From positions 26,068,841 through 26,132,840 of the forward strand of contig NC_092575.1 of NCBI RefSeq assembly GCF_037975245.1: 64,000 nt of DNA, read 5' to 3'. Shown here in pieces: positions 1 through 64,000 of the stretch; positions within the stretch are counted from its first letter, which is position 1, and each line of letters begins with the position of its first letter. Under the pieces are notes generated by a model. It searched no databases. It was not told the origin of the DNA and saw only the letters and a program-made list of their open reading frames with translations. The DNA comes from Apostichopus japonicus. Its lineage: Eukaryota > Echinodermata > Holothuroidea > Aspidochirotida > Stichopodidae. The position numbers were made by a program, and so were the translations under genes.

Positions 1-279
1 CTGACTACAGTCAAATTGCTACAAACTAATATTGCCTTTCTCAGAGAGACAGAGAAATGTTACTGTGACTTGGCACATTGAATTTTTCAGAAACAGCTAA
101 ATAATTTGAACATAAAAAACTTTGGAAGGCGGCCTGCAGGGGTAGTGCAGATTACTTTTGATCATGGTTAATCTGCTATATTGAACATATGTAAATTTGT
201 TCATCTGGAATCATGGATATACCCAAGCATTATGTCAAAAAGCGGCTGCACGGTTTTAAATTCTATAAACTGCTAGCTG

Positions 280-397
280 TTAACTTGTTTTGTCTTCAAA
301 TTCAGCTTTGTAAAGTGCATCCATAAACCCGCCACTGAAATCTGTTAATTCTTCGGCAACATCTTGTAAAATGCCATCCACAAGATCATCGGAGACT
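280..397 (-). CDS. KIAA0753: MNR terminal coding exon 14
   Basis: VSDDLVDGILQDVAEEL to ALYKAEFEDKTS then TAA. It aligns with the C-terminal SEELVDEALGAVAAEL of human KIAA0753. Acceptor TTTTTTCTTCAG, phase 2. Confidence 0.92.
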
Positions 398-3300
398 CTG
401 AAGAAAAAAAATATAAGAAGAATATCACGAAGGGTCCACCCTGAATTATGGTTGGAAGTACAAGCGACACTTTAACAACTGGTACGAGCACATGAGCAGT
501 GCACAACTGAAGGTTTAAAAAGGAAAGCTCTGTTAGATGTGGCATAAACAAGAGAATTTTGTATAACCATCTTGTTATTATTATTTTAGTAATTGAATAA
601 TGGAAGACTGACTTGGAAATAAAATTTGAGATCATAGAAAACGGCAAATGTATGGCTAGAATAGGAAATCGAACCAGAGGTCACTGGATAGACCCTTGTT
701 CTAGCCATAACTTTCTGCGCTCTTTTCCAAATTAATATTTTGGCATTATTTATTTGGATATAACAAAGCTGCCTCAATTATTCAGTCTTTCATTCCTTGC
801 CTATGGCCAAAAAGAATCTATGCGGTGGTGATGGCATGGCTCATGTATGTGTGTGTATGTAATGGTAACCAGTAGACAACTCTACAATTCCAAAACGTAT
901 CAAAACTGCTCTTACTCAGATATAAGTTTCCACGGATCAAACTCTCCATACTCTAAGTGAGACTTCCTCTTCAGATGATTTTGGAAGATCCTTCTGTTTT
1001 CTTGAACGCTCTTCTCCACATCCGAGGGTACATTTATTTTAAACCGACTTTGAGGGGATCTACTCCAAGCATGGAGAGGTTCCTGTCTAGGGGAATGTTG
1101 TTCCTCTATTGATGAAGAAGGGCTTCTTTCTGAGTCGTCGCCTATGACCAAAGAGGAGCGACAAACCCCGATGACCCGAGAGTGACCGTCGATCACCTGA
1201 GATGAGTCACTGTCTGTGACCTGTGATGGGTCATCACCAACGAGGTGATATTCTACCATGCCAGGATCAGATATTGCAATAGTTCTACCAGATGGTGCAG
1301 TCCTTGTGGTATAATGTATACCAGTGTGCTTTACTGGTGGTTCTTCAAGCCTTCAGTCAAAGAAGAGAAAAAACACAAGAGAATACAATCGTTCAAACAA
1401 CCCTATTAAAGCGATAGTGAAAATCTGTTGTTTGCTATTATAAACTGCAAAGAATATTTTCTTTCTACTTGAACTACTCGATCAGAATTTTTGAAATAAT
1501 TTCCAGAAGATTCTATAAACGAAGTATTCTACCTTCAACTAACCTTTCCAGAAGATCGCCCTCTAACGGCGTGCCCATGAACAGTTCATCCCCAACTTTC
1601 TTATCGTGTCTTTCCACGTCTCTGGTCAGAGGGTCGTGATAGGATACCCGTTTCCATCTTCTTCGTATTCTATCTTCTTCCGCCTTGTAGAAATAAAGCA
1701 AATTACACAGATAGGGGAAGAAAAAAATAAACTAATATCCTACTTTCTCAAAATTGTCTACACAAGAAGAACAAATTTTTCACACACTAGTCCTTTAATC
1801 ATCACCATGGTGATCATTTACTGCAGTAAATGAAGGAAATTTTATGGTTTGCTCTACTCCCAGAAAAGCCTTCAGAAAGTTCAGAGACGACTAATTTTCT
1901 TCTCAAACTACCAAATCTTTCAGATTAATCATAGCAAAATCATAAATGTATATCATGTGGATTATTATTTACAGATGTTTGGCGGACACACACACACACA
2001 CACGCAGTCATACTTATACAGCCAATTGAAAACAATCAGGTTGTGAATTGGAGAACCTGCAATATCTAAAATGTTAGCTACGATAGTTTGCAACCTCAAA
2101 CTCTAACCTGGATAATGATACAACCATCAGATTCTTGCAAACACATATACCACATCATCCACATATACATACACACACACACTCTCATACACATATATAC
2201 ATACACACACATACCCTCACACACATATACATACACACACATACCCTCATCCAAACACACATACTCAAGGAATCATTGACTGGATCTACCTCCATCCTCT
2301 CCAGAGTTTGCAGCATGGTTTCATACGTAGGTTTGTTCTCCAGGCTACCAGCTAACCTCTCTGCTTCATTTTGTCTCTTCATCTCCTCCACCTCTTGTAC
2401 TGTATCCTCTAAAACATCCTCCAGGAGTAGCTCACTAAGTAGACCAGCCTGGTCTGTAACCTGGAAAACAAGAAGAACACATGTAATGATGTATAGCTCA
2501 CTGAGTAGGCCAGCCTGGTCTGTAACCTGACTAGTATAGTTTCAATTTGCTTTTCATATGTGATTAATATTAATGTGCAAAAATGACAGGGGTATGAAAT
2601 GTAGGGAACTGAATCGTGATCCAATTGTTCATTAACATTCATTTGTTGAAAACGTCAAAGAGAGTTTGATATAAACTGAAATCTGATTTATTGCAAAACA
2701 GCAAAAATTACCCATTAAACCCCTCAGTTACCTGCATGAAAATTCAGGAATTTAGAAACAAATTCTTTCATCAAATGTAATTCAAATTAGTCAAAGAATG
2801 GTTGAAAATTCACTACGGTACCTCCTCAGACCAGATTCAAGTTGTTCACCTAACCACAGTGAAGCACAATTTGTATTTCCATGGTAACATCCAATATGTC
2901 ATCAACGACGCTCAGACAGAAACAATATATTTATCAATTCTTGGGATATTGTCATTCCCTCTTCTTCAGCAGTGGTTTTAATCTTACCTAAAATAGAAAA
3001 CTTATCTTCTAAATATGTCTTTGCAGTAAAACAAACCTTGTCAGTCATTTTTCTTGATAATTTTTGCTGTACCGTTGGCTCAGGCTGTGTCCTTTGCCAC
3101 GTCTCCTGCTTGGACACGATATCCTGAACAAAATTAAAAAGAAAACTACATACAAGTACTTAGTTTGTTTGAACATTTTTATTGAAAGGTTTTTTGATCC
3201 CCTGTTATCTTAACCTAAAAGATAATAGCAAAAAAAAAAATCAAATATGAGAACTTGCTTGGTTGTATGAGCCCTTGCTTGAACTTCTTTTTTGTGCAGA

Positions 3301-6300
3301 GAAAAATGAAAGAAAAATATGATGATGGTGTTTATGCAACACTCTTTTTGGGATGAGGCCCCCATTTTTTTCGTTCTTAGTGTCATAATCCCTCAGAAAA
3401 TCAAAGCTAGAAGTATTTTGTTAGTGTGATCAATTAATTATAAACATATTGTAGCAATACCCTGTACCTTTAATACGATTCACACTGATCAAAATTCATC
3501 TCATTTGTTCGGGGCTGTTTCATGACAATACATAATAAACACAAACAATATAGACAACATAAACAATATATAGCATGCATAGTTGTGCAAGGAAGTGTTC
3601 TTCTAAGAAACCTCATTGCTTTTGAACTAAGTAGAACACTCTAAACTTAACGAATAACCAGACTCCATGAACTCTTTCTATTACACATTCCGTAAAGAAA
3701 GAAATGTATTATAAACTTACTTCAGCTTTCTCTAGGAGTGGTTCAAGCCTCTTTAATATTCGTCTCTCTGCCTCCGTGATCATGGACTCTGCGTCCTTTG
3801 ACTTCTGGGTGCTGCTACCATGGTAACTCAATCTTTCATTACAGTCATCCTAATCAAAAACGAGAAATTGGTAACAAGTCAGAATAAATGTATTCGGACT
3901 TGCACAGTGATTCCAATATTTGTACTATATACTTCTATTCTCGGGAAATCATGTTTCGCTCAGATTCTGTGTAGCATATCTCACGGTCCTAATGTTTCTT
4001 CTCTGTTAAACAATTCTATAATTTTAACGCACTAAACTGCTACACATCTTCACAATTGCATAGCAATTTGCAGTGTGATTCAGGAAAGATTATTCCCTGA
4101 TTCTTGCATGCTGTCTATAGTTTTAATCGTGGATTTGTAATTTTACTTTGGGCCATTTTGGAACCTAGTTCATAGTTACCAGTGCAGACCTAAGTACTCG
4201 TATTAATGTAATAGAGACTTTGTACCCGTACTCCAACTCATACCAAAGGATTGCCTACTTGTACTCATAATCATGCTGTTGTAACCATACTAAAAGGCCG
4301 CATGGAGATGATTGGATGGTGGAAAATTATACAAAGTCAAACTGAGAGATGACTCCTTTATTGAACAGCTCATAAAAATGTCAATCAAAACAGGGACTTC
4401 AACTGGAAAAAGTGTTGACAATCAAAAGAGAGACTTTATATGATCATAACATATTGAGACGACATGTGGAACATCATTTAGCTATTTAACATGCTGACAA
4501 TCACTGAGAGTACCTGCTACTGGACAAGAAATCAACAATTACTAACCTCTCTTAACCAATCAAAGTCTCTCGCATCATCAAGTCTCTCAGATCTTTCTCT
4601 TTGAAGTAATTCTCCTCTAGTCAATTCAACATTGTTAATATCTTCTGCTTCGTCTTCGAACAAAACCCTCTTTGTCCTGGGAAGACCCCTCTTTAACTCT
4701 TCTTCTTCTCCTTCATTCTCTTCTGGCTCCAGCTTTCTCTGTGTTGGTGACCTGTGAGAACTATGAGGTGATCCAGGTGGTGCCCAAGGAGGTTTCTGAT
4801 CTGGTTTTGCCTCCTCTGTGTTCCTCTGTGTTCTAACCTCTGTTGCCTTCAATTTGGATGCTTTGGTTGCTTGTTGATAGTGGGCATTGCTTGTCAAATG
4901 TCTCCCTTTATTATCTTGACTTTGAGATGCCTACGTGTTAGAAACAAACAAAATCACAAGTTGTGAAAGAAGATTTATAAAGACAAGTGACAACCAGAAT
5001 GAAAACATGCTGCTCATTGTGTTGATTGACAGGATACACTCCATGTATGTAGTGATGAAAGCAAGATCAATAATTGCCTTGTAAAGTTATTAATCATACA
5101 AACTTGTAACCTTAATAATGCAATGCCACACCTCGTCATAAATACACGTTATCAATTGCAAGTCACAACAGCATGTATAGGTGGTCTACCAATATCACCA
5201 AACAAAGTTTGAAGAAATTCCAACATGTGGTTGCTAAGTTACTGTAATTTGAAGATTTTGACATTTGACCCTGTGACCTTATTAATATTCATGATATGAG
5301 CACCAAAGTCCATAGGGTTTATCAACTCATTAGTGACCACCCACCCACCAAGTATGGCAGTGATCAATCATTCCCTTGTTGACTTATCGTGCATACAAAC
5401 TAAAGTGTCTCACACACACACGCACCCAGGTGTGTTTTACATTCAGACCGAGGACCCCATTGTTTTTTCCATTGCTCAAATCCACGTACCCTAACCTTAA
5501 AAATAACCCCATAACAATAGAATTCTTTCAAGGACGTGGTGATTCTTTAGAAATCACATCAGAGGACCTGCAATTTTTCTGTTCAAGTCCTCCGTCAGAA
5601 TACAAAACAAGTGCACATACGCACACACACGAACCTGACTACAAAGGTTCCTTTGCTTTCAACAAGGAAGCAAAAACTAACCCTCCCATAGAAAAGATTC
5701 CAAATCTACAGCAGAAATCCATGTGCAGGTGTATGAGTGGTAGAGTTACCTTTGACTTTGAAGGTAACAGAACTCCTTTTCTTCCTCTTAACAATGGTCT
5801 CTTCTTCTGAGTGAGAGGCTTTGTCTTGTTAGAATTCTCCCTCTTGTTATAATTTGGTTCTTCGACTCTCATCAAAGCTTCCAGACCTGCTTTGATCGCT
5901 GCAATTCTCTCTGGGGAGCCTGGTGTTGCTAGAAATCAAAAATAGAAAGGGCATTTTATTTACTGGCATAACCAGGAATGTAGTTGAGGGGCCCTGGCAG
6001 AGACGAGGAGGTGTTTTTAGGGATTGTAAAGTCCTTTTTATGCTTAAATGGAATATAGTTTAAATCTAATAACAAGAAATCAAATACATGGCCAAGTAAG
6101 TACCCACTTGCAGTACCCTCCAAACCCACATCCCCCCACCCCTTCCAATCATCTGTCATATTGCTACTGTAAGATAAGAAAAAGTAGGAACAAGAGGACA
6201 CACAAATGTCATGCTTGTATTCATTCTGTAACATCTGATATTTCTTGACTTTTGGTGAATAATATTTTATGATACATGTCGACATATTTTCAGGTAAACT

Positions 6301-9300
6301 TTTGATCTTTTCTTGTGAAAGTTGCCACATTTCTACAAGTTTAAGCAAGCACATCTTCCCTCCATTTTAGTCTCTTGCTTCCCTTTGGATGGTTTTCTCC
6401 AACCTGTTACATATTTATACCTATTTGTTTGACAACATCAGATCTGAGCCGTTGAGCTGTCCCATACCCTGGAGAAAAACGTCTCTGTGGTGAGAAGTGT
6501 TGGGCTTGCTGATGTGGAACGTATTCTATCAAAATAAATGGTACAAAGGTTATTTGCAATGTTTGTATCTGATCATGAAAGACAGCAGTAAGATTATAAA
6601 ACAATATTTCATTTACCAATTAAAAAAAAGACATTGAGGTTTGTCATCTTTAAAGAAACCAAAATGGAAATAAAGAATTAAATTTGGCATGACTTACTTG
6701 AGACGATAAAAGAATAAAATACATGAATCGATCAATAGTTCAATAAATACAAATTTCATGTTCATGTATGATAAAGATATTAAGCTGTCACAACTGAAAT
6801 ATAAAATGATAAAACTAGTAATTTTATACCAAAGTTTTACAGGAACTTGTAAACCTTTGAAAGAATGGATCAAGCCGGATCGCAAGCCACAAGAAGAAGT
6901 AAGTAATGTACTTCATCACCTGAGCTATCAAGGGAGGGAAGATACAGTAATCATGCTTAACAATTTTTAGAAATTTGGCAACTTTCACAAGAAAAGATGA
7001 ACAAAACAAGAATTATGTAGAGCCTGTGAATGTCACTTTTTTGAGACCAACCTTGACGACTACAACTTATTCTATCGCAGGACAAATTCCAGGTTTCACT
7101 GTTTACAGTTCATTGTTGGTCAGCAATCAAATTCATTGTGTAGTGATTTCTAAAATTTACAAACCTTTAAACAGAGGAGACACTGATGGTTGATGATTCT
7201 GATCAGAAAAAAGGTTCTTCCCAAATTCAAGTTTTCTTCTGCTGCTGACTGGAGATAGGTTTCTCACTCCTCCTGAGACACCTGATGAATGCCGAGACTT
7301 TACTGGAGTCTTTACCAAAGAAAGAAAGGACGATAATGTTAGGCTTGAAAATAAAAACAAAGGTCATCAAGAAATAATTGCACAAAAGACAAAAATGAAC
7401 TTTCCATCATAATTACATTCATTGTAAAGCTAAGTCATTTGATTTGGCCATAGCTGGGAGAAAAATAGTATGAAAGAGTATGAATTAATTCACGTTACTT
7501 CTTTTCCTTTAGTAAGTAGGCGGCTTGGACAGGAATGAGGTAACTATACCAATTCACAAAATATGAATTATGGTGGATTAAATTTGTCCTGGGAGGCAGC
7601 ATCAAGCAACAACAAGGCGAGTTAAAGAACAACACTGACTTATAAGCGATAAATCGTTAGTGCAAAGTGTCTCAAAGAAGTATGATTTGGTTAACCCTGT
7701 CAACATCCCTAATCTTTTTGTAGTTGACTCATGAACCTTATTCAAACACAGGTGCTGTTACCTACTAAACATTAGAAATTCAAACACAGGTGCTGTTACC
7801 TACTGAACTTTACAAATTCAAACACAGGTGCTGTTACCTACTGAACATCACCAAATTCAAACACAGGTGCTGTTTAACCTACTGAACATTACAAATTCAA
7901 ACCCAGGTGCTGCTACCTACTGGACATTAGAAATTCAAACACAGGTGCTGTTCCCTACTGAACATTAGAAATTCAAACACAGGTGCTGTTACCTACTGAA
8001 CATTACAAATTCAATCACATGTGCTGTTACCTACTGAACATTACAAATGCAAACACAGGTGCTTTTACCTACCGAACATTACAAATTCAAACACAGGTGC
8101 TGTTACCTACTAAACATTACAAACTCAAACACAGGTGCTGTTACCAACTGAACATTACAAAGTCAAACACAGGTGCTGTTACCGACTGAACATTACAAAC
8201 TCAAACACAGGTGTTGTTACCTATTGAACATTACAAATGCAAACACAGGTGCTGTTACCTACTGAACATTACAAATTCAAACACAGGTGCTGTTACCTAC
8301 TGAATATAACAAATTCCTCCCACATGGAAACCTGTAAAATGTTTTAGAGTTCAGGATGGTTAGGGTCTTCCCAATTTAGTCCGAGCTGTATTCTTAGATA
8401 AAAACACTAGTGGTACATTAGTTGACATCAGGGGAATCATCCAACAAGCCTTCCTAAAAAATTTCTGTAAGGAATTTACCTGAAATTTCTCGAATATCGT
8501 GAAAATATCATCTGGGATTCCGTTGTGATCAACTTCTAGCTGCCTTGTGCACAGTGAAAGCTTATGGATCAATTGACCCAGTTCTTGGTAGAGTGGTGGC
8601 AGTATTCCTTTTTCAGTGACCTGGTCTGGTAGTTGTTGTAGAAATGCCTGCAGGATGCGAACTGCCCCGCGATGAGCAGCAGCTAATCGGGTGAGGATCT
8701 GGCTCTGTTGGAATGAAAACAAAATTGAGTACTAAAGTATTAATTAAAGACTTAATTGATAAATCATACAAAGTAAAAATTGGAGGGCATGTGGTAATGG
8801 TACATCACTCTTCATTAAATTTCTTTGGAAATAATTTCAAAAATGAATAAAATGTGGTCTAGCTAAACAATGCACATAAAATTCAATTTATGAATTCAAG
8901 AGAGTGCTAAGTATGGAATAAACAGACAAAGGCAAGTAAGAATGGAATCCAACATATTCATTTTTAAAACCAACCAAATTATCATTGAAAACTTACTCTC
9001 TTGCTGTGTTTGATCTTTGTTGGCCCTGCTTTCTTAAGATCTTCCTGTAATTCTCTGACCTGAAATAGTAAGGAAAATGATAAACAATAAATTAACAAAA
9101 AGAATTTATCTTTGCAATATTTCTTTTACACACAAATAAAGGTACAGTAGGCATGTTAATGAATGTTGATGTAATTTTTGTGTTACAAGATGTTGCAAGG
9201 TTTAACTGGGTATTGTCTTGTTACCAAATGGAAATTGTCAAGAATAAATCACAAGTATGAAAACATCAAAGCAGAGCTTAAATTGTTGATGTTTTTGTTA

Positions 9301-10924
9301 TCTTTTAGGTTTTTAAAATCGAACCAAGTTCTTACAAATATCAATAATAAGGGATGCATACCCCACATACTACTTTTTGAGTAAAATTTGTCTCTGTTTG
9401 ACAAGAAATTTCAATCTCATCCTCTTCCAATCCATCAAAAAATAGGAGGGGAAAAAATCCATCTTTCTGCCAAAACAGTAATCTCTGATGGTCTGCAAAG
9501 ATACAAATATGATAGAAACACTCACTTGTTGTTGCAGGGAGTAGACTAGACGGGATGATCGGTTAGTCTGTTCAGCTCTTTTCACTTTTCTCCTCAAAGT
9601 ATCTCTTTCATCTTCATCTTGTCGTGTCGGAGACGATTGAACTAAAGAGAGAACGAGAGAAAGAGATGCAAAATAATCTTACATTAAGACCTGCAGTGGT
9701 CTTCCAACTATCACAGGATGAAATAAGCTCAAACAAAGCCATGGAGCTTCCACGCTTCTGCAGAGTCTTAATACTGCATCAAGCAATTTCTAAAAATGAA
9801 AATCATCCATTACACAATGAATTGACATCTCTATTGAAAACGACTAACTATAATCTATAAAACAAGTCAGTAACTCCCAAATACAGAATACTGTATGTGC
9901 TTACAACAAATTCATTTGTATACCAAGCTGCTATTTTTATTCAAAATGGCAAAGTTAAACCTTTATTATAATTTTAATATTCAGTAAATGTGTTTAAATA
10001 TTTAATTTTCTATACTAATATTCATATTTTAATTTTATGTTAAATGAACGTTTTACTAATTCATCTTCAATTTTTCGTAACATACTTTTTGAATTTTTGA
10101 TGTCCTTTTTATAAATATTTATATTTATACTGGAAATAAATAAACTGAAACTGAAACAGAGGTTCAACATGCTACAGATTAAAGCAATAAATAATAATAC
10201 AATATTTTGTCATACCTTCCTTTGTGAGGTTTTCAATTCTCTGTACATAAAATTTCAGCTCGTGCCTCAATTTGTTGATTTCCTTCGTCTGACGACTGTT
10301 TGGACTGAGCTTCTCTTTACTGGTCTGATTCTCTTCCATCTGTCCTTTGTTCTCTCTTTTCGCTTCTGTCGATTTTATTGGTGTTGAAGACATGAAAATC
10401 TTCTCGGCAGACCCTGGAGGTAGATGACTCAACACTCCTTGCCTGCTGTAATGCACAAGTTTGGTCGGTGGAGTCTGGGTCTTTACAGACTTCTTAAAGA
10501 CATTTTGGGAAGTTTGTCCGACAGCTAGCTTTGAATTTTTGGTGTACATCGATGCCTTCTTTGTGATCTTTCCTCTCTTTTTCTTCACTTGGGCATTTTG
10601 TTTCTTCTTCTTCTTCTCTTCATCTTCCTGGATCACAGCTCGTTGCTGATGAAGCATGTTCTTGATGTCCCGTCTGGCAAGCTGTAAGGCCCATGAGAGT
10701 TTTTCTTCAGAAGCCAAACTTAGCTTGACAGAGCTCTTAAGATTTTCATCTTGAGATCCAGGTCTTGTGCCTGGCTTACCACCGACTTTTTCAACGATGA
10801 TCGGGCCAGGATGCTGATATCTTGTGGTAACATTGGCTGAATTACTAGGAACATTGAGATTAAACTGCAATTGGTTGTTATATTGCATTGCTCCTCCGGA
10901 TAATACCGTATTCCTATGAATTAC
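280..10924 (-). CDS. KIAA0753: Moonraker (MNR/KIAA0753/OFIP), centriolar satellite protein; 14 coding exons
   Basis: Exons in coding order: 10216-10924, 9526-9641, 8997-9059, 8480-8704, 7165-7309, 6421-6525, 5750-5928, 4547-4930, 3721-3849, 3037-3123, 2290-2460, 1544-1683, 916-1350, 280-397. They join with consistent phases to 1,002 codons including TAA; the human protein is about 967 aa. Blocks typical of the family are visible: NNQLQFNLNVP near the N-terminus, SLQQQV, RLAAAHRGAVR, PPWAPPGSP in the middle, RILKRLEPLLEKA, and a C-terminal FDPW block followed by DDLVDGILQDVAEEL. From family knowledge, this protein binds OFD1 and FOR20 at centriolar satellites and basal bodies, controls centriole duplication and length, and is needed for cilia; human mutations cause oral-facial-digital and Joubert phenotypes. 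The first exon has a good acceptor at 10925-10926, so an upstream exon probably exists. If translation starts here, the ATG at 10886-10888 is the likely start. No polyadenylation signal is visible in the 279 bases after the stop. The family call is secure; a few splice sites are inferred from phase. Confidence 0.94.
916..1350 (-). CDS. KIAA0753: MNR coding exon 13
   Basis: 435 bp encoding LEEPPVKHTGIHYTTRTAP, a Ser/Asp-rich stretch, then EYGEFDPWKLIS with the conserved F-x-PW. Acceptor GACTGAAG, donor CTGA|GTAAGA; phase 2 at both ends. Confidence 0.92.
1544..1683 (-). CDS. KIAA0753: MNR coding exon 12
   Basis: AEEDRIRRRWKRVSYHDP to GTPLEGDLLER, matching the human RQRYNKIAYADP region. Acceptor TTTCTACAAG, donor GAAAG|GTTAGT; phase 0 in, 2 out. 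Confidence 0.88.
1980..2260. repeat. CA-rich microsatellite and ~28-bp minisatellite
   Basis: (CA)n at about 1988-2003, then at 2160-2260 a short tandem unit combining ACATATACATACACACAC and ATACCCTCAC. Intronic in MNR. Open frames through it (His/Thr-rich) are repeat artefacts. Confidence 0.85.
2290..2460 (-). CDS. KIAA0753: MNR coding exon 11
   Basis: 57 codons, VTDQAGLLSELLLEDVLED to QTLERME. Acceptor GTTTTCCAG, donor ATGGAG|GTAGAT; phase 0. A degenerate copy of the exon start with its AG lies just upstream at about 2488-2528. Confidence 0.85.
3037..3123 (-). CDS. KIAA0753: MNR coding exon 10
   Basis: 29 codons, DIVSKQETWQRT to KMTDK. The donor GACAAG|GTTTGT was chosen because the alternative GTAAGA further on would shift the next exon into an early stop. 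Acceptor TTGTTCAG; phase 0. Confidence 0.8.
3721..3849 (-). CDS. KIAA0753: MNR coding exon 9
   Basis: 43 codons ending RRILKRLEPLLEKAE, matching the human LDRLKPLLVKAQ. Acceptor TGATTAG, donor GAA|GTAAGT; phase 0. Confidence 0.9.
4547..4930 (-). CDS. KIAA0753: MNR coding exon 8
   Basis: 128 codons containing PPWAPPGSPHSSHRSPTQRK, which matches the conserved APWIPPNPTSPPASP motif of the human protein. An acidic EENEGEEEE run and DFDWLRE follow. Acceptor CACGTAG, donor GAG|GTTAGT; phase 0 at both ends. Confidence 0.92.
5090..5420. repeat. Dispersed ~290-bp repeat, copy in an MNR intron
   Basis: Contains GACCCTGTGACCT followed by ATTAATATTCATGA, then GTGACCACCCACCCACCAAG and a TTCCCTTGTTGA tail. 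The same order occurs in about three tandem copies at 36060-36830. Confidence 0.7.
5750..5928 (-). CDS. KIAA0753: MNR coding exon 7
   Basis: Encodes ATPGSPERIAAIKAGLEAL, then a basic segment rich in KKR and ending PSKSK. Acceptor GATTTCTAG, donor CAAAG|GTAACT; phase 1 in, 0 out. Confidence 0.88.
6421..6525 (-). CDS. KIAA0753: MNR coding exon 6
   Basis: 105 bp, phase 1 at both ends, so it could be skipped without a frame shift. Encodes EYVPHQQAQHFSPQRRF to RSDVVKQI. Acceptor TTTTGATAG, donor AATAG|GTATAA. Confidence 0.8.
   Translation of the reverse strand, partial: NTFHISKPNTSHHRDVFLQGMGQLNGSDLMLSNK
7165..7309 (-). CDS. KIAA0753: MNR coding exon 5
   Basis: Encodes TPVKSRHSSGVSGGVRNL to QPSVSPLFK. 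The acceptor ends GGTAAAG after a CTTTCTTTCTTTGG tract; the donor is AAAG|GTTTGT, phase 1. Ser-rich and weakly conserved; the boundaries are supported by reading phase. Confidence 0.82.
7738..8320. repeat. 38-bp minisatellite, about 15 copies, MNR intron
   Basis: The unit reads roughly AAACACAGGTGCTGTTACCT plus ACTGAACATTACAAATTC, with point variation. On the gene strand each unit contains AG|GTAACA, a donor-like string. Confidence 0.9.
8480..8704 (-). CDS. KIAA0753: MNR coding exon 4
   Basis: 75 codons starting SQILTRLAAAHRGAVR, the best-conserved block of the family, and ending FTIFEKFQ. Acceptor ATTCCAACAG, donor CAG|GTAAAT; phase 0 at both ends. Confidence 0.92.
8997..9059 (-). CDS. KIAA0753: MNR coding exon 3
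   Basis: A 63-bp exon, VRELQEDLKKAGPTKIKHSKR. The acceptor is ATTTCAG and the donor AGA|GTAAGT; phase 0 at both ends. It matches the KEIQEELDKL...KIKHTKK segment of the human protein. Confidence 0.9.
9526..9641 (-). CDS. KIAA0753: MNR coding exon 2
   Basis: Acceptor TTTCTCTCTTTAG, donor CAACAA|GTGAGT; phase 1 in, 0 out. Encodes QSSPTRQDEDERDTLRR through RSSRLVYSLQQQ, aligning with the human RSARMLYVLQQQV region. Confidence 0.9.
10216..10924 (-). CDS. KIAA0753: MNR coding exon 1 (first recognised)
   Basis: Encodes residues ~1-236, with the conserved QLQFNLNVP block, the LSWALQLARRDIK segment and a lysine-rich low-complexity stretch (KKKKKQ). The acceptor follows a pyrimidine-rich tract ending TTTCAG, so the in-frame ATG at 10931-10933 would be intronic. 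The first internal ATG is at 10886-10888. The donor is GGAAG|GTATGA, phase 1. Confidence 0.88.
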
Positions 10925-11489
10925 CTGAAACATCAGAACAAAGGAGCAAAGATTGTTGCAAACAGTAAGTTTTCATTAAAGGTTATTCACTGACCTATGA
11001 AATACATTAAATTCAGGAAAAGCACTGAGCAGGCAGAATTGCAGAATACCCTGCAACTGAAACTTCACCTCATAGCTGCTTACATTATTGTATTGAACAT
11101 GTTATCACAGATCCAGCATAGCAACACAACTAACTTTGGACGTTTTTCAAGAACTACTAGCCTACTGCACTTAATTCTCACTCATGTATAATGACCACAG
11201 ACCCTAGGTACAGTAGCAATATAAGAAACTCCGTTGGGACTTGAACTTTAACTAATTGATATCAAGTTTACAAGGTTTTCAGACTGTGAACTCTAGTGAT
11301 CTTCAAAAGATCTATTTTGACGGCCATACATTAAACAATACCTTAGGGTTCTTCTACTTGCCAAGATGTATCCACATCCCATGAAGTTGATTCACAATGA
11401 CTGTATAGTTAAAGATTTACAACACAATATGTCAACACAATAACAGCAGTATTACCATGACAGTATCACACATGATGTAGGTCTAGCTG

Positions 11490-12062
11490 TATATAGTAGG
11501 CTTCATAATTGACGCACCTTCGCAATTGACGCACCTTTAAATATTGTACTAGCAACAATACAGCCGGCAACCTAAACTTTTGCAGCAAAGCAGAGAAACA
11601 TATTTCATGAGTATGAATCCATTCCATTTTCAGGTATGTGCTGATCAAATTGTGTGTTTTTTTAAGCTCTCAAGACCCTCCCCCAGTTTTGCACATTTGG
11701 AAATCTTACTCCCTATAAATAACCAAAACTACTGTACCTCAATATGATACCACTACTCTCTGGGACCTGACCTGTCTAAGCTTGGTTAGAGCATAGCATA
11801 GCAAACAGCATCCAAAGTCAATGGATGTATACTTACACAAAAGTTACAGTTAGGTTATCGACGAATGTGTCAATTTTGGGGTATGAAAGAATTTGACACA
11901 GCAGACACTTTCTGCTCCATTTTACATCGCATAGGCACATAACAATAAATGAGATCATTACATTTCTGAGGAACTACACATATGAAAATTGCATACAGTT
12001 CAGTGATTTGGATTTTTCCTTGATAGACATTGTTGATCATCCTCAATTATGAGTCAACCATA
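11490..12062. mobile_element. TIR element, MITE-like, copy 1
   Basis: Begins GGCTTCATAATTGACGCACC and ends near CAATTATGAGTCAACC, a degraded inverse of the start. The interior (TGATACCACTACTCTCTGGG, TATCGACGAATGTGTCAATT) is shared with 13455-14065. No coding capacity; target duplication not clear. Confidence 0.65.
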
Positions 12063-12690
12063 CTACTGTACGCAGCAAGCAAGACATCAAATAGCTATGG
12101 CCTTCATGCAAAAGATTTCCAAGATTCGAGATCAGAAGCGTAATGTTAGGTTATGACATATCACATAACAAGATTGTCGAATAACACAATATTAACATGT
12201 ACGGATATCCTAAATCGTGGAACTAGTACTAATACATACGTTTTTGTTAGATAAAGTGTACTGTAAGTTTACGTTAAAACTTGGGTCTACGGTATCAATC
12301 AAGAACCAACAACCTAAAACCTTATAACTTTGTTGACCCAAGCTATCTGTTTTGGAACAACAGTTGCTAAATTACAAGCACGGTGACTGATTTCCATACA
12401 GATTCGTGTATATTAACTCACATTCATAATTGTCAATTCAAATGTTGGCCTAGCTGCTTCTGTACAAAAGTTTCAAAATATAGCGCATACCAAAGACATT
12501 TAAAATTCGGCTCGTATGTAGTAAGAAATATTTAATCTTTCCATTAAGCAACAAATACTTTTAATTTAGAAAATAATGCCTTAATTTTGATATAAAATAC
12601 TATTTTATTATTTTATATGAAAGAAAAAAGGAACAATAGTGTTTTAAATGGTAAATTAAATCAGTAACTTTTACAGGATTGGCGATTGTG

Positions 12691-12707
12691 TGACGTCACA
12701 TAGCAAC
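12691..12707. promoter_or_regulatory. CRE overlapping an RFX X-box-like site
   Basis: TGACGTCA is a perfect CRE palindrome (12691-12698). Overlapping it, GTCACATAGCAAC (12695-12707) has one perfect X-box half (AGCAAC) and one near-match half (GTCACA). It lies between two genes with centriole/cilium links; RFX factors drive such genes across animals. Function is inferred. Confidence 0.45.
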
Positions 12708-13454
12708 ATAAATTAGCATACTGGACACACATATTTGGTTAGAGATAAATATTAGCTTTAACGAGATGTATACATTGCACCCCTGACAAATACGGCAACT
12801 CACCTAGTGTGCACGAAAAATGATTTCTTGTACAACAAATTACTAGACCAACAATCGGGACCGATAGGACATTAAAAACTATTAACCTAAGAGGTACACT
12901 TACAGCCTTTACGGTATTTCTTGTATGTACGTTAATTTATGATAATTTTGTGAAGAAATAGGCTAGCAAACGTAAATTAGGCCAGCGTTGTGTGTGTCTT
13001 TAGACCTGTTGTGTTTTAGCCAGGCCAAACCTAGTTTTGCTAAAATTAGCTTAGCCTAACCATAGGCTAGGCCTAGTTATATTCCACGGATCAGGAAATT
13101 AGGAAGATCGATTAGAATTACAGTCAAGTTAACCTAAGCTAGTTCGCAACAAGCCTTGGTTGAACACACATGAAGATTGGACAACAGTTTACCACAAATC
13201 CTACTCTAGGCCTAATTTAAGTTAAACATTCTTATTATCTTAAACCAATTGAGGGCAAATTATATGTTACATGTTAATGGCATTTAGGTCTGCAAAGTCA
13301 GTTTTAATTTTGTTCGTTTTACAAATATCTGTGTGAATTAGTTGATGCAAGATTTTTGGTGTGAGGATATCAACCTAGGCTGATAATAAACATTTATATA
13401 TCAAAACTTTAATCAGTTTATAACAATTGTATGATATAGGCAAGCCTACTGGTA

Positions 13455-14065
13455 TAGTAAAGGCTTCATAATTGACGCACCCCCGTAATTGACGCACCTT
13501 CAGTTATTACTAGCAACGATACAGTAGGCCACCTAAACTTTTTGCAGTCAAGCAGAATTACATATTTCATGAGTTTGAATTCATTTCAGCTATTTGCTGA
13601 CCAAATTGTGGTATTTTTTAAGCTTTTAACTCCCTCCCCCCAGTTTTCCACGTTTATTTGACATTGGGAAATCTTACTCCCAAAAAATAACCAAAATTAC
13701 TTCAATATGATACCACTACTCTCTGGGACCTGACCTGTCTGAGCTTAGAGGTTCAGAGCATAGCAAACAGCATCCAAAGTCAATTGATGTATACTTAGGC
13801 CTACACTACAGTTAGCTTATCGACGAATGTGTCAATTTAGGGGTATGAAAGAACTTGACACAGCAGACATTTTGTGGTCAAATTCTTCTCAATTGTACGT
13901 TGCATAGGCACAGAACAATAAATATTTTGAGATCATTACATTTCTGAGGAACTACACATATGAAAAATGCATGCAGTTCAGTGATTTTGATTTTATGTTG
14001 ACCGACATCGTCAATCCAAGCCTTAAGTGCGTCAATTATGAGCCCACCATGCTACTGGTAGATGA
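13455..14065. mobile_element. TIR element, MITE-like, copy 2
   Basis: Starts GGCTTCATAATTGACGCACC (13463) and ends GTGCGTCAATTATGAGCCC (about 14046), a clear terminal inverted repeat. Similarity between the two arms may extend a further ~14 bp outward. The interior is colinear with copy 1 about 1.97 kb to the left. Confidence 0.7.
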
Positions 14066-14314
14066 ATTTAATTTATTTTGTTTTGTTTCATATTGCTGCA
14101 TACACTCAGACTGCCTCTTGCTGTTCAGTGCAGATATGTTTCTGTTTTCTTAAAAGAGTTTTCTCTATTATTGTCTGTTTCAGATTTTCCAAAATGACCT
14201 TTTAATCCAAGGGGCACAAGAGGAAATAGGTATAGCATATGAACCTTTAAAACTTACCTGTAGAATACATTTATCCTTTCTGTGGGGCTTTAATTAAGCC
14301 TGGGAAAAACCAAT

Positions 14315-14636
14315 ATGGAGACCCAAGCAGTTACATCCATGAGCTTGCCACCATTGCAGAACTTACCTCAATGGCCTCGTATACAGACATTAGATAAAGC
14401 AAGGTATCCCAGACCTTTCTTAAAGGACCACATACAAGTGCTGCCTCAACCCTCAAACTTTCATGGGAGACAGTATGACACAGATACATTAGATGGTACA
14501 TCAGTATCAGGGGATATGGACCCAGCTACCAAATTAGTTCATCTTGAAAAAAGTATAGATTTTTTGAAACGTCATCACCGCGAGGTACTGGAAAGTCTAC
14601 ATGAAGAAATTGAAAATTTGAAGACAGAAAATAAAG
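14315..14636 (+). CDS. CCDC74: CCDC74 coding exon 1
   Basis: Starts METQAVTSMSLPPLQNLPQW and ends in the coiled coil at ENLKTENK. Donor AAAG|GTAGGT, phase 1. The upstream UTR boundary is not determined. Confidence 0.92.
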
Positions 14637-17600
14637 GTAGGTTTAACTTCCATGAATCAGCCAAAGGCAGAGAATGGTTTCATAAATTGTTCTACTTTTT
14701 CCCTCTATCATTAAGTATACCATACATGTTTGGTTACATGAGAGGATTGTTGTTGCAAGCATCATAGTCCTCTTAAGTGTCTCGTGGGGAAACTGTTGCT
14801 TTGTTTTTATATAACAAGAATTTACTGGAGGAAAAATGAGCACTAGAGATTTCCTGAATGAAAGTTTTAATTAAAATGATGTAAAAGTTGTTAAATTAAA
14901 TGGCACACTATTTGTTTTTACTTGTACCATTTCAGAGCTACAATTTAAGGCAATTATGGCAAGAGAAGATACACCCAAAAAAGGTAAGAACATTCAGTAA
15001 ATCGTTTATGACATCTCTAAGAAACTTGATATAGTCAACATCATCGGGATTAGGTAAGAAAAGATTAGTTTTACTTCAGCAAATCTGATAGGAGAAGCAT
15101 TGCTAAGTTTTGCAAAGTTCATGATCCATTCAAATTTATTTCAAACCATACAACGTACAAGTATAGTGAACTTGTGAATTATTGTTGGAAACATGCTGTG
15201 AAAGTTTAATGATTTTCTATGAAGGATACATTTTCTATTCAAGTGATACATTCATGTACATGTTTGTAGTAGAAATTTAACAAAGGAAAACTGACTGGAA
15301 TATTAACATATTTTGAAATCGTGTTACGGGTAGAAAGTTCTTTGCCATTTCAAACCAGTTCATGTATAGGAATAAGAGACAGTTTTCTGATTGACACATC
15401 CCTTCATCTTTTAGAGTCTACCCAGTCATCAATTGAAAGTCAGAAGTCCAGCAAAGCTAGGAGTAAAATGTCTTCCCCATCTCAAGGTAAGAAAATAGAG
15501 TTCTGTCATTTGTTATATTGTGATACTTTTGATAACTGAAGTTATATCTATGTGATTTGACTCTTCATGAGACTGTGTAATCAAGTCATATTCCATTTCC
15601 TACTCCCTTATCAATACTTTTGGACACTACAGAATTGATAAACAGTTTTAACTAAATGTCTTCTCAAATTTATTCATTGGTCAGTTAAACCACCAGAGCA
15701 ATATATTTCTTAAATACTTACCATATTGGGCATCTACTTTATAGGGCATCTACTATATAGGGCATCTAGTTAGGGCCATTAAACTTCATGGAAGACTCAT
15801 TGGCTCAGACTCATTTGATAAAAGAGGAGTGCTGCCCCAGGCAGAATCCATGTAAGGGGTATGGTCTGTATAAGAATGGTAACATATTTTTCCCACACTG
15901 TTATACTTTTCAGCACAAAAATTTGACCAATTAAAGTCCATGTTCCTGGAGGAAAAAGTGAAAGAATTAACAGCTACATTACAAGATAGCAGGAATGGTA
16001 ATGCCTTCCTGCAACAGAGACTAACTGAAACATTAGAAAAGAGGTGAGTTTTGCCCAGAAGTGATTGTGGCTTGTGTCATAAAAGTATATGTAAGAGAGT
16101 ACCTGTACCATGTGAAAAGTTTATCTAATACTGTTTGATGTAATGACCACTTGTTCATCAATGCTCTAAGTGACACTGTATAGTATGCAACAGTATCAGT
16201 ACAACATTGTTGCAAAAAGCAGTTACCATTGTTGCAAAAAATAAGCCCAATGGTTTTTAAATGTTATTAACATTTCATTGCATCTATATTCGTTATGCGT
16301 TTGATGAAGAAACTATTGTACACAGTTGAGTGGGAAATGCGAGCTGAGCTTATCAAAATGGATTATATAAGTATTGAAGTAATTAATTACTTAGTTCATT
16401 TCAAAGAGTTTGATGATATTTCCCAACCAGTTCCATCATATTTTCAAACTTATGTGATATTATTCTTAGAAGTTCAAAAGCAAACTGAGCCGCTCATCAG
16501 TTGAAGGATTAGCAAGCTCACATTCACAGTTTTCACTGACACCAAAGCAACATACTCAAGGATCCAGGAAGAATCTACTCATTAGCACCACATCTCATAG
16601 ATAGTCGACAAGGACCGAGGCTTTATTTCATTTATGGATCTTTTACTGTATATATTGTTTTTCAATCCTATAATAGGCCAATCAGCTTTGAAACTGGTCA
16701 ACAGACAAGTCCAAGTGTTGATTCTTCCCGGGATCACTTGGTGCCGGTCAGCGTCCATCCCCTGAAGGTGCAGAGACCAAACGACTCTCATCCCCGCCAG
16801 CCAACGATGGAGGAATGTGAACTGATAATAATGAGGCTGCACGAATCGAACGAAAGTTTGCAACACGACGTAAGTTGAAATAATATATCAGAAAATATAC
16901 TAACAAATGGACATTGGGCTGGAGGACAAAGTGTTCTTTATCAGGTCAGGTCAGGGTTTTTATTTTTTTTATTTTTTTTTGTGGGTGGGGGGGGGGGGAG
17001 GGCTGCTCTCATCTGAAAATTCTCTGCAACAAATCTGAAACACTCAATGCTCCATCTTTTCTTACTCTTTTGTGGTGAGTTATTTGTGTCCCAGGAAGTT
17101 CCACTTCTGTGACATTTACCTTCAGAATCATTCTGAAATGTTGCTGCTGCTCTTACAGATTCCCAAAGTGAAGACCACTTTTCTATGTCATTCAGTGAGG
17201 CTGTAATACAGTCTTTAATCACATTGTGAAATGTCAGTTGTAATGGTGGCCGAAAGGTCATGTAGAGGTCACCTAAAGCAAACATCATGTTTACAGCCTC
17301 TCAATGCTTCCTTCAGTGCATGAGCCACACATTCATGGAACTTGGGTTATCAAACCGAATAGAATCAGCATGTCTTTCAAAGTGAGCTATAGTTTTTGTC
17401 AGAGTTATTCACATCTAAATCTGATTTGGAATTTCTTCAAGTTCTGGATATGTTCTATTTTAATTACTAAATATTGATATTTGTAATTTCTATTTATCTT
17501 ATAATATTCTATATCAATATTCTGTTTTCCATCAATTTATCTTTCAGTTATTGAGACTGAAATCAGATTTAAAGGATGTGCTGTATTCCCACAAGTGGAC

Positions 17601-19369
17601 ACCAGATGCTTATCTCCTGGCTAAGGCATACGTGGCATCTGATGCACCTCAAGAAATGTAAGTGATGTAAACACCTTGACACATGAACATGTCCTCGTGA
17701 GATTATCTCGGTACAACTCAAACTCTGAAAACTGGTTATCATGAACAGTTTGGTGTACATTTAGACATTGAGCAGTTATCTCATTCACTTTGCATATTTT
17801 GTACTTTACATGTATTTGAATAATTACAAGCTACTCCTTTATATATGTGATACATTGAGCTTTAATACATCTGAAAGTGAAAGGTGTATGGGCTACCTCA
17901 TTCCTACTTGTTTGAGACAGTGCTGAATTGATCACTCAAGTTGTCAAAATGGAAACTGAGTTGATGTGATCAAGTAGGTTGCATTTGACATTAAATGCAT
18001 CGCTGCTTATTCTACATGTGCAGTTCTTAGTGGCATTCCATATCTCATATTTGACTGCCAAGTACATGCATTGTACCGTTAGTTTTCTAGTTGGAACAAA
18101 AAAAATTCTGTTTTCAGTGTCAATTATTTAATAAGGATTATCAGTTTTGAAATCAAATATTTGCACTTTTCAGTGTTTGTTAATTACTCTAAGACTGCAT
18201 GTCATGTATTGTTTGTTTTGTATAAGCCTGATATCTTTACTGTCAAATTATGTGATTTTTAATTTTCAGTGGTATATTAATTTAATTAAAAAGTTTCTAT
18301 TTTTAGTGTCATATTTACCTTTTGTCTATGTCGTGTTATATTGACTATTTTTTGTCTCTTTCCTCAACAGAAAAGGGAAGCTTCCAAGAGTTGCTCTACA
18401 AAATCAGTCCAAGAAATTGTAAGTTTATTTGCAACATTCCCAATATGATATTTAATCATTCATGTATTCAGAATCATACATTCCTTAAACATTTGACTTA
18501 TTTTTCTTACAAAGAGGAAACTTAAAACTTGATGCAAACTAATGTAACAAGCCATTTTTTTGTGTGTTTGTCTGCTTGGACTTAAAAGTTGTTTGATTAA
18601 AATTATTCTCATTCATATCTTTTAAAAATATCATTAAATACTTACACTGCTTTTGCAGCAGTCCACTTCAATACTATTTTATCTGTCCAAATAAGAGTTA
18701 ATCTTTGGTATGCTTTTAACCACTAATGATTTTGACCTCAAGACTAAAGCCTGGCTATTTACTGATTATTTTGGTCCTGAAAAGACTACAAAGGTTACAA
18801 ACAGTACAGTAAGTCTAAAAGCAATCAAATCATAATTTCCCAAATATTTATGCTGCTACACAGATTAAATGAATATGGTCACCCATGGTCCATCCTTTGA
18901 TATTCCTGCTACCTTCAGGGATCTTTCGTCCTTTGCCCAACACATTTATATCTCTTTTAACTTATCCCTGCCCATGAGCTTAATACTGAATTCTGAGTGT
19001 CAAAACTTTTAGGACAGCAAGTTTGGAAACTAAATTTTGAGCAAGCTAACTTTTGTGTGAGTTTGCATTCTGTTCTGTTACTCCCCAGACCATCGATACA
19101 AGTTTAGCAATTACTTTGGAAGTTAACACCTCCAAGAAACGAACCACTCTTGTTTTATGAAACTATCAGCCGGACAAAATATATATTTTCTTTTAAGAAG
19201 AGGTTCATTTTCTTTGATATTACTCCACAGGCCAGCGACAGCTTTCATTAAAGACACTATATCCCTGCCACCTCTAACACAGACGATGGGTAACAAAGCT
19301 GTGGACAGGCAGAAGAGGGTCCATGCCATAAAGAGAGCCAGACAACAAAGGAAAGAAGTATTTCTTTGA
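14315..19369 (+). CDS. CCDC74: CCDC74-family coiled-coil protein; 8 coding exons, 353 aa
   Basis: Exons 14315-14636, 14936-14983, 15415-15486, 15914-16043, 16677-16869, 17548-17657, 18371-18418 and 19231-19369 join in phase to 354 codons ending TGA. Residues ~75-107 hold the family coiled coil (HLEKSIDFLKRHHREVLESL then HEEIENLKTENKEL), close to human [20 protein letters not shown]. A second conserved block, PTMEECELIIMRL, matches the PTTLRQCEVLIREL region. The C-terminus LPPLTQT...RQKRVHAIKRARQQRK matches human LPALKQT...RQKRLQAMQKRR. The human A/B paralogues are about 380 aa. The ATG has A at -3 and G at +4. The paralogues are associated with spindle and cilia; the molecular role is poorly defined. 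CCDC92 shares the N-terminal domain, but the C-terminal match favours CCDC74. A possible extra exon at 16481 would end the protein early. Confidence 0.93.
14936..14983 (+). CDS. CCDC74: CCDC74 coding exon 2
   Basis: 48 bp, ELQFKAIMAREDTPKK, continuing the coiled coil. Acceptor CCATTTCAG, donor AAAG|GTAAGA; phase 1 at both ends. Confidence 0.9.
15415..15486 (+). CDS. CCDC74: CCDC74 coding exon 3
   Basis: 72 bp, Ser/Lys-rich (ESTQSSIESQKSSKARSKMS). Acceptor CATCTTTTAG, donor CAAG|GTAAGA; phase 1 at both ends, so skipping would keep the frame. Confidence 0.88.
15914..16043 (+). CDS. CCDC74: CCDC74 coding exon 4
   Basis: AQKFDQLKSMFLEEKVKEL to RLTETLEKR, coiled-coil-like. Acceptor CTTTTCAG, donor AGAG|GTGAGT; phase 1 in, 2 out. 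Confidence 0.9.
16481..16604 (+). other. CCDC74: Candidate alternative terminal exon of CCDC74
   Basis: After GTTCAAAAG| a frame in phase with exon 4 reads SKLSRSSVEGLASSHSQFS and stops at 16602-16604. It is Ser-rich like the matching region of the family. No usable donor precedes the stop, so inclusion would truncate the protein; exon 4 to 16677 also joins in phase without it. Could be an alternative end or chance. Confidence 0.3.
16677..16869 (+). CDS. CCDC74: CCDC74 coding exon 5
   Basis: PISFETGQQTSPSVDSSRD to IIMRLHESNESLQHD, with the conserved PTMEECELIIMRL. Acceptor CTATAATAG, donor GAC|GTAAGT; phase 2 in, 0 out. Confidence 0.9.
17548..17657 (+). CDS. CCDC74: CCDC74 coding exon 6
   Basis: LLRLKSDLKDVLYSHKWTPD to YVASDAPQE. 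Acceptor TATCTTTCAG, donor AAT|GTAAGT; phase 0 in, 2 out. Confidence 0.9.
18371..18418 (+). CDS. CCDC74: CCDC74 coding exon 7
   Basis: 48 bp, KGKLPRVALQNQSKK. Acceptor TCCTCAACAG, donor ATT|GTAAGT; phase 2 at both ends. Confidence 0.88.
19231..19369 (+). CDS. CCDC74: CCDC74 terminal coding exon 8
   Basis: LPATAFIKDTISLPPLTQT to RARQQRKEVFL, then TGA. The basic C-terminal helix is the diagnostic CCDC74 end. Acceptor TACTCCACAG, phase 2. Confidence 0.93.
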
Positions 19370-19495
19370 TGAATTGGGATATGATGCATATCCCTTATGT
19401 CAGTGTATCCCCTTGCTTTCTGTTCTTTCTCTGTGAGAGGTTCTTTGGAACAAACTGCAATCTATAGCTATATTGTATGATTATATGGATATATC

Positions 19496-19501
19496 AATAA
19501 A
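19496..19501 (+). terminator. CCDC74: Polyadenylation signal of CCDC74
   Basis: AATAAA 127 nt after the stop codon, the first such hexamer downstream. Confidence 0.65.
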
Positions 19502-21524
19502 TTAACTAGCATAAAATGATTAGTCCACATTTTTAATTTTTTCTGTATCATTTTTAATTATGCTAGTCTAATTCCTCTTGGCTTTTAAAAGAGTACCACT
19601 TTTGTTTTATCTACATGGTGCTTTTTTTTCTCACATTTTTGGATGGAAGGGGGGAGGGTAGATTGTGTAGTTGAGGGGGATTGAAAATTGAAGACCAAGT
19701 CAAAAATTCAATGTGTTGTCAAATTTACCATGAAATCCACTTTGTGAGTAAAGTGGAAAATTGACAAGCTGTTCCAGTAATATGATATTGTTACAGTGAT
19801 TCAATATTGGGTGTCAGGGAAGTGAATGTTTAAGGGATAACTTTAGGCACAGTTTTGTTTTGGTGATGTTTAAAACTTTCAGAAAATCTTTGTTTTTTTT
19901 ATTCTCGAAGCTGCTGGTTGGAATAGTGTCTGAAATATTACATCAATATGTTTGTTTGTCTCTCTGGCTATTGTAAGATTGTCTGTAATGTTAACTGGCT
20001 GTCAATATTATGTTTACTCTGGTAATCATCGACTATTTTATAAAAGTTGCCAATGAAGAAATCAAAGTCTGTGTTATTTGTGCCCCTTCATTGGCTTAAA
20101 GATGTAGTTTCATTTGAAACAAAACAAGGGAAACCGTTAGTGTACAACTAGTCATTGTTTGTTTGGTCTTGTGTCTGCAAACAAAAGCTACAGCTTCATC
20201 AGAATCACTTGAAATTTCATATTCAATCTTTAGCTTGACAATTGTTTTAGCTTGTTCAGTTTATTACAAACAATGATCACAACCAAATGAACTCGCTAAA
20301 GTAAACAAATTTCTGCAAAATGGCAATCATATGCAGAACTTTTTATTTATTTATTTTGGAGGTGGGGGAGGGCAGGTAGCAGGGCCTTGTATAAATTACT
20401 ACTGTACTTAACTGGAATAACTTTATTTCTTTTTAGCATTCAAGGTACATTATTTCTCAATTACCATCTTACCTATGGGATTAACTTCCTTTAATTGACC
20501 TTGTTTAATTTAAAGTACTTTCTAGTCAGTGAAAGAGAAGTATTTGAGAGTATTGTAATTATCATATCCATTTGCAGTACCTTGTCATTGTATGTGTGTG
20601 TGGTAGAATATTAAATACTCAGTATTGTTCTTAAAAAATTATCTTTCTACTCGTTTTGAATTGTTTTGGTGTATTTATTCAGAATGTGTCATATACAGGT
20701 GACCTTTAGCATCTAACCCTTGTAAGCATAGAGGTGGCCATTCTTGGCCTTAGCATCTAACCCTTGTATGTATACAGACAGCCATTCTTGGCTTGATGTA
20801 TAATGTATGTATAGTGGTTGTATGGTAACTTCGCATGTCCACTCCAAGTTCGCGTACTGTGTTAAGCATATGTAGCTGCACTGACAGACACTGTAGTTGA
20901 TGTGTTCGCAAGTCAAATCGAAATCAATTTTTCAATCACAATTTTAATCTACAAAGCCTGAACCGAAACACCTGAAAATTGCCAAAGTGAGACAACGAAA
21001 CATTAACTTTATATTTTGAGACACTTTCGTGGATTATTCCACTAATTTAGTGGAATTATTTAGGAAAGCATTAATGAAAACACAAAGGAATCAAGACATG
21101 ATATAAACAATTGTATTTACAAAGTCGAAACAGGTGAATATGGATTTTTGAAGCACCCTTGAATTACCTAATCTTTTTACTCCAGTCTGCCATTCTGCTT
21201 TATACTCAAGTTAACAGTGAAAGCACAAGGGCAGTACATAAATAAAAAGTCTAGTTTCAACCAAGCATAAGTTTTATTTCAATTATTTTAAGTCTTAAGC
21301 ATAGCCATTACACGTACTGAATTTAATCACTTCAACTAAATACAACTAAATAAACCTATATATATCAATGTGTAGAAGTCTTTAAAAAGTAAATAAATCG
21401 GGGTTAGTTTTGTTTATACGTATTTGCAGTACAACATAATATTGACGGTAGCAATGGATAGTACTCTAGCATTTATCAATGGTACTCTTTATTTAGAAAA
21501 CAACGGCTATCACACTTACGACAA

Positions 21525-21655
21525 ACTTAAAGCCTCCCTTCCCACCCTAACCAAACCCCCTCAACTTAAAGCCTCCCCCTACCCACCCTAACCAAACCAC
21601 ATGAACTTAAAGCCTCCCTTTCCATCTCTTTCCCACCCTAACCAAACCCCATTGA
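21525..21655. repeat. ~50-bp C-rich tandem repeat, about 3 copies
   Basis: AACTTAAAGCCTCCC followed by CCCACCCTAACCAAACC recurs three times with small length changes. Confidence 0.75.
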
Positions 21656-23768
21656 GCAGCAAGCTTTGGGCAAATGAAGAAAGTTTTATGAACATATTTT
21701 TCTTTATCCTTTCAAACCAGGGAAATGGTACTCTTGACAGAGAAGCAGTTCCCTGTTCAAACCAGCGATTGTAACAAAATTAACTCTGTAACTCAAAGCA
21801 TTGTTAAATATATACAAAATAAATTAATCAGCTATTCAACATTTTAAATTATACAAAATTGCAACTGGTTCTGATGGTTATTTTGAACAAAAAAAAAAAA
21901 AAAAAAATTTTATTAAACATTTGCTAACAAAAGGAGTTCTATTTTGGAAGAATTTATCATACTTGAAGTCAAAACAAAGAAGCTAAAGGCTTCTTGGTGA
22001 AGAAATGAAACTTAAAAACAGTTATATTTCATTGATTACAAAAATAATAATTTTATCAGGCCAAGTCTCCAAACTGTTTAAGCTATGCTAGAATCAATAA
22101 TGAAAGCTAACATTCCTTTCTGCAAAATTTCTGAAGCAATAGAGAGAAAAAATATTGAAATACCATATTCTTTTGTTTTTGTTTCGAATTAATTACAACT
22201 GCTTTTATTTTTTTTTTTTTAATATCAGATGAACATTTAATATTCACAAATTCAGTATTTAACATATCTAATTACTTAAACACTGGTTAAAGTACATCAC
22301 ATTTACAGCCCTGCATAGTTTTAAAGTTTTGTTTTTATATTTAACTCTTTTTTTTTTTTATACTTGATACCAAAGAATGAGAGAAGAGTACATTACGAGT
22401 TACAAATAGATGACTATACACCAAAAATGGACGTAAAGTACTGCTAAGGTTACAAACATGAAGAAGGTGACGCAATTAAACCACATTGAATTCACAATCA
22501 TTAGAACAAGTACTTTCCACTAAAATTTCCAGCATCAGAAAGAATGGAATATATTCTATTTTATCTCATTTTACATAATTTCTCTTAATTACAAGTACTC
22601 TTATGGCCATTTTTTCCCCCAAGTTAAAATCCAGAAATATGATGTAATTTGACCCTTTTACGTTGACATCCAACTTGGTAGGTTTGGTAAAGTAGTCAAA
22701 CAATTGCCCAAAAGCTGCGTTTAAGTCCCGATATATTTATATCCACAAAATACACTTAGATTCCACAGGGTGGCTTAATATAACTTAAAGAAGTTACATG
22801 CTTGTTGTGTTCCTCACAAGCACACAATTTTTACATAGCACACACAGCCACACTTTGAACTGATGTCATCATCTTCAAATATAACACACGTTTGTTTGCT
22901 CACATCCTGCATGAAATACAACTGCCACAATGTTTATTGAATATTAACATGCTTGTACTCGAATATGTTTGGACTTGAAATCTTGTGATAATCTCTGAGA
23001 TTAAATGATATACATTACTTCAGGTTTTGAGGTGGGAAACCTACTAACAACTGCACCAATGGCATGAGTTTATTCATATTTCATTTTAGCCAATTTTCGA
23101 TTTCACAACCAAAAACAATTGACCATACTCTTCTTAAAAATCAAATTCTGCGCTTACAATCGTTACCAAACCACTTCGCAGAGTAACGCACCTTCCAATC
23201 TCAATTGAAACAGTAATACATAACATTCAACAGTGACCAAACACACCACAGTTCCCATCTTTACATCTCATACTAAATGAACTCTTTTACCAGAAGAGTC
23301 CTGACATCTTTCTTTCCACAAACTGTTTGGAAATTTGTTCAAAAAAGTGCTTACTATTTTAATAACACCCCAGATATGATGCTGCATATTTTTCCTTCAA
23401 ATCCATAATTTTTTTGTCTTTACATTTTTACTTTCATTTTTGTTTGGAATGAACAACATGACAGCCTTATGAAAACTTCAGGCCATGCTGTTACCGTTAT
23501 TAATCAGCTATAAAATCTTGTACCAAATCAATAAATGTTTACATGCATTCAATTTCGAAAAGCAAGATATCGGAAAACAGTGCACTGAAAAATGTATGCC
23601 AATAATCTAGCAAACAACAGCAATCGTGTCAACAACAAAAAACGATGTTTGCCTACAAAAGCAACATACTTTTTGTAACCACTGGCAATTCTATGTTAAA
23701 GATACACAAGCATGCTACTTCCCCAGTATTTACTCATGCTAGCCAACTGAAGATTGTCACAGGATTTT

Positions 23769-23778
23769 TTTATTTATT
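23769..23778 (-). terminator. CLIP1: Candidate polyadenylation signals of CLIP1
   Basis: Two overlapping AATAAA hexamers on the minus strand about 500 nt beyond the CLIP1 stop. Other hexamers occur further out, so this may be a proximal site only. Confidence 0.3.
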
Positions 23779-24274
23779 ACCCCTATAGATCAGAAATTTA
23801 TGATCACTTTTGGTGAAAAAATGAGTCTCACATCAAATTCTTAGAAAATATAAGGAAGTAAATATATTAGGGCTACAAATGCCCTAAACCATCTTTGGAA
23901 TAACATCAGAAGATTGTCAGCAAACTTTACATATTTTTGGGATTATTTTGTGTAATTTTGGCAATTTTTTACTTTATGATAGCATAGAAATAGAAAGAAA
24001 ATACTTCAAAAAGTTGATGAAACTAGGAATAGTATACAGTGGATTTTAACATGAAGACAAACGTCTCTACGGGGAAGCGCTTCAATAAACTCCACAAAAC
24101 GCTCGTCATCCAGAAGGAAAAGCAGACGTAAACAACTGTACATAAGGCACCAGCAAACTACTGCAGTCTTTTGTTTTTTTTTCAATTCCAAGCCAACCAA
24201 TCAGAGCGTATTTTCTCAAGTTGCAGTAGCAGGAGCGGAGGTGGCAACAGAGAGATAAGAAGAAGAGGCAAGAA

Positions 24275-24321
24275 TTAGTAGGTCTGCTCATCATCACAGT
24301 TTTCTGTCCAATGACCGAAGA
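24275..24321 (-). CDS. CLIP1: CLIP1 terminal coding exon x (knuckle 2 end and tail)
   Basis: [14 protein letters not shown] then TAA; with exon w this completes C-x2-C-x4-H-x4-C. The human end is FGHWATNCNDDETF. Acceptor CTCTTTTTCAG, phase 1. Confidence 0.95.
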
Positions 24322-27300
24322 CTGAAAAAGAGGAAAATAAGTAAAAAAAAAAAAAATAGAGATGTCAGTGCAGGATTTGTCTATAGAATATTCTATTTAA
24401 GATAGGAATTTCAGTGTTGCTTTTGTGAAAAAGCAAAAGAGGATTAAAGAAACATTGTGAGTGCTGGTCACATTGTTTCTGTTTCATGCTTTGCTTTTGA
24501 AGAGAGTTTTCTGTTAAAATATGCAATAAACAAAACAAAAAAAACCTTGAATGCTCTTTCAAGGCAAGGTAGTTGATGATGATGATGAATTTGGCCTGTC
24601 TGTTCAGAGTGGATAAATTGATCACCTTTATCACTTGTCACTTGATTAGTTATAATTAGTTAATCAACTCACATTCATACATAATAACAGCAAAGATTAT
24701 ATGTAGTCTGAATCCAGCAAAAGAAGTATCTAACTAAACCCATCATCAAAATGTCCATTTCCTTAACTGCTTTAATTAGTAAGGTTTTACATCCAATGTT
24801 GATATGAAGTCTGAATCCAGTCAAAGAAGTATCTAACTAAACCCATCATCTATATGTCCATTTCCTTAACCACTTTAATTAAAATTGTTTTATATCCAAT
24901 GTTTATATGAAGTCTGAATCCAGCCAAAGAAGTATCTAACTAAACCCATCATCGAAATGTCTATTTCCTTAATCACTTTAATTAAAACAGTTTAATATTC
25001 AATGTTTATATGAAGTCTGAATCCAGTCAAAGAAGTATCTAATATCCAGTATGATGACTTTGAAAGCAATGAATAGGATGCACCACAGACGTTGAGACCG
25101 ATGTCACAATATCATGGTAACAGTTCAAGTGAGATGGATGCAAAAAAAAACAACCAAATCACAATTAATTTAGTTAAATATATCACAGCAAAACAGAGAT
25201 ACAATAAAACGTCAAAGTTTGAATGTGTTTGAGAAAAGGAAACAGATGGTGCTAAAGCAAACCAGGCAACTCTTTTACTAAAAAAAGTCACTTGAGATGT
25301 TGAGTTAGAGGTACAGGCCAAGAGAGAATTAATTTCCACTTCACTGACTTCAAAATATCTCACCCACTGTCAGAACAAGCTTTCCTTTAATTTGAGTGAT
25401 TAGCAGGAGAATTTGGCTGACTGATTTTTATTTCAAATCACAAACTGTAGCACTAGATATCCCTTCAGTTTGATTACAAGCCCCATCAATTTGAAAACCC
25501 TGCTCAGACATCAGACTAATAGTAGATCTCCTGATCACCAACAGAGTTGATGCCTACATAGCCCCTTTGACACTAACAGAATACACCATGGTCTACCCCT
25601 GATCACTGCCAAGTTTGATACCTGTAAAGCCATTCACACCCCCTGACCCATGCCAAGTTTGATACCTGTAAAGCCATTCACACCCCCTGACCCTTGCCAA
25701 GTTTGGTACCTGTAAAACCATTCACACACTTATAGTACTTGATTGTCTACCTCCAACCAGTCAGATTTGATACCTAGGGTTTAGAATCATATTGGTACTC
25801 AATTATAAAAGAGTACATAATTTCCTGCTATATTCCAACCACATTTCCTTTTCATACCCAACTTCTTTCTTACACTATAACTTTAATATTATGCTCCTAG
25901 TCGTGAACTCTTAACTTTCATAGATTCATCACAGAAACAGCTTTCTAACACAAAAAGTAAACACCTTTTTATCCCAGAGCACTTCAAATGAACGTTCATG
26001 TAACATTCTTTTCTTATCTTTTCTTCTTACAAGACAGAGATTGACATCTCTTCATCCTTCCTTCCACAATTTATGACAACTAATAATTTCCTGTAATGAA
26101 ATCATTTTTTCCTGACGTTTTTCTTATTTTATTGTAACAGACATGATTCGGGCCTTTGGTTCTCAATAACATGATGGCAAGTCTTACTTTCGCATGTATG
26201 GCAATACGGTCTCTCCTCTCCCCTCTGACCATGGTGCTGACTCGGGGGTGGGCTATCTGAGCTGGCCTGGAGAGGGCAGTCTTCGGTATCGTGGAGGTCA
26301 AAGACATCGCAGATGTCACAGAAGAGCCTTGGAGGAGGTCCGTGGTTACTTGGTTCAAGGCTGTGTGAAAAGCATGAAGTTATTTCATAAATCACCCAGT
26401 GTACCTCTAGGAAGGAAAACAGACTACTACATTGTTAATTGCAAAGAGAGGTTGGAACTTCCATGTGATGCAGTGAACATTTCAGAGATAATGACAAAGT
26501 TAATGAGATAATATGGTTGCAAGGAATTACAAAAAAGGATATGCAACCCACTTTGGTAACCTTTGGGTAACCTCAAAGTAAATTTACATCCATAAATTAA
26601 ACATCATTATAAAACACGCAGTAGGCACTTAATGAACACAACCATTCGTTTTCATCTTAAGAAATGATCGTCTATAAACAACATGAACAAATCAGTCATA
26701 CAAAAACAGCAAAAATAAAGAAACATTCGGAAGGTGGGATCCATTTCTACTTAACACGTAAACTCTATAATCTCCTCCAAGAAGCTCGTCAAACCACCCT
26801 AATGCATTGACCAATCTTGCTGGGTTTACATGGTAAAAGTAATAATTTTACTTGGTGAACTTACTCTAAATCTGAGAGATCGTGGTCCATATTTCCGTTC
26901 AGTGTGTATCCATTCTCCATGGCCTCTAGTCTTGCTCTCAGTTCATCGTTCTTGTGTTGTAAGTCTACAATCACAGAGTTTAGGAAATTGACCTGCCCAA
27001 TGAATAAAATAGTTAGAAGTGAAATTTTGAGTGCTTCTTCATTTTATTTGAGTTATTTTAATCATCTTGTAAAATGACTCACAATCGTACATGATAATCC
27101 AAAGGAGACTTGAAAGGGTCAAGCCACATCACGACCTGTTAGTACAGTTGAGAACCAAAGGAACACACAAGTTCCTCAACAAACGATACCAACAACAACA
27201 CACTAAAAGAAAGACCATACGTACTTTAAAGCTGATCTAATATATTTGATGGAATATTTGATGATAATGACTTGGCATGCAGCATTTCATCTCCTTCAGA

Positions 27301-30300
27301 GGAGGAGGAGTTTCAATGTCTTACCTGTCCTTCTGCCATCTCTTTTTCTTCCTGAAGTTGGGAAAGTGCTGGATCTCCTGGAGGTACATCAGAAGTAAAC
27401 AGTAAACAATAAACAAACACATGAGGAAGATGTAAAACATAAAATAATTTTACTTACTTGGAAAGTTACCAGAGAGATGCTACCAGTAACATAACCCTCA
27501 AGTTAGACCTCTGCTCATCTCTCAACAATTACATCAATCTTGTTTTAATTTTTATCCATAGATAAACATCTTCGTAACCATAAGTGATGATCATTTAGCT
27601 GCCTTCCTCCTCTCCCTCCATCAACAGTTCCCCAAACTCTAATCTCTCCGAATCAGTCGCTACCATTATCTCCCCTTTCGCTCCTTCCCAGATCATCCAT
27701 CTTTCTACAAGTTTAATTTTAGTTTATTTCTTTGCCTTAGTTCAATTCATATCAATGTTAAATTCCAACCGTCCTTCCCCGTGTTCCCTCCCTCTCTTTC
27801 CTCCTACACAGACCACTCACCATCTTCATCAAGATCCCCTGGATTTGACGATTTCTCCCATCTGTTCTGTGTCTGCTGTTGAACATCTTGGAGGGACGTT
27901 TCCAGCTTGGCGACTTTATCCTCTAACAACAGTTTTTCATTCTCCAACTTCTCTATTCTCTCCTTTTGACTACCCGCTTCTGAAACTTCCGCTCTAAGTA
28001 CTGTTACCTGAAATAAACAAATGTAACATTCAGTCAAACATTGAACTTTAAAATTCACTCAAAATTGGCTTTTCAAAATTTCACTTACAGATTTTTAACA
28101 TTCATACAGTCCAAACTGTAATTTAATAAAGCAATTTGTAACAAATCGACTTTAAAGCTCTTTGTAACAAATCTGTGGATTGATTCCATTCCTTAACCCT
28201 ATAAAAATTAAAAGACACACCCACATGTATCTCACATGCCACGATTCAGTTATAATATACAAAAATGTTGAGAATGTAAACTTGTGAGAGAGGATTGAAG
28301 TAGACAGACCATGTATGGGCACAAAGATAAAATGGGTAAAATGGAGGGTGGGGGTGGGTTGGGGGCAGGTGGTGAGGGGTAGGTATCTATTTACCTCTTG
28401 TTTGTAATGTTGCACCTGGGGTGCAGGGGGGTGGGGGTGAGGGGTAGGTATCTACCTCTTGTTTGTAATGTTCCACCTGGGGCAGGGGGTGGGGATGGGG
28501 GGCAGGTGGTGAGGGGTAGGTATCTATTTACCTCTTGTTTGTAATGTTCCACCTGCTGGTCATGTTCTGCTACTAATCCATTAGTAACATTGATGGTCTG
28601 CTGCAAGGCTGATTTTTCCTCCTCAAAACGGGACATTTCTTCTTCGAGTCTGAAAAATAAACCAAAGAGACAACTTCCATTAGTCACTAAGTATTTTGTT
28701 TGTATTACGCTGTCGACAATTCTGCCAAAGCCTACGAGTATTAACCAGATTAAACTATAATTTATCTAACCGAGACAATATGCTAGATGTTTTCACAAAG
28801 TGAAGGTTGACGATGGAGTAATTAATAAATCTGATTCCATTTCTCATTTACCCCAGATACTTTGACATGTTTAGCATTAATCAAGTCCAGCAAAGACAAT
28901 TGTGTGTCCAGCATTAATCAAGTCCAGCAAAGACAAAAGTGACACAAGAAACTTAAACAACTATTTCATGACAGTTTCAAAGAGATGATTTATTACTAAC
29001 TTTTTCTTGAGGTCTTCCAGTTCTTTGGTTAGAGTTGTATTTTCTTTCATCATCTGCTACAGAAACAAAAACCAATGTACAGAAAAGTAAAAGGTTGAGA
29101 GGAAGGGTAGGGAGCGGGAGGGGGGGGGGTGATAAAACCCTAATAAGGTAACTTACTTTCTACGGTAAAACAAATATGTTTACATTTTTATCTTTATGAT
29201 GCAACTTAAACTGATCCCTAGAGCTGCCAACTTTCAAGTTTAAGCAATCCAATTTTTAACAATCAGCATGACAGATACAACAAATCATTAACTTATCAGA
29301 AATATTGAAATCGAGTTTACAAAGGGTTTCACAATTTCGACCCTGGTGACCCCAAATGACCTTTGACCTCCACCAAAAGCAATGGGCTACTGGTATGTTA
29401 AATGAATTACTGCAATAGAAAATTTGTATGAGGTACATGCCTGTGGGAACTGATATGAGGCCATGACATGCTTAATAATACACGTAAAAACTGCTGACTT
29501 GACAAAAAATAGCACTTTTCATACACTTCTTACACTTCCTGCATCACAATATATAGCAATTATTGGGCGAATGTCTTTCAATGATTCCAATTATACCTCA
29601 GATCCAGCGGATTCCTTGTCTTTCACGGACTGTAAATTCTGTTCCATGCTGACCTTTTCTGTCTCCATGCTTGTCACCTTTGACCTTTCCGATTCCAGCT
29701 CTTTCTTCAAGTCGGCTCTGTAATGACAGAGATGGACACATTTGTATTGTAGGAAACTAAGAAGAGTATCAAACAGATTAAATAGAGAACCTTAACACAC
29801 TGCATCCACATTGATTGAAGCACGCAGCCTGTATGGGTCCAACAGCATAAAACAGGAAGATGAAATCAAATGAACAATCATATTGAACTGTAAAAGATTG
29901 AGGACTCAATATTGTAAACTGTCCACTAGCTAATGGCTAGCATGGCAGGACTATCTGGCTACCTGGGGGTGGGAGGGGGTTGTGGCAAATTCATGGCATA
30001 TCCTTACTGATATTCCTACAATACAACCTATATGATCATCTGAAAATTGTAAAATTTGGAAAAACTGTAAACCCATCAAAGAATACCTCATGTTCGTACG
30101 GCCAAAAATTTTGGCCGTTTGTGGAAAGTGTCAAAAGTAATTTTCTCTAAACCAGTTCACCTTATATGTATATATTTCCCCTAATGAAGTGTTGGTTTGT
30201 ATTAATTGATGTTTTCTATTATAAATATAAGACACCTCTGATCTATTCTTGTAAATAATTGATAGGAATACCATGTCATTTCAACTAATAGGGTAAATTA

Positions 30301-33300
30301 ATTGCATTTTTCTTTTATTATTTTCATTTTAATCAACAGTACTATCCTAACGTCCGAATATTTTTATAAACACAGGTGGCATAAATGTAGCCTATAACAT
30401 GCACGTACACATCAAGCTATCATATCATGTCTGTGATAACTGAACATGTCTATTACTAGTATGATCATGCTGAATGCATTTAATGAGCATTCGGTGTTGA
30501 ATGTCAGAACGGATAATTTTATACCCTGGCGACATCTGACTGTTGCATGATATAAAACAAATACTTTACTAATCCTGCAGCCTCATTAGCATACAACCTG
30601 TGCCTTAACAACCAATCAAAGAAAGAGAGAGAGTGAGAGACTGATACCTTCAGCTCAAACTACTTACACCTGGCTCTTCAAGGTTTCCATACCGGACTGG
30701 CCTTGTTGCGCTTTCATCAACTCTTCTCGAGCCGTGTCGAGTTCCCTTTGCAGATTTGAAGATCTTTGTTCTGATTGCTGGAGATCATTTTGTCGAGATG
30801 AGTTGTCGGACTGAAGGTCAGTGATGGTATCCTCTAGTTCTGACACCTTTCGTTCTTTCTGCTCCAAGGTTTGTTTTGTTTCGGTTCTATCAAGAAAATG
30901 GGTCGGCAGATTACAAATAGAGGAAGTTTGATTTGAGTTTTGAGTCAGCAATTTCTGGCAATTTTTTACAGAATATCTCTGAAAATTTAAAAATTATGTA
31001 GCAATTATATTTAACTAAGACACCCCTCCTCACATAATAAACCTTAATAAAGGAGCACTTAATAATTAATCTCTATGTTGAATATTTAATCACCTAGACA
31101 AATTTTCATATTGGTATATTAAAATCACATGCAAACAACAAATAACAAAGATAGCTTGACTTAATTTTTTTTTTTGGGGGGGGGGAGTTTAGTATTCCAA
31201 GTTATGAAAAAATTCATGAAAAAAAAAAAATTATCAACCAAAATTGCTTTGCTTGGTTTGTGACAACTATTGTAAAATGATGGCATAACACTTGACACTA
31301 TTCCAGGAATACCACTGGAGGTATTAGTTTGCCTTTAACCTCTCTCCTGGGAGATTTACTCACAGTTGTGATTTGAGTGAAGTGACATCAGCATCGCTCT
31401 TCTCGGTGGTCTTCTGCACTGCTTCGTACTGCTGCTTGGAACTATCAAGCTGTCTCTGTAGGATCTCCATCTCCTTCTGCATCTCCTCGTTCTGATCTTT
31501 GGTCGCCGCAAGCTGGGAGAGGAGGGTCTGCTCTGTCTCTTCCAATCGCTGGGCCTTTGTCTGACTCAAGTCAAGAGCCTGCTTTGTGTCCATTCTGAAA
31601 GAGAAGAGAAGATTAAAATGTGGAGTGATCCTTAAAACTGTATTGGAGACGATAAATCAATTAAAGTCATCACTTTTATCACTCTTATTGCCCTCTACCT
31701 TGGTTTTACTAAACCTTACAAAATGTATCTTTGTGTAGCATAACATGGTATAAGATAGCATAGCACAGCATGATGTAGTAAAGTGCACAGCTATCAGCCA
31801 TGCTGTTTACAGAACCAGAATGCTATGCAGCGGTTTTGTACACTAAAGAACAACATTTGTCATCATTTGCTGGTAAACAAAGACATTAATGTCAGTACTG
31901 TTATGCAAACTATGACCAATAGATTAGTCTAACTCAGGGTTGTCCAACCTTTTGCAGAGGAGGGCCACATGGAATGATTATGATGAAGGAGGGGGCCACA
32001 TGAACCCTACGCTCGATCTTTTGCCCGAAGCCCAAGGCAACAAAATGTGAGCACTGCGCGCGGAGCGCACTGACTTATTTTCGTTCCTGATAAAACAGAT
32101 GAATAAAGTACAGCCGCCCGACCCCCCCCCCTCCTCCGCTGAGAGTGTCACACAAACTGACCTGTATGCAGTTATTTGGACCCAGAAGGTTCGAATGATT
32201 GATTATATAGCTTCAAATTGTTATCAATAAATCTGCTCACTAAAATTTCGCACCGTACAGCATCTCTGGCGGGCCGGACGCAACCCTGCGGCGGGCCGGA
32301 CTGTGGCCCGCGGGCCGAAGGTTGGACAACCCTGGTCTAACTTATGAGAGATCTTTATTTTGAATTGTGACACCATATCAAAAGAAACTTCTCATTTCTA
32401 CTAGTTGTGAATGAAAATGAGGTAAACTTCCAAATTTCTTAGTTTTTTTTTTTCTTTTGGTAAAGGGAGTTTGTACACCAAGATCCAGAGATTTCATGGT
32501 AGTTCTATTATCATTTCTATCCAAATAACATCAAGCTATATTGATGATTCATTCTTCACTTTCTGCATTCAGGTGCAACTGTTTATTGACTCAACAAACC
32601 AAACTAAACTCTTTTGACAAACTGTTTTTCTCCATAAACAAAGTGTCATACCTTATTAATCTTGCTCCAAATTCTTATCACTTCCCAGTGTTTGTTGTTA
32701 AATGTTTCTTAGTTCGGCCTTCTAGCTTTCTCTCTTATATGGCTACTTACCCACACAATGGTAAGAACTCTCACTGATAAGTATCCTTGGCATACCCACA
32801 CATTTAACATTCACTAAATTGAACCAGTGTGGAGAGTACCTTGGCATACCAACACATTTAACATTCACTAACTTGTGTGGAGAGTACCTTGGCATACCAA
32901 CACATTTAACATTCACTAACTTGTGTGGAGAGTACCTTGGCATACCAACACATTTAACATTCACTAACTTGTGTGGAGAGTACCTTGGCTTACCCACACA
33001 TTTAACATTCACTAACTTGCACCTGTGTGGAGAGTACCTTGGCATAACCCACAAGGTGTATGCCCTGGCATACTTATCAAATATTCATACACTTACAACT
33101 CTAGCTGCCCGGCGTAAACCATTGCCAAATATATTAAATATTTATATCATCACCCACTTTGCACAGCTGTTTCTTTACTGTACCATCATGTCCCCTTTCA
33201 GAGCACTGGTAGTGTCAGTATGAGCAGTATGTAACTCTCTGTAACTGTCCACTTGTTTCCTTAAGCTGCCTAACTCCTAGCATACTTATTGAATATTCAT

Positions 33301-36300
33301 AAACTTACAGCTCTGCCTGGAGAATACCCTGACTGCTCTGTCCTTCTTGTTGAGCAGCTGTTACTTGCTCTCTGTAACTGTCCACTTGTTTCCTTAAGCT
33401 GCCTAATTACCTAGCATACTTATTGAACATTCATAAACTTACAGCTCTGCCTGGAGAATACCCTGACTGCTCTGTCCTTCTTGTTGAGCAGCTGTTACTT
33501 GCTCTCTGTAACTGTCTACTTGTTTCCTTAAGCTGCCTAACTCCTAGCATACTCATTGAATATTCATAAACTTATAGCTCTGCTTGGAGAATACCCTGAC
33601 TGCTCTGTCCTTCTTGTTGAGCAGCTGTTACTTGCTCTCTGTAACTGTCCACTTGTTGCTGCCTAACTCTTAGCATACTTATTGAATATTCATAAACTTA
33701 CAGCTCTGCCTGGAGGATACCCTGACTGCTCTGTCCTTCTTGTTGAGCAGCTGTTACTTGCTCTCTGTAACTGTCCACTTGTTTCCTTAAGCTGCCCAAC
33801 TCCTCCTCAAGAGAAATCTTGGCTTGTTGAGCAGAATGTAACTCCGCACTCATGGATTTATGGGATGAATCAAGGTTTTCCAGTTTACCAACTTTCTGTT
33901 CCAGTTCCTGTTTCGTGTCTGTCCTATATTGTGAAAATGAACCAAAACAGTGTATCACAAATCTCATAAGTTGTTGAATGTCAAACTTTGATATAACAGG
34001 TAGAGTGAAGCAATATTTATATCAAATTTTAGAAATTAGTAACAGAATATGTTTTTTTATGATTTAATAACAGAATATTTTATCATCTACTTCAGGAGCC
34101 CTTGTCAAAACAAAGACCGCTGAGCTACATGTGGCCCACAGTGGCCTCCTGGTCTCTAGTAACTGAAGTTTGTTAGCCATACCAGTTACTAGTAATTGCA
34201 AATGCAAATTACACTAGGGCGGGATAAAACTGAGATGCAAAATCATTGTAGAAGGTGTGTAAGGCAACCATCAGTATTTTATTTTGTAATGAAATCAAAC
34301 ACCAAAATGTGTGTTTAGTTGCAAACATGACCAGCTGTATGAAGTTGTTACTCACAATATGGCCTCCAAGCCTGTAATCTTTTAGTTGCAAACACAACCT
34401 ACAGTATGTATGAAGTTGTTACTCACAATTTGGCCTCCAAGCCTGTTATCTTTTAGTTGCAAACACAACCTATGTATGCAGTTGTTACTCACAATATGGC
34501 CTCCAAGCCTGTTATCTTTAAGTTGCAACACAAGCTATGTATGAAGTTGTTACTCACAATATGGCCTCAAGCCTGTTATATTTTAGTTGCAAACACAACC
34601 TATGTATGCAGTTGTTACTCACAATATGGCCTCCAAGCCTGTTATCTTTAAGTTGCAAACACAAGCTATGTATGAAGTTGTTACTCACAATATGGCCTCA
34701 AGCCTGTTATCTTTTAGTTGCAAGCACAAGCTATGTATGAAGTTGTTACTCACAATATGGCCTCAAGCCTGTTATCTTTTAGTTGCAAACACAACCTATG
34801 GCAGATTTCACAATCAGATGGTCCAAAAGCTCCCACAGTATTAAAAAAATTAAGTTTGTTTCAAGTTATGTAATACACATGTTTTTTATTCTTTGACATC
34901 TCAGTGAAGTGAAAATGGAATGTAGAAGATAAAATATGGTGCAAATTTTGGAAAATTTACTACTCTAAATTGCAGAGTCACACGAAGTCACAATCCATTC
35001 GAATCTCACCCTTCCCTCTTTTTAATCCCCAGGAGATACAAGGAAAGTCCTAGTCCCATAATTCTTCAGTTATGGAAAGCACCAATGTTGCAGACTATAA
35101 CTAGTATAAAAGATATTATTTAAAAATTCTTAATTTAATTTTAGCTTGTTACAATCGACATTGATGTGATTGGACGGACATTTATGATAAAATATCAATT
35201 AATAGTTCACTTAAAAAATTAATAAGAAGAGAAAAGAATTTGATTTTGTTGCAATGTGTTAAGGACATTTGCTTTATAACAAATAAACACAAAAACTGTC
35301 TTTAAATTGCATAATTAGCTTAACAATACAAAAACTTTTTCAATTTCACACATAACCATTGGACGGACACCACAGTTATGTGTGAATTTCACACATAACC
35401 ATTGGACGGACACAGAGTTGCAGTATGTGTGAATATTACACATAACCATTGGAATGAAGCATTGTTTTGAAAACATTCAGAATAGTTATGCAAACTACTT
35501 GATTCTGTTTCATCCATTTCTATCTTTTATGTCTATTTAACTTACTGTACAGATATATGTTGCAAGGGTAGAACAGCAAGTGTATGGATAAATTCACACA
35601 CTCCAACTGAGTCAGAGGTATCTGACTGTCACCACATATATTGCAATGAATTCAACAGCAAAAAGGGAAAATTTAATATAAAGTTTGCAGGCATATTGAA
35701 TTCACCTTTAATTACTGCATTTAATTGACTGAATTGATGTTATAGAATTGTATAATTGGTTTTTAACTTGTAACATCCGACATGGACGGACATTTATGGT
35801 AAATTATCAGGTAAAAGTTCACTTAATAACATACTCAGAAGAGAAAAGAATTTGATTTGTGTTAAAAGATGTTAAGAACATTGCTAAATAACAAGTAAAC
35901 ACAAAAACTGCCTTTAAATTGCATGTAGCTTGACAATACAAAACACTTTGTTTAATTTCACACATAACCATTGGATGGACACAGAGTTATGTGTGAATTT
36001 CAAAAATAACTTATGGAGTCATTGGTTTAAATATGTATACTTAATACCCATTCACAGGGAAATTCGTTAGAAAGCCTTACATTAACAAGAGAATTAATTG
36101 CCAGGCCATGCCCCTCATAAATGTGCATGACATTAATTGCATCACACATCAGCATGTGTAGCTAGGTTACCTACCAATATCACCATATCAAGTTTTTGTT
36201 TGAGAAATTCAACCTTTTGATTGCCAAGTTATTGCAATATATAAAGATTTTTACCCTTTGACCTCATTAAGTAGGTATTAAAATTAATAGTGTTCATCTG

Positions 36301-39300
36301 GTAATAATCAATAGCTCCCTTGTCAAGTTATGGTGCATACAAACTTATGCTAAATAAATTACGCTAAGCATGCGTCCTCATCAATATGCATGAGGTGAAA
36401 TTCACATCAGAAAGTTTGGGCTACATACCAATCTAACCATACCAAGTTTGAAAAAATCTGACATGTGCTTGAGAAGTCATTGCACTTTGATGTTTGACCC
36501 TGTGACCTCATTAATATTCATGAATGAGCACCAAATTCAATTGGGTTCAACATCTTATTATGGGCCACCCACTCACCAAGTATGCTATTGATCAATGGTT
36601 CCCTTGTCGAGTTATCATTCATACAAACCAAAAAACTCAGACCCGCCTCTCCATTAATATGCATGGTATCAATTACAACATGCATCAGCATGTATAAATG
36701 GTCTACCAATATCACAACACCAAATTTGAAGGAATTCAGACTTAGTTAGACAAGTTATTGCAATTTGAAGATTTTGACATTCGACCCTGTGACCTCATTA
36801 ATATTCATGAATGAGCACGAATTCATCACTGCTAACTTCCCCTTCCGGCGGCATCCACTACATTATTTCCCAATCCTCACATTCTCTGTTCTGTTTCCTT
36901 GCAATGCAATGCGACAGCTACTAATTTACTACCCCAAACTTGCAAACTGAGTAGGCCTAGGAATACAACTACAAAAAAATCGCAAAACTGGTACTAGAAG
37001 TACAGATGTATGTAGGGCAGCCATTTGCAAAAACTGTATTTTAGTCATAAACATCGCTCACAATGTGTACTTAAACATCGGAGAAGCGTTAATTCTTCAT
37101 CTGAATACTTGACATGGTCCAACGATCTAATTTGATGCAGCAGCTTTAAGTTTACATTTGTTACTCGCAGTGCCCGATATTGCGCAATGTCTGTCCCCTC
37201 GCACGTTATCCTAGCGTTATCTGTCCCCTAACATAACGTGCGCTAAGCCGATTACGATGTAATGGCCTTACATCTAACCATTGACACTATTGTGTGTGGT
37301 ATGTCAACTACGATAAGAAAGATGGTAAACAAATATAAAAATGAGCTAATTCGTCCTTGTTTCTTGTTTTGAGCTTAAGATTTGTAAGAAATAGTATTTC
37401 GCACGTAACACTTTCGCACACGTAACACATGGGACGGAATTTCTTCACCGTATCATATAGTTACGAAAGTGTTGGTTTAGAACGTTACAGCTTGTGTTTA
37501 CCAATAGTGCGAAATCAGAGGCAGATTGTGGAGGGTGCACTGAACAAAATAATTTCCATACGATGTTTATATCCGTGACGATGTATTATGTCACACGTAA
37601 CGGAAATTTGGACGGACATAACGTGTGATTTATGAAAAACTACACAATTACAGGAGATTAGGTTTGATCGGGGATATTTTATTGTTATTATATAAGATAC
37701 ACTTGAGCAATGTTTACACAACAAAATCGTAATTTTTTTTAATCGTGTTGACAAGAAATAAGGCATACATTATTTTACATATTTTGGACGGAAATAATCT
37801 GGGAAATTGTCACTTATTGAGATACATCCACAAGGTACAAAATACCAATAAAGACAAAGAGACACCACTTACTTTATACATAATTCTTATCTTCATTGAA
37901 TGAGCAAAATTTATTTCAGTTGCTCTTCATTCTCACAATGTACATACCAATTATTTAAGCAACACCTATTTGTGGGAGTTGAGTCCGTCCATTTTTGTAC
38001 AAAAAAAAAATTTCATCATTATTTTTCAAAGAAAATAAATGAACAAAATAAAAAATATTATCTTTTTTATTTCAAATGCATGAGTTGTTCAAATTAATGA
38101 CAAAGACTTGTAATTATTTAGAGCACACAGCAGTACAGTGTACTTCAAACTGACTATGCTGGTTTGGACCATCAAACTGTGAAATCTGCCCTATGTGTGC
38201 AGTTGTTACTCACAATATGGCCTCCAAGCCTGTTATCTTTAAGTTGCAAACAAAAGCTATGTATGAAGTTGTTACTCACAATATGGCCTCCAAGCCTGTT
38301 ATCTTTAGTTGCAAACACAAGCTATGTATGAAGTTGTTACTCACAATATGGCCTCCAAGCCTGTTATCTTTAGTTGCAAACACAAGCTATGTATGAAGTT
38401 GTTACTCACAATATGGCCTCCAAGCCTGTTATCTTTAAGTTGCAAACACAAGCTATGTATGAAGTTGTTACTCACAATATGGCCTCAAGCCTGTTATATT
38501 TTAGTTGCAAACACAACCTATGTATGCAGTTGTTACTCACAATATGGCCTCCAAGCCTGTTATCTTTAAGTTGCAAACACAAGCTATGTATGAAGTTGTT
38601 ACTCACAATATGGCCTCCAAGCCTGTTATCTTTAAGTTGCAAACACAAGCTATGTATGAAGTTGTTACTCACAATATGGCCTCAAGCCTGTTATCTTTTA
38701 GTTGCAAGCACAAGCTATGTATGAAGTTGTTACTCACAATATGGCCTCAAGCCTGTTATCTTTTAGTTGCAAACACAACCTATGTATGCAGTTGTTACTC
38801 ACAATATGGCCTCCAAGCCTGTTATCTTTAAGTTGCAAACACAAGCTATGTATGAAGTTGTTACTCACAATATGGCCTCCAAGCCTGTTATCTTTAGTTG
38901 CAAACACAAGCTATGTATGAAGTTGTTACTCACAATATGGCCTCCAAGCCTGTTATCTTTAGTTGCAAACACAAGCTATGTATGAAGTTGTTACTCACAA
39001 TATGGCCTCAAGCCTGTTATATTTTAGTTGCAAACACAACCTATGTATGCAGTTGTTACTCACAATATGGCCTCCAAGCCTGTTATCTTTAAGTTGCAAA
39101 CACAAGCTATGTATGAAGTTGTTACTCACAATATGGCCTCAAGCCTGTTATATTTTAGTTGCAAACACAACCTATGTATGCAGTTGTTACTCACAATATG
39201 GCCTCCAAGCCTGTTATCTTTAAGTTGCAAACACAAGCTATGTATGAAGTTGTTACTCACAATATGGCCTTCAAGCCTGTTATCTTTAAGTTGCAAACAC

Positions 39301-42300
39301 AAGCTATGTATGAAGTTGTTACTCACAATATGGCCTCAAGCCTGTTATCTTTTAGTTGCAAGCACAAGCTATGTATGAAGTTGTTACTCACAATATGGCC
39401 TCAAGCCTGTTATCTTTTAGTTGCAAACACAACCTATGTATGCAGTTGTTACTCACAATATGGCCTCCAAGCCTGTTATCTTTAAGTTGCAAACACAAGC
39501 TATGTATGAAGTTGTTACTCACAATATGGCCTCCAAGCCTGTTATCTTTAGTTGCAAACACAAGCTATGTATGAAGTTGTTACTCACAATATGGCCTCCA
39601 AGCCTGTTATCTTTAGTTGCAAACACAAGCTATGTATGAAGTTGTTACTCACAATATGGCCTCAAGCCTGTTATATTTTAGTTGCAAACACAACCTATGT
39701 ATGCAGTTGTTACTCACAATATGGCCTCCAAGCCTGTTATCTTTAAGTTGCAAACACAAGCTATGTATGAAGTTGTTACTCACAATATGGCCTCCAAGCC
39801 TGTTATCTTTAAGTTGCAAACACAAGCTATGTATGAAGTTGTTACTCACAATATGGCCTCAAGCCTGTTATCTTTTAGTTGCAAGCACAAGCTATGTATG
39901 AAGTTGTTACTCACAATATGGCCTCAAGCCTGTTATCTTTTAGTTGCAAACACAACCTATGTATGCAGTTGTTACTCACAATATGGCCTCCAAGCCTGTT
40001 ATCTTTAAGTTGCAAACACAAGCTATGTATGAAGTTGTTACTCACAATATGGCCTCCAAGCCTGTTATCTTTAGTTGCAAACACAAGCTATGTATGAAGT
40101 TGTTACTCACAATATGGCCTCAAGCCTGTTATCTTTTAGTTGCAAGCACAAGCTATGTATGAAGTTGTTACTCACAATATGGCCTCAAGCCTGTTATCTT
40201 TTAGTTGCAAACACAACCTATGTATGCAGTTGTTACTCACAATATGGCCTCCAAGCCTGTTATCTTTTAGTTGCAAGCACAAGCTATGTATGAAGTTGTT
40301 ACTCACAATATGGCCTCCAAGCCTGTTATCTTTTAGTTGCAAACACAAGCTATGTATGAAGTTGTTACTCACAATATGGCCTCCAAGCCTGTTATCTTTA
40401 AGTTGCAAACACAAGCTATGTATGAAGTTGTTACTCACAATATGGCCTCAAGCCTGTTATCTTTTAGTTGCAAGCACAAGCTATGTATGAAGTTGTTACT
40501 CACAATATGGCCTCAAGCCTGTTATCTTTTAGTTGCAAACACAACCTATGTATGCAGTTGTTACTCACAATATGGCCTCCAAGCCTGTTATCTTTAAGTT
40601 GCAAACACAAGCTATGTATGAAGTTGTTACTCACAATATGGCCTCCAAGCCTGTTATCTTTAGTTGCAAACACAAGCTATGTATGAAGTTGTTACTCACA
40701 ATATGGCCTCAAGCCTGTTATCTTTTAGTTGCAAGCACAAGCTATGTATGAAGTTGTTACTCACAATATGGCCTCAAGCCTGTTATCTTTTAGTTGCAAA
40801 CACAACCTATGTATGCAGTTGTTACTCACAATATGGCCTCCAAGCCTGTTATCTTTTAGTTGCAAGCACAAGCTATGTATGAAGTTGTTACTCACAATAT
40901 GGCCTCCAAGCCTGTTATCTTTTAGTTGCAAACACAAGCTATGTATGAAGTTGTTACTCACAATATGGCCTCCAAGCCTGTTATCTTTTAGTTGCAAACA
41001 CAAGCTATGTATGAAGTTGTTACTCACAATATGGCCTCCAAGCCTGTTATCTTTTAGTTGCAAACACAAGCTATGTATGAAGTTGTTACTCACAATATGG
41101 CCTCCAAGCCTGTTATCTTTAAGTTGCAAACACAACCTATGTATGCAGTTGTTACTCACAATATGGCCTCAAGCCTGTTATCTTTAAGTTGCAAACACAA
41201 CCTATGTATGCAGTTGTTACTCACAATATGGCCTCCAAGCCTGTTATCTTTTAGTTGCAAACACAACCTATGTATGCAGTTGTTACTCACAATATGGCCT
41301 CAAGCCTGTTATCTTTTAGTTGCAAACACAACCTATGTATGCAGTTGTTACTCACAATATGGCCTCAAGCCTGTTATCTTTAAGTTGCAAACACAACCTA
41401 TGTATGCAGTTGTTACTCACAATATGGCCTCCAAGCCTGTTATCTTTGCCTCTTCTTTACTTCTATTCTCCTTCTCCACCTCTAACTGCTGCTGCAACTC
41501 TTCCATCTCTGTCTTCATCTCATTAAACTCCTCTACAGTCTTTCCCATCTTCTCTTTGGTTGAATCTAACATCTGCCTCAAGTTTGTTTCGGCTTCCTCT
41601 TTTTGAACCTTCTGTTGGCTCACTAACTCTAAGGAGGCCTTGGCTTCCTCTAACTGTTTCTCCAACTGGAGGAATAAATGAAGTTTTAAAGAAACATTAC
41701 TCAAAAAAACATTTTTCGTACATTTGCATATGGTTGATGTCTGTTTTAAATCATCATTTATCTATAAAGAATGGCAGACCCGACAAAAGTCACATTGCCC
41801 CTCCTCCCTCCTATTTCCCTCACAACCACCCCCCCCATCCCCCTGCCTGATGCTCTTTCATCCTTTCCTTCAATAAGACCAAGCTACAAGAGCAAAGACA
41901 AGGTTACATTCATAGCTACTTAATACGTAATATTAATACTTAATACTTTACCAAGGGACAAGCTAACCAATTATTGGAATATCAAACTGCGAGGTTTCGT
42001 CTAAAAACTCCTTGGTAAAAGCAATCTTAACTTTAGCCCAGAATTATATTTGCTTTTTTCATTCTATGATAAATACTCAAATTTGAGCAAAGACAAAGAA
42101 GTGAGTAATTACTGCCCCCGTTATTTACCTTCTCTCGTTGCTCTGTATTCTGGGCTTGTAACCTCTGTAACTGGCTCTCCAAGTCAAGCTTATCTTGTTC
42201 CATACCGGAAAGTAACGTCTTCGTGGACTCTATCTCCTGGTTGGCTTCCATCCTGAAAGAACGATTGGATATCTATTGTAAATGGAGCTTTCATTACCTT

Positions 42301-45300
42301 TTTTTCCCCTTTTGTCTTACAATCCATTTACTAACATAGCCTAATAGGTCGGCTACGGAAAGCATCGTAGGCCCTATGTTAACTGTTGCTCTTTTACTTG
42401 AAGATTCATCCTTCAAATCAATAACTACCTCTTAAAAAATTATTAAAGACCTGCAAGGTGATATAGACTGCATCAAACTACACATGACGCCTGGACTTTA
42501 CAAGTGAAACATTAAATTACATTAAAAACATTACACAGCCAGCTAGTATCTTTCATAAATTGTTTTATTTTTAAAGTTTTGTACCACAAAAGAGAAACTA
42601 TTACTTACAGCTGTTGCCTGACCCTCTCTGTGTCTACTTCTCCATTCTTGGTTAATGCCGACACCTTTTGTACTTCTTCCTTAAACTTCTCTATCTCATT
42701 TTTAAGGTTCTGTACCTCCTGCTCCTTACTGGCCAGCTTCATACTGTTCTCTTGATAATTAGCCATCGCCTCGGTCCTCTCCTTCATCGCTGCATCTCTC
42801 TCTTGGGTTACCTTCTCCAAAGATGCCTTTAAATCCTCTGATATCTTAGTGGACTGGAAAGATTGAATTAATCAACAGAAAGATTGAGAAAAAAAACAGT
42901 TATTACATGTTACATGAAGTTTCATCTCATTTGTTGCAGTACTGCAGTTGAAAGTCATTACTTCTGGTAATCCTATTTCATCACAACTTAGTATCAACTT
43001 TTCAGGCCATTTTAATTAAGCCGAGCCATAAGTCTAGAGTTCCCCTAAGTAACATTAACTAGGTGGATACTGAACCACCACTACAACTACCAGTGGCGTA
43101 GCTAGAGGTTTTCGTGCCTGGGTGCAAGAGTAGAAAATTGCCCCCCCTTCCTCCCACTACTGAAATAAGATCAAATTGGGCGTGGAGCGCACAAATTTTT
43201 GGTTATATTTTTTGGGCAAGTCGTTACAGCCCCCCCCCCCCCCCCTACTAAATCAAATTGTGCTCCTACGCCTATGATATTTCCACCTTTCGAAATCAAC
43301 TGCCTTGGAACTGTATAGTGAAATACCTGTGACATTTCCGTGAAATGTAGTCATTACAGAATACAGAACAGAATTAAAGAAAAAGAGAAAACGGTCGAAA
43401 TGGACAAAAAGAAATCACAATCTATCAATTTGCTAATAAAAACAACTACATTCAGTTCAGATTCTTATTAGTAATTGGAAAATATTCATACCTGACGACA
43501 TACACCAATTTCATCATGTTTTTCTAAAAAGTGCTTATTTTTTTTACTCTCATTCTCCCATTTCAGCGCCACCCTATAACCGGCGCCCAGGGCACGTGCC
43601 CTCCCTTGACCCCCTCTAGCTACGCCATTGACCACTACTACTACTACCTCAACCCCAGGACAATACTCTCTCACTTCATTTCTTCTCTTTCTTCTTCCTG
43701 CACCCCTGACATTACTTCAATCTTGAAGCCTTCACCACCACAACTATCCCTCCATCCCCCCCACTCTCCCCCTACCAACCCCCCTTTTATCAACCATACC
43801 TGCTGCCCTGCCACACTTTCTGCCTCCCTCTCCCTCCCTCACCTATTATCATTCAAGATATAAATATTTTGTTTCATTAACAGACGCCATCCACAATTGA
43901 TAACGCTAAAAAACAAAATTGTGCAAACATGTATAATAATACCTCTGTTCTTGCCTGTGCTTCTTTCTCTATCTGGTCCATCAAGGTTTGATGCTTCAGG
44001 TGAACCTCTTCCTGTTTTAGGACAAGCTCCATCTTTTCTGTCGTAACTTTCTGTCTATCTGCCAGAGCTTGGTCTCTTTCTTCTCTAAGCTTATCTCTAT
44101 CTTGAGAGGTTTGTTTCAAATTATTTTCAAAGGACTCTTTCTCCTCCTGTTTTGATAAGAAAAACAATAAGGAATATTTCCCATTTTCAAGAGACAATTG
44201 AAACCTCAAGCCCTTTGTTGAAGAAGGGGCCGGTTGAAGTCAACTAATTACAGAGAAGAGATGATATCGGAGTTGTTGAGCAGAATTTGTGAAAGCCGCA
44301 TGTTTTGGGATAAGACATAAATTTGCATGAAGATAGATTTGAAGTGATTTGAAGTGATTTGGTAGAGAAAACTGACCTTTGCCGATTTCATATCCTTCTC
44401 TGCGACTTGGACTCTCTCCTCCAGGCATCCTCTCTCCCGCCTCTCCTGCTGCAAGACAGCATCTTTTGTCTCAATCTCCTTCTTGAGGGCCTGGATCTGT
44501 CCGTTAAGCCGGTCTTGGAGTTCCTGTATGGTGGCGTTTGATGATTCTTGGATGGCAGAAGCGTGACTTTGACTTTGTTCCAGTTGTGCTTGCTACGATG
44601 AGAGATGAGCATGCACAGACAGGGAGTAAGTAAGAAAATAGGTGGAGAACCAAAAAGAGGAAAAAAGAAAAAAAAATGAATTGGAAACAGAAATGGCCAA
44701 TGGAGGGGGTGGTGTCAAACGTAAAACGGAAAGCGGAGAAACAGGCTCGTGTCGAGATCAGCGATGAAATGAGAGAAAAAAGATGGTGCAAACAAACACA
44801 CAAAAAAAATTCTCTCTCTTAAAATACGAACATGTATACAAAACTTTGGCGCAAAAAAAAAGGACATGTTGATTTGTTTGTGACTTTCATTCAAAGCAAC
44901 AACTTTTTTTGTTTTGGTATATAAAAGAAACAATGCAAGTCAACTCCTTTTAAGGCAGTTTCAGATGTAAGCTGCAATCCATAAAACATGAACGATAAAG
45001 TGTACAGATAGAGGTGAATAACTTAAGAGCAGAGACGACCTGATTAATTTCAATGATCTCTTGAATCAAACCTATATTATGGACATTTTCCTAACTTAAC
45101 AGTTAGATAGCAGGGTCCAATTAATACCATTGCTTAAATGACAGTCTATGAGAGACAAAAAAAAAATTATTGAAGGAACACCAAGGACTGCTCAAGCCGA
45201 TGTTTCTGTTGGAATCAAATTTATCTATGACATCCTCTATAAATTTTTCTATCAAAGATTAATCATGGCAACTTTCGTGTATGATTTGCTTTTGTCAAAA

Positions 45301-48300
45301 GATTTAAAATATTGCATCATCGGCAAAGGTTGGAGGTCAGTTTAGAACAGGGTTGTCCAACCTTTTGCAGAGGAGGGCCACATGGAATGATTATGATGAA
45401 GTAGGGGGCCGCATGAACCCTACGCTCGATTTTTCATTTTTTTGCCCGAAGCCCAAGGCAACAAATTGTGAGCACTGCGCGCGGAGCGCTCTGATTTATT
45501 TTCCTTCCTGATAAAACAGATGAATAAAGTTCAGCCGCCCCCCCCCACCCTCCGCTGAGAGAGTGTCACACAAACTGACCTGTATGCAGTTTTTTGGACC
45601 CAGAAGGTTCGAATGATTGATTATATAGCTTCAAATTGTTATCAATAAATCTGCTCACTAAAATTTCGCACCGTAGAGCATCTCTGGCGGGCCGGACGCA
45701 ACCCTGCGGCGGGCCGGACTGTGGCCCGCGGGCCGTAGGTTGGACAACCCTGGTTTAGAAGATCTCATTGGGCTTACCATTTCTGTTTTTGCATTTCTAA
45801 TTTTATTAACTCGTGCCGGGAAATGGAACTGAGATTTTATTTAAACTTCTGCCAAATCTAATGAGCTCTTTTGAAAGTGACATAGTGTTTCAAATAATGG
45901 GCTACAGAGACCAAACTTTTGATAAAGATTTTATTTACTTCTAACCTAGTTGCCACTTTAGATCAATCTCCATCGCTGAGACTATCAAATAAAAAATTGT
46001 CAACTCTCTGATACTCCCTCACTACATCACAAAACTAAAATAGACAGAATCCCACTGAATATTAAAACAATTAATAGGTAGGTGATAGTCTTCAATCCTG
46101 TACTATATCTATCTATCTGAGTGGCTTTGTTGTTTTAACAGAATGAAACAAGTTAGAAGCCTGGTTTACTACCAGTTCTGATTATCCTACTCACTTATCA
46201 TACCCTATGATGTTATATAATGAAACTCTCTCTTCATTCTCTTAGTCTGATAACAAAAATTAAGACAATTCTATTTTACCTGATTACATTACACTTACTA
46301 TGTATAGTTACTTTAATAGTTCAATGCAAACTGCCACTTATGTCCTTAATTTTGAAATTTTTTGAAAATTTTGAAAGTTTTGAAAATTTTCAAAATTTTT
46401 AAGCTTTTCAAAATTAATGAATATGCATTTTTAGTTTTAGTTGCAAGTACAAAAGCTCAACAAATACTAGATTTTTAAATGTCAATTAGTGCTCACTGGA
46501 TACCAGCAGCTTCCCAAAGGGCCTATCACCAACTTATAAGCAAAATACTATCCATAAACTAAATATGACCGGATCGAGCTAATTTTAATATCTTAAGTGT
46601 TATCAATATTTTACCAGATTCAACTTAAACCTTATCCTTGAAACACTTCAAAATGTCAGTTCAAGAAAACGTATAGAAAATCTTGTACAAAGCAGCAAGT
46701 GAAATGAAGTTGTTTGCAGGTGAAATCAAATCTTGGTGCTCATTAAATCGATATATTAATTTGCATATAAACAAGGTAAAGTTAAAATAACTTAAGGTTA
46801 AATTTCACTTCAAACACCCGATTCACAGCAAAACTGACCAATTCTGCAATGCATAATAACTGAAGTAACAAAATTAGTCAAATGTTATATATCTCACAGA
46901 AGAAACACTTATTTTTCATTCTTTTATGTGTTGTTTTTGTGTCTTTTTAATATAGCAATATTCAAAGTCCTTTTTATGATGGACTATTGCTGTATTATAT
47001 ATTCTTCCAGTCTGCTTGTAGTAAAATTTGATAATGTATGCAATATGTGATCAAAATGGAAAATTGATTAAAAAAACTTGAAAAAGTTTGACACAAGTAT
47101 AAATTGTTCAGTTGGCAAGTTTTATTTCGTACAGTAATTCATCTGACAGTTGGCACAAATATATTAAACATCTACAATTTGACTATAAAGCAGTGTTGAA
47201 TGGTCCATTCTGTACAATTTAATCTGCACAGTGTTTGCATAAATTTACAAAGATACTATAAATGGGCAGGTCCAAGCTATTTGAACTGTGACGTACGGGA
47301 CATTTCAGAGACTTAAATTTGTCTAAAAGTTATATAAAATCTATTTTCCAGAAACTTTTTCAGGTTTTTATATTTGTTATTGCTGCTACTTTATTACAAA
47401 CTCATGAAGATTTCCTACACTTGCTTTAATTAGGTCCCATCTTAATTAATGTGCAGTGTGACGTACGGGACCAGAGAATTTTGTGTTTTTTTTACAAAAG
47501 AGCAAAGCTGAAACCACTCTGAAATTAGGAGGGCAGTGATCAAGCTGTTATAACTAGTGAATAGCCTAACCTTCCAAGGGCTAAGCTGTAACATATTAGA
47601 AAAAAATATGAAGCCATTCCAGTACAGTGGTTACACAAATGAAAATTGTCCTGTGACGTACGGGACATGTGACGTACGGGACAATTTGTCCATATACAAT
47701 TTAAATATACAATTAAATTGACTATTGGTAATTTCATGCCATATTTCCTTCTTTCTGGGATACGGAAAAGAGCAGTGACTGTACTTGTGAGATCATTCCA
47801 CATAAAAAATGGAATGCATAAAGTATTAATCTACTCTACACATACATCAAGTGCTCATAACATCAATTCTAGCTTTTTTAGACCACAAATGATTCAAGAT
47901 GCAAAGTTTTGGTGCAAAACTGTTTTGGTATGTATACTGTACAACACTGTATCATACTCCCCACTATTGACCCTGAAGTTGAAATATGATCCATCCCATT
48001 CAAATATACCAAAATGTCCACAGTAATGCCACGTAATGTCCATCTATGAAACTAGTACAACAAAGAAAACTCTATAGACTACTGGTTACCAGACCAAATA
48101 GTCAGAACATCAATTCTTGCTTTGTTAGACCACAAATGATTCAAGATGCAAAGTTTTGGTGCAAAACTGTTTTGGTATGTACAGTATACTGTACAACACT
48201 GTACCATACTCCCCACTAATGACCCTGAAGTTGAAATATGATCCATCCCATTCAAAAATCAAAATACCTGTATACCAAAATGTCCACAGTAATGCCACGT

Positions 48301-51300
48301 AATGTCCATCTATGAAACTAGTACAACAAAGAAAACTCTATAGACCTACAGTAATACTGGTTACCAGACCAAATAGTCAGAACATCAATTCTTGCTTTGT
48401 TTGACCACAAATGATTCAAGGTGCAAAGTTTTGGTGCAAACCTGTTTAAAAATTATATATACTGTACAACACTGTATAATACTCCCCACTAATGACCCTG
48501 AAGTTGAAATATGATTCATCCCATTCAAAAATCAAAATACCTGTATACCAAAATGTCCACAGTAATGCCACGTAATGTCCATCTATGAAACTACATAGTA
48601 CAACAAAGAAAACTCTATAGACCTAATACTGGTTATTGGACAAACTCATGAGTGATTGTCCTATGCAAAATTGGGCGAGCGAAACTCTACACTTTTAACT
48701 AAAAATCTCAATGTCTACTATCTAAGTTCAGGAAACAAGAACATAGTTGCACATTATCATAGTCACACTTCACAATAGGCCTACAAAATTTTGAAATGCA
48801 AACTCAACATTCTTGAAGTCGTCCTCATTCAGTGTCAATGTTGAATAGTATTGTAGATGATTCTGTATCCCCCACACGCACAATTGACTTCCCAATAGTC
48901 AAACAACACCCGGGCTGTTGGTGGTCATCAGTCAATAGTTTATTTGCTGCCATGATGTGCTCTTCAGGCATGCAGGGATTATAAGTTGCAACTACCAGCT
49001 TTCAACAAAATAAACTTGTAAGCGTTGGAAGGTTTCCAGTAGAGGTCCCCATTGGAGCCCATGCATGTTTATTATGTATAAATACAGGGTTTCCACCACA
49101 CTATGTCCCGTACGTCACATTTTGTCCCGTACGTCACATTTTTAAATTTGATAATTAGATTTGCAGTGAATATTATTTCAATTTTTTGGGGATGGATATT
49201 GTTGAGCAATGTTCTTAATTAGAACTTTACAGAATATCACAAAAAAAAAAATTGTTCCTCCATATCAAAACTTGAAAAAAGTGCTGAAAATTGTGACGTA
49301 CGGGACATCAGTATTTGGACACTAGCTAATTAGCATATTTAATTAATGAACCCCCAAACATAATATGTCAAAATTATTGGAAGGAACTGTGTATCATGTC
49401 CCACATAACTTATATTCAATAAGTTCATATTGCTGGCAGCGAAATAGGATTCCAAATGTCCCGTACGTCACACTGCAATTTGAATTTATGCAAATTAGCT
49501 GGCTGTAATTGTTTGAATAGGGAAAAAAATTCAAAGAAATTATGAAAATCTGAAACTTCAATAATTCAGCTTTAACATGACACCACATTTAGGGTGTTTC
49601 AGTAAAGTTTGAAATTTGGCTTCTAGGGATAAAATAGCTTGGACCTGCCCAAATCATATTTGTCAACATATTTACAAGCTCTTAAATTCTGACACAGAAA
49701 ATAGAAACTGTTGGTTTGTTTTGTTATAGATTAATTTTTGCACATCCACTTCACTCAGGTTATACTGCCATTTGCTAGATCAATTTGGGATGAAGAGGAA
49801 GGGGGGAGGTGGGGGATGACTTGGGGTGGGTAGGTATAATTTTCTACTTTTTAATATCAACCACATTTGAAGAGCAAATGTAAGTAACATTCTGACATTT
49901 TTTTTTATGTAAATTAAAATTGTTATCTGACAGATTCGGGGGCTAAATCTTATTGTCAATGAATTTAGCAACAGAAACGTTGAAATTTTCCCCCTGAAAA
50001 TCAACTCCAAAAGAGGTGTTTGTAAGTTTATGTAATAAATTGCCAGGGCTATAGTGACATAATTAAATTTTTTTGCCCACATATCCTCTAATCACTGATT
50101 TGCAGAAATATGAAAGATCTAATCATTTCAGGGCCTTTTAAACAAAATAATTTAACATGGATTCCTCCACAAATTTTTTTTTGTTTATATTGTTTTGGTA
50201 TAAACCCTCCATCAATTAATGTTCACATCTCAATGACAAGAATGTTGGAATGCTTATTGGAACTCAATGCAAACATATAAGTTTGATACTGTTTGAAGTA
50301 TCGTACACTAAGGACATACAAATGTGAAAAAAAAGCACCTGAGGCTAACTGGCAGCTCCAGAGGAATTATACTTCTGCAACGTATCTAATTTTGTTAATT
50401 ACCTCCCTAATTTTGCCTGAAAACTTCAGTTTTTCTAACATATTGACCTGGATACATTTTACGCTCATTATCAATGAAATTCCCTTTCCCCAAACTAAAT
50501 TTTTCTTACCTCCACCCCCCCTCCCCACCAAAGAACCCCTCCCCCACCCTTCCCCAGCAAACACAGTGACATCTAAATATACTGCTCCATATTATTTACA
50601 TATTTATATCTGTTTTGACTTACTTAAAGGAGCGAAAGGGAATATTAATTTTTTTTAGAAGTCCGACTCAGACTTACAACTATAATTGCAAAGAATAGTG
50701 AAACTTTTCTAAAATCTAACTAAATATGTCTGAATGTAATAATAAGATCAAACTACTCAGATACAAAAAATTAATCATAATAATAATAATTATAAAGAAA
50801 CAATTCTAAAAAACAATTCCACCGAGAGGTAACTTCAACAGTGAAAGACAATCTTCAACAATCAATGATAAAACAGAATAGGAATGCGTAACATTTGCGT
50901 GAAGCTTAATTCCATAGCAGGACAAATTTTTAAGACATTGACTGAACGGCACAGGGTGGTGGTAGTTCAAATACAGCAAATACTTGAATGACTACAGTTT
51001 TTAGCTGATTTTGACCAAATTTTAACACAAATCAATTGTTAACTCCTTCATTCACAAAAACAAAAAGAAAAGGATAAACTTGGTTGTCAAAAATGAAATT
51101 TGAGTCATCTACTTTTAGTGAGTGCAAAGAAATACAGTAAGGCAGTCTTTTCTCTTGCAACCATTTTAATGTTTTCATTTCTGAGTGTGATGTTTATTAT
51201 TTTGTCTAAAGTGAATAGTTTAAAAACAATATTTACTGATCTTTGACATCAAAATAGTTCAACAAGGTCTAAAAATTGGCCCTGCATGGTTTTACACTGT

Positions 51301-54300
51301 CAATCAATGATCCTTTCTATGGATTTGTACTACTAATTTGTACCCAGCACAGATTGGATTTGATGATGATTAAAAGCAAAAGACAATATTTCCATTTATG
51401 TTTTACCGGAGATGACCCATAAGCCACCAAAACTCCCCGAAAAAATTGGTTCTGATTTTCTGCTACAACATTCTATTTAGCAGATGTATATGATGAACAC
51501 AGAAAGTCTCTTAACCAGAAATATTTTAAAGCAGCTGAAGCAGGTATTTTTGCATTTTTCCCCCAAAAAATAAGATGATTCACTAGGGTCCGAGCAGCAA
51601 CAACAACAAAAAAACTATAGAAAGAAACACAAATAACTGAAAAGGAGGAGGGTTTTTTTTTTTTTTGAAAACAGAGCATGGATGATCAAGCCTTAGGCTT
51701 GTGAACCTGGGTTGGAGATGAAGAGACAAAACAAAAGAAAGAAAATACTTTTTTTGAGAAATTTGTTGTAAATATTCATGATTAATGTATGCAAAAAAAA
51801 AAGACCCAAAGAAGTCATTGGAAGAAAAAAAAACATAAAATGAAAAACATGCATTTTAGAATTGGGAAAAGGTAATTTCTATTTTCAGAGTTGCCATTTG
51901 TGAGGGCTTAGTCAATTGTTTTCATAATATTATCTTTTTTTCTTCTTAACTCATTTTTGTACATTATTTTTTTTGTGTTCAGAACAAAGTGGCTGGCATA
52001 GAGACTACATGATAACGTTTCATGGCAACATGACAACAATAAGTTCTTTTTATCTTGTTTTTTGCCTATCTTTCTCATTTCATCGATGCAAGAGAATGAA
52101 AGAACACTCTTTTTGTTTCTTCTAAAACTCGGGCAGTCTTATATTTGTATTAATATACCAATCCTTCACAAGCAGTATGTTTAACTCTCACCCCCCCTTT
52201 CCAAAAGTCTCATCTGCCCATGTCCTAATTCCAACCCCCCATTCACCCTGCCCCATCTCCATTTGTACTCTACATTTGGGGTAAAGCATATAGTGGTAGT
52301 GGTTTTTTTTTATTTAACATGTATGTTACCTCCGAACCCAGAAGTGTTGTTGGGCACATATTCAAATTTTCTGCCCCAACTTGCAGGATCTTACATGCAG
52401 TTGGACAGAGCAGTGTATAAGTCACTACCTACAAAACTAAAGTGAAGCTTAACATTTAAATATTCAATACCCTCACCTCCAATGAAAGAGACAAATTCAG
52501 AAACACCAATTGAAGGTTTAATTGTGTAATTATTTTAAAAGTTTAGGAATAGAATTTACCTACGATTGTATCCTCCTGTTTTTAATCTGTGTAATTTACT
52601 TCAATCAATGGTTAAATCTGTAAATTTTCTTCTTCCAACAACATTACTACCAATTTTGGGAGCACAAACTGATTTTTTTCCCCTTTTAATGGTTTTGTAT
52701 CTATTTTCAGTTTTTATAAACTTACAAAGCTGTAGCAATGATATTCACATCAAATGGAATAAAAAAATTGTTTTTGACCATTTGCTGATTATCACAATTA
52801 AAAACAGAACAATGGCGATGTTGAGAGACCTGATGAAGTACGTAATTAGTTCGATTTTTGTTGATTGTCCATTTTTGTTTTAAATAAATCATCTTTGAAC
52901 AGTTTTGCACAGTTAGATACTAATCTAACTTTCTCCTGTTTGGTTGATCTCTACACTGACACAGCTACATCTAGAAACATGCTGAATGAACCATAAACAG
53001 CCCTTCATTAATTTTAGTTTTAATTTATTGTTGGGATGGAACTTTTGGAAGCACAAGGGAATGGAGTGGGGGTTTTGGGGTATTTGATAATCAAAATGTG
53101 ATACTCCTAAATAATTATTCTATTCAAGTTTTTATGCAGACCTCTACCATGTTCTACATCAAAATCACAACAATGGCGATGTTAAGAGACCCTGATGAAA
53201 TATGTAAATTAGTTTGATTTATTTATTGTCAGCATCATGATTCAGGAGGGAGAGGGGGGGGGGAGAACATTGTAACACTTGCATCATGTAAGCCAACAAA
53301 ATTTTCAGGAGGGAATATTTTTAAGGCGGACATGAATTTCACTGAAATTAGCAATTGGCAGTGTCACTTAACTGTCTGGTTAGTACTGTAGGACAAATAA
53401 TCACGTTTTTCTCCTCCCTCAAACAAAATTATAAATTGGAAAAAAAATTTGAAAGGGATTAATCAGATGATATCATGCAAATCATGCGATGGAATGTTTT
53501 AAATGCATAAACAGAACATCTTCTGTCATGCATTAAACCATTGCGGAGGGATTTTAATAGTTATTCGAAATTCGGGACGATTAGTCGTGCTGGAAGAGAA
53601 AGAAACAGGTCACTGGAGGACCAATCATAGTCCACAGCAGCAAGCCAAAACAAGAAGCATATTGAAGAAGAAATAAAATAAAATACCCACATTGATGACG
53701 GACTGATAAAAACCAAAGAAATGAAATAAAGATAGAAAATGAACATAATGCTTATAAGCAATGAGATTGAAACTGAAAAACCAAAAAAAAAAAAACATCA
53801 AAATCTTCCATGCTGATGGAAAAAAAAAAAGAAGCAATATGAGGTAGGTAGCCTCTAGCATGAAAGGTAATATTGACATTGGACATGCGATGCATACAAA
53901 AGTTTGAAAAAAAAAAAAAAAAAAAATTAAAATGTGTAAGCTTTTTTTTGTTCTCCCGCCCCAATTTAGTAAAAGTTTAGAAAAGTTCTCCCTTCCGGTG
54001 TTCATCCTTCAAAGTACAGTAGATTAAGACCTTTTAAGCTTTCCCCAACATCTGAAGACTCTGCGAAGAGTGACCTGGGACAGAGAACAAGTGTCCATTT
54101 ATGAACCGGGGGGTCAAAGATACTACTACACTCACTCTTGGGAAAGTATATAGAATAACAGGTACATCACCCCAATTGGGGAGGGGAGGCGGTGTCATGT
54201 ATCTGTCTATGATGCTACGATGGTACATGTAGCTTGTTCAAATCAGTGTTAAACCAACGTGCCCATTTATCTCTCTGTGTCATGAGTTTTGATTTGATTT

Positions 54301-57300
54301 TGTTTTGGTCTTTGGTTTCTTCCTTCGTTCTGTTCTTCAAACAGTGTTCGATCTCAATTGCCACGTCGATTTATTTATGGCAAAATGTATACTGAATTGA
54401 ACAAAAAAACTATCTGTTTCATTAGCTTCACAAATCAAGCAAGATTTGAAACGTTTGATAGTTTTGCGTCATACCAGTTTTGACACGGCTCCGGGCGAAC
54501 CAAACTTTAGACCACATTGACCCACAGACGGTATTATTCTCATGTAGTGCGAAAAGAAAATTTATGATATACTTCCAAAATTCCCTTCACCACATTTATG
54601 CATTTAAACCATGGCAAAAGAACAATTCCCTATCTTTACTTTTGCAGTCATGTAGCCCCAAATAGCTTTTCATTCTGATCTAAGAATAGCTGGGAGATAT
54701 TTCTTATATGTATTTTATCCTTTTATCACAAGTTTTCTTTCTTGGCAACTTGAATACAAATCGGCAAATTTCTTTCAATATTGCTATTTATACAATACAT
54801 GCATCTAACGTATGGGCAAAATAAAAAATATATAAAATAAATGATATTAAGCCCTGGTTCTCTAAATAATGGTTTGCTTTTGATAACAATGAGAATTGGC
54901 AGCAGAGGTTCCAGCATACGACGGATGATACAGATGAATAATGAATACAAACCAGATGAGCTTGATGTGTCCTTATTAAAATTAACTGATATGATCACCA
55001 TGGTGATATATTCATCCACTTATAACAAATTGTGATGACATATCTGAAGGTTATCTGAAATAGTGTCTGACCGATAACAAGATGTTAGACTGACCAATTT
55101 GATATAAACAAATGGGTAATAAAGTTCGATAAATTTACTGGTCTTGAAACGATGATTGAGAGAGATTGTAACATTAATCAAAATTGTGACCTTGCTCATA
55201 CTGCTTTTTAATTGTTACTAAAGTCAGTAAAAAATGGCTCCATAACACAGGAAGACAAACTAAATAACCTGGTAATTATTTCCAAATCCCTGTGCAAAAA
55301 TCAGCATTAAGGTTCAACTCAAAAGCCGACATTACACTAAGTTCAATTGCGTATCAGGCCAGCTAAACTTGGTAATGGCGTACTTTAAATAAATGATGGA
55401 TCACTCTCAACCTTTTAGTTCTTAGACATTACTACCTTCTGTAATCTCCTTTTTTTTTGGGCTGTGATAGTCAATTTTTTCATCTTTGTGAGGCAAACCA
55501 ATCAGAAATCATCATTTAATCGATCAGACACTATTATTAAGATCACCGAAACTTATTTTATAACAAAAATGCCAAGATTCCACAACTCTACCCCAGATGA
55601 GGAGGAAAACAGAGAAAAGGTGATAACAGAAAACACCAAGTCATGAAAGAAAGGTGAAAACAGAACACGTCTAATGCCATGCTGACCACCCTTGGTGAGG
55701 ACTGAATATTGTCTCTGCTAGGATGGATGTGTCATTATTATGACCACTCTAGGGCGTGTGGGATGGTTCTTTTAATCTTCCATTAAACACACTCAGAGGA
55801 AAACAGGTATCAGTGGAAAATTCCACAGCAAATGATATGAACCGAAATTTATGTTGGCAATGTTCCTATATCATAAAGTATATTTTACATGTATTCCATA
55901 TCTTTATGATAATTATTCCATATCTTTATAATAAACTTTCCTTACAAGAAGCAAACGGGGAAAAGAATGTCATTTCATTTTGCAATCAACATTATAACCT
56001 TCAAGGAAAAGACGTGGAAATCCACTAAGGAGTTGATTTGCAATGGCAAATGCTTTACTACATTCTGAGACGGAGATGTTCCCAATTGTGGCGATTTTAT
56101 GCCATTCCCATGTCTGTCTGTAAGCTACTCTGGAAAGAACTTGTGACACACAAACATTGATCCAGTATGTTCAATATCCGCACCAGACAGAGGAAAGCAG
56201 TGTATTAAACCTCTTGGGCATCTGAAAATCTATCCTCCTAGTCACGTAAGAACATCATCATGGGCCGGAGTGAATCATGAAAGTAAAATGAACAGATCAT
56301 TTGATCTTAAGAACATAACAAAGACAAGGATGGATTAAATCTACTCACCAGGTTTTCTGTTTGTTTCTTGTTGCCTGCTCTCTCTTCCTCCTGTTTCTCC
56401 TCTAATTTGTTGATCTGATCGTTTGTTTCTTCTTTAGTTTGGCTCAGTTCATCTGAGAGCTTGGACACCTTTTGGCTAGATTCCGATATTTCTTGTTGTA
56501 ATTCCTCTATCCTCCTATCGAAAGACATCATGTTCAAGAAATAACAACTGCATGCACAATTTGGCTGTGTATGTTACTTTATGCATGAATGTGTTTGGGG
56601 ATATATATATATCTATATTTATACATATATATATATATATCTATATTTATACATATATATATATATATCTATATTTATACATATATATCTTATTGTTGTT
56701 TTGCTAATTCTGCTTTTCCACTGGATAGTTGTTACATTTAAAGCATTCGTGTTACATCCTGTGAACCTTACCCTGGCTTTCCATATTCCTATAGAATCAT
56801 TCTAACCGAGAGTCCTAACCCAAGTCAACATCTCCAGCCACATATTTCAGAGACAGAACTAAAGTTCAGAGTATTTTTCATGCTGGATCATTTCTTTGTT
56901 ATCCAACTGACAGCCATACCTGTCAAATTTTCCAATATGATTCATCCATGGTACCCAATACATGGAGTCATTTAAAGACCCTCTCATGCATTAATAAATA
57001 TTCAAAACCTCCTTTTTCCTTCCTCTCTCACCTGTCCTTGGATCGAAGATCTTCGTTCATTGAGCTCAGCTGTTCGGAACTGTTCCCTGAGTTTTTGATG
57101 AGTTCTGAAATATCGCCCTCCTACAAGATAAAGGTCAAATGCATAGGTCAAACGCAAAGTCCTTGGAAGAACAAGTTACGTCTGGTTGGCATGGTGGGTT
57201 TCAAGACTTAGGCCAATATGTTAATAAAAAAGAAGTGGTTGCATTTCTTAACAAAATTCCTCTTTTCATGAGATAAACTCAAATAACCACCGAAATGTGG

Positions 57301-60300
57301 ACTAAAGGTATCATTTACAGGTACCCCTTCTTTCCTCTCACATGTTAGCCATAAACATTGCACAACAGTTGAAGAGCAAATAACCTTTAAAACCAGTTGC
57401 TACATCCCTGTGGCCTGCTATACACAAACTAATATACTGTCTCTTAAACAACTGACTGTAATGGATTACCTGTACTGTCCTCACAAACCATCTTGATGTT
57501 TTACTTACCAGTTTTCTCTTATCTTCTGTAAGCTGTTCAACCTTGCTCTCACTGGCCTGCAGCCGCCTCTCTATCTCTGTTGAAGGATGAATAGAAAGGT
57601 TGGGATGATAATCAATAGGACACATGGTTGCCCATTTTACAAGCAATATCCAACAAATGTCCTATAACCTCAATGTTTTGAATCGTAATTCTGTGTAAAC
57701 TCTAGAACGAAAGGACTCTTTGAAAGGCAAAAACAGACTGCTGATGAATTTATGATTTAAAACATTGTTAAAAGACACCTTGTGTATAAAACTTTAAGCT
57801 TTTTTCCTCAAGGTAGATGTCGACCCAAATCAAGATAATTAAGACAATAGTGCCGAGTATGAACTTATTTTTCTTTTTAATGTTTCTTTTAAAGAAAAAC
57901 AGCCTTTTATGAAACATCCTTTACAAATATGTTTCAACACTTGGTAATTGTTAGCATGCCATCATTTAGGTGAAAATACAGGCATACTAGAATAATAATT
58001 TATTTGAAACATCTACCACAATAATTTTTTTCTGGAAGAAATAAACATTCAAACCCAAGATTTAGAATTTTTAGCAAGAATAACCTTTTGGTCAATAATC
58101 ACATGAATCATCATTAAGCTTTTAAAACACTTACCTTGTAAAGATGACTTGGTGTCAGCAAGTAAAGATGTATGGGAATCTAGTGAAGTTTCCTTCTCGG
58201 ATAATTTTTTCTGTAAGTCTGAGAAAGTGATAAAAACTGTGTTACCTAACAGACAAGAAATGTCACTAGACCAACTTCTACTCAACCAACATTACCAACT
58301 CTACCTACTCTACCAAGTACCTGGTAGAGTAACACAACTTTCTTGGCATTGAAGAACAACAATTAGGCAAGTTACACAGGGACAAAATTTGTACCTGCAG
58401 AGGATACAAACTTCCAATACTCTATTTTGTCCCCAATACCACCCTGTCAGAAGACCAAATTTTTCACTGGGACCCTGTTTAGGCACGAAAGGACCCTCCG
58501 AGGGCTAAACTGTCAATGCACTGTTTAGTCACCAATGCACACACTCAGATGACTAAATTTCCACTTTATTGCAAAAATTGGGGACAAAAGGGGGTGGGGG
58601 GCGGAGATGTCTGTGTGTTAAAGAAAGATAGAAACACCACTCACCTTGCACCAAAATATCAGCCTGCTCTCTGGAAGATTTCTCTTCATTTAATTTCAAT
58701 TCCTGTTCAAAAATACAACAAAAATTTTAATGAAACAATTTCAAATTTATGATTATTTACCATGCAATGGAAACATAATATTTGAGGACCCTTGGACTGA
58801 TATATTACCCACTGCAGCCCAGGATAAATAGATTAAATGACAGGATGATATACTGGCCAAGATATCAGCTCATGAAACCGCAGCCAGGTTTCATCTGCAG
58901 GTTTCATCTACATCAGTATGAAGGACACCAAGGCCAGTTAGGTCAGATTAATTTTTCAGCCTATGTGAACTTTAAGTGTCACATACACTTATTCATGTGT
59001 TAATCTCTAGAAGAAAAACTTCTTTTCAAACTATTACATTAAAAAACACACTAACAAACAGACAAACACACAAATAGGATGAGCAGGATGTCATCCTAAA
59101 GTTCTCAGGAAATGTTTTACAGACCGTATCATCTAACTGTTTTCGTTGTTCAGCTTTGGTAGTCTGAAGTTCTTCTAATAATTTCTCCAGCTCTGTGACT
59201 CTGTTCACTTTCACCTCCAACTGCTGTGAGGTTTCATCGTTGTCCTTTCGACTTGTTTCAAGTCTGCTGTTCTGCTCCTTCGAATCGTCCAACTCCTTCT
59301 TTATCATCTCCATCTGTTCCGTGAATGTCGACATCTCCGTTTCAAGTTCTGCTATCTTGAAATCTTTGTTCTCTATTTGGTTCTGATTAAAGAAGCAAAA
59401 AATGTTCAAGATGTTTGGTTTCAAAATAAGGTAACACCACCAACCTCAGTGACATAGACAGTATCTTTCTGGTGATAGAAACCCTACCGTCTGTCTCCAT
59501 TGGCAGTTTTGTCTTATAACAATCCTACATTGGAATCTCAATTATTAGCCCTCATTAGAATATGACAATATGATATGAAACTGTGGGTGATAACTTGAAA
59601 ACAATAACTAGCTAGGATAAGAGGATGGAGTGGTATCAGCTAAGATTGATTGGCCGGGCTTATTTTAGGGAGGAGGAGAGAGAGGTAAGAGAGGAGCAAA
59701 GAAAACCCTTTCTTCAAATTTCTCTACATAAAGAAAATGAGATACAACCTTTTCACTGATAGACCAAAGGAAGGATTCCAACATGAACTTTGAAGTCTGG
59801 AGGTGAGAAGCAGACTCACAGCAAATATCCATTCAATGATGCAAGACCTCAAAATAATGGAAATCTAGATGGAACCCCTCCCCCTCCCCTCCCCTCCCCT
59901 CCCCTTCCCCTCCTATAAATAGTCTCTCTAGATTTGCTTGAAAGGACTTACTTTAAGCTCTTCCATATCTTGGAGGAACTTCATAGCTTTGTCACTTTCA
60001 ACTTTAAGAGAGGCCTCAAGTTCCTTCATCTTCTCGGACCCACCCTCGTATTCAGCCTGAAATAACAAGATGAGAGTGTGAGTAAGACATTTTTACCAGC
60101 CAGACGCATTCAAGTTCCATTCAGTTAATAGACTAATTTACATCACTGTGTAGATGACAATAATGTGCCATCAATAACACATTGCATAAGGAGACAGGGA
60201 ATGACTAAGTGACACCGTTTTAATAGAATTGACTAACCTAGAAGGCAGGGGGAGGGGTGTGAGAATAATTAAAAGCAAATCTAAGAACAGCGAGGAAACA

Positions 60301-61530
60301 AAGGTCCTTATCCTGTAGAGCACAGAGACTACTAGACTACACTATTACCATGCTTAAAACATATATCAGGCAACCTATGACCATGTTTTGAACATATATC
60401 AGGCTCACTATGACCATGTTTCGAACATATATCAGGCTCGTTATGAACATGTTTTGAACATACATCAGGCTCCCTATGAACATGTTTTGAACATATATCA
60501 GGCCTGCTATGACCATGTTTTGAACATATATCAGGCTCGTTATAACCATGCTTTGAATATATATCAGGCGCGCTATGACCATGTTTTGAACATATATCAG
60601 GCTCGCTATGACCATGTTTTGAACATAAATCAGGCTCGCCATGACCATGCTTTGAACATAAATCAGGCTAGGTTATGACCATGTTTTGAACATAAATCAA
60701 GCTCGCTATGACCATGCTTTGAACATATATCAGGCATGCTATGACCATGCTTTGAACATAGATCAAGCTTGGTTATGACCATGTTTTGAACATAAATCAG
60801 GCTCACTATAACCATGCTTTGAACATTAATCAGGCTCGCTATGACCATGATTTGAACAATAACCAGGCTCGCTATGAACATGTTTTGAACATAATCAGAT
60901 GGCCATTTTATGGAGGTACATTTCCTGCAAGTTACAAATTTGACAAATTCCTATTTGTTGGGATTCAGTTACCCTATTCATAATTAGGAAGTCCCCACAA
61001 CTTCTAACTGTGACCACATAATATTTTCCCCCTCCCCACCTCGCCCTTTCATTATGTGATTAACAAAAATTATGTGTAATAATCAGATCATGTAACAGAG
61101 GCAATTCATGTCCAAAATCTTTGTTGCTTAGACTGTTCAAAATCAAGTTTGGAACGCACTTCCTGCTATAGTTACTCTATGAAGATGTACATAGAAACAT
61201 GCACATGTATGTTATTAAACTTTCATGTGAATCTTGTGGAGTTGAAACTTTACTAGAGATGAAAATTATATGAACTGCACTAAAGTTTAATGAATTGTAA
61301 TAAATTCCACAAATCAAAGGCTTACAGATGTGACAAATAAACTTTAGTCTATTAGGCAACACTTTGCAATATCTGAATTATTAGCAACAGCAAATATATA
61401 TTTTTATTCCATTTTATGTCAAAACTTGATTAATTCTGAAGAACATTAAAACAAAGACATCCTAATTACCTTCATGTCTGATGAGTTAATTGTTGCTTCT
61501 TCCAGTCTGAACTGGTAGTCTTCAACTTTC
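24275..61530 (-). CDS. CLIP1: CLIP1 (CLIP-170) C-terminal part: coiled coil, zinc knuckles, tail; 24 exons
   Basis: Exons in coding order: 61470-61530, 59952-60056, 59125-59382, 58645-58702, 58135-58218, 57509-57576, 57032-57120, 56349-56514, 44377-44592, 43943-44146, 42609-42853, 42129-42252, 41421-41665, 33702-33923, 31364-31594, 30668-30886, 29597-29717, 29001-29056, 28532-28649, 27821-28007, 27325-27377, 26865-26992, 26188-26360, 24275-24321. All phases agree and give 1,158 aa plus stop. The first exon ([13 protein letters not shown]) matches the human CLIP-170 neck KVEDLQFRVEEES. A long heptad-rich coiled coil follows, then [15 protein letters not shown], two CCHC-type zinc knuckles ([15 protein letters not shown] and [14 protein letters not shown]) and a C-terminal DDEQTY. 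CLIP-170 tracks growing microtubule plus ends; its coiled coil dimerises, the knuckles bind dynactin p150 and LIS1, and the acidic/aromatic tail binds CAP-Gly domains. The N-terminal CAP-Gly exons lie outside the window. CLIP2 is excluded because it lacks the knuckles. Confidence 0.95.
24690..25062. repeat. ~120-bp tandem repeat, about 3 copies, CLIP1 last intron
   Basis: Unit carries GTCTGAATCCAG, AAAGAAGTATCTAACTAAAC, CCATCATC, TCCATTTCCTTAA, CTTTAATTA and ATCCAATGTT. Confidence 0.9.
25600..25735. repeat. ~45-60-bp tandem repeat, 3 copies, CLIP1 intron
   Basis: Repeated TGCCAAGTTTGATACCTGTA followed by AAGCCATTCACACCCCCTGA. Confidence 0.8.
26188..26360 (-). CDS. CLIP1: CLIP1 exon w (zinc knuckle 1 and start of 2)
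   Basis: [20 protein letters not shown] then [29 protein letters not shown]. The first knuckle C-x2-C-x5-H-x4-C is complete; the second is split by the intron. Acceptor TTTTCACACAG, donor GAAA|GTAAGA; phase 2 in, 1 out. Confidence 0.96.
26865..26992 (-). CDS. CLIP1: CLIP1 exon v ([10 protein letters not shown] block)
   Basis: [20 protein letters not shown] to NMDHDLSDL, almost identical to human [18 protein letters not shown]. Acceptor CATTGGGCAG, donor TTAGA|GTAAGT; phase 0 in, 2 out. Confidence 0.95.
27325..27377 (-). CDS. CLIP1: CLIP1 exon u
   Basis: [17 protein letters not shown], 53 bp. Acceptor TACCTCCAG, donor CAG|GTAAGA; phase 1 in, 0 out. Confidence 0.9.
27821..28007 (-). CDS. CLIP1: CLIP1 exon t
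   Basis: [20 protein letters not shown] to NPGDLDED, matching human EVTVLRGENASAKSL. Acceptor TTTATTTCAG, donor GATG|GTGAGT; phase 0 in, 1 out. Confidence 0.93.
28366..28531. repeat. ~70-bp tandem repeat with CLIP1 exon s end and donor
   Basis: Two extra copies of the last ~25 exon bases (ACCTCTTGTTTGTAATGTTC on the plus strand) with TATCTATTTACC and a G-rich intron tail, at about 28366-28420 and 28436-28484. Confidence 0.88.
28532..28649 (-). CDS. CLIP1: CLIP1 exon s
   Basis: [20 protein letters not shown] to EHYKQE, matching human [20 protein letters not shown]. Acceptor TATTTTTCAG, donor GAG|GTAAAT; phase 2 in, 0 out. Its end is copied twice in the adjacent intron. Confidence 0.92.
29001..29056 (-). 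CDS. CLIP1: CLIP1 exon r
   Basis: [18 protein letters not shown]. Acceptor TTTCTGTAG (the next AG, 3 nt on, would drop one Gln). Donor AAAAA|GTTAGT; phase 0 in, 2 out. Confidence 0.87.
29597..29717 (-). CDS. CLIP1: CLIP1 exon q
   Basis: [20 protein letters not shown] to KDKESAGSE. Acceptor GTCATTACAG, donor GAG|GTATAA; phase 2 in, 0 out. Confidence 0.9.
30668..30886 (-). CDS. CLIP1: CLIP1 exon p (symmetric module 3)
   Basis: [20 protein letters not shown] to GMETLKSQ(V), 73 codons, phase 2 at both ends. Acceptor TTGATAG. The donor CAGGT|GTAAGT was chosen over CAG|GTGTAA because it keeps phase 2. Confidence 0.92.
31364..31594 (-). CDS. CLIP1: CLIP1 exon o (symmetric module 2)
   Basis: [20 protein letters not shown] to DVTSLKSQ(L), 77 codons, phase 2 at both ends. 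Acceptor CTCTTTCAG, donor AACT|GTGAGT. Confidence 0.93.
31935..32334. mobile_element. hAT-type MITE, copy 1 (400 bp)
   Basis: CAGGGTTGTCCAACC and its inverse at the ends, exact 8-bp duplication GTCTAACT at 31927-31934 and 32335-32342. GC-rich right arm (GGGCCGGACTGTGGCCCGCG). Non-coding. Confidence 0.93.
32775..33060. repeat. ~49-bp minisatellite, about 5-6 copies
   Basis: Unit GTGTGGAGAGTACCTTGGCA plus TACCAACACATTTAACATTC and ACTAACTT. It resembles a shortened, diverged form of the neighbouring exon-end repeat (TGGAGAATACC, GCATAC, ATTCATAAACTT). Confidence 0.9.
33225..33701. repeat. ~130-bp tandem duplication of a CLIP1 exon end and donor
   Basis: Three extra copies of the last ~95 nt of exon n plus ~35 nt of intron. 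Exon-like ends fall at 33309, 33443 and 33576 (spacing 134, 133, 126 to 33702). The donors at 33309 and 33443 keep GTAAGT; at 33576 it is ATAAGT. No copy has the exon's acceptor. Confidence 0.93.
33702..33923 (-). CDS. CLIP1: CLIP1 exon n (symmetric coiled-coil module 1)
   Basis: [20 protein letters not shown] to SSQGILQAE(L), 74 codons, phase 2 at both ends. Acceptor CACAATATAG, donor GAGCT|GTAAGT. Its 3' 95 nt and donor are copied repeatedly downstream. Confidence 0.93.
34314..34799. repeat. 65-bp minisatellite, distal block, about 7 copies
   Basis: Same unit as the 38191-41447 array, cut off from it by the TIR transposon; its last unit abuts the transposon's CTAT target site. Confidence 0.93.
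34800..38190. mobile_element. 3.39-kb non-autonomous TIR transposon inside the 65-bp array
   Basis: Ends GGCAGATTTCACA...GATGGTCC and the inverse, about 25 of 28 matching, flanked by CTAT on both sides (34796-34799, 38191-38194). It splits the minisatellite. The interior carries repeated GGACGGACA strings, several in hairpin loops, and a tandem dispersed repeat at 36060-36830. No transposase is recognisable. Confidence 0.85.
36060..36830. repeat. ~290-bp repeat, about 3 diverged tandem copies
   Basis: Repeated order ATTAATATGCATG, CTACCAATATCAC, TGACCTCATTAATATTCATG, TCCCTTGTCGAGTTAT. The same family has one copy at 5090-5420. Confidence 0.75.
38191..41447. repeat. 65-bp minisatellite, about 50 copies, with CLIP1 splice donors
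   Basis: The unit on the gene strand is ~26 nt of exon m (AAGATAACAGGCTTGGAGGC, CATATT) plus GTGAGTAACAACTGCATACA and TAGGTTGTGTTTGCAACTT. Variant classes (CCTATGTATGCAG versus GCTATGTATGAAG; TTTAAG, TTTTAG or TTTAG) recur in blocks of 8-10 units. Open frames across it are artefacts. Confidence 0.96.
41421..41665 (-). CDS. CLIP1: CLIP1 exon m, whose 3' end seeds a 65-bp minisatellite
   Basis: [20 protein letters not shown] to [11 protein letters not shown](L). Acceptor ATTCCTCCAG, donor ATATT|GTGAGT; phase 0 in, 2 out. The last ~26 exon bases and the following ~39 intron bases are the repeat unit of the array immediately downstream. Confidence 0.93.
42129..42252 (-). CDS. CLIP1: CLIP1 exon l
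   Basis: [20 protein letters not shown] to QNTEQREK. Acceptor TTCTTTCAG, donor AAG|GTAAAT; phase 2 in, 0 out. Confidence 0.92.
42609..42853 (-). CDS. CLIP1: CLIP1 exon k
   Basis: [20 protein letters not shown] to DTERVRQQ(L). Acceptor ATCTTTCCAG, donor CAGCT|GTAAGT; phase 0 in, 2 out. Confidence 0.92.
43091..43630. mobile_element. hAT-like MITE with CAGTGGCGTAGCTAG ends (540 bp)
   Basis: CAGTGGCGTAGCTAGAGG at the left and its inverse at the right (CTAGCTACGCCATTG). Flanking octamers ACAACTAC and ACCACTAC differ at one base, fitting an 8-bp target duplication. The interior is C-rich near 43230-43246. Confidence 0.8.
43943..44146 (-). CDS. CLIP1: CLIP1 exon j
   Basis: 68 codons, [20 protein letters not shown] to EKEAQARTE. 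Acceptor ATCAAAACAG, donor GAG|GTATTA; phase 0. Confidence 0.9.
44377..44592 (-). CDS. CLIP1: CLIP1 exon i
   Basis: 72 codons, [19 protein letters not shown] to [10 protein letters not shown]. Acceptor CATCGTAG, donor AAG|GTCAGT; phase 0 at both ends. Confidence 0.9.
45348..45752. mobile_element. hAT-type MITE, copy 2 (405 bp)
   Basis: Terminal CAGGGTTGTCCAACC and its inverse, flanked by an exact 8-bp duplication GTTTAGAA (45340-45347, 45753-45760). Highly similar to 31935-32334. No open frame. Confidence 0.92.
47264..49650. mobile_element. 2.39-kb non-autonomous TIR transposon with GTGACGTACGGGACA motifs
   Basis: Ends are GGGCAGGTCCAAGCTATTT and its inverse, flanked by AAAT on both sides (4-bp target duplication, 47260-47263 and 49651-49654). 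Eight copies of GTGACGTACGGGACA or its complement lie in the subterminal parts. The middle holds three ~270-bp tandem units. No transposase frame. Confidence 0.82.
47840..48645. repeat. ~270-bp tandem repeat, 3 copies, inside the TIR element
   Basis: Each unit carries CACAAATGATTCAAG, GCAAAGTTTTGGTGCAAA, ACTCCCCACTA and CCACAGTAATGCCACGTAAT in the same order. Confidence 0.88.
56349..56514 (-). CDS. CLIP1: CLIP1 exon h
   Basis: [19 protein letters not shown] to GNKKQTENL, matching human DVEELQLKLTKANENASFL. Acceptor CTTTCGATAG, donor CTG|GTGAGT; phase 2 in, 0 out. Confidence 0.92.
56580..56690. repeat. AT-rich ~30-bp microsatellite-like repeat
   Basis: (AT)n blocks separated by CTATATTTATAC, three units, just inside the intron upstream of exon h. 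Confidence 0.88.
57032..57120 (-). CDS. CLIP1: CLIP1 exon g (conserved SGxSS block)
   Basis: [20 protein letters not shown] to NEDLRSKDR, matching human [20 protein letters not shown]. Acceptor ATCTTGTAG, donor ACAG|GTGAGA; phase 0 in, 2 out. Confidence 0.93.
57509..57576 (-). CDS. CLIP1: CLIP1 exon f
   Basis: [20 protein letters not shown] then KL. Acceptor CATCCTTCAACAG, donor CTG|GTAAGT; phase 1 in, 0 out. Confidence 0.9.
58135..58218 (-). CDS. CLIP1: CLIP1 exon e
   Basis: [20 protein letters not shown] to TKSSLQ. Acceptor CACTTTCTCAG, donor CAAG|GTAAGT; phase 1 at both ends. Confidence 0.87.
58645..58702 (-). CDS. CLIP1: CLIP1 exon d
   Basis: [19 protein letters not shown]. Acceptor TTTTGAACAG, donor CAAG|GTGAGT; phase 0 in, 1 out. 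Confidence 0.87.
59125..59382 (-). CDS. CLIP1: CLIP1 exon c
   Basis: 86 codons from [18 protein letters not shown] to [10 protein letters not shown], heptad-rich. Acceptor CTTTAATCAG. The donor ACG|GTCTGT is weak but is the only one keeping phase 0 with the next exon. Confidence 0.85.
59875..59916. repeat. CCCCT simple repeat
   Basis: A run of CCCCTCCCCT-type units next to exon b, on the intron side. Confidence 0.8.
59952..60056 (-). CDS. CLIP1: CLIP1 exon b
   Basis: [20 protein letters not shown] to LQDMEELK, coiled coil. Acceptor TTATTTCAG, donor AAA|GTAAGT; phase 0. Confidence 0.9.
60350..60897. repeat. 33-bp minisatellite, about 16 copies, CLIP1 intron
   Basis: Unit about CCATGTTTTGAACATATATC plus AGGCTCGCTATGA. 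Being 33 bp it stays open in several frames and gives spurious 11-residue-repeat peptides on both strands. Confidence 0.92.
61470..61530 (-). CDS. CLIP1: CLIP1 exon a (neck)
   Basis: [20 protein letters not shown], nearly colinear with the human neck sequence just after the CAP-Gly region. Acceptor ATTTTGCAG, donor AAG|GTAATT; phase 2 in, 0 out. Confidence 0.92.
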
Positions 61531-64000
61531 CTGCAAAATAAACAAAACCAAACAATAAAAAACATGATAATTCTTAAATCATACAAAACATCAGTACAAA
61601 AACAAGATCTCTGAGGTACTGATATATCAAGAATGAATGCTATGATGAATGAAATGAAGGAAAGAAGTGAAATTTGACCTAAAATAACCACGAATGGTTT
61701 AAGACTTTATGAAAGAAAATGACAAAGAAGATTAACGGCTTAATGTGTTTAAAATAACTTGTGGACAATATGAAATAGTTCATCCATAGTAACGCTGAAT
61801 ACCACGCTGGTTTTCAACTAACTGGTTCGGTACAAAACAAACTTAACTCCTCCAATTTCTAACACACATTCTCATCAACTTTACCTATAGACCTTAATAC
61901 TGCTTGCATAGCATACACCCCTATGACCCCCTCTTAACTCTAAATAAAGAGTTAGAAAGGGATGCAGTAAATCAGTCTCTTTTCACTTCATGGATTAACT
62001 CTAATTAATGATCAATGGAAAATTGAAGGTAATTACCAAAGTGTTGACGACCATCCACTAATGAAGTAACACGTCTGCATAATGTGTCGAAATGTTAAGT
62101 TTTTTTTTTATCAAATTCCTCCCGTTATATGTAATTGCAGTAATTCAACCTACACTGGCTGATCAATACATTTGAATTTGTCCCATGCAATAGCATACAG
62201 AGCTATATAAAAATCCACTTTTGTTATGAGTATAGATCTGATGTGTTGTAAGTCTCAAGAGTCTACTGCATAAAGATCATTGTGAATATGGACTGCCTAA
62301 ATATAGCAGGTGGTTAAACACTTCTACTACAATGACTAAATGGTTAATAATTCACACTTTAAACTAGCATACTTACATCCATATTGCAAGTTATCTAGAC
62401 CTGCTACTTAACGGTCTACACTTGGAATTTAAATGGTACTTGAAGCAGCTAGTTGCATTTATCAAATTTACCCTAAAAAATGGAACCGATACTGCTAGTT
62501 GCATATTATCATGTAATATCATAATGTAACATATTATAACATCATTGTTGCATATTGTTGTATAATATAATATCATTGCACATGTAAAACAAGTTGAGAA
62601 AGCATGATACCTTGTAAAGAAAATGAGAATGATGACCATAAACCAAACTACATTTACATAGCCAAGTCTGCTTTGCATATAAGAATCTAGGCAGAAGTCA
62701 TTCATCCAGCAAATTTAAACTTTTGTTGGGATTAGGCTGGGGGCATCTAAACCATTTCACTTCTTCATAGATTTTTGATTCTTACAAACAGGAAAACTAA
62801 ATAGCTTGGAAATTTGAAACAAAAGAGGATATCCTTTGCGTTCTATAATTGTTAAAGTTTCAACAGTGGCATGTTTATAACAATCTCTCGCATTTTACAG
62901 CTTACTGTACAGGCGTTCTACAATGCTGTTGGCATTCAATAAAACTTAACATCCTAACTACAGCCTATATGCACATCACCAACGTACAGTGAAATGTTCA
63001 ACTTTTTTTCCCCCTGTATGGTTGATAATGCTGAGATGCTATATTTTGCAGAACAAATTTGTTTGGGATTATCTGTGACTAGCTTTTTCAACAACAACAA
63101 CAGGGTGTCCTGATCATGTTTACATGTCTTTACTATGACATCATGCCTTTGTATTTATTTGCAAAATTAAAAAAAACAAATCGAGAAAATTATTTAGATT
63201 ATGTTATACACATTAATTATAGTCACTACATAGCAGAAGAATGAACAAAAACCGTTTATTTTTGTGATTTCCCTACCATATAGGACCATTATCCTATACC
63301 GTCATCCTAGCAATGAACCTATACCGTAATATATCCCGGATGGATAATCACAACACCTTCAGGGATAAATTAATTTTATATCATTTATTAAGACAACTTG
63401 CTATTTACACTTGAACTTTACTGAAGAGACATATTCATCACACAGTATCACACTGACTGGTCCTTAATACAAACAATACAGAAATATGTTTGACCTCATA
63501 ACTAATGTCAGATAAATATCTCAGCTACTTCTCCGACACATTTGTTTATTTACAAGAAAACTACTGTTACCATACCTATAAACTATTGAGTAACATTTTT
63601 GACCTGTGTTTTGATCCCAACATAACCCATACAGCATCTACCATGATATCTTTCTGCCTCTTTCTCCACCTCTCTCTTTCTCTTGATCACACAAGGTGGT
63701 CTGCAGGATAATAATTTATTCCCTGTCAACACATTCCTTGGCTACCATCACAGCAGCTACTACTGGCTTATATCAAAAGATACCAGATGGTTGGAAATGA
63801 ATTAGTGATGCTTTATTTTTAGAAACAAAACAAGCTTTGGATAAATGTGTATACACAAAGCTAGACAATGGAGTGGGAGTTGTTGTGACAAAATCTTACA
63901 AGATGAACTAACTATGCAGACACCTCATTAATTAGGTTTCCTCTTACGATTACTTGTATTGGTTAATATTGGAGATATTTCACTTGAATTTTAAATCTGA
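61531..64000 (-). other. CLIP1: CLIP1 intron running off the right edge
   Basis: No exon with plausible splice sites and coiled-coil or CAP-Gly content was found. The preceding exon must end in phase 2. Confidence 0.6.

Follow-up and report, generated by a model that had tools for sequence, protein, structure and literature searches.

A tandem array of 57 copies of an exon-intron boundary inside an intron of an apparent CLIP1 gene of the sea cucumber Apostichopus japonicus

The window analysed here is a stretch of 64,000 nucleotides from the sea cucumber Apostichopus japonicus, and the gene on its minus strand appears, judged by a C-terminal zinc knuckle, to be CLIP1 (CAP-Gly linker protein 1). 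The C-terminal exon matches PF16641, the profile of the CLIP1 zinc knuckle (E 7.8e-11, 42 bits against a cut-off of 25), and is similar to PDB 3e2u, CAP-Gly domain-containing linker protein 1 (E 1.3e-6). Our model of the gene comprises 19 exons, E1 to E19, on the minus strand from 60056 to 26865, and the N-terminal CAP-Gly domains are expected to lie upstream of E1, at 60 kb. A single open frame runs through E6 to E15 and is lost at the E5/E6 and E15/E16 joins, so small exons may be missing from the model; by eye, a candidate may be present near 29.1 kb. The boundary tests described below covered E1 to E19, and so neither the exon of the zinc knuckle, near 26.3 kb, nor a further possible one near 61.5 kb. 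A protein search for relatives, made uninformative by the coiled coils and the database used, returned none at E 1e-10 among the best 8000 candidates scored. One of the two neighbouring genes is MNR (PF15718); the other carries a CCDC92 domain (PF14916).

Exon E11 (41421..41665, minus strand) is 245 nt long, ends in phase 2, was placed by its open frame, acceptor and donor, and is flanked by introns of 463 nt and 7497 nt. The next exon in frame in the model is E12 (33702..33923, minus strand), and the frame to E12 identifies the authentic E11 donor as the GTGAGT at 41415..41420 on the same strand. This donor is the first of 57. A minisatellite located by TRF at 38191-41447 (minus strand; period 65, 49.8 copies, 95% matches) could be cut at an anchor into 50 units, 49 of them 64–66 nt long and one cut short, with GTGAGT present in 50/50. 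The 65-bp unit is made of 27 nt of E11 (41447-41421) followed by about 38 nt of intron, donor included. A smaller part of the array, found by TRF and unit cutting at 34314..34799 (minus strand), has seven units and seven GTGAGT donors, and both pieces are inside a single intron, intron 11, between E11 and E12. Thus at E11 tandem repeats of minisatellite size span the exon-intron boundary. The outermost unit, which starts at 41447 within E11, is the authentic boundary itself, and the intronic copies are on the same strand. Across the boundary, ATT is followed by GTGAGT at 57/57 donors.

Matches of the copies to the E11 boundary reach an E-value of 5e-41, and a scan of the 671.6-Mb genome gave 57 matches to the 65-bp unit among the best candidates scored, all at the CLIP1 locus. 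Given these E-values and the confinement of the unit to one locus, chance does not explain the copies. The predicted RNA fold of 601 nt around the first units has a z-score of -3.55 on 20 shuffles, a low value that is expected because repeats can pair with each other. A preliminary description of this DNA had claimed a CLIP1 gene, a 65-bp minisatellite of about 50 copies at 38191..41447, an exon end of ~26 nt with an intact GTGAGT in every unit, and an intron that begins with dozens of equivalent 5' splice sites. The zinc knuckle supports the gene identity, and the claims about the array were all borne out. To these can now be added the seven units at 34314-34799, as well as donor arrays at E12 and E16.

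The two pieces of the array are divided by an element of 3391 nt (34800..38190, assigned to neither strand), which was delimited by an inverted-end match and by reading of its flanks. Its inverted ends are 34 nt long and 85% complementary, and ATAG is present on both flanks. The element is transposon-like, with a 4-nt target copy. The cut ends of the array on either side jointly make up one unit which, together with the ATAG flanks, indicates that there was one array and that the insertion split it.

Variation among the units was studied in an alignment of 56 of the 57, leaving out the unit cut by the element. Of the 71 aligned columns 20 are variable, and in at least half of these just one or two units differ; the other 51, the donor columns among them, are invariant. 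We considered selection on the donor within the units, which is unsupported, since 51/71 columns are likewise invariant. A 1-nt deletion is present in the exon-like part of 22/56 units. Within the large array the unit types recur as blocks, such as KABFCABD, and identical pairs of units are commonest at lags of 4, 8–10 and 17–18. The types of the first five units are absent from the rest of the large piece. From the lag counts and by eye, the inner units have evolved in concert and the edge units are distinct. Both the recurrence of blocks and the distinct first units match what unequal exchange predicts.

E11 is not the only exon of the gene with a duplicated donor. When each of the 19 modelled exons, with 60 nt of flank, was matched to the window, donor-spanning copies were found at three (E11, E12 and E16) and acceptor-spanning copies at 0/19. 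The E12 array (33235..33804, minus strand; TRF and boundary match) has a 133-bp unit and 4.3 copies. Besides the authentic donor, GTAAGT is kept in two copies, a third has ATAAGT, and a diverged copy near 33104 also keeps GTAAGT. At E16 (28532..28649, minus strand, from the exon model) the boundary match covers 28350..28555 on the minus strand and consists of the authentic boundary and two further copies (TRF 28371-28507, period 61, 2.2 copies). In the two copies, C-rich acceptor-like tracts precede exon-like pieces of 21 nt that are in frame. Among 16 exons of the neighbouring genes no donor and one acceptor (2529-2494) were duplicated; some ends in this set were fixed by eye, and two MNR exons with unfixed ends, near 9.6 and 7.3 kb, were left out.

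Are donors hit by tandem arrays more often than the repeat content of the region would predict? Arrays make up 16.7% of the bases of the CLIP1 region and 7.3% of those of kinase loci elsewhere in the genome, and 130 of 3052 CLIP1 exon bases are in arrays. By array coverage, 2/19 donors and 0/19 acceptors are in arrays, the short array of E16 being below the score limit. There is no donor excess over background by this measure, because 2/19 donors stand against 16.7% of bases. When six arrays, hand-picked after the fact and with that of E16 extended, were placed at random, three or more of them began within an exon and ran over its donor in 202 of 20000 trials. Minisatellite units show no enrichment of GTRAGT, which was present in 5/50 arrays against a shuffle mean of 4.06, two of the five being the two pieces of the E11 array. 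The reversed control motif was over-represented (14/50 arrays; 0 of 300 shuffles had as many).

The kinase sample consisted of 52 matches in 50 loci, drawn from at least 134 domain matches listed (131 of 1182 candidates scored). The edges of a match are profile edges, so the splice sites are putative, and in some kinases a single exon holds the complete domain. Of the first 30 loci, 13 are in reverse orientation, with edges swapped in the output. Donor arrays were present at three of the 52 matches. One of these, at L033, has a 31-bp unit, 15.9 copies and 15 GTAAGT; the other two, at the paralogs L058 and L059, have a 70-bp unit in 12.0 and 11.0 copies with 11 GGTGAGC each. Repeat hits at L038, L043 and L046, which copy the coding end and the sequence following it, were rejected as donor arrays. 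Repeat hits also occur at L041, L042 and L044. When the CLIP1, neighbour and kinase data, obtained by unlike methods, are pooled, duplicated donors number 6/87 and duplicated acceptors 1/87 (Fisher one-sided p 0.059). The simplest reading would be that duplications arise widely, that those in exon bodies are lost and that those at donors are tolerated.

Of the 57 donors only that at 41420 keeps the frame from E11 to E12, and read-through of E11 gives ATA TTG TGA, both as the preliminary description had proposed. Use of the donor of the second unit adds 65 nt, and the frame then meets a stop immediately beyond the end of E11, 61 nt short of the junction; with the donor of any later unit the stop is 61 nt or more upstream of the next junction. 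The stop is not specific to E11, however, as 6/6 phase-2 introns of the model give an immediate stop on read-through (18 of the 19 exons examined). It is generic to such introns because phase 2 with GTRAGT always reads xxG TRA. With a scoring matrix built from 16 other donors of the CLIP1 gene, the E11 donor scores 7.8 and every unit of the array scores the same. Since all units score alike, nothing in the donor singles out one copy for the spliceosome. Intron 11 contains 61 sites that score at least as high as the E11 donor, 57 of which are in the arrays. The portion of a published study that deals with donor choice (PMC9225289) reports that exon definition applies where the introns on either side exceed about 250 nt, and that the donor nearer to the acceptor is then favoured. 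With two identical donors in five exon-defined minigenes in HeLa cells the upstream one was used exclusively, and in natural human events with near-equal donors the upstream one wins about 60% of the time, and more if the exon is exon-defined (PMC9225289, in part). At E11, exclusive use of the proximal donor 41420 would be expected.

The E11 array is, in our view, probably a 'mirage', removed whole with its intron, close to neutral for CLIP1 and split by a later element. The name comes from amphioxus, where exon-intron boundaries are duplicated in tandem in the manner of minisatellites with no apparent disturbance of splicing, the mRNA being reported as normal (PMC3087553, in part). The array would have started with a tandem duplication straddling the 3' end of E11 and its 5' splice site, grown by unequal exchange to about 57 units within intron 11, and later been cut in two by the transposon-like element. 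The whole of it would be spliced out with intron 11, provided that the spliceosome pairs the acceptor of E11 (exon start 41665) across the exon with the closest donor, 41420, which gives an exon of 245 nt. The later donors, identical as they are, would then lose because they define a longer exon, and the array may persist because minisatellites abound in the genome and tandem copies of a donor are tolerated. Several observations count against this reading. The minigenes had two donors instead of 57 and were studied in HeLa cells, and in natural human events the preference for the upstream donor is weaker, at about 60%. Apart from the arrays, intron 11 has four more donor-like sites that equal or exceed the E11 donor in strength, and the random placement gives a slight hint that donors may be favoured and not merely tolerated.

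The preliminary description had suggested that copy number could tune CLIP1 expression, which our analysis does not support. Some transcripts would use a distal donor, meet the immediate stop and enter nonsense-mediated decay, and a longer array would mean less CLIP1. The usual rule for this decay is a distance of 50–55 nt, which the 61 nt or more between stop and junction would satisfy, and among 57 donors alike local strength cannot decide. The stop is generic to phase 2, though, identical donors in exon-defined minigenes gave upstream use only (PMC9225289, in part), and excerpts of two reports describe amphioxus mirages without disturbance of splicing (PMC3087553, PMC3902484). We consider such a rheostat unlikely. 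A broader version is somewhat more doubtful still: donor mirages, as arrays of dozens of identical donors, might form a common, fast-changing layer of sea cucumber genes. The number of units would then fix a low level of distal splicing with decay, so that CLIP1 and other genes would carry a dial set by copy number, and exon definition alone would keep them safe. Could the 57 U1-type sites instead be a platform that binds many U1 snRNPs and shields the 7.5-kb intron 11 and its inserted element from premature polyadenylation? Intron 11 has five AATAAA, none in the large array and four in the element, and the donor columns are invariant. Yet so are 51/71 columns, which points to no special constraint, and GTRAGT is not enriched in minisatellite units (5/50 against the shuffle mean of 4.06). 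We regard this as very improbable.

It is just as hard to see the array as an intron or exon in the course of birth, its exon-like pieces becoming new exons or shifting the intron. Models of this sort have been proposed for amphioxus globins (PMC3087553, in part) and human boundary repeats (PMC2812944, in part), and the E16 copies, with their in-frame pieces and acceptor-like tracts, would suit them. By eye, however, the exon-like part of the E11 units is not preceded by a pyrimidine-rich tract, and the 1-nt deletion in 22/56 units speaks against it further, so that we give this possibility very little weight. Assemblies can miscount the units of long repeats, and the length of the array or its split might be a misassembly. 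The published Apostichopus japonicus assembly, 671.6 Mb in 34 scaffolds, was made from PacBio HiFi reads with a mean length of 14.7 kb (PMC10344927, in part). The genome scanned here fits that assembly, in which an average read has over four times the length of the large array and roughly double that of the full 7.1-kb stretch, and this largely answers the concern, raised earlier, that the array might be collapsed in long-read assemblies. The unit types are in block order and the insertion has a target copy, which also argue against an artefact, and we think one highly unlikely.

The array is thus striking and probably harmless. It extends a curiosity of amphioxus to what is apparently an echinoderm, with a donor array far larger than the amphioxus examples compared. 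The 57 identical donors after one acceptor amount to a natural experiment for an exon-centric rule of proximity. The array also shows how a gene can stay intact while a tandem duplication persists at one of its splice sites, and models of intron gain require such a step.

As a kind, the array is already known from amphioxus; what is new is its unusually large size and a phylum for which we found no earlier report. Mirages have been described in Adh3 and in the globins BflGb6 and BflGb9 of amphioxus (PMC3087553, in part), with PGBD5 added in a later report that cites TnC and Adh (PMC3902484, in part). We found none outside amphioxus among the top results of the open-access literature searched. 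Like amphioxus mirages (PMC3087553, PMC3902484, in part), the E11 array spans a boundary, has many units that keep the splice signal, and has homogenised inner units with edge units set apart. The host differs, Apostichopus japonicus being an echinoderm and amphioxus a cephalochordate. An amphioxus origin of this DNA was considered and dropped: the cox1 of the 16,099-bp mitochondrial contig of the genome makes sense with AAA as Asn, ATA as Ile and AGA as Ser, the echinoderm code, and the order of the eight tRNAs found is in keeping with the echinoid/holothuroid type. In size, 57 units compare with six and three in two BflGb6 haplotypes (PMC3087553, in part). Unlike the amphioxus examples, CLIP1 has three donor arrays in one gene, one of them cut by a transposon-like element. 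Amphioxus mirages are reported to be spliced normally and to be unstable in length, between alleles or in somatic cells. The CLIP1 array is known from the sequence of one assembly, in which the open frame from E11 to E12 would be compatible with regular splicing. Variable internal tandem repeats in human segmental duplications are also found at exon-intron boundaries and may form novel introns; they have units of about 30 bp, four copies on average, and are present in recent paralogs with altered gene structure (PMC2812944, in part). In contrast, the E11 array keeps the authentic donor, and its copies are intronic. The tandem dual-specific splice sites of the polyubiquitin gene UBC also place many equivalent splice signals in one gene, but those sites are both donor and acceptor and delimit coding repeats (PMC10809524, in part), whereas the E11 units are intronic and carry a donor. 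The exon-defined minigenes share with E11 the competition of identical donors after one acceptor, with two engineered donors in HeLa cells (PMC9225289, in part) as against 57 natural ones at E11.

The array of exon-end and donor units in the intron after E11, a modelled CLIP1 exon, is divided by a 3.39-kb element at 34800-38190, which has inverted ends (GGCAGATTTCACA...) and a 4-nt target copy, ATAG. Two further CLIP1 exons are followed by donor arrays, that is, tandem copies of the exon end and its 5' splice site in the adjacent intron. The second array in the gene, that of E12 (33235-33804), has 4.3 copies of a 133-bp unit that includes the E12 end and GTAAGT, which is replaced by ATAAGT in one copy. 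Just downstream, at 32780-33046, there are 5.3 copies of a 48-bp unit that, compared by eye, is similar to the intron portion of the 133-bp unit. This array is perhaps a second-generation minisatellite. The third donor array, that of E16 (28350-28555), contains C-rich tracts, and two of its copies form 21-nt in-frame pieces that might serve as microexons.

Because E12-E15 (29597-33923) begin alike, each after a phase-2 intron, their sequences suggest an old tandem exon duplication within the coiled coil. In the neighbouring gene MNR (moonraker), an exon start with its acceptor AG has one upstream copy (2494-2529, 36 nt, 94%).

Elsewhere in the genome, donor arrays are present at kinase exons in three loci with kinase-domain matches: L033 (31-bp unit, 1854-2354), L058 (70-bp unit, 2171-3005) and L059 (70-bp unit, 2169-2933), the positions in L058 and L059 being counted along the reverse strand. 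L038, L043 and L046 belong to a multi-copy kinase family with spaced repeats in the 3' flank, copied from the coding end and the sequence after it. Across the arrays of the window and of L017-L066, the reversed donor motif TGARTG is found in 14 of 50 minisatellite units, versus about 4 in shuffles.
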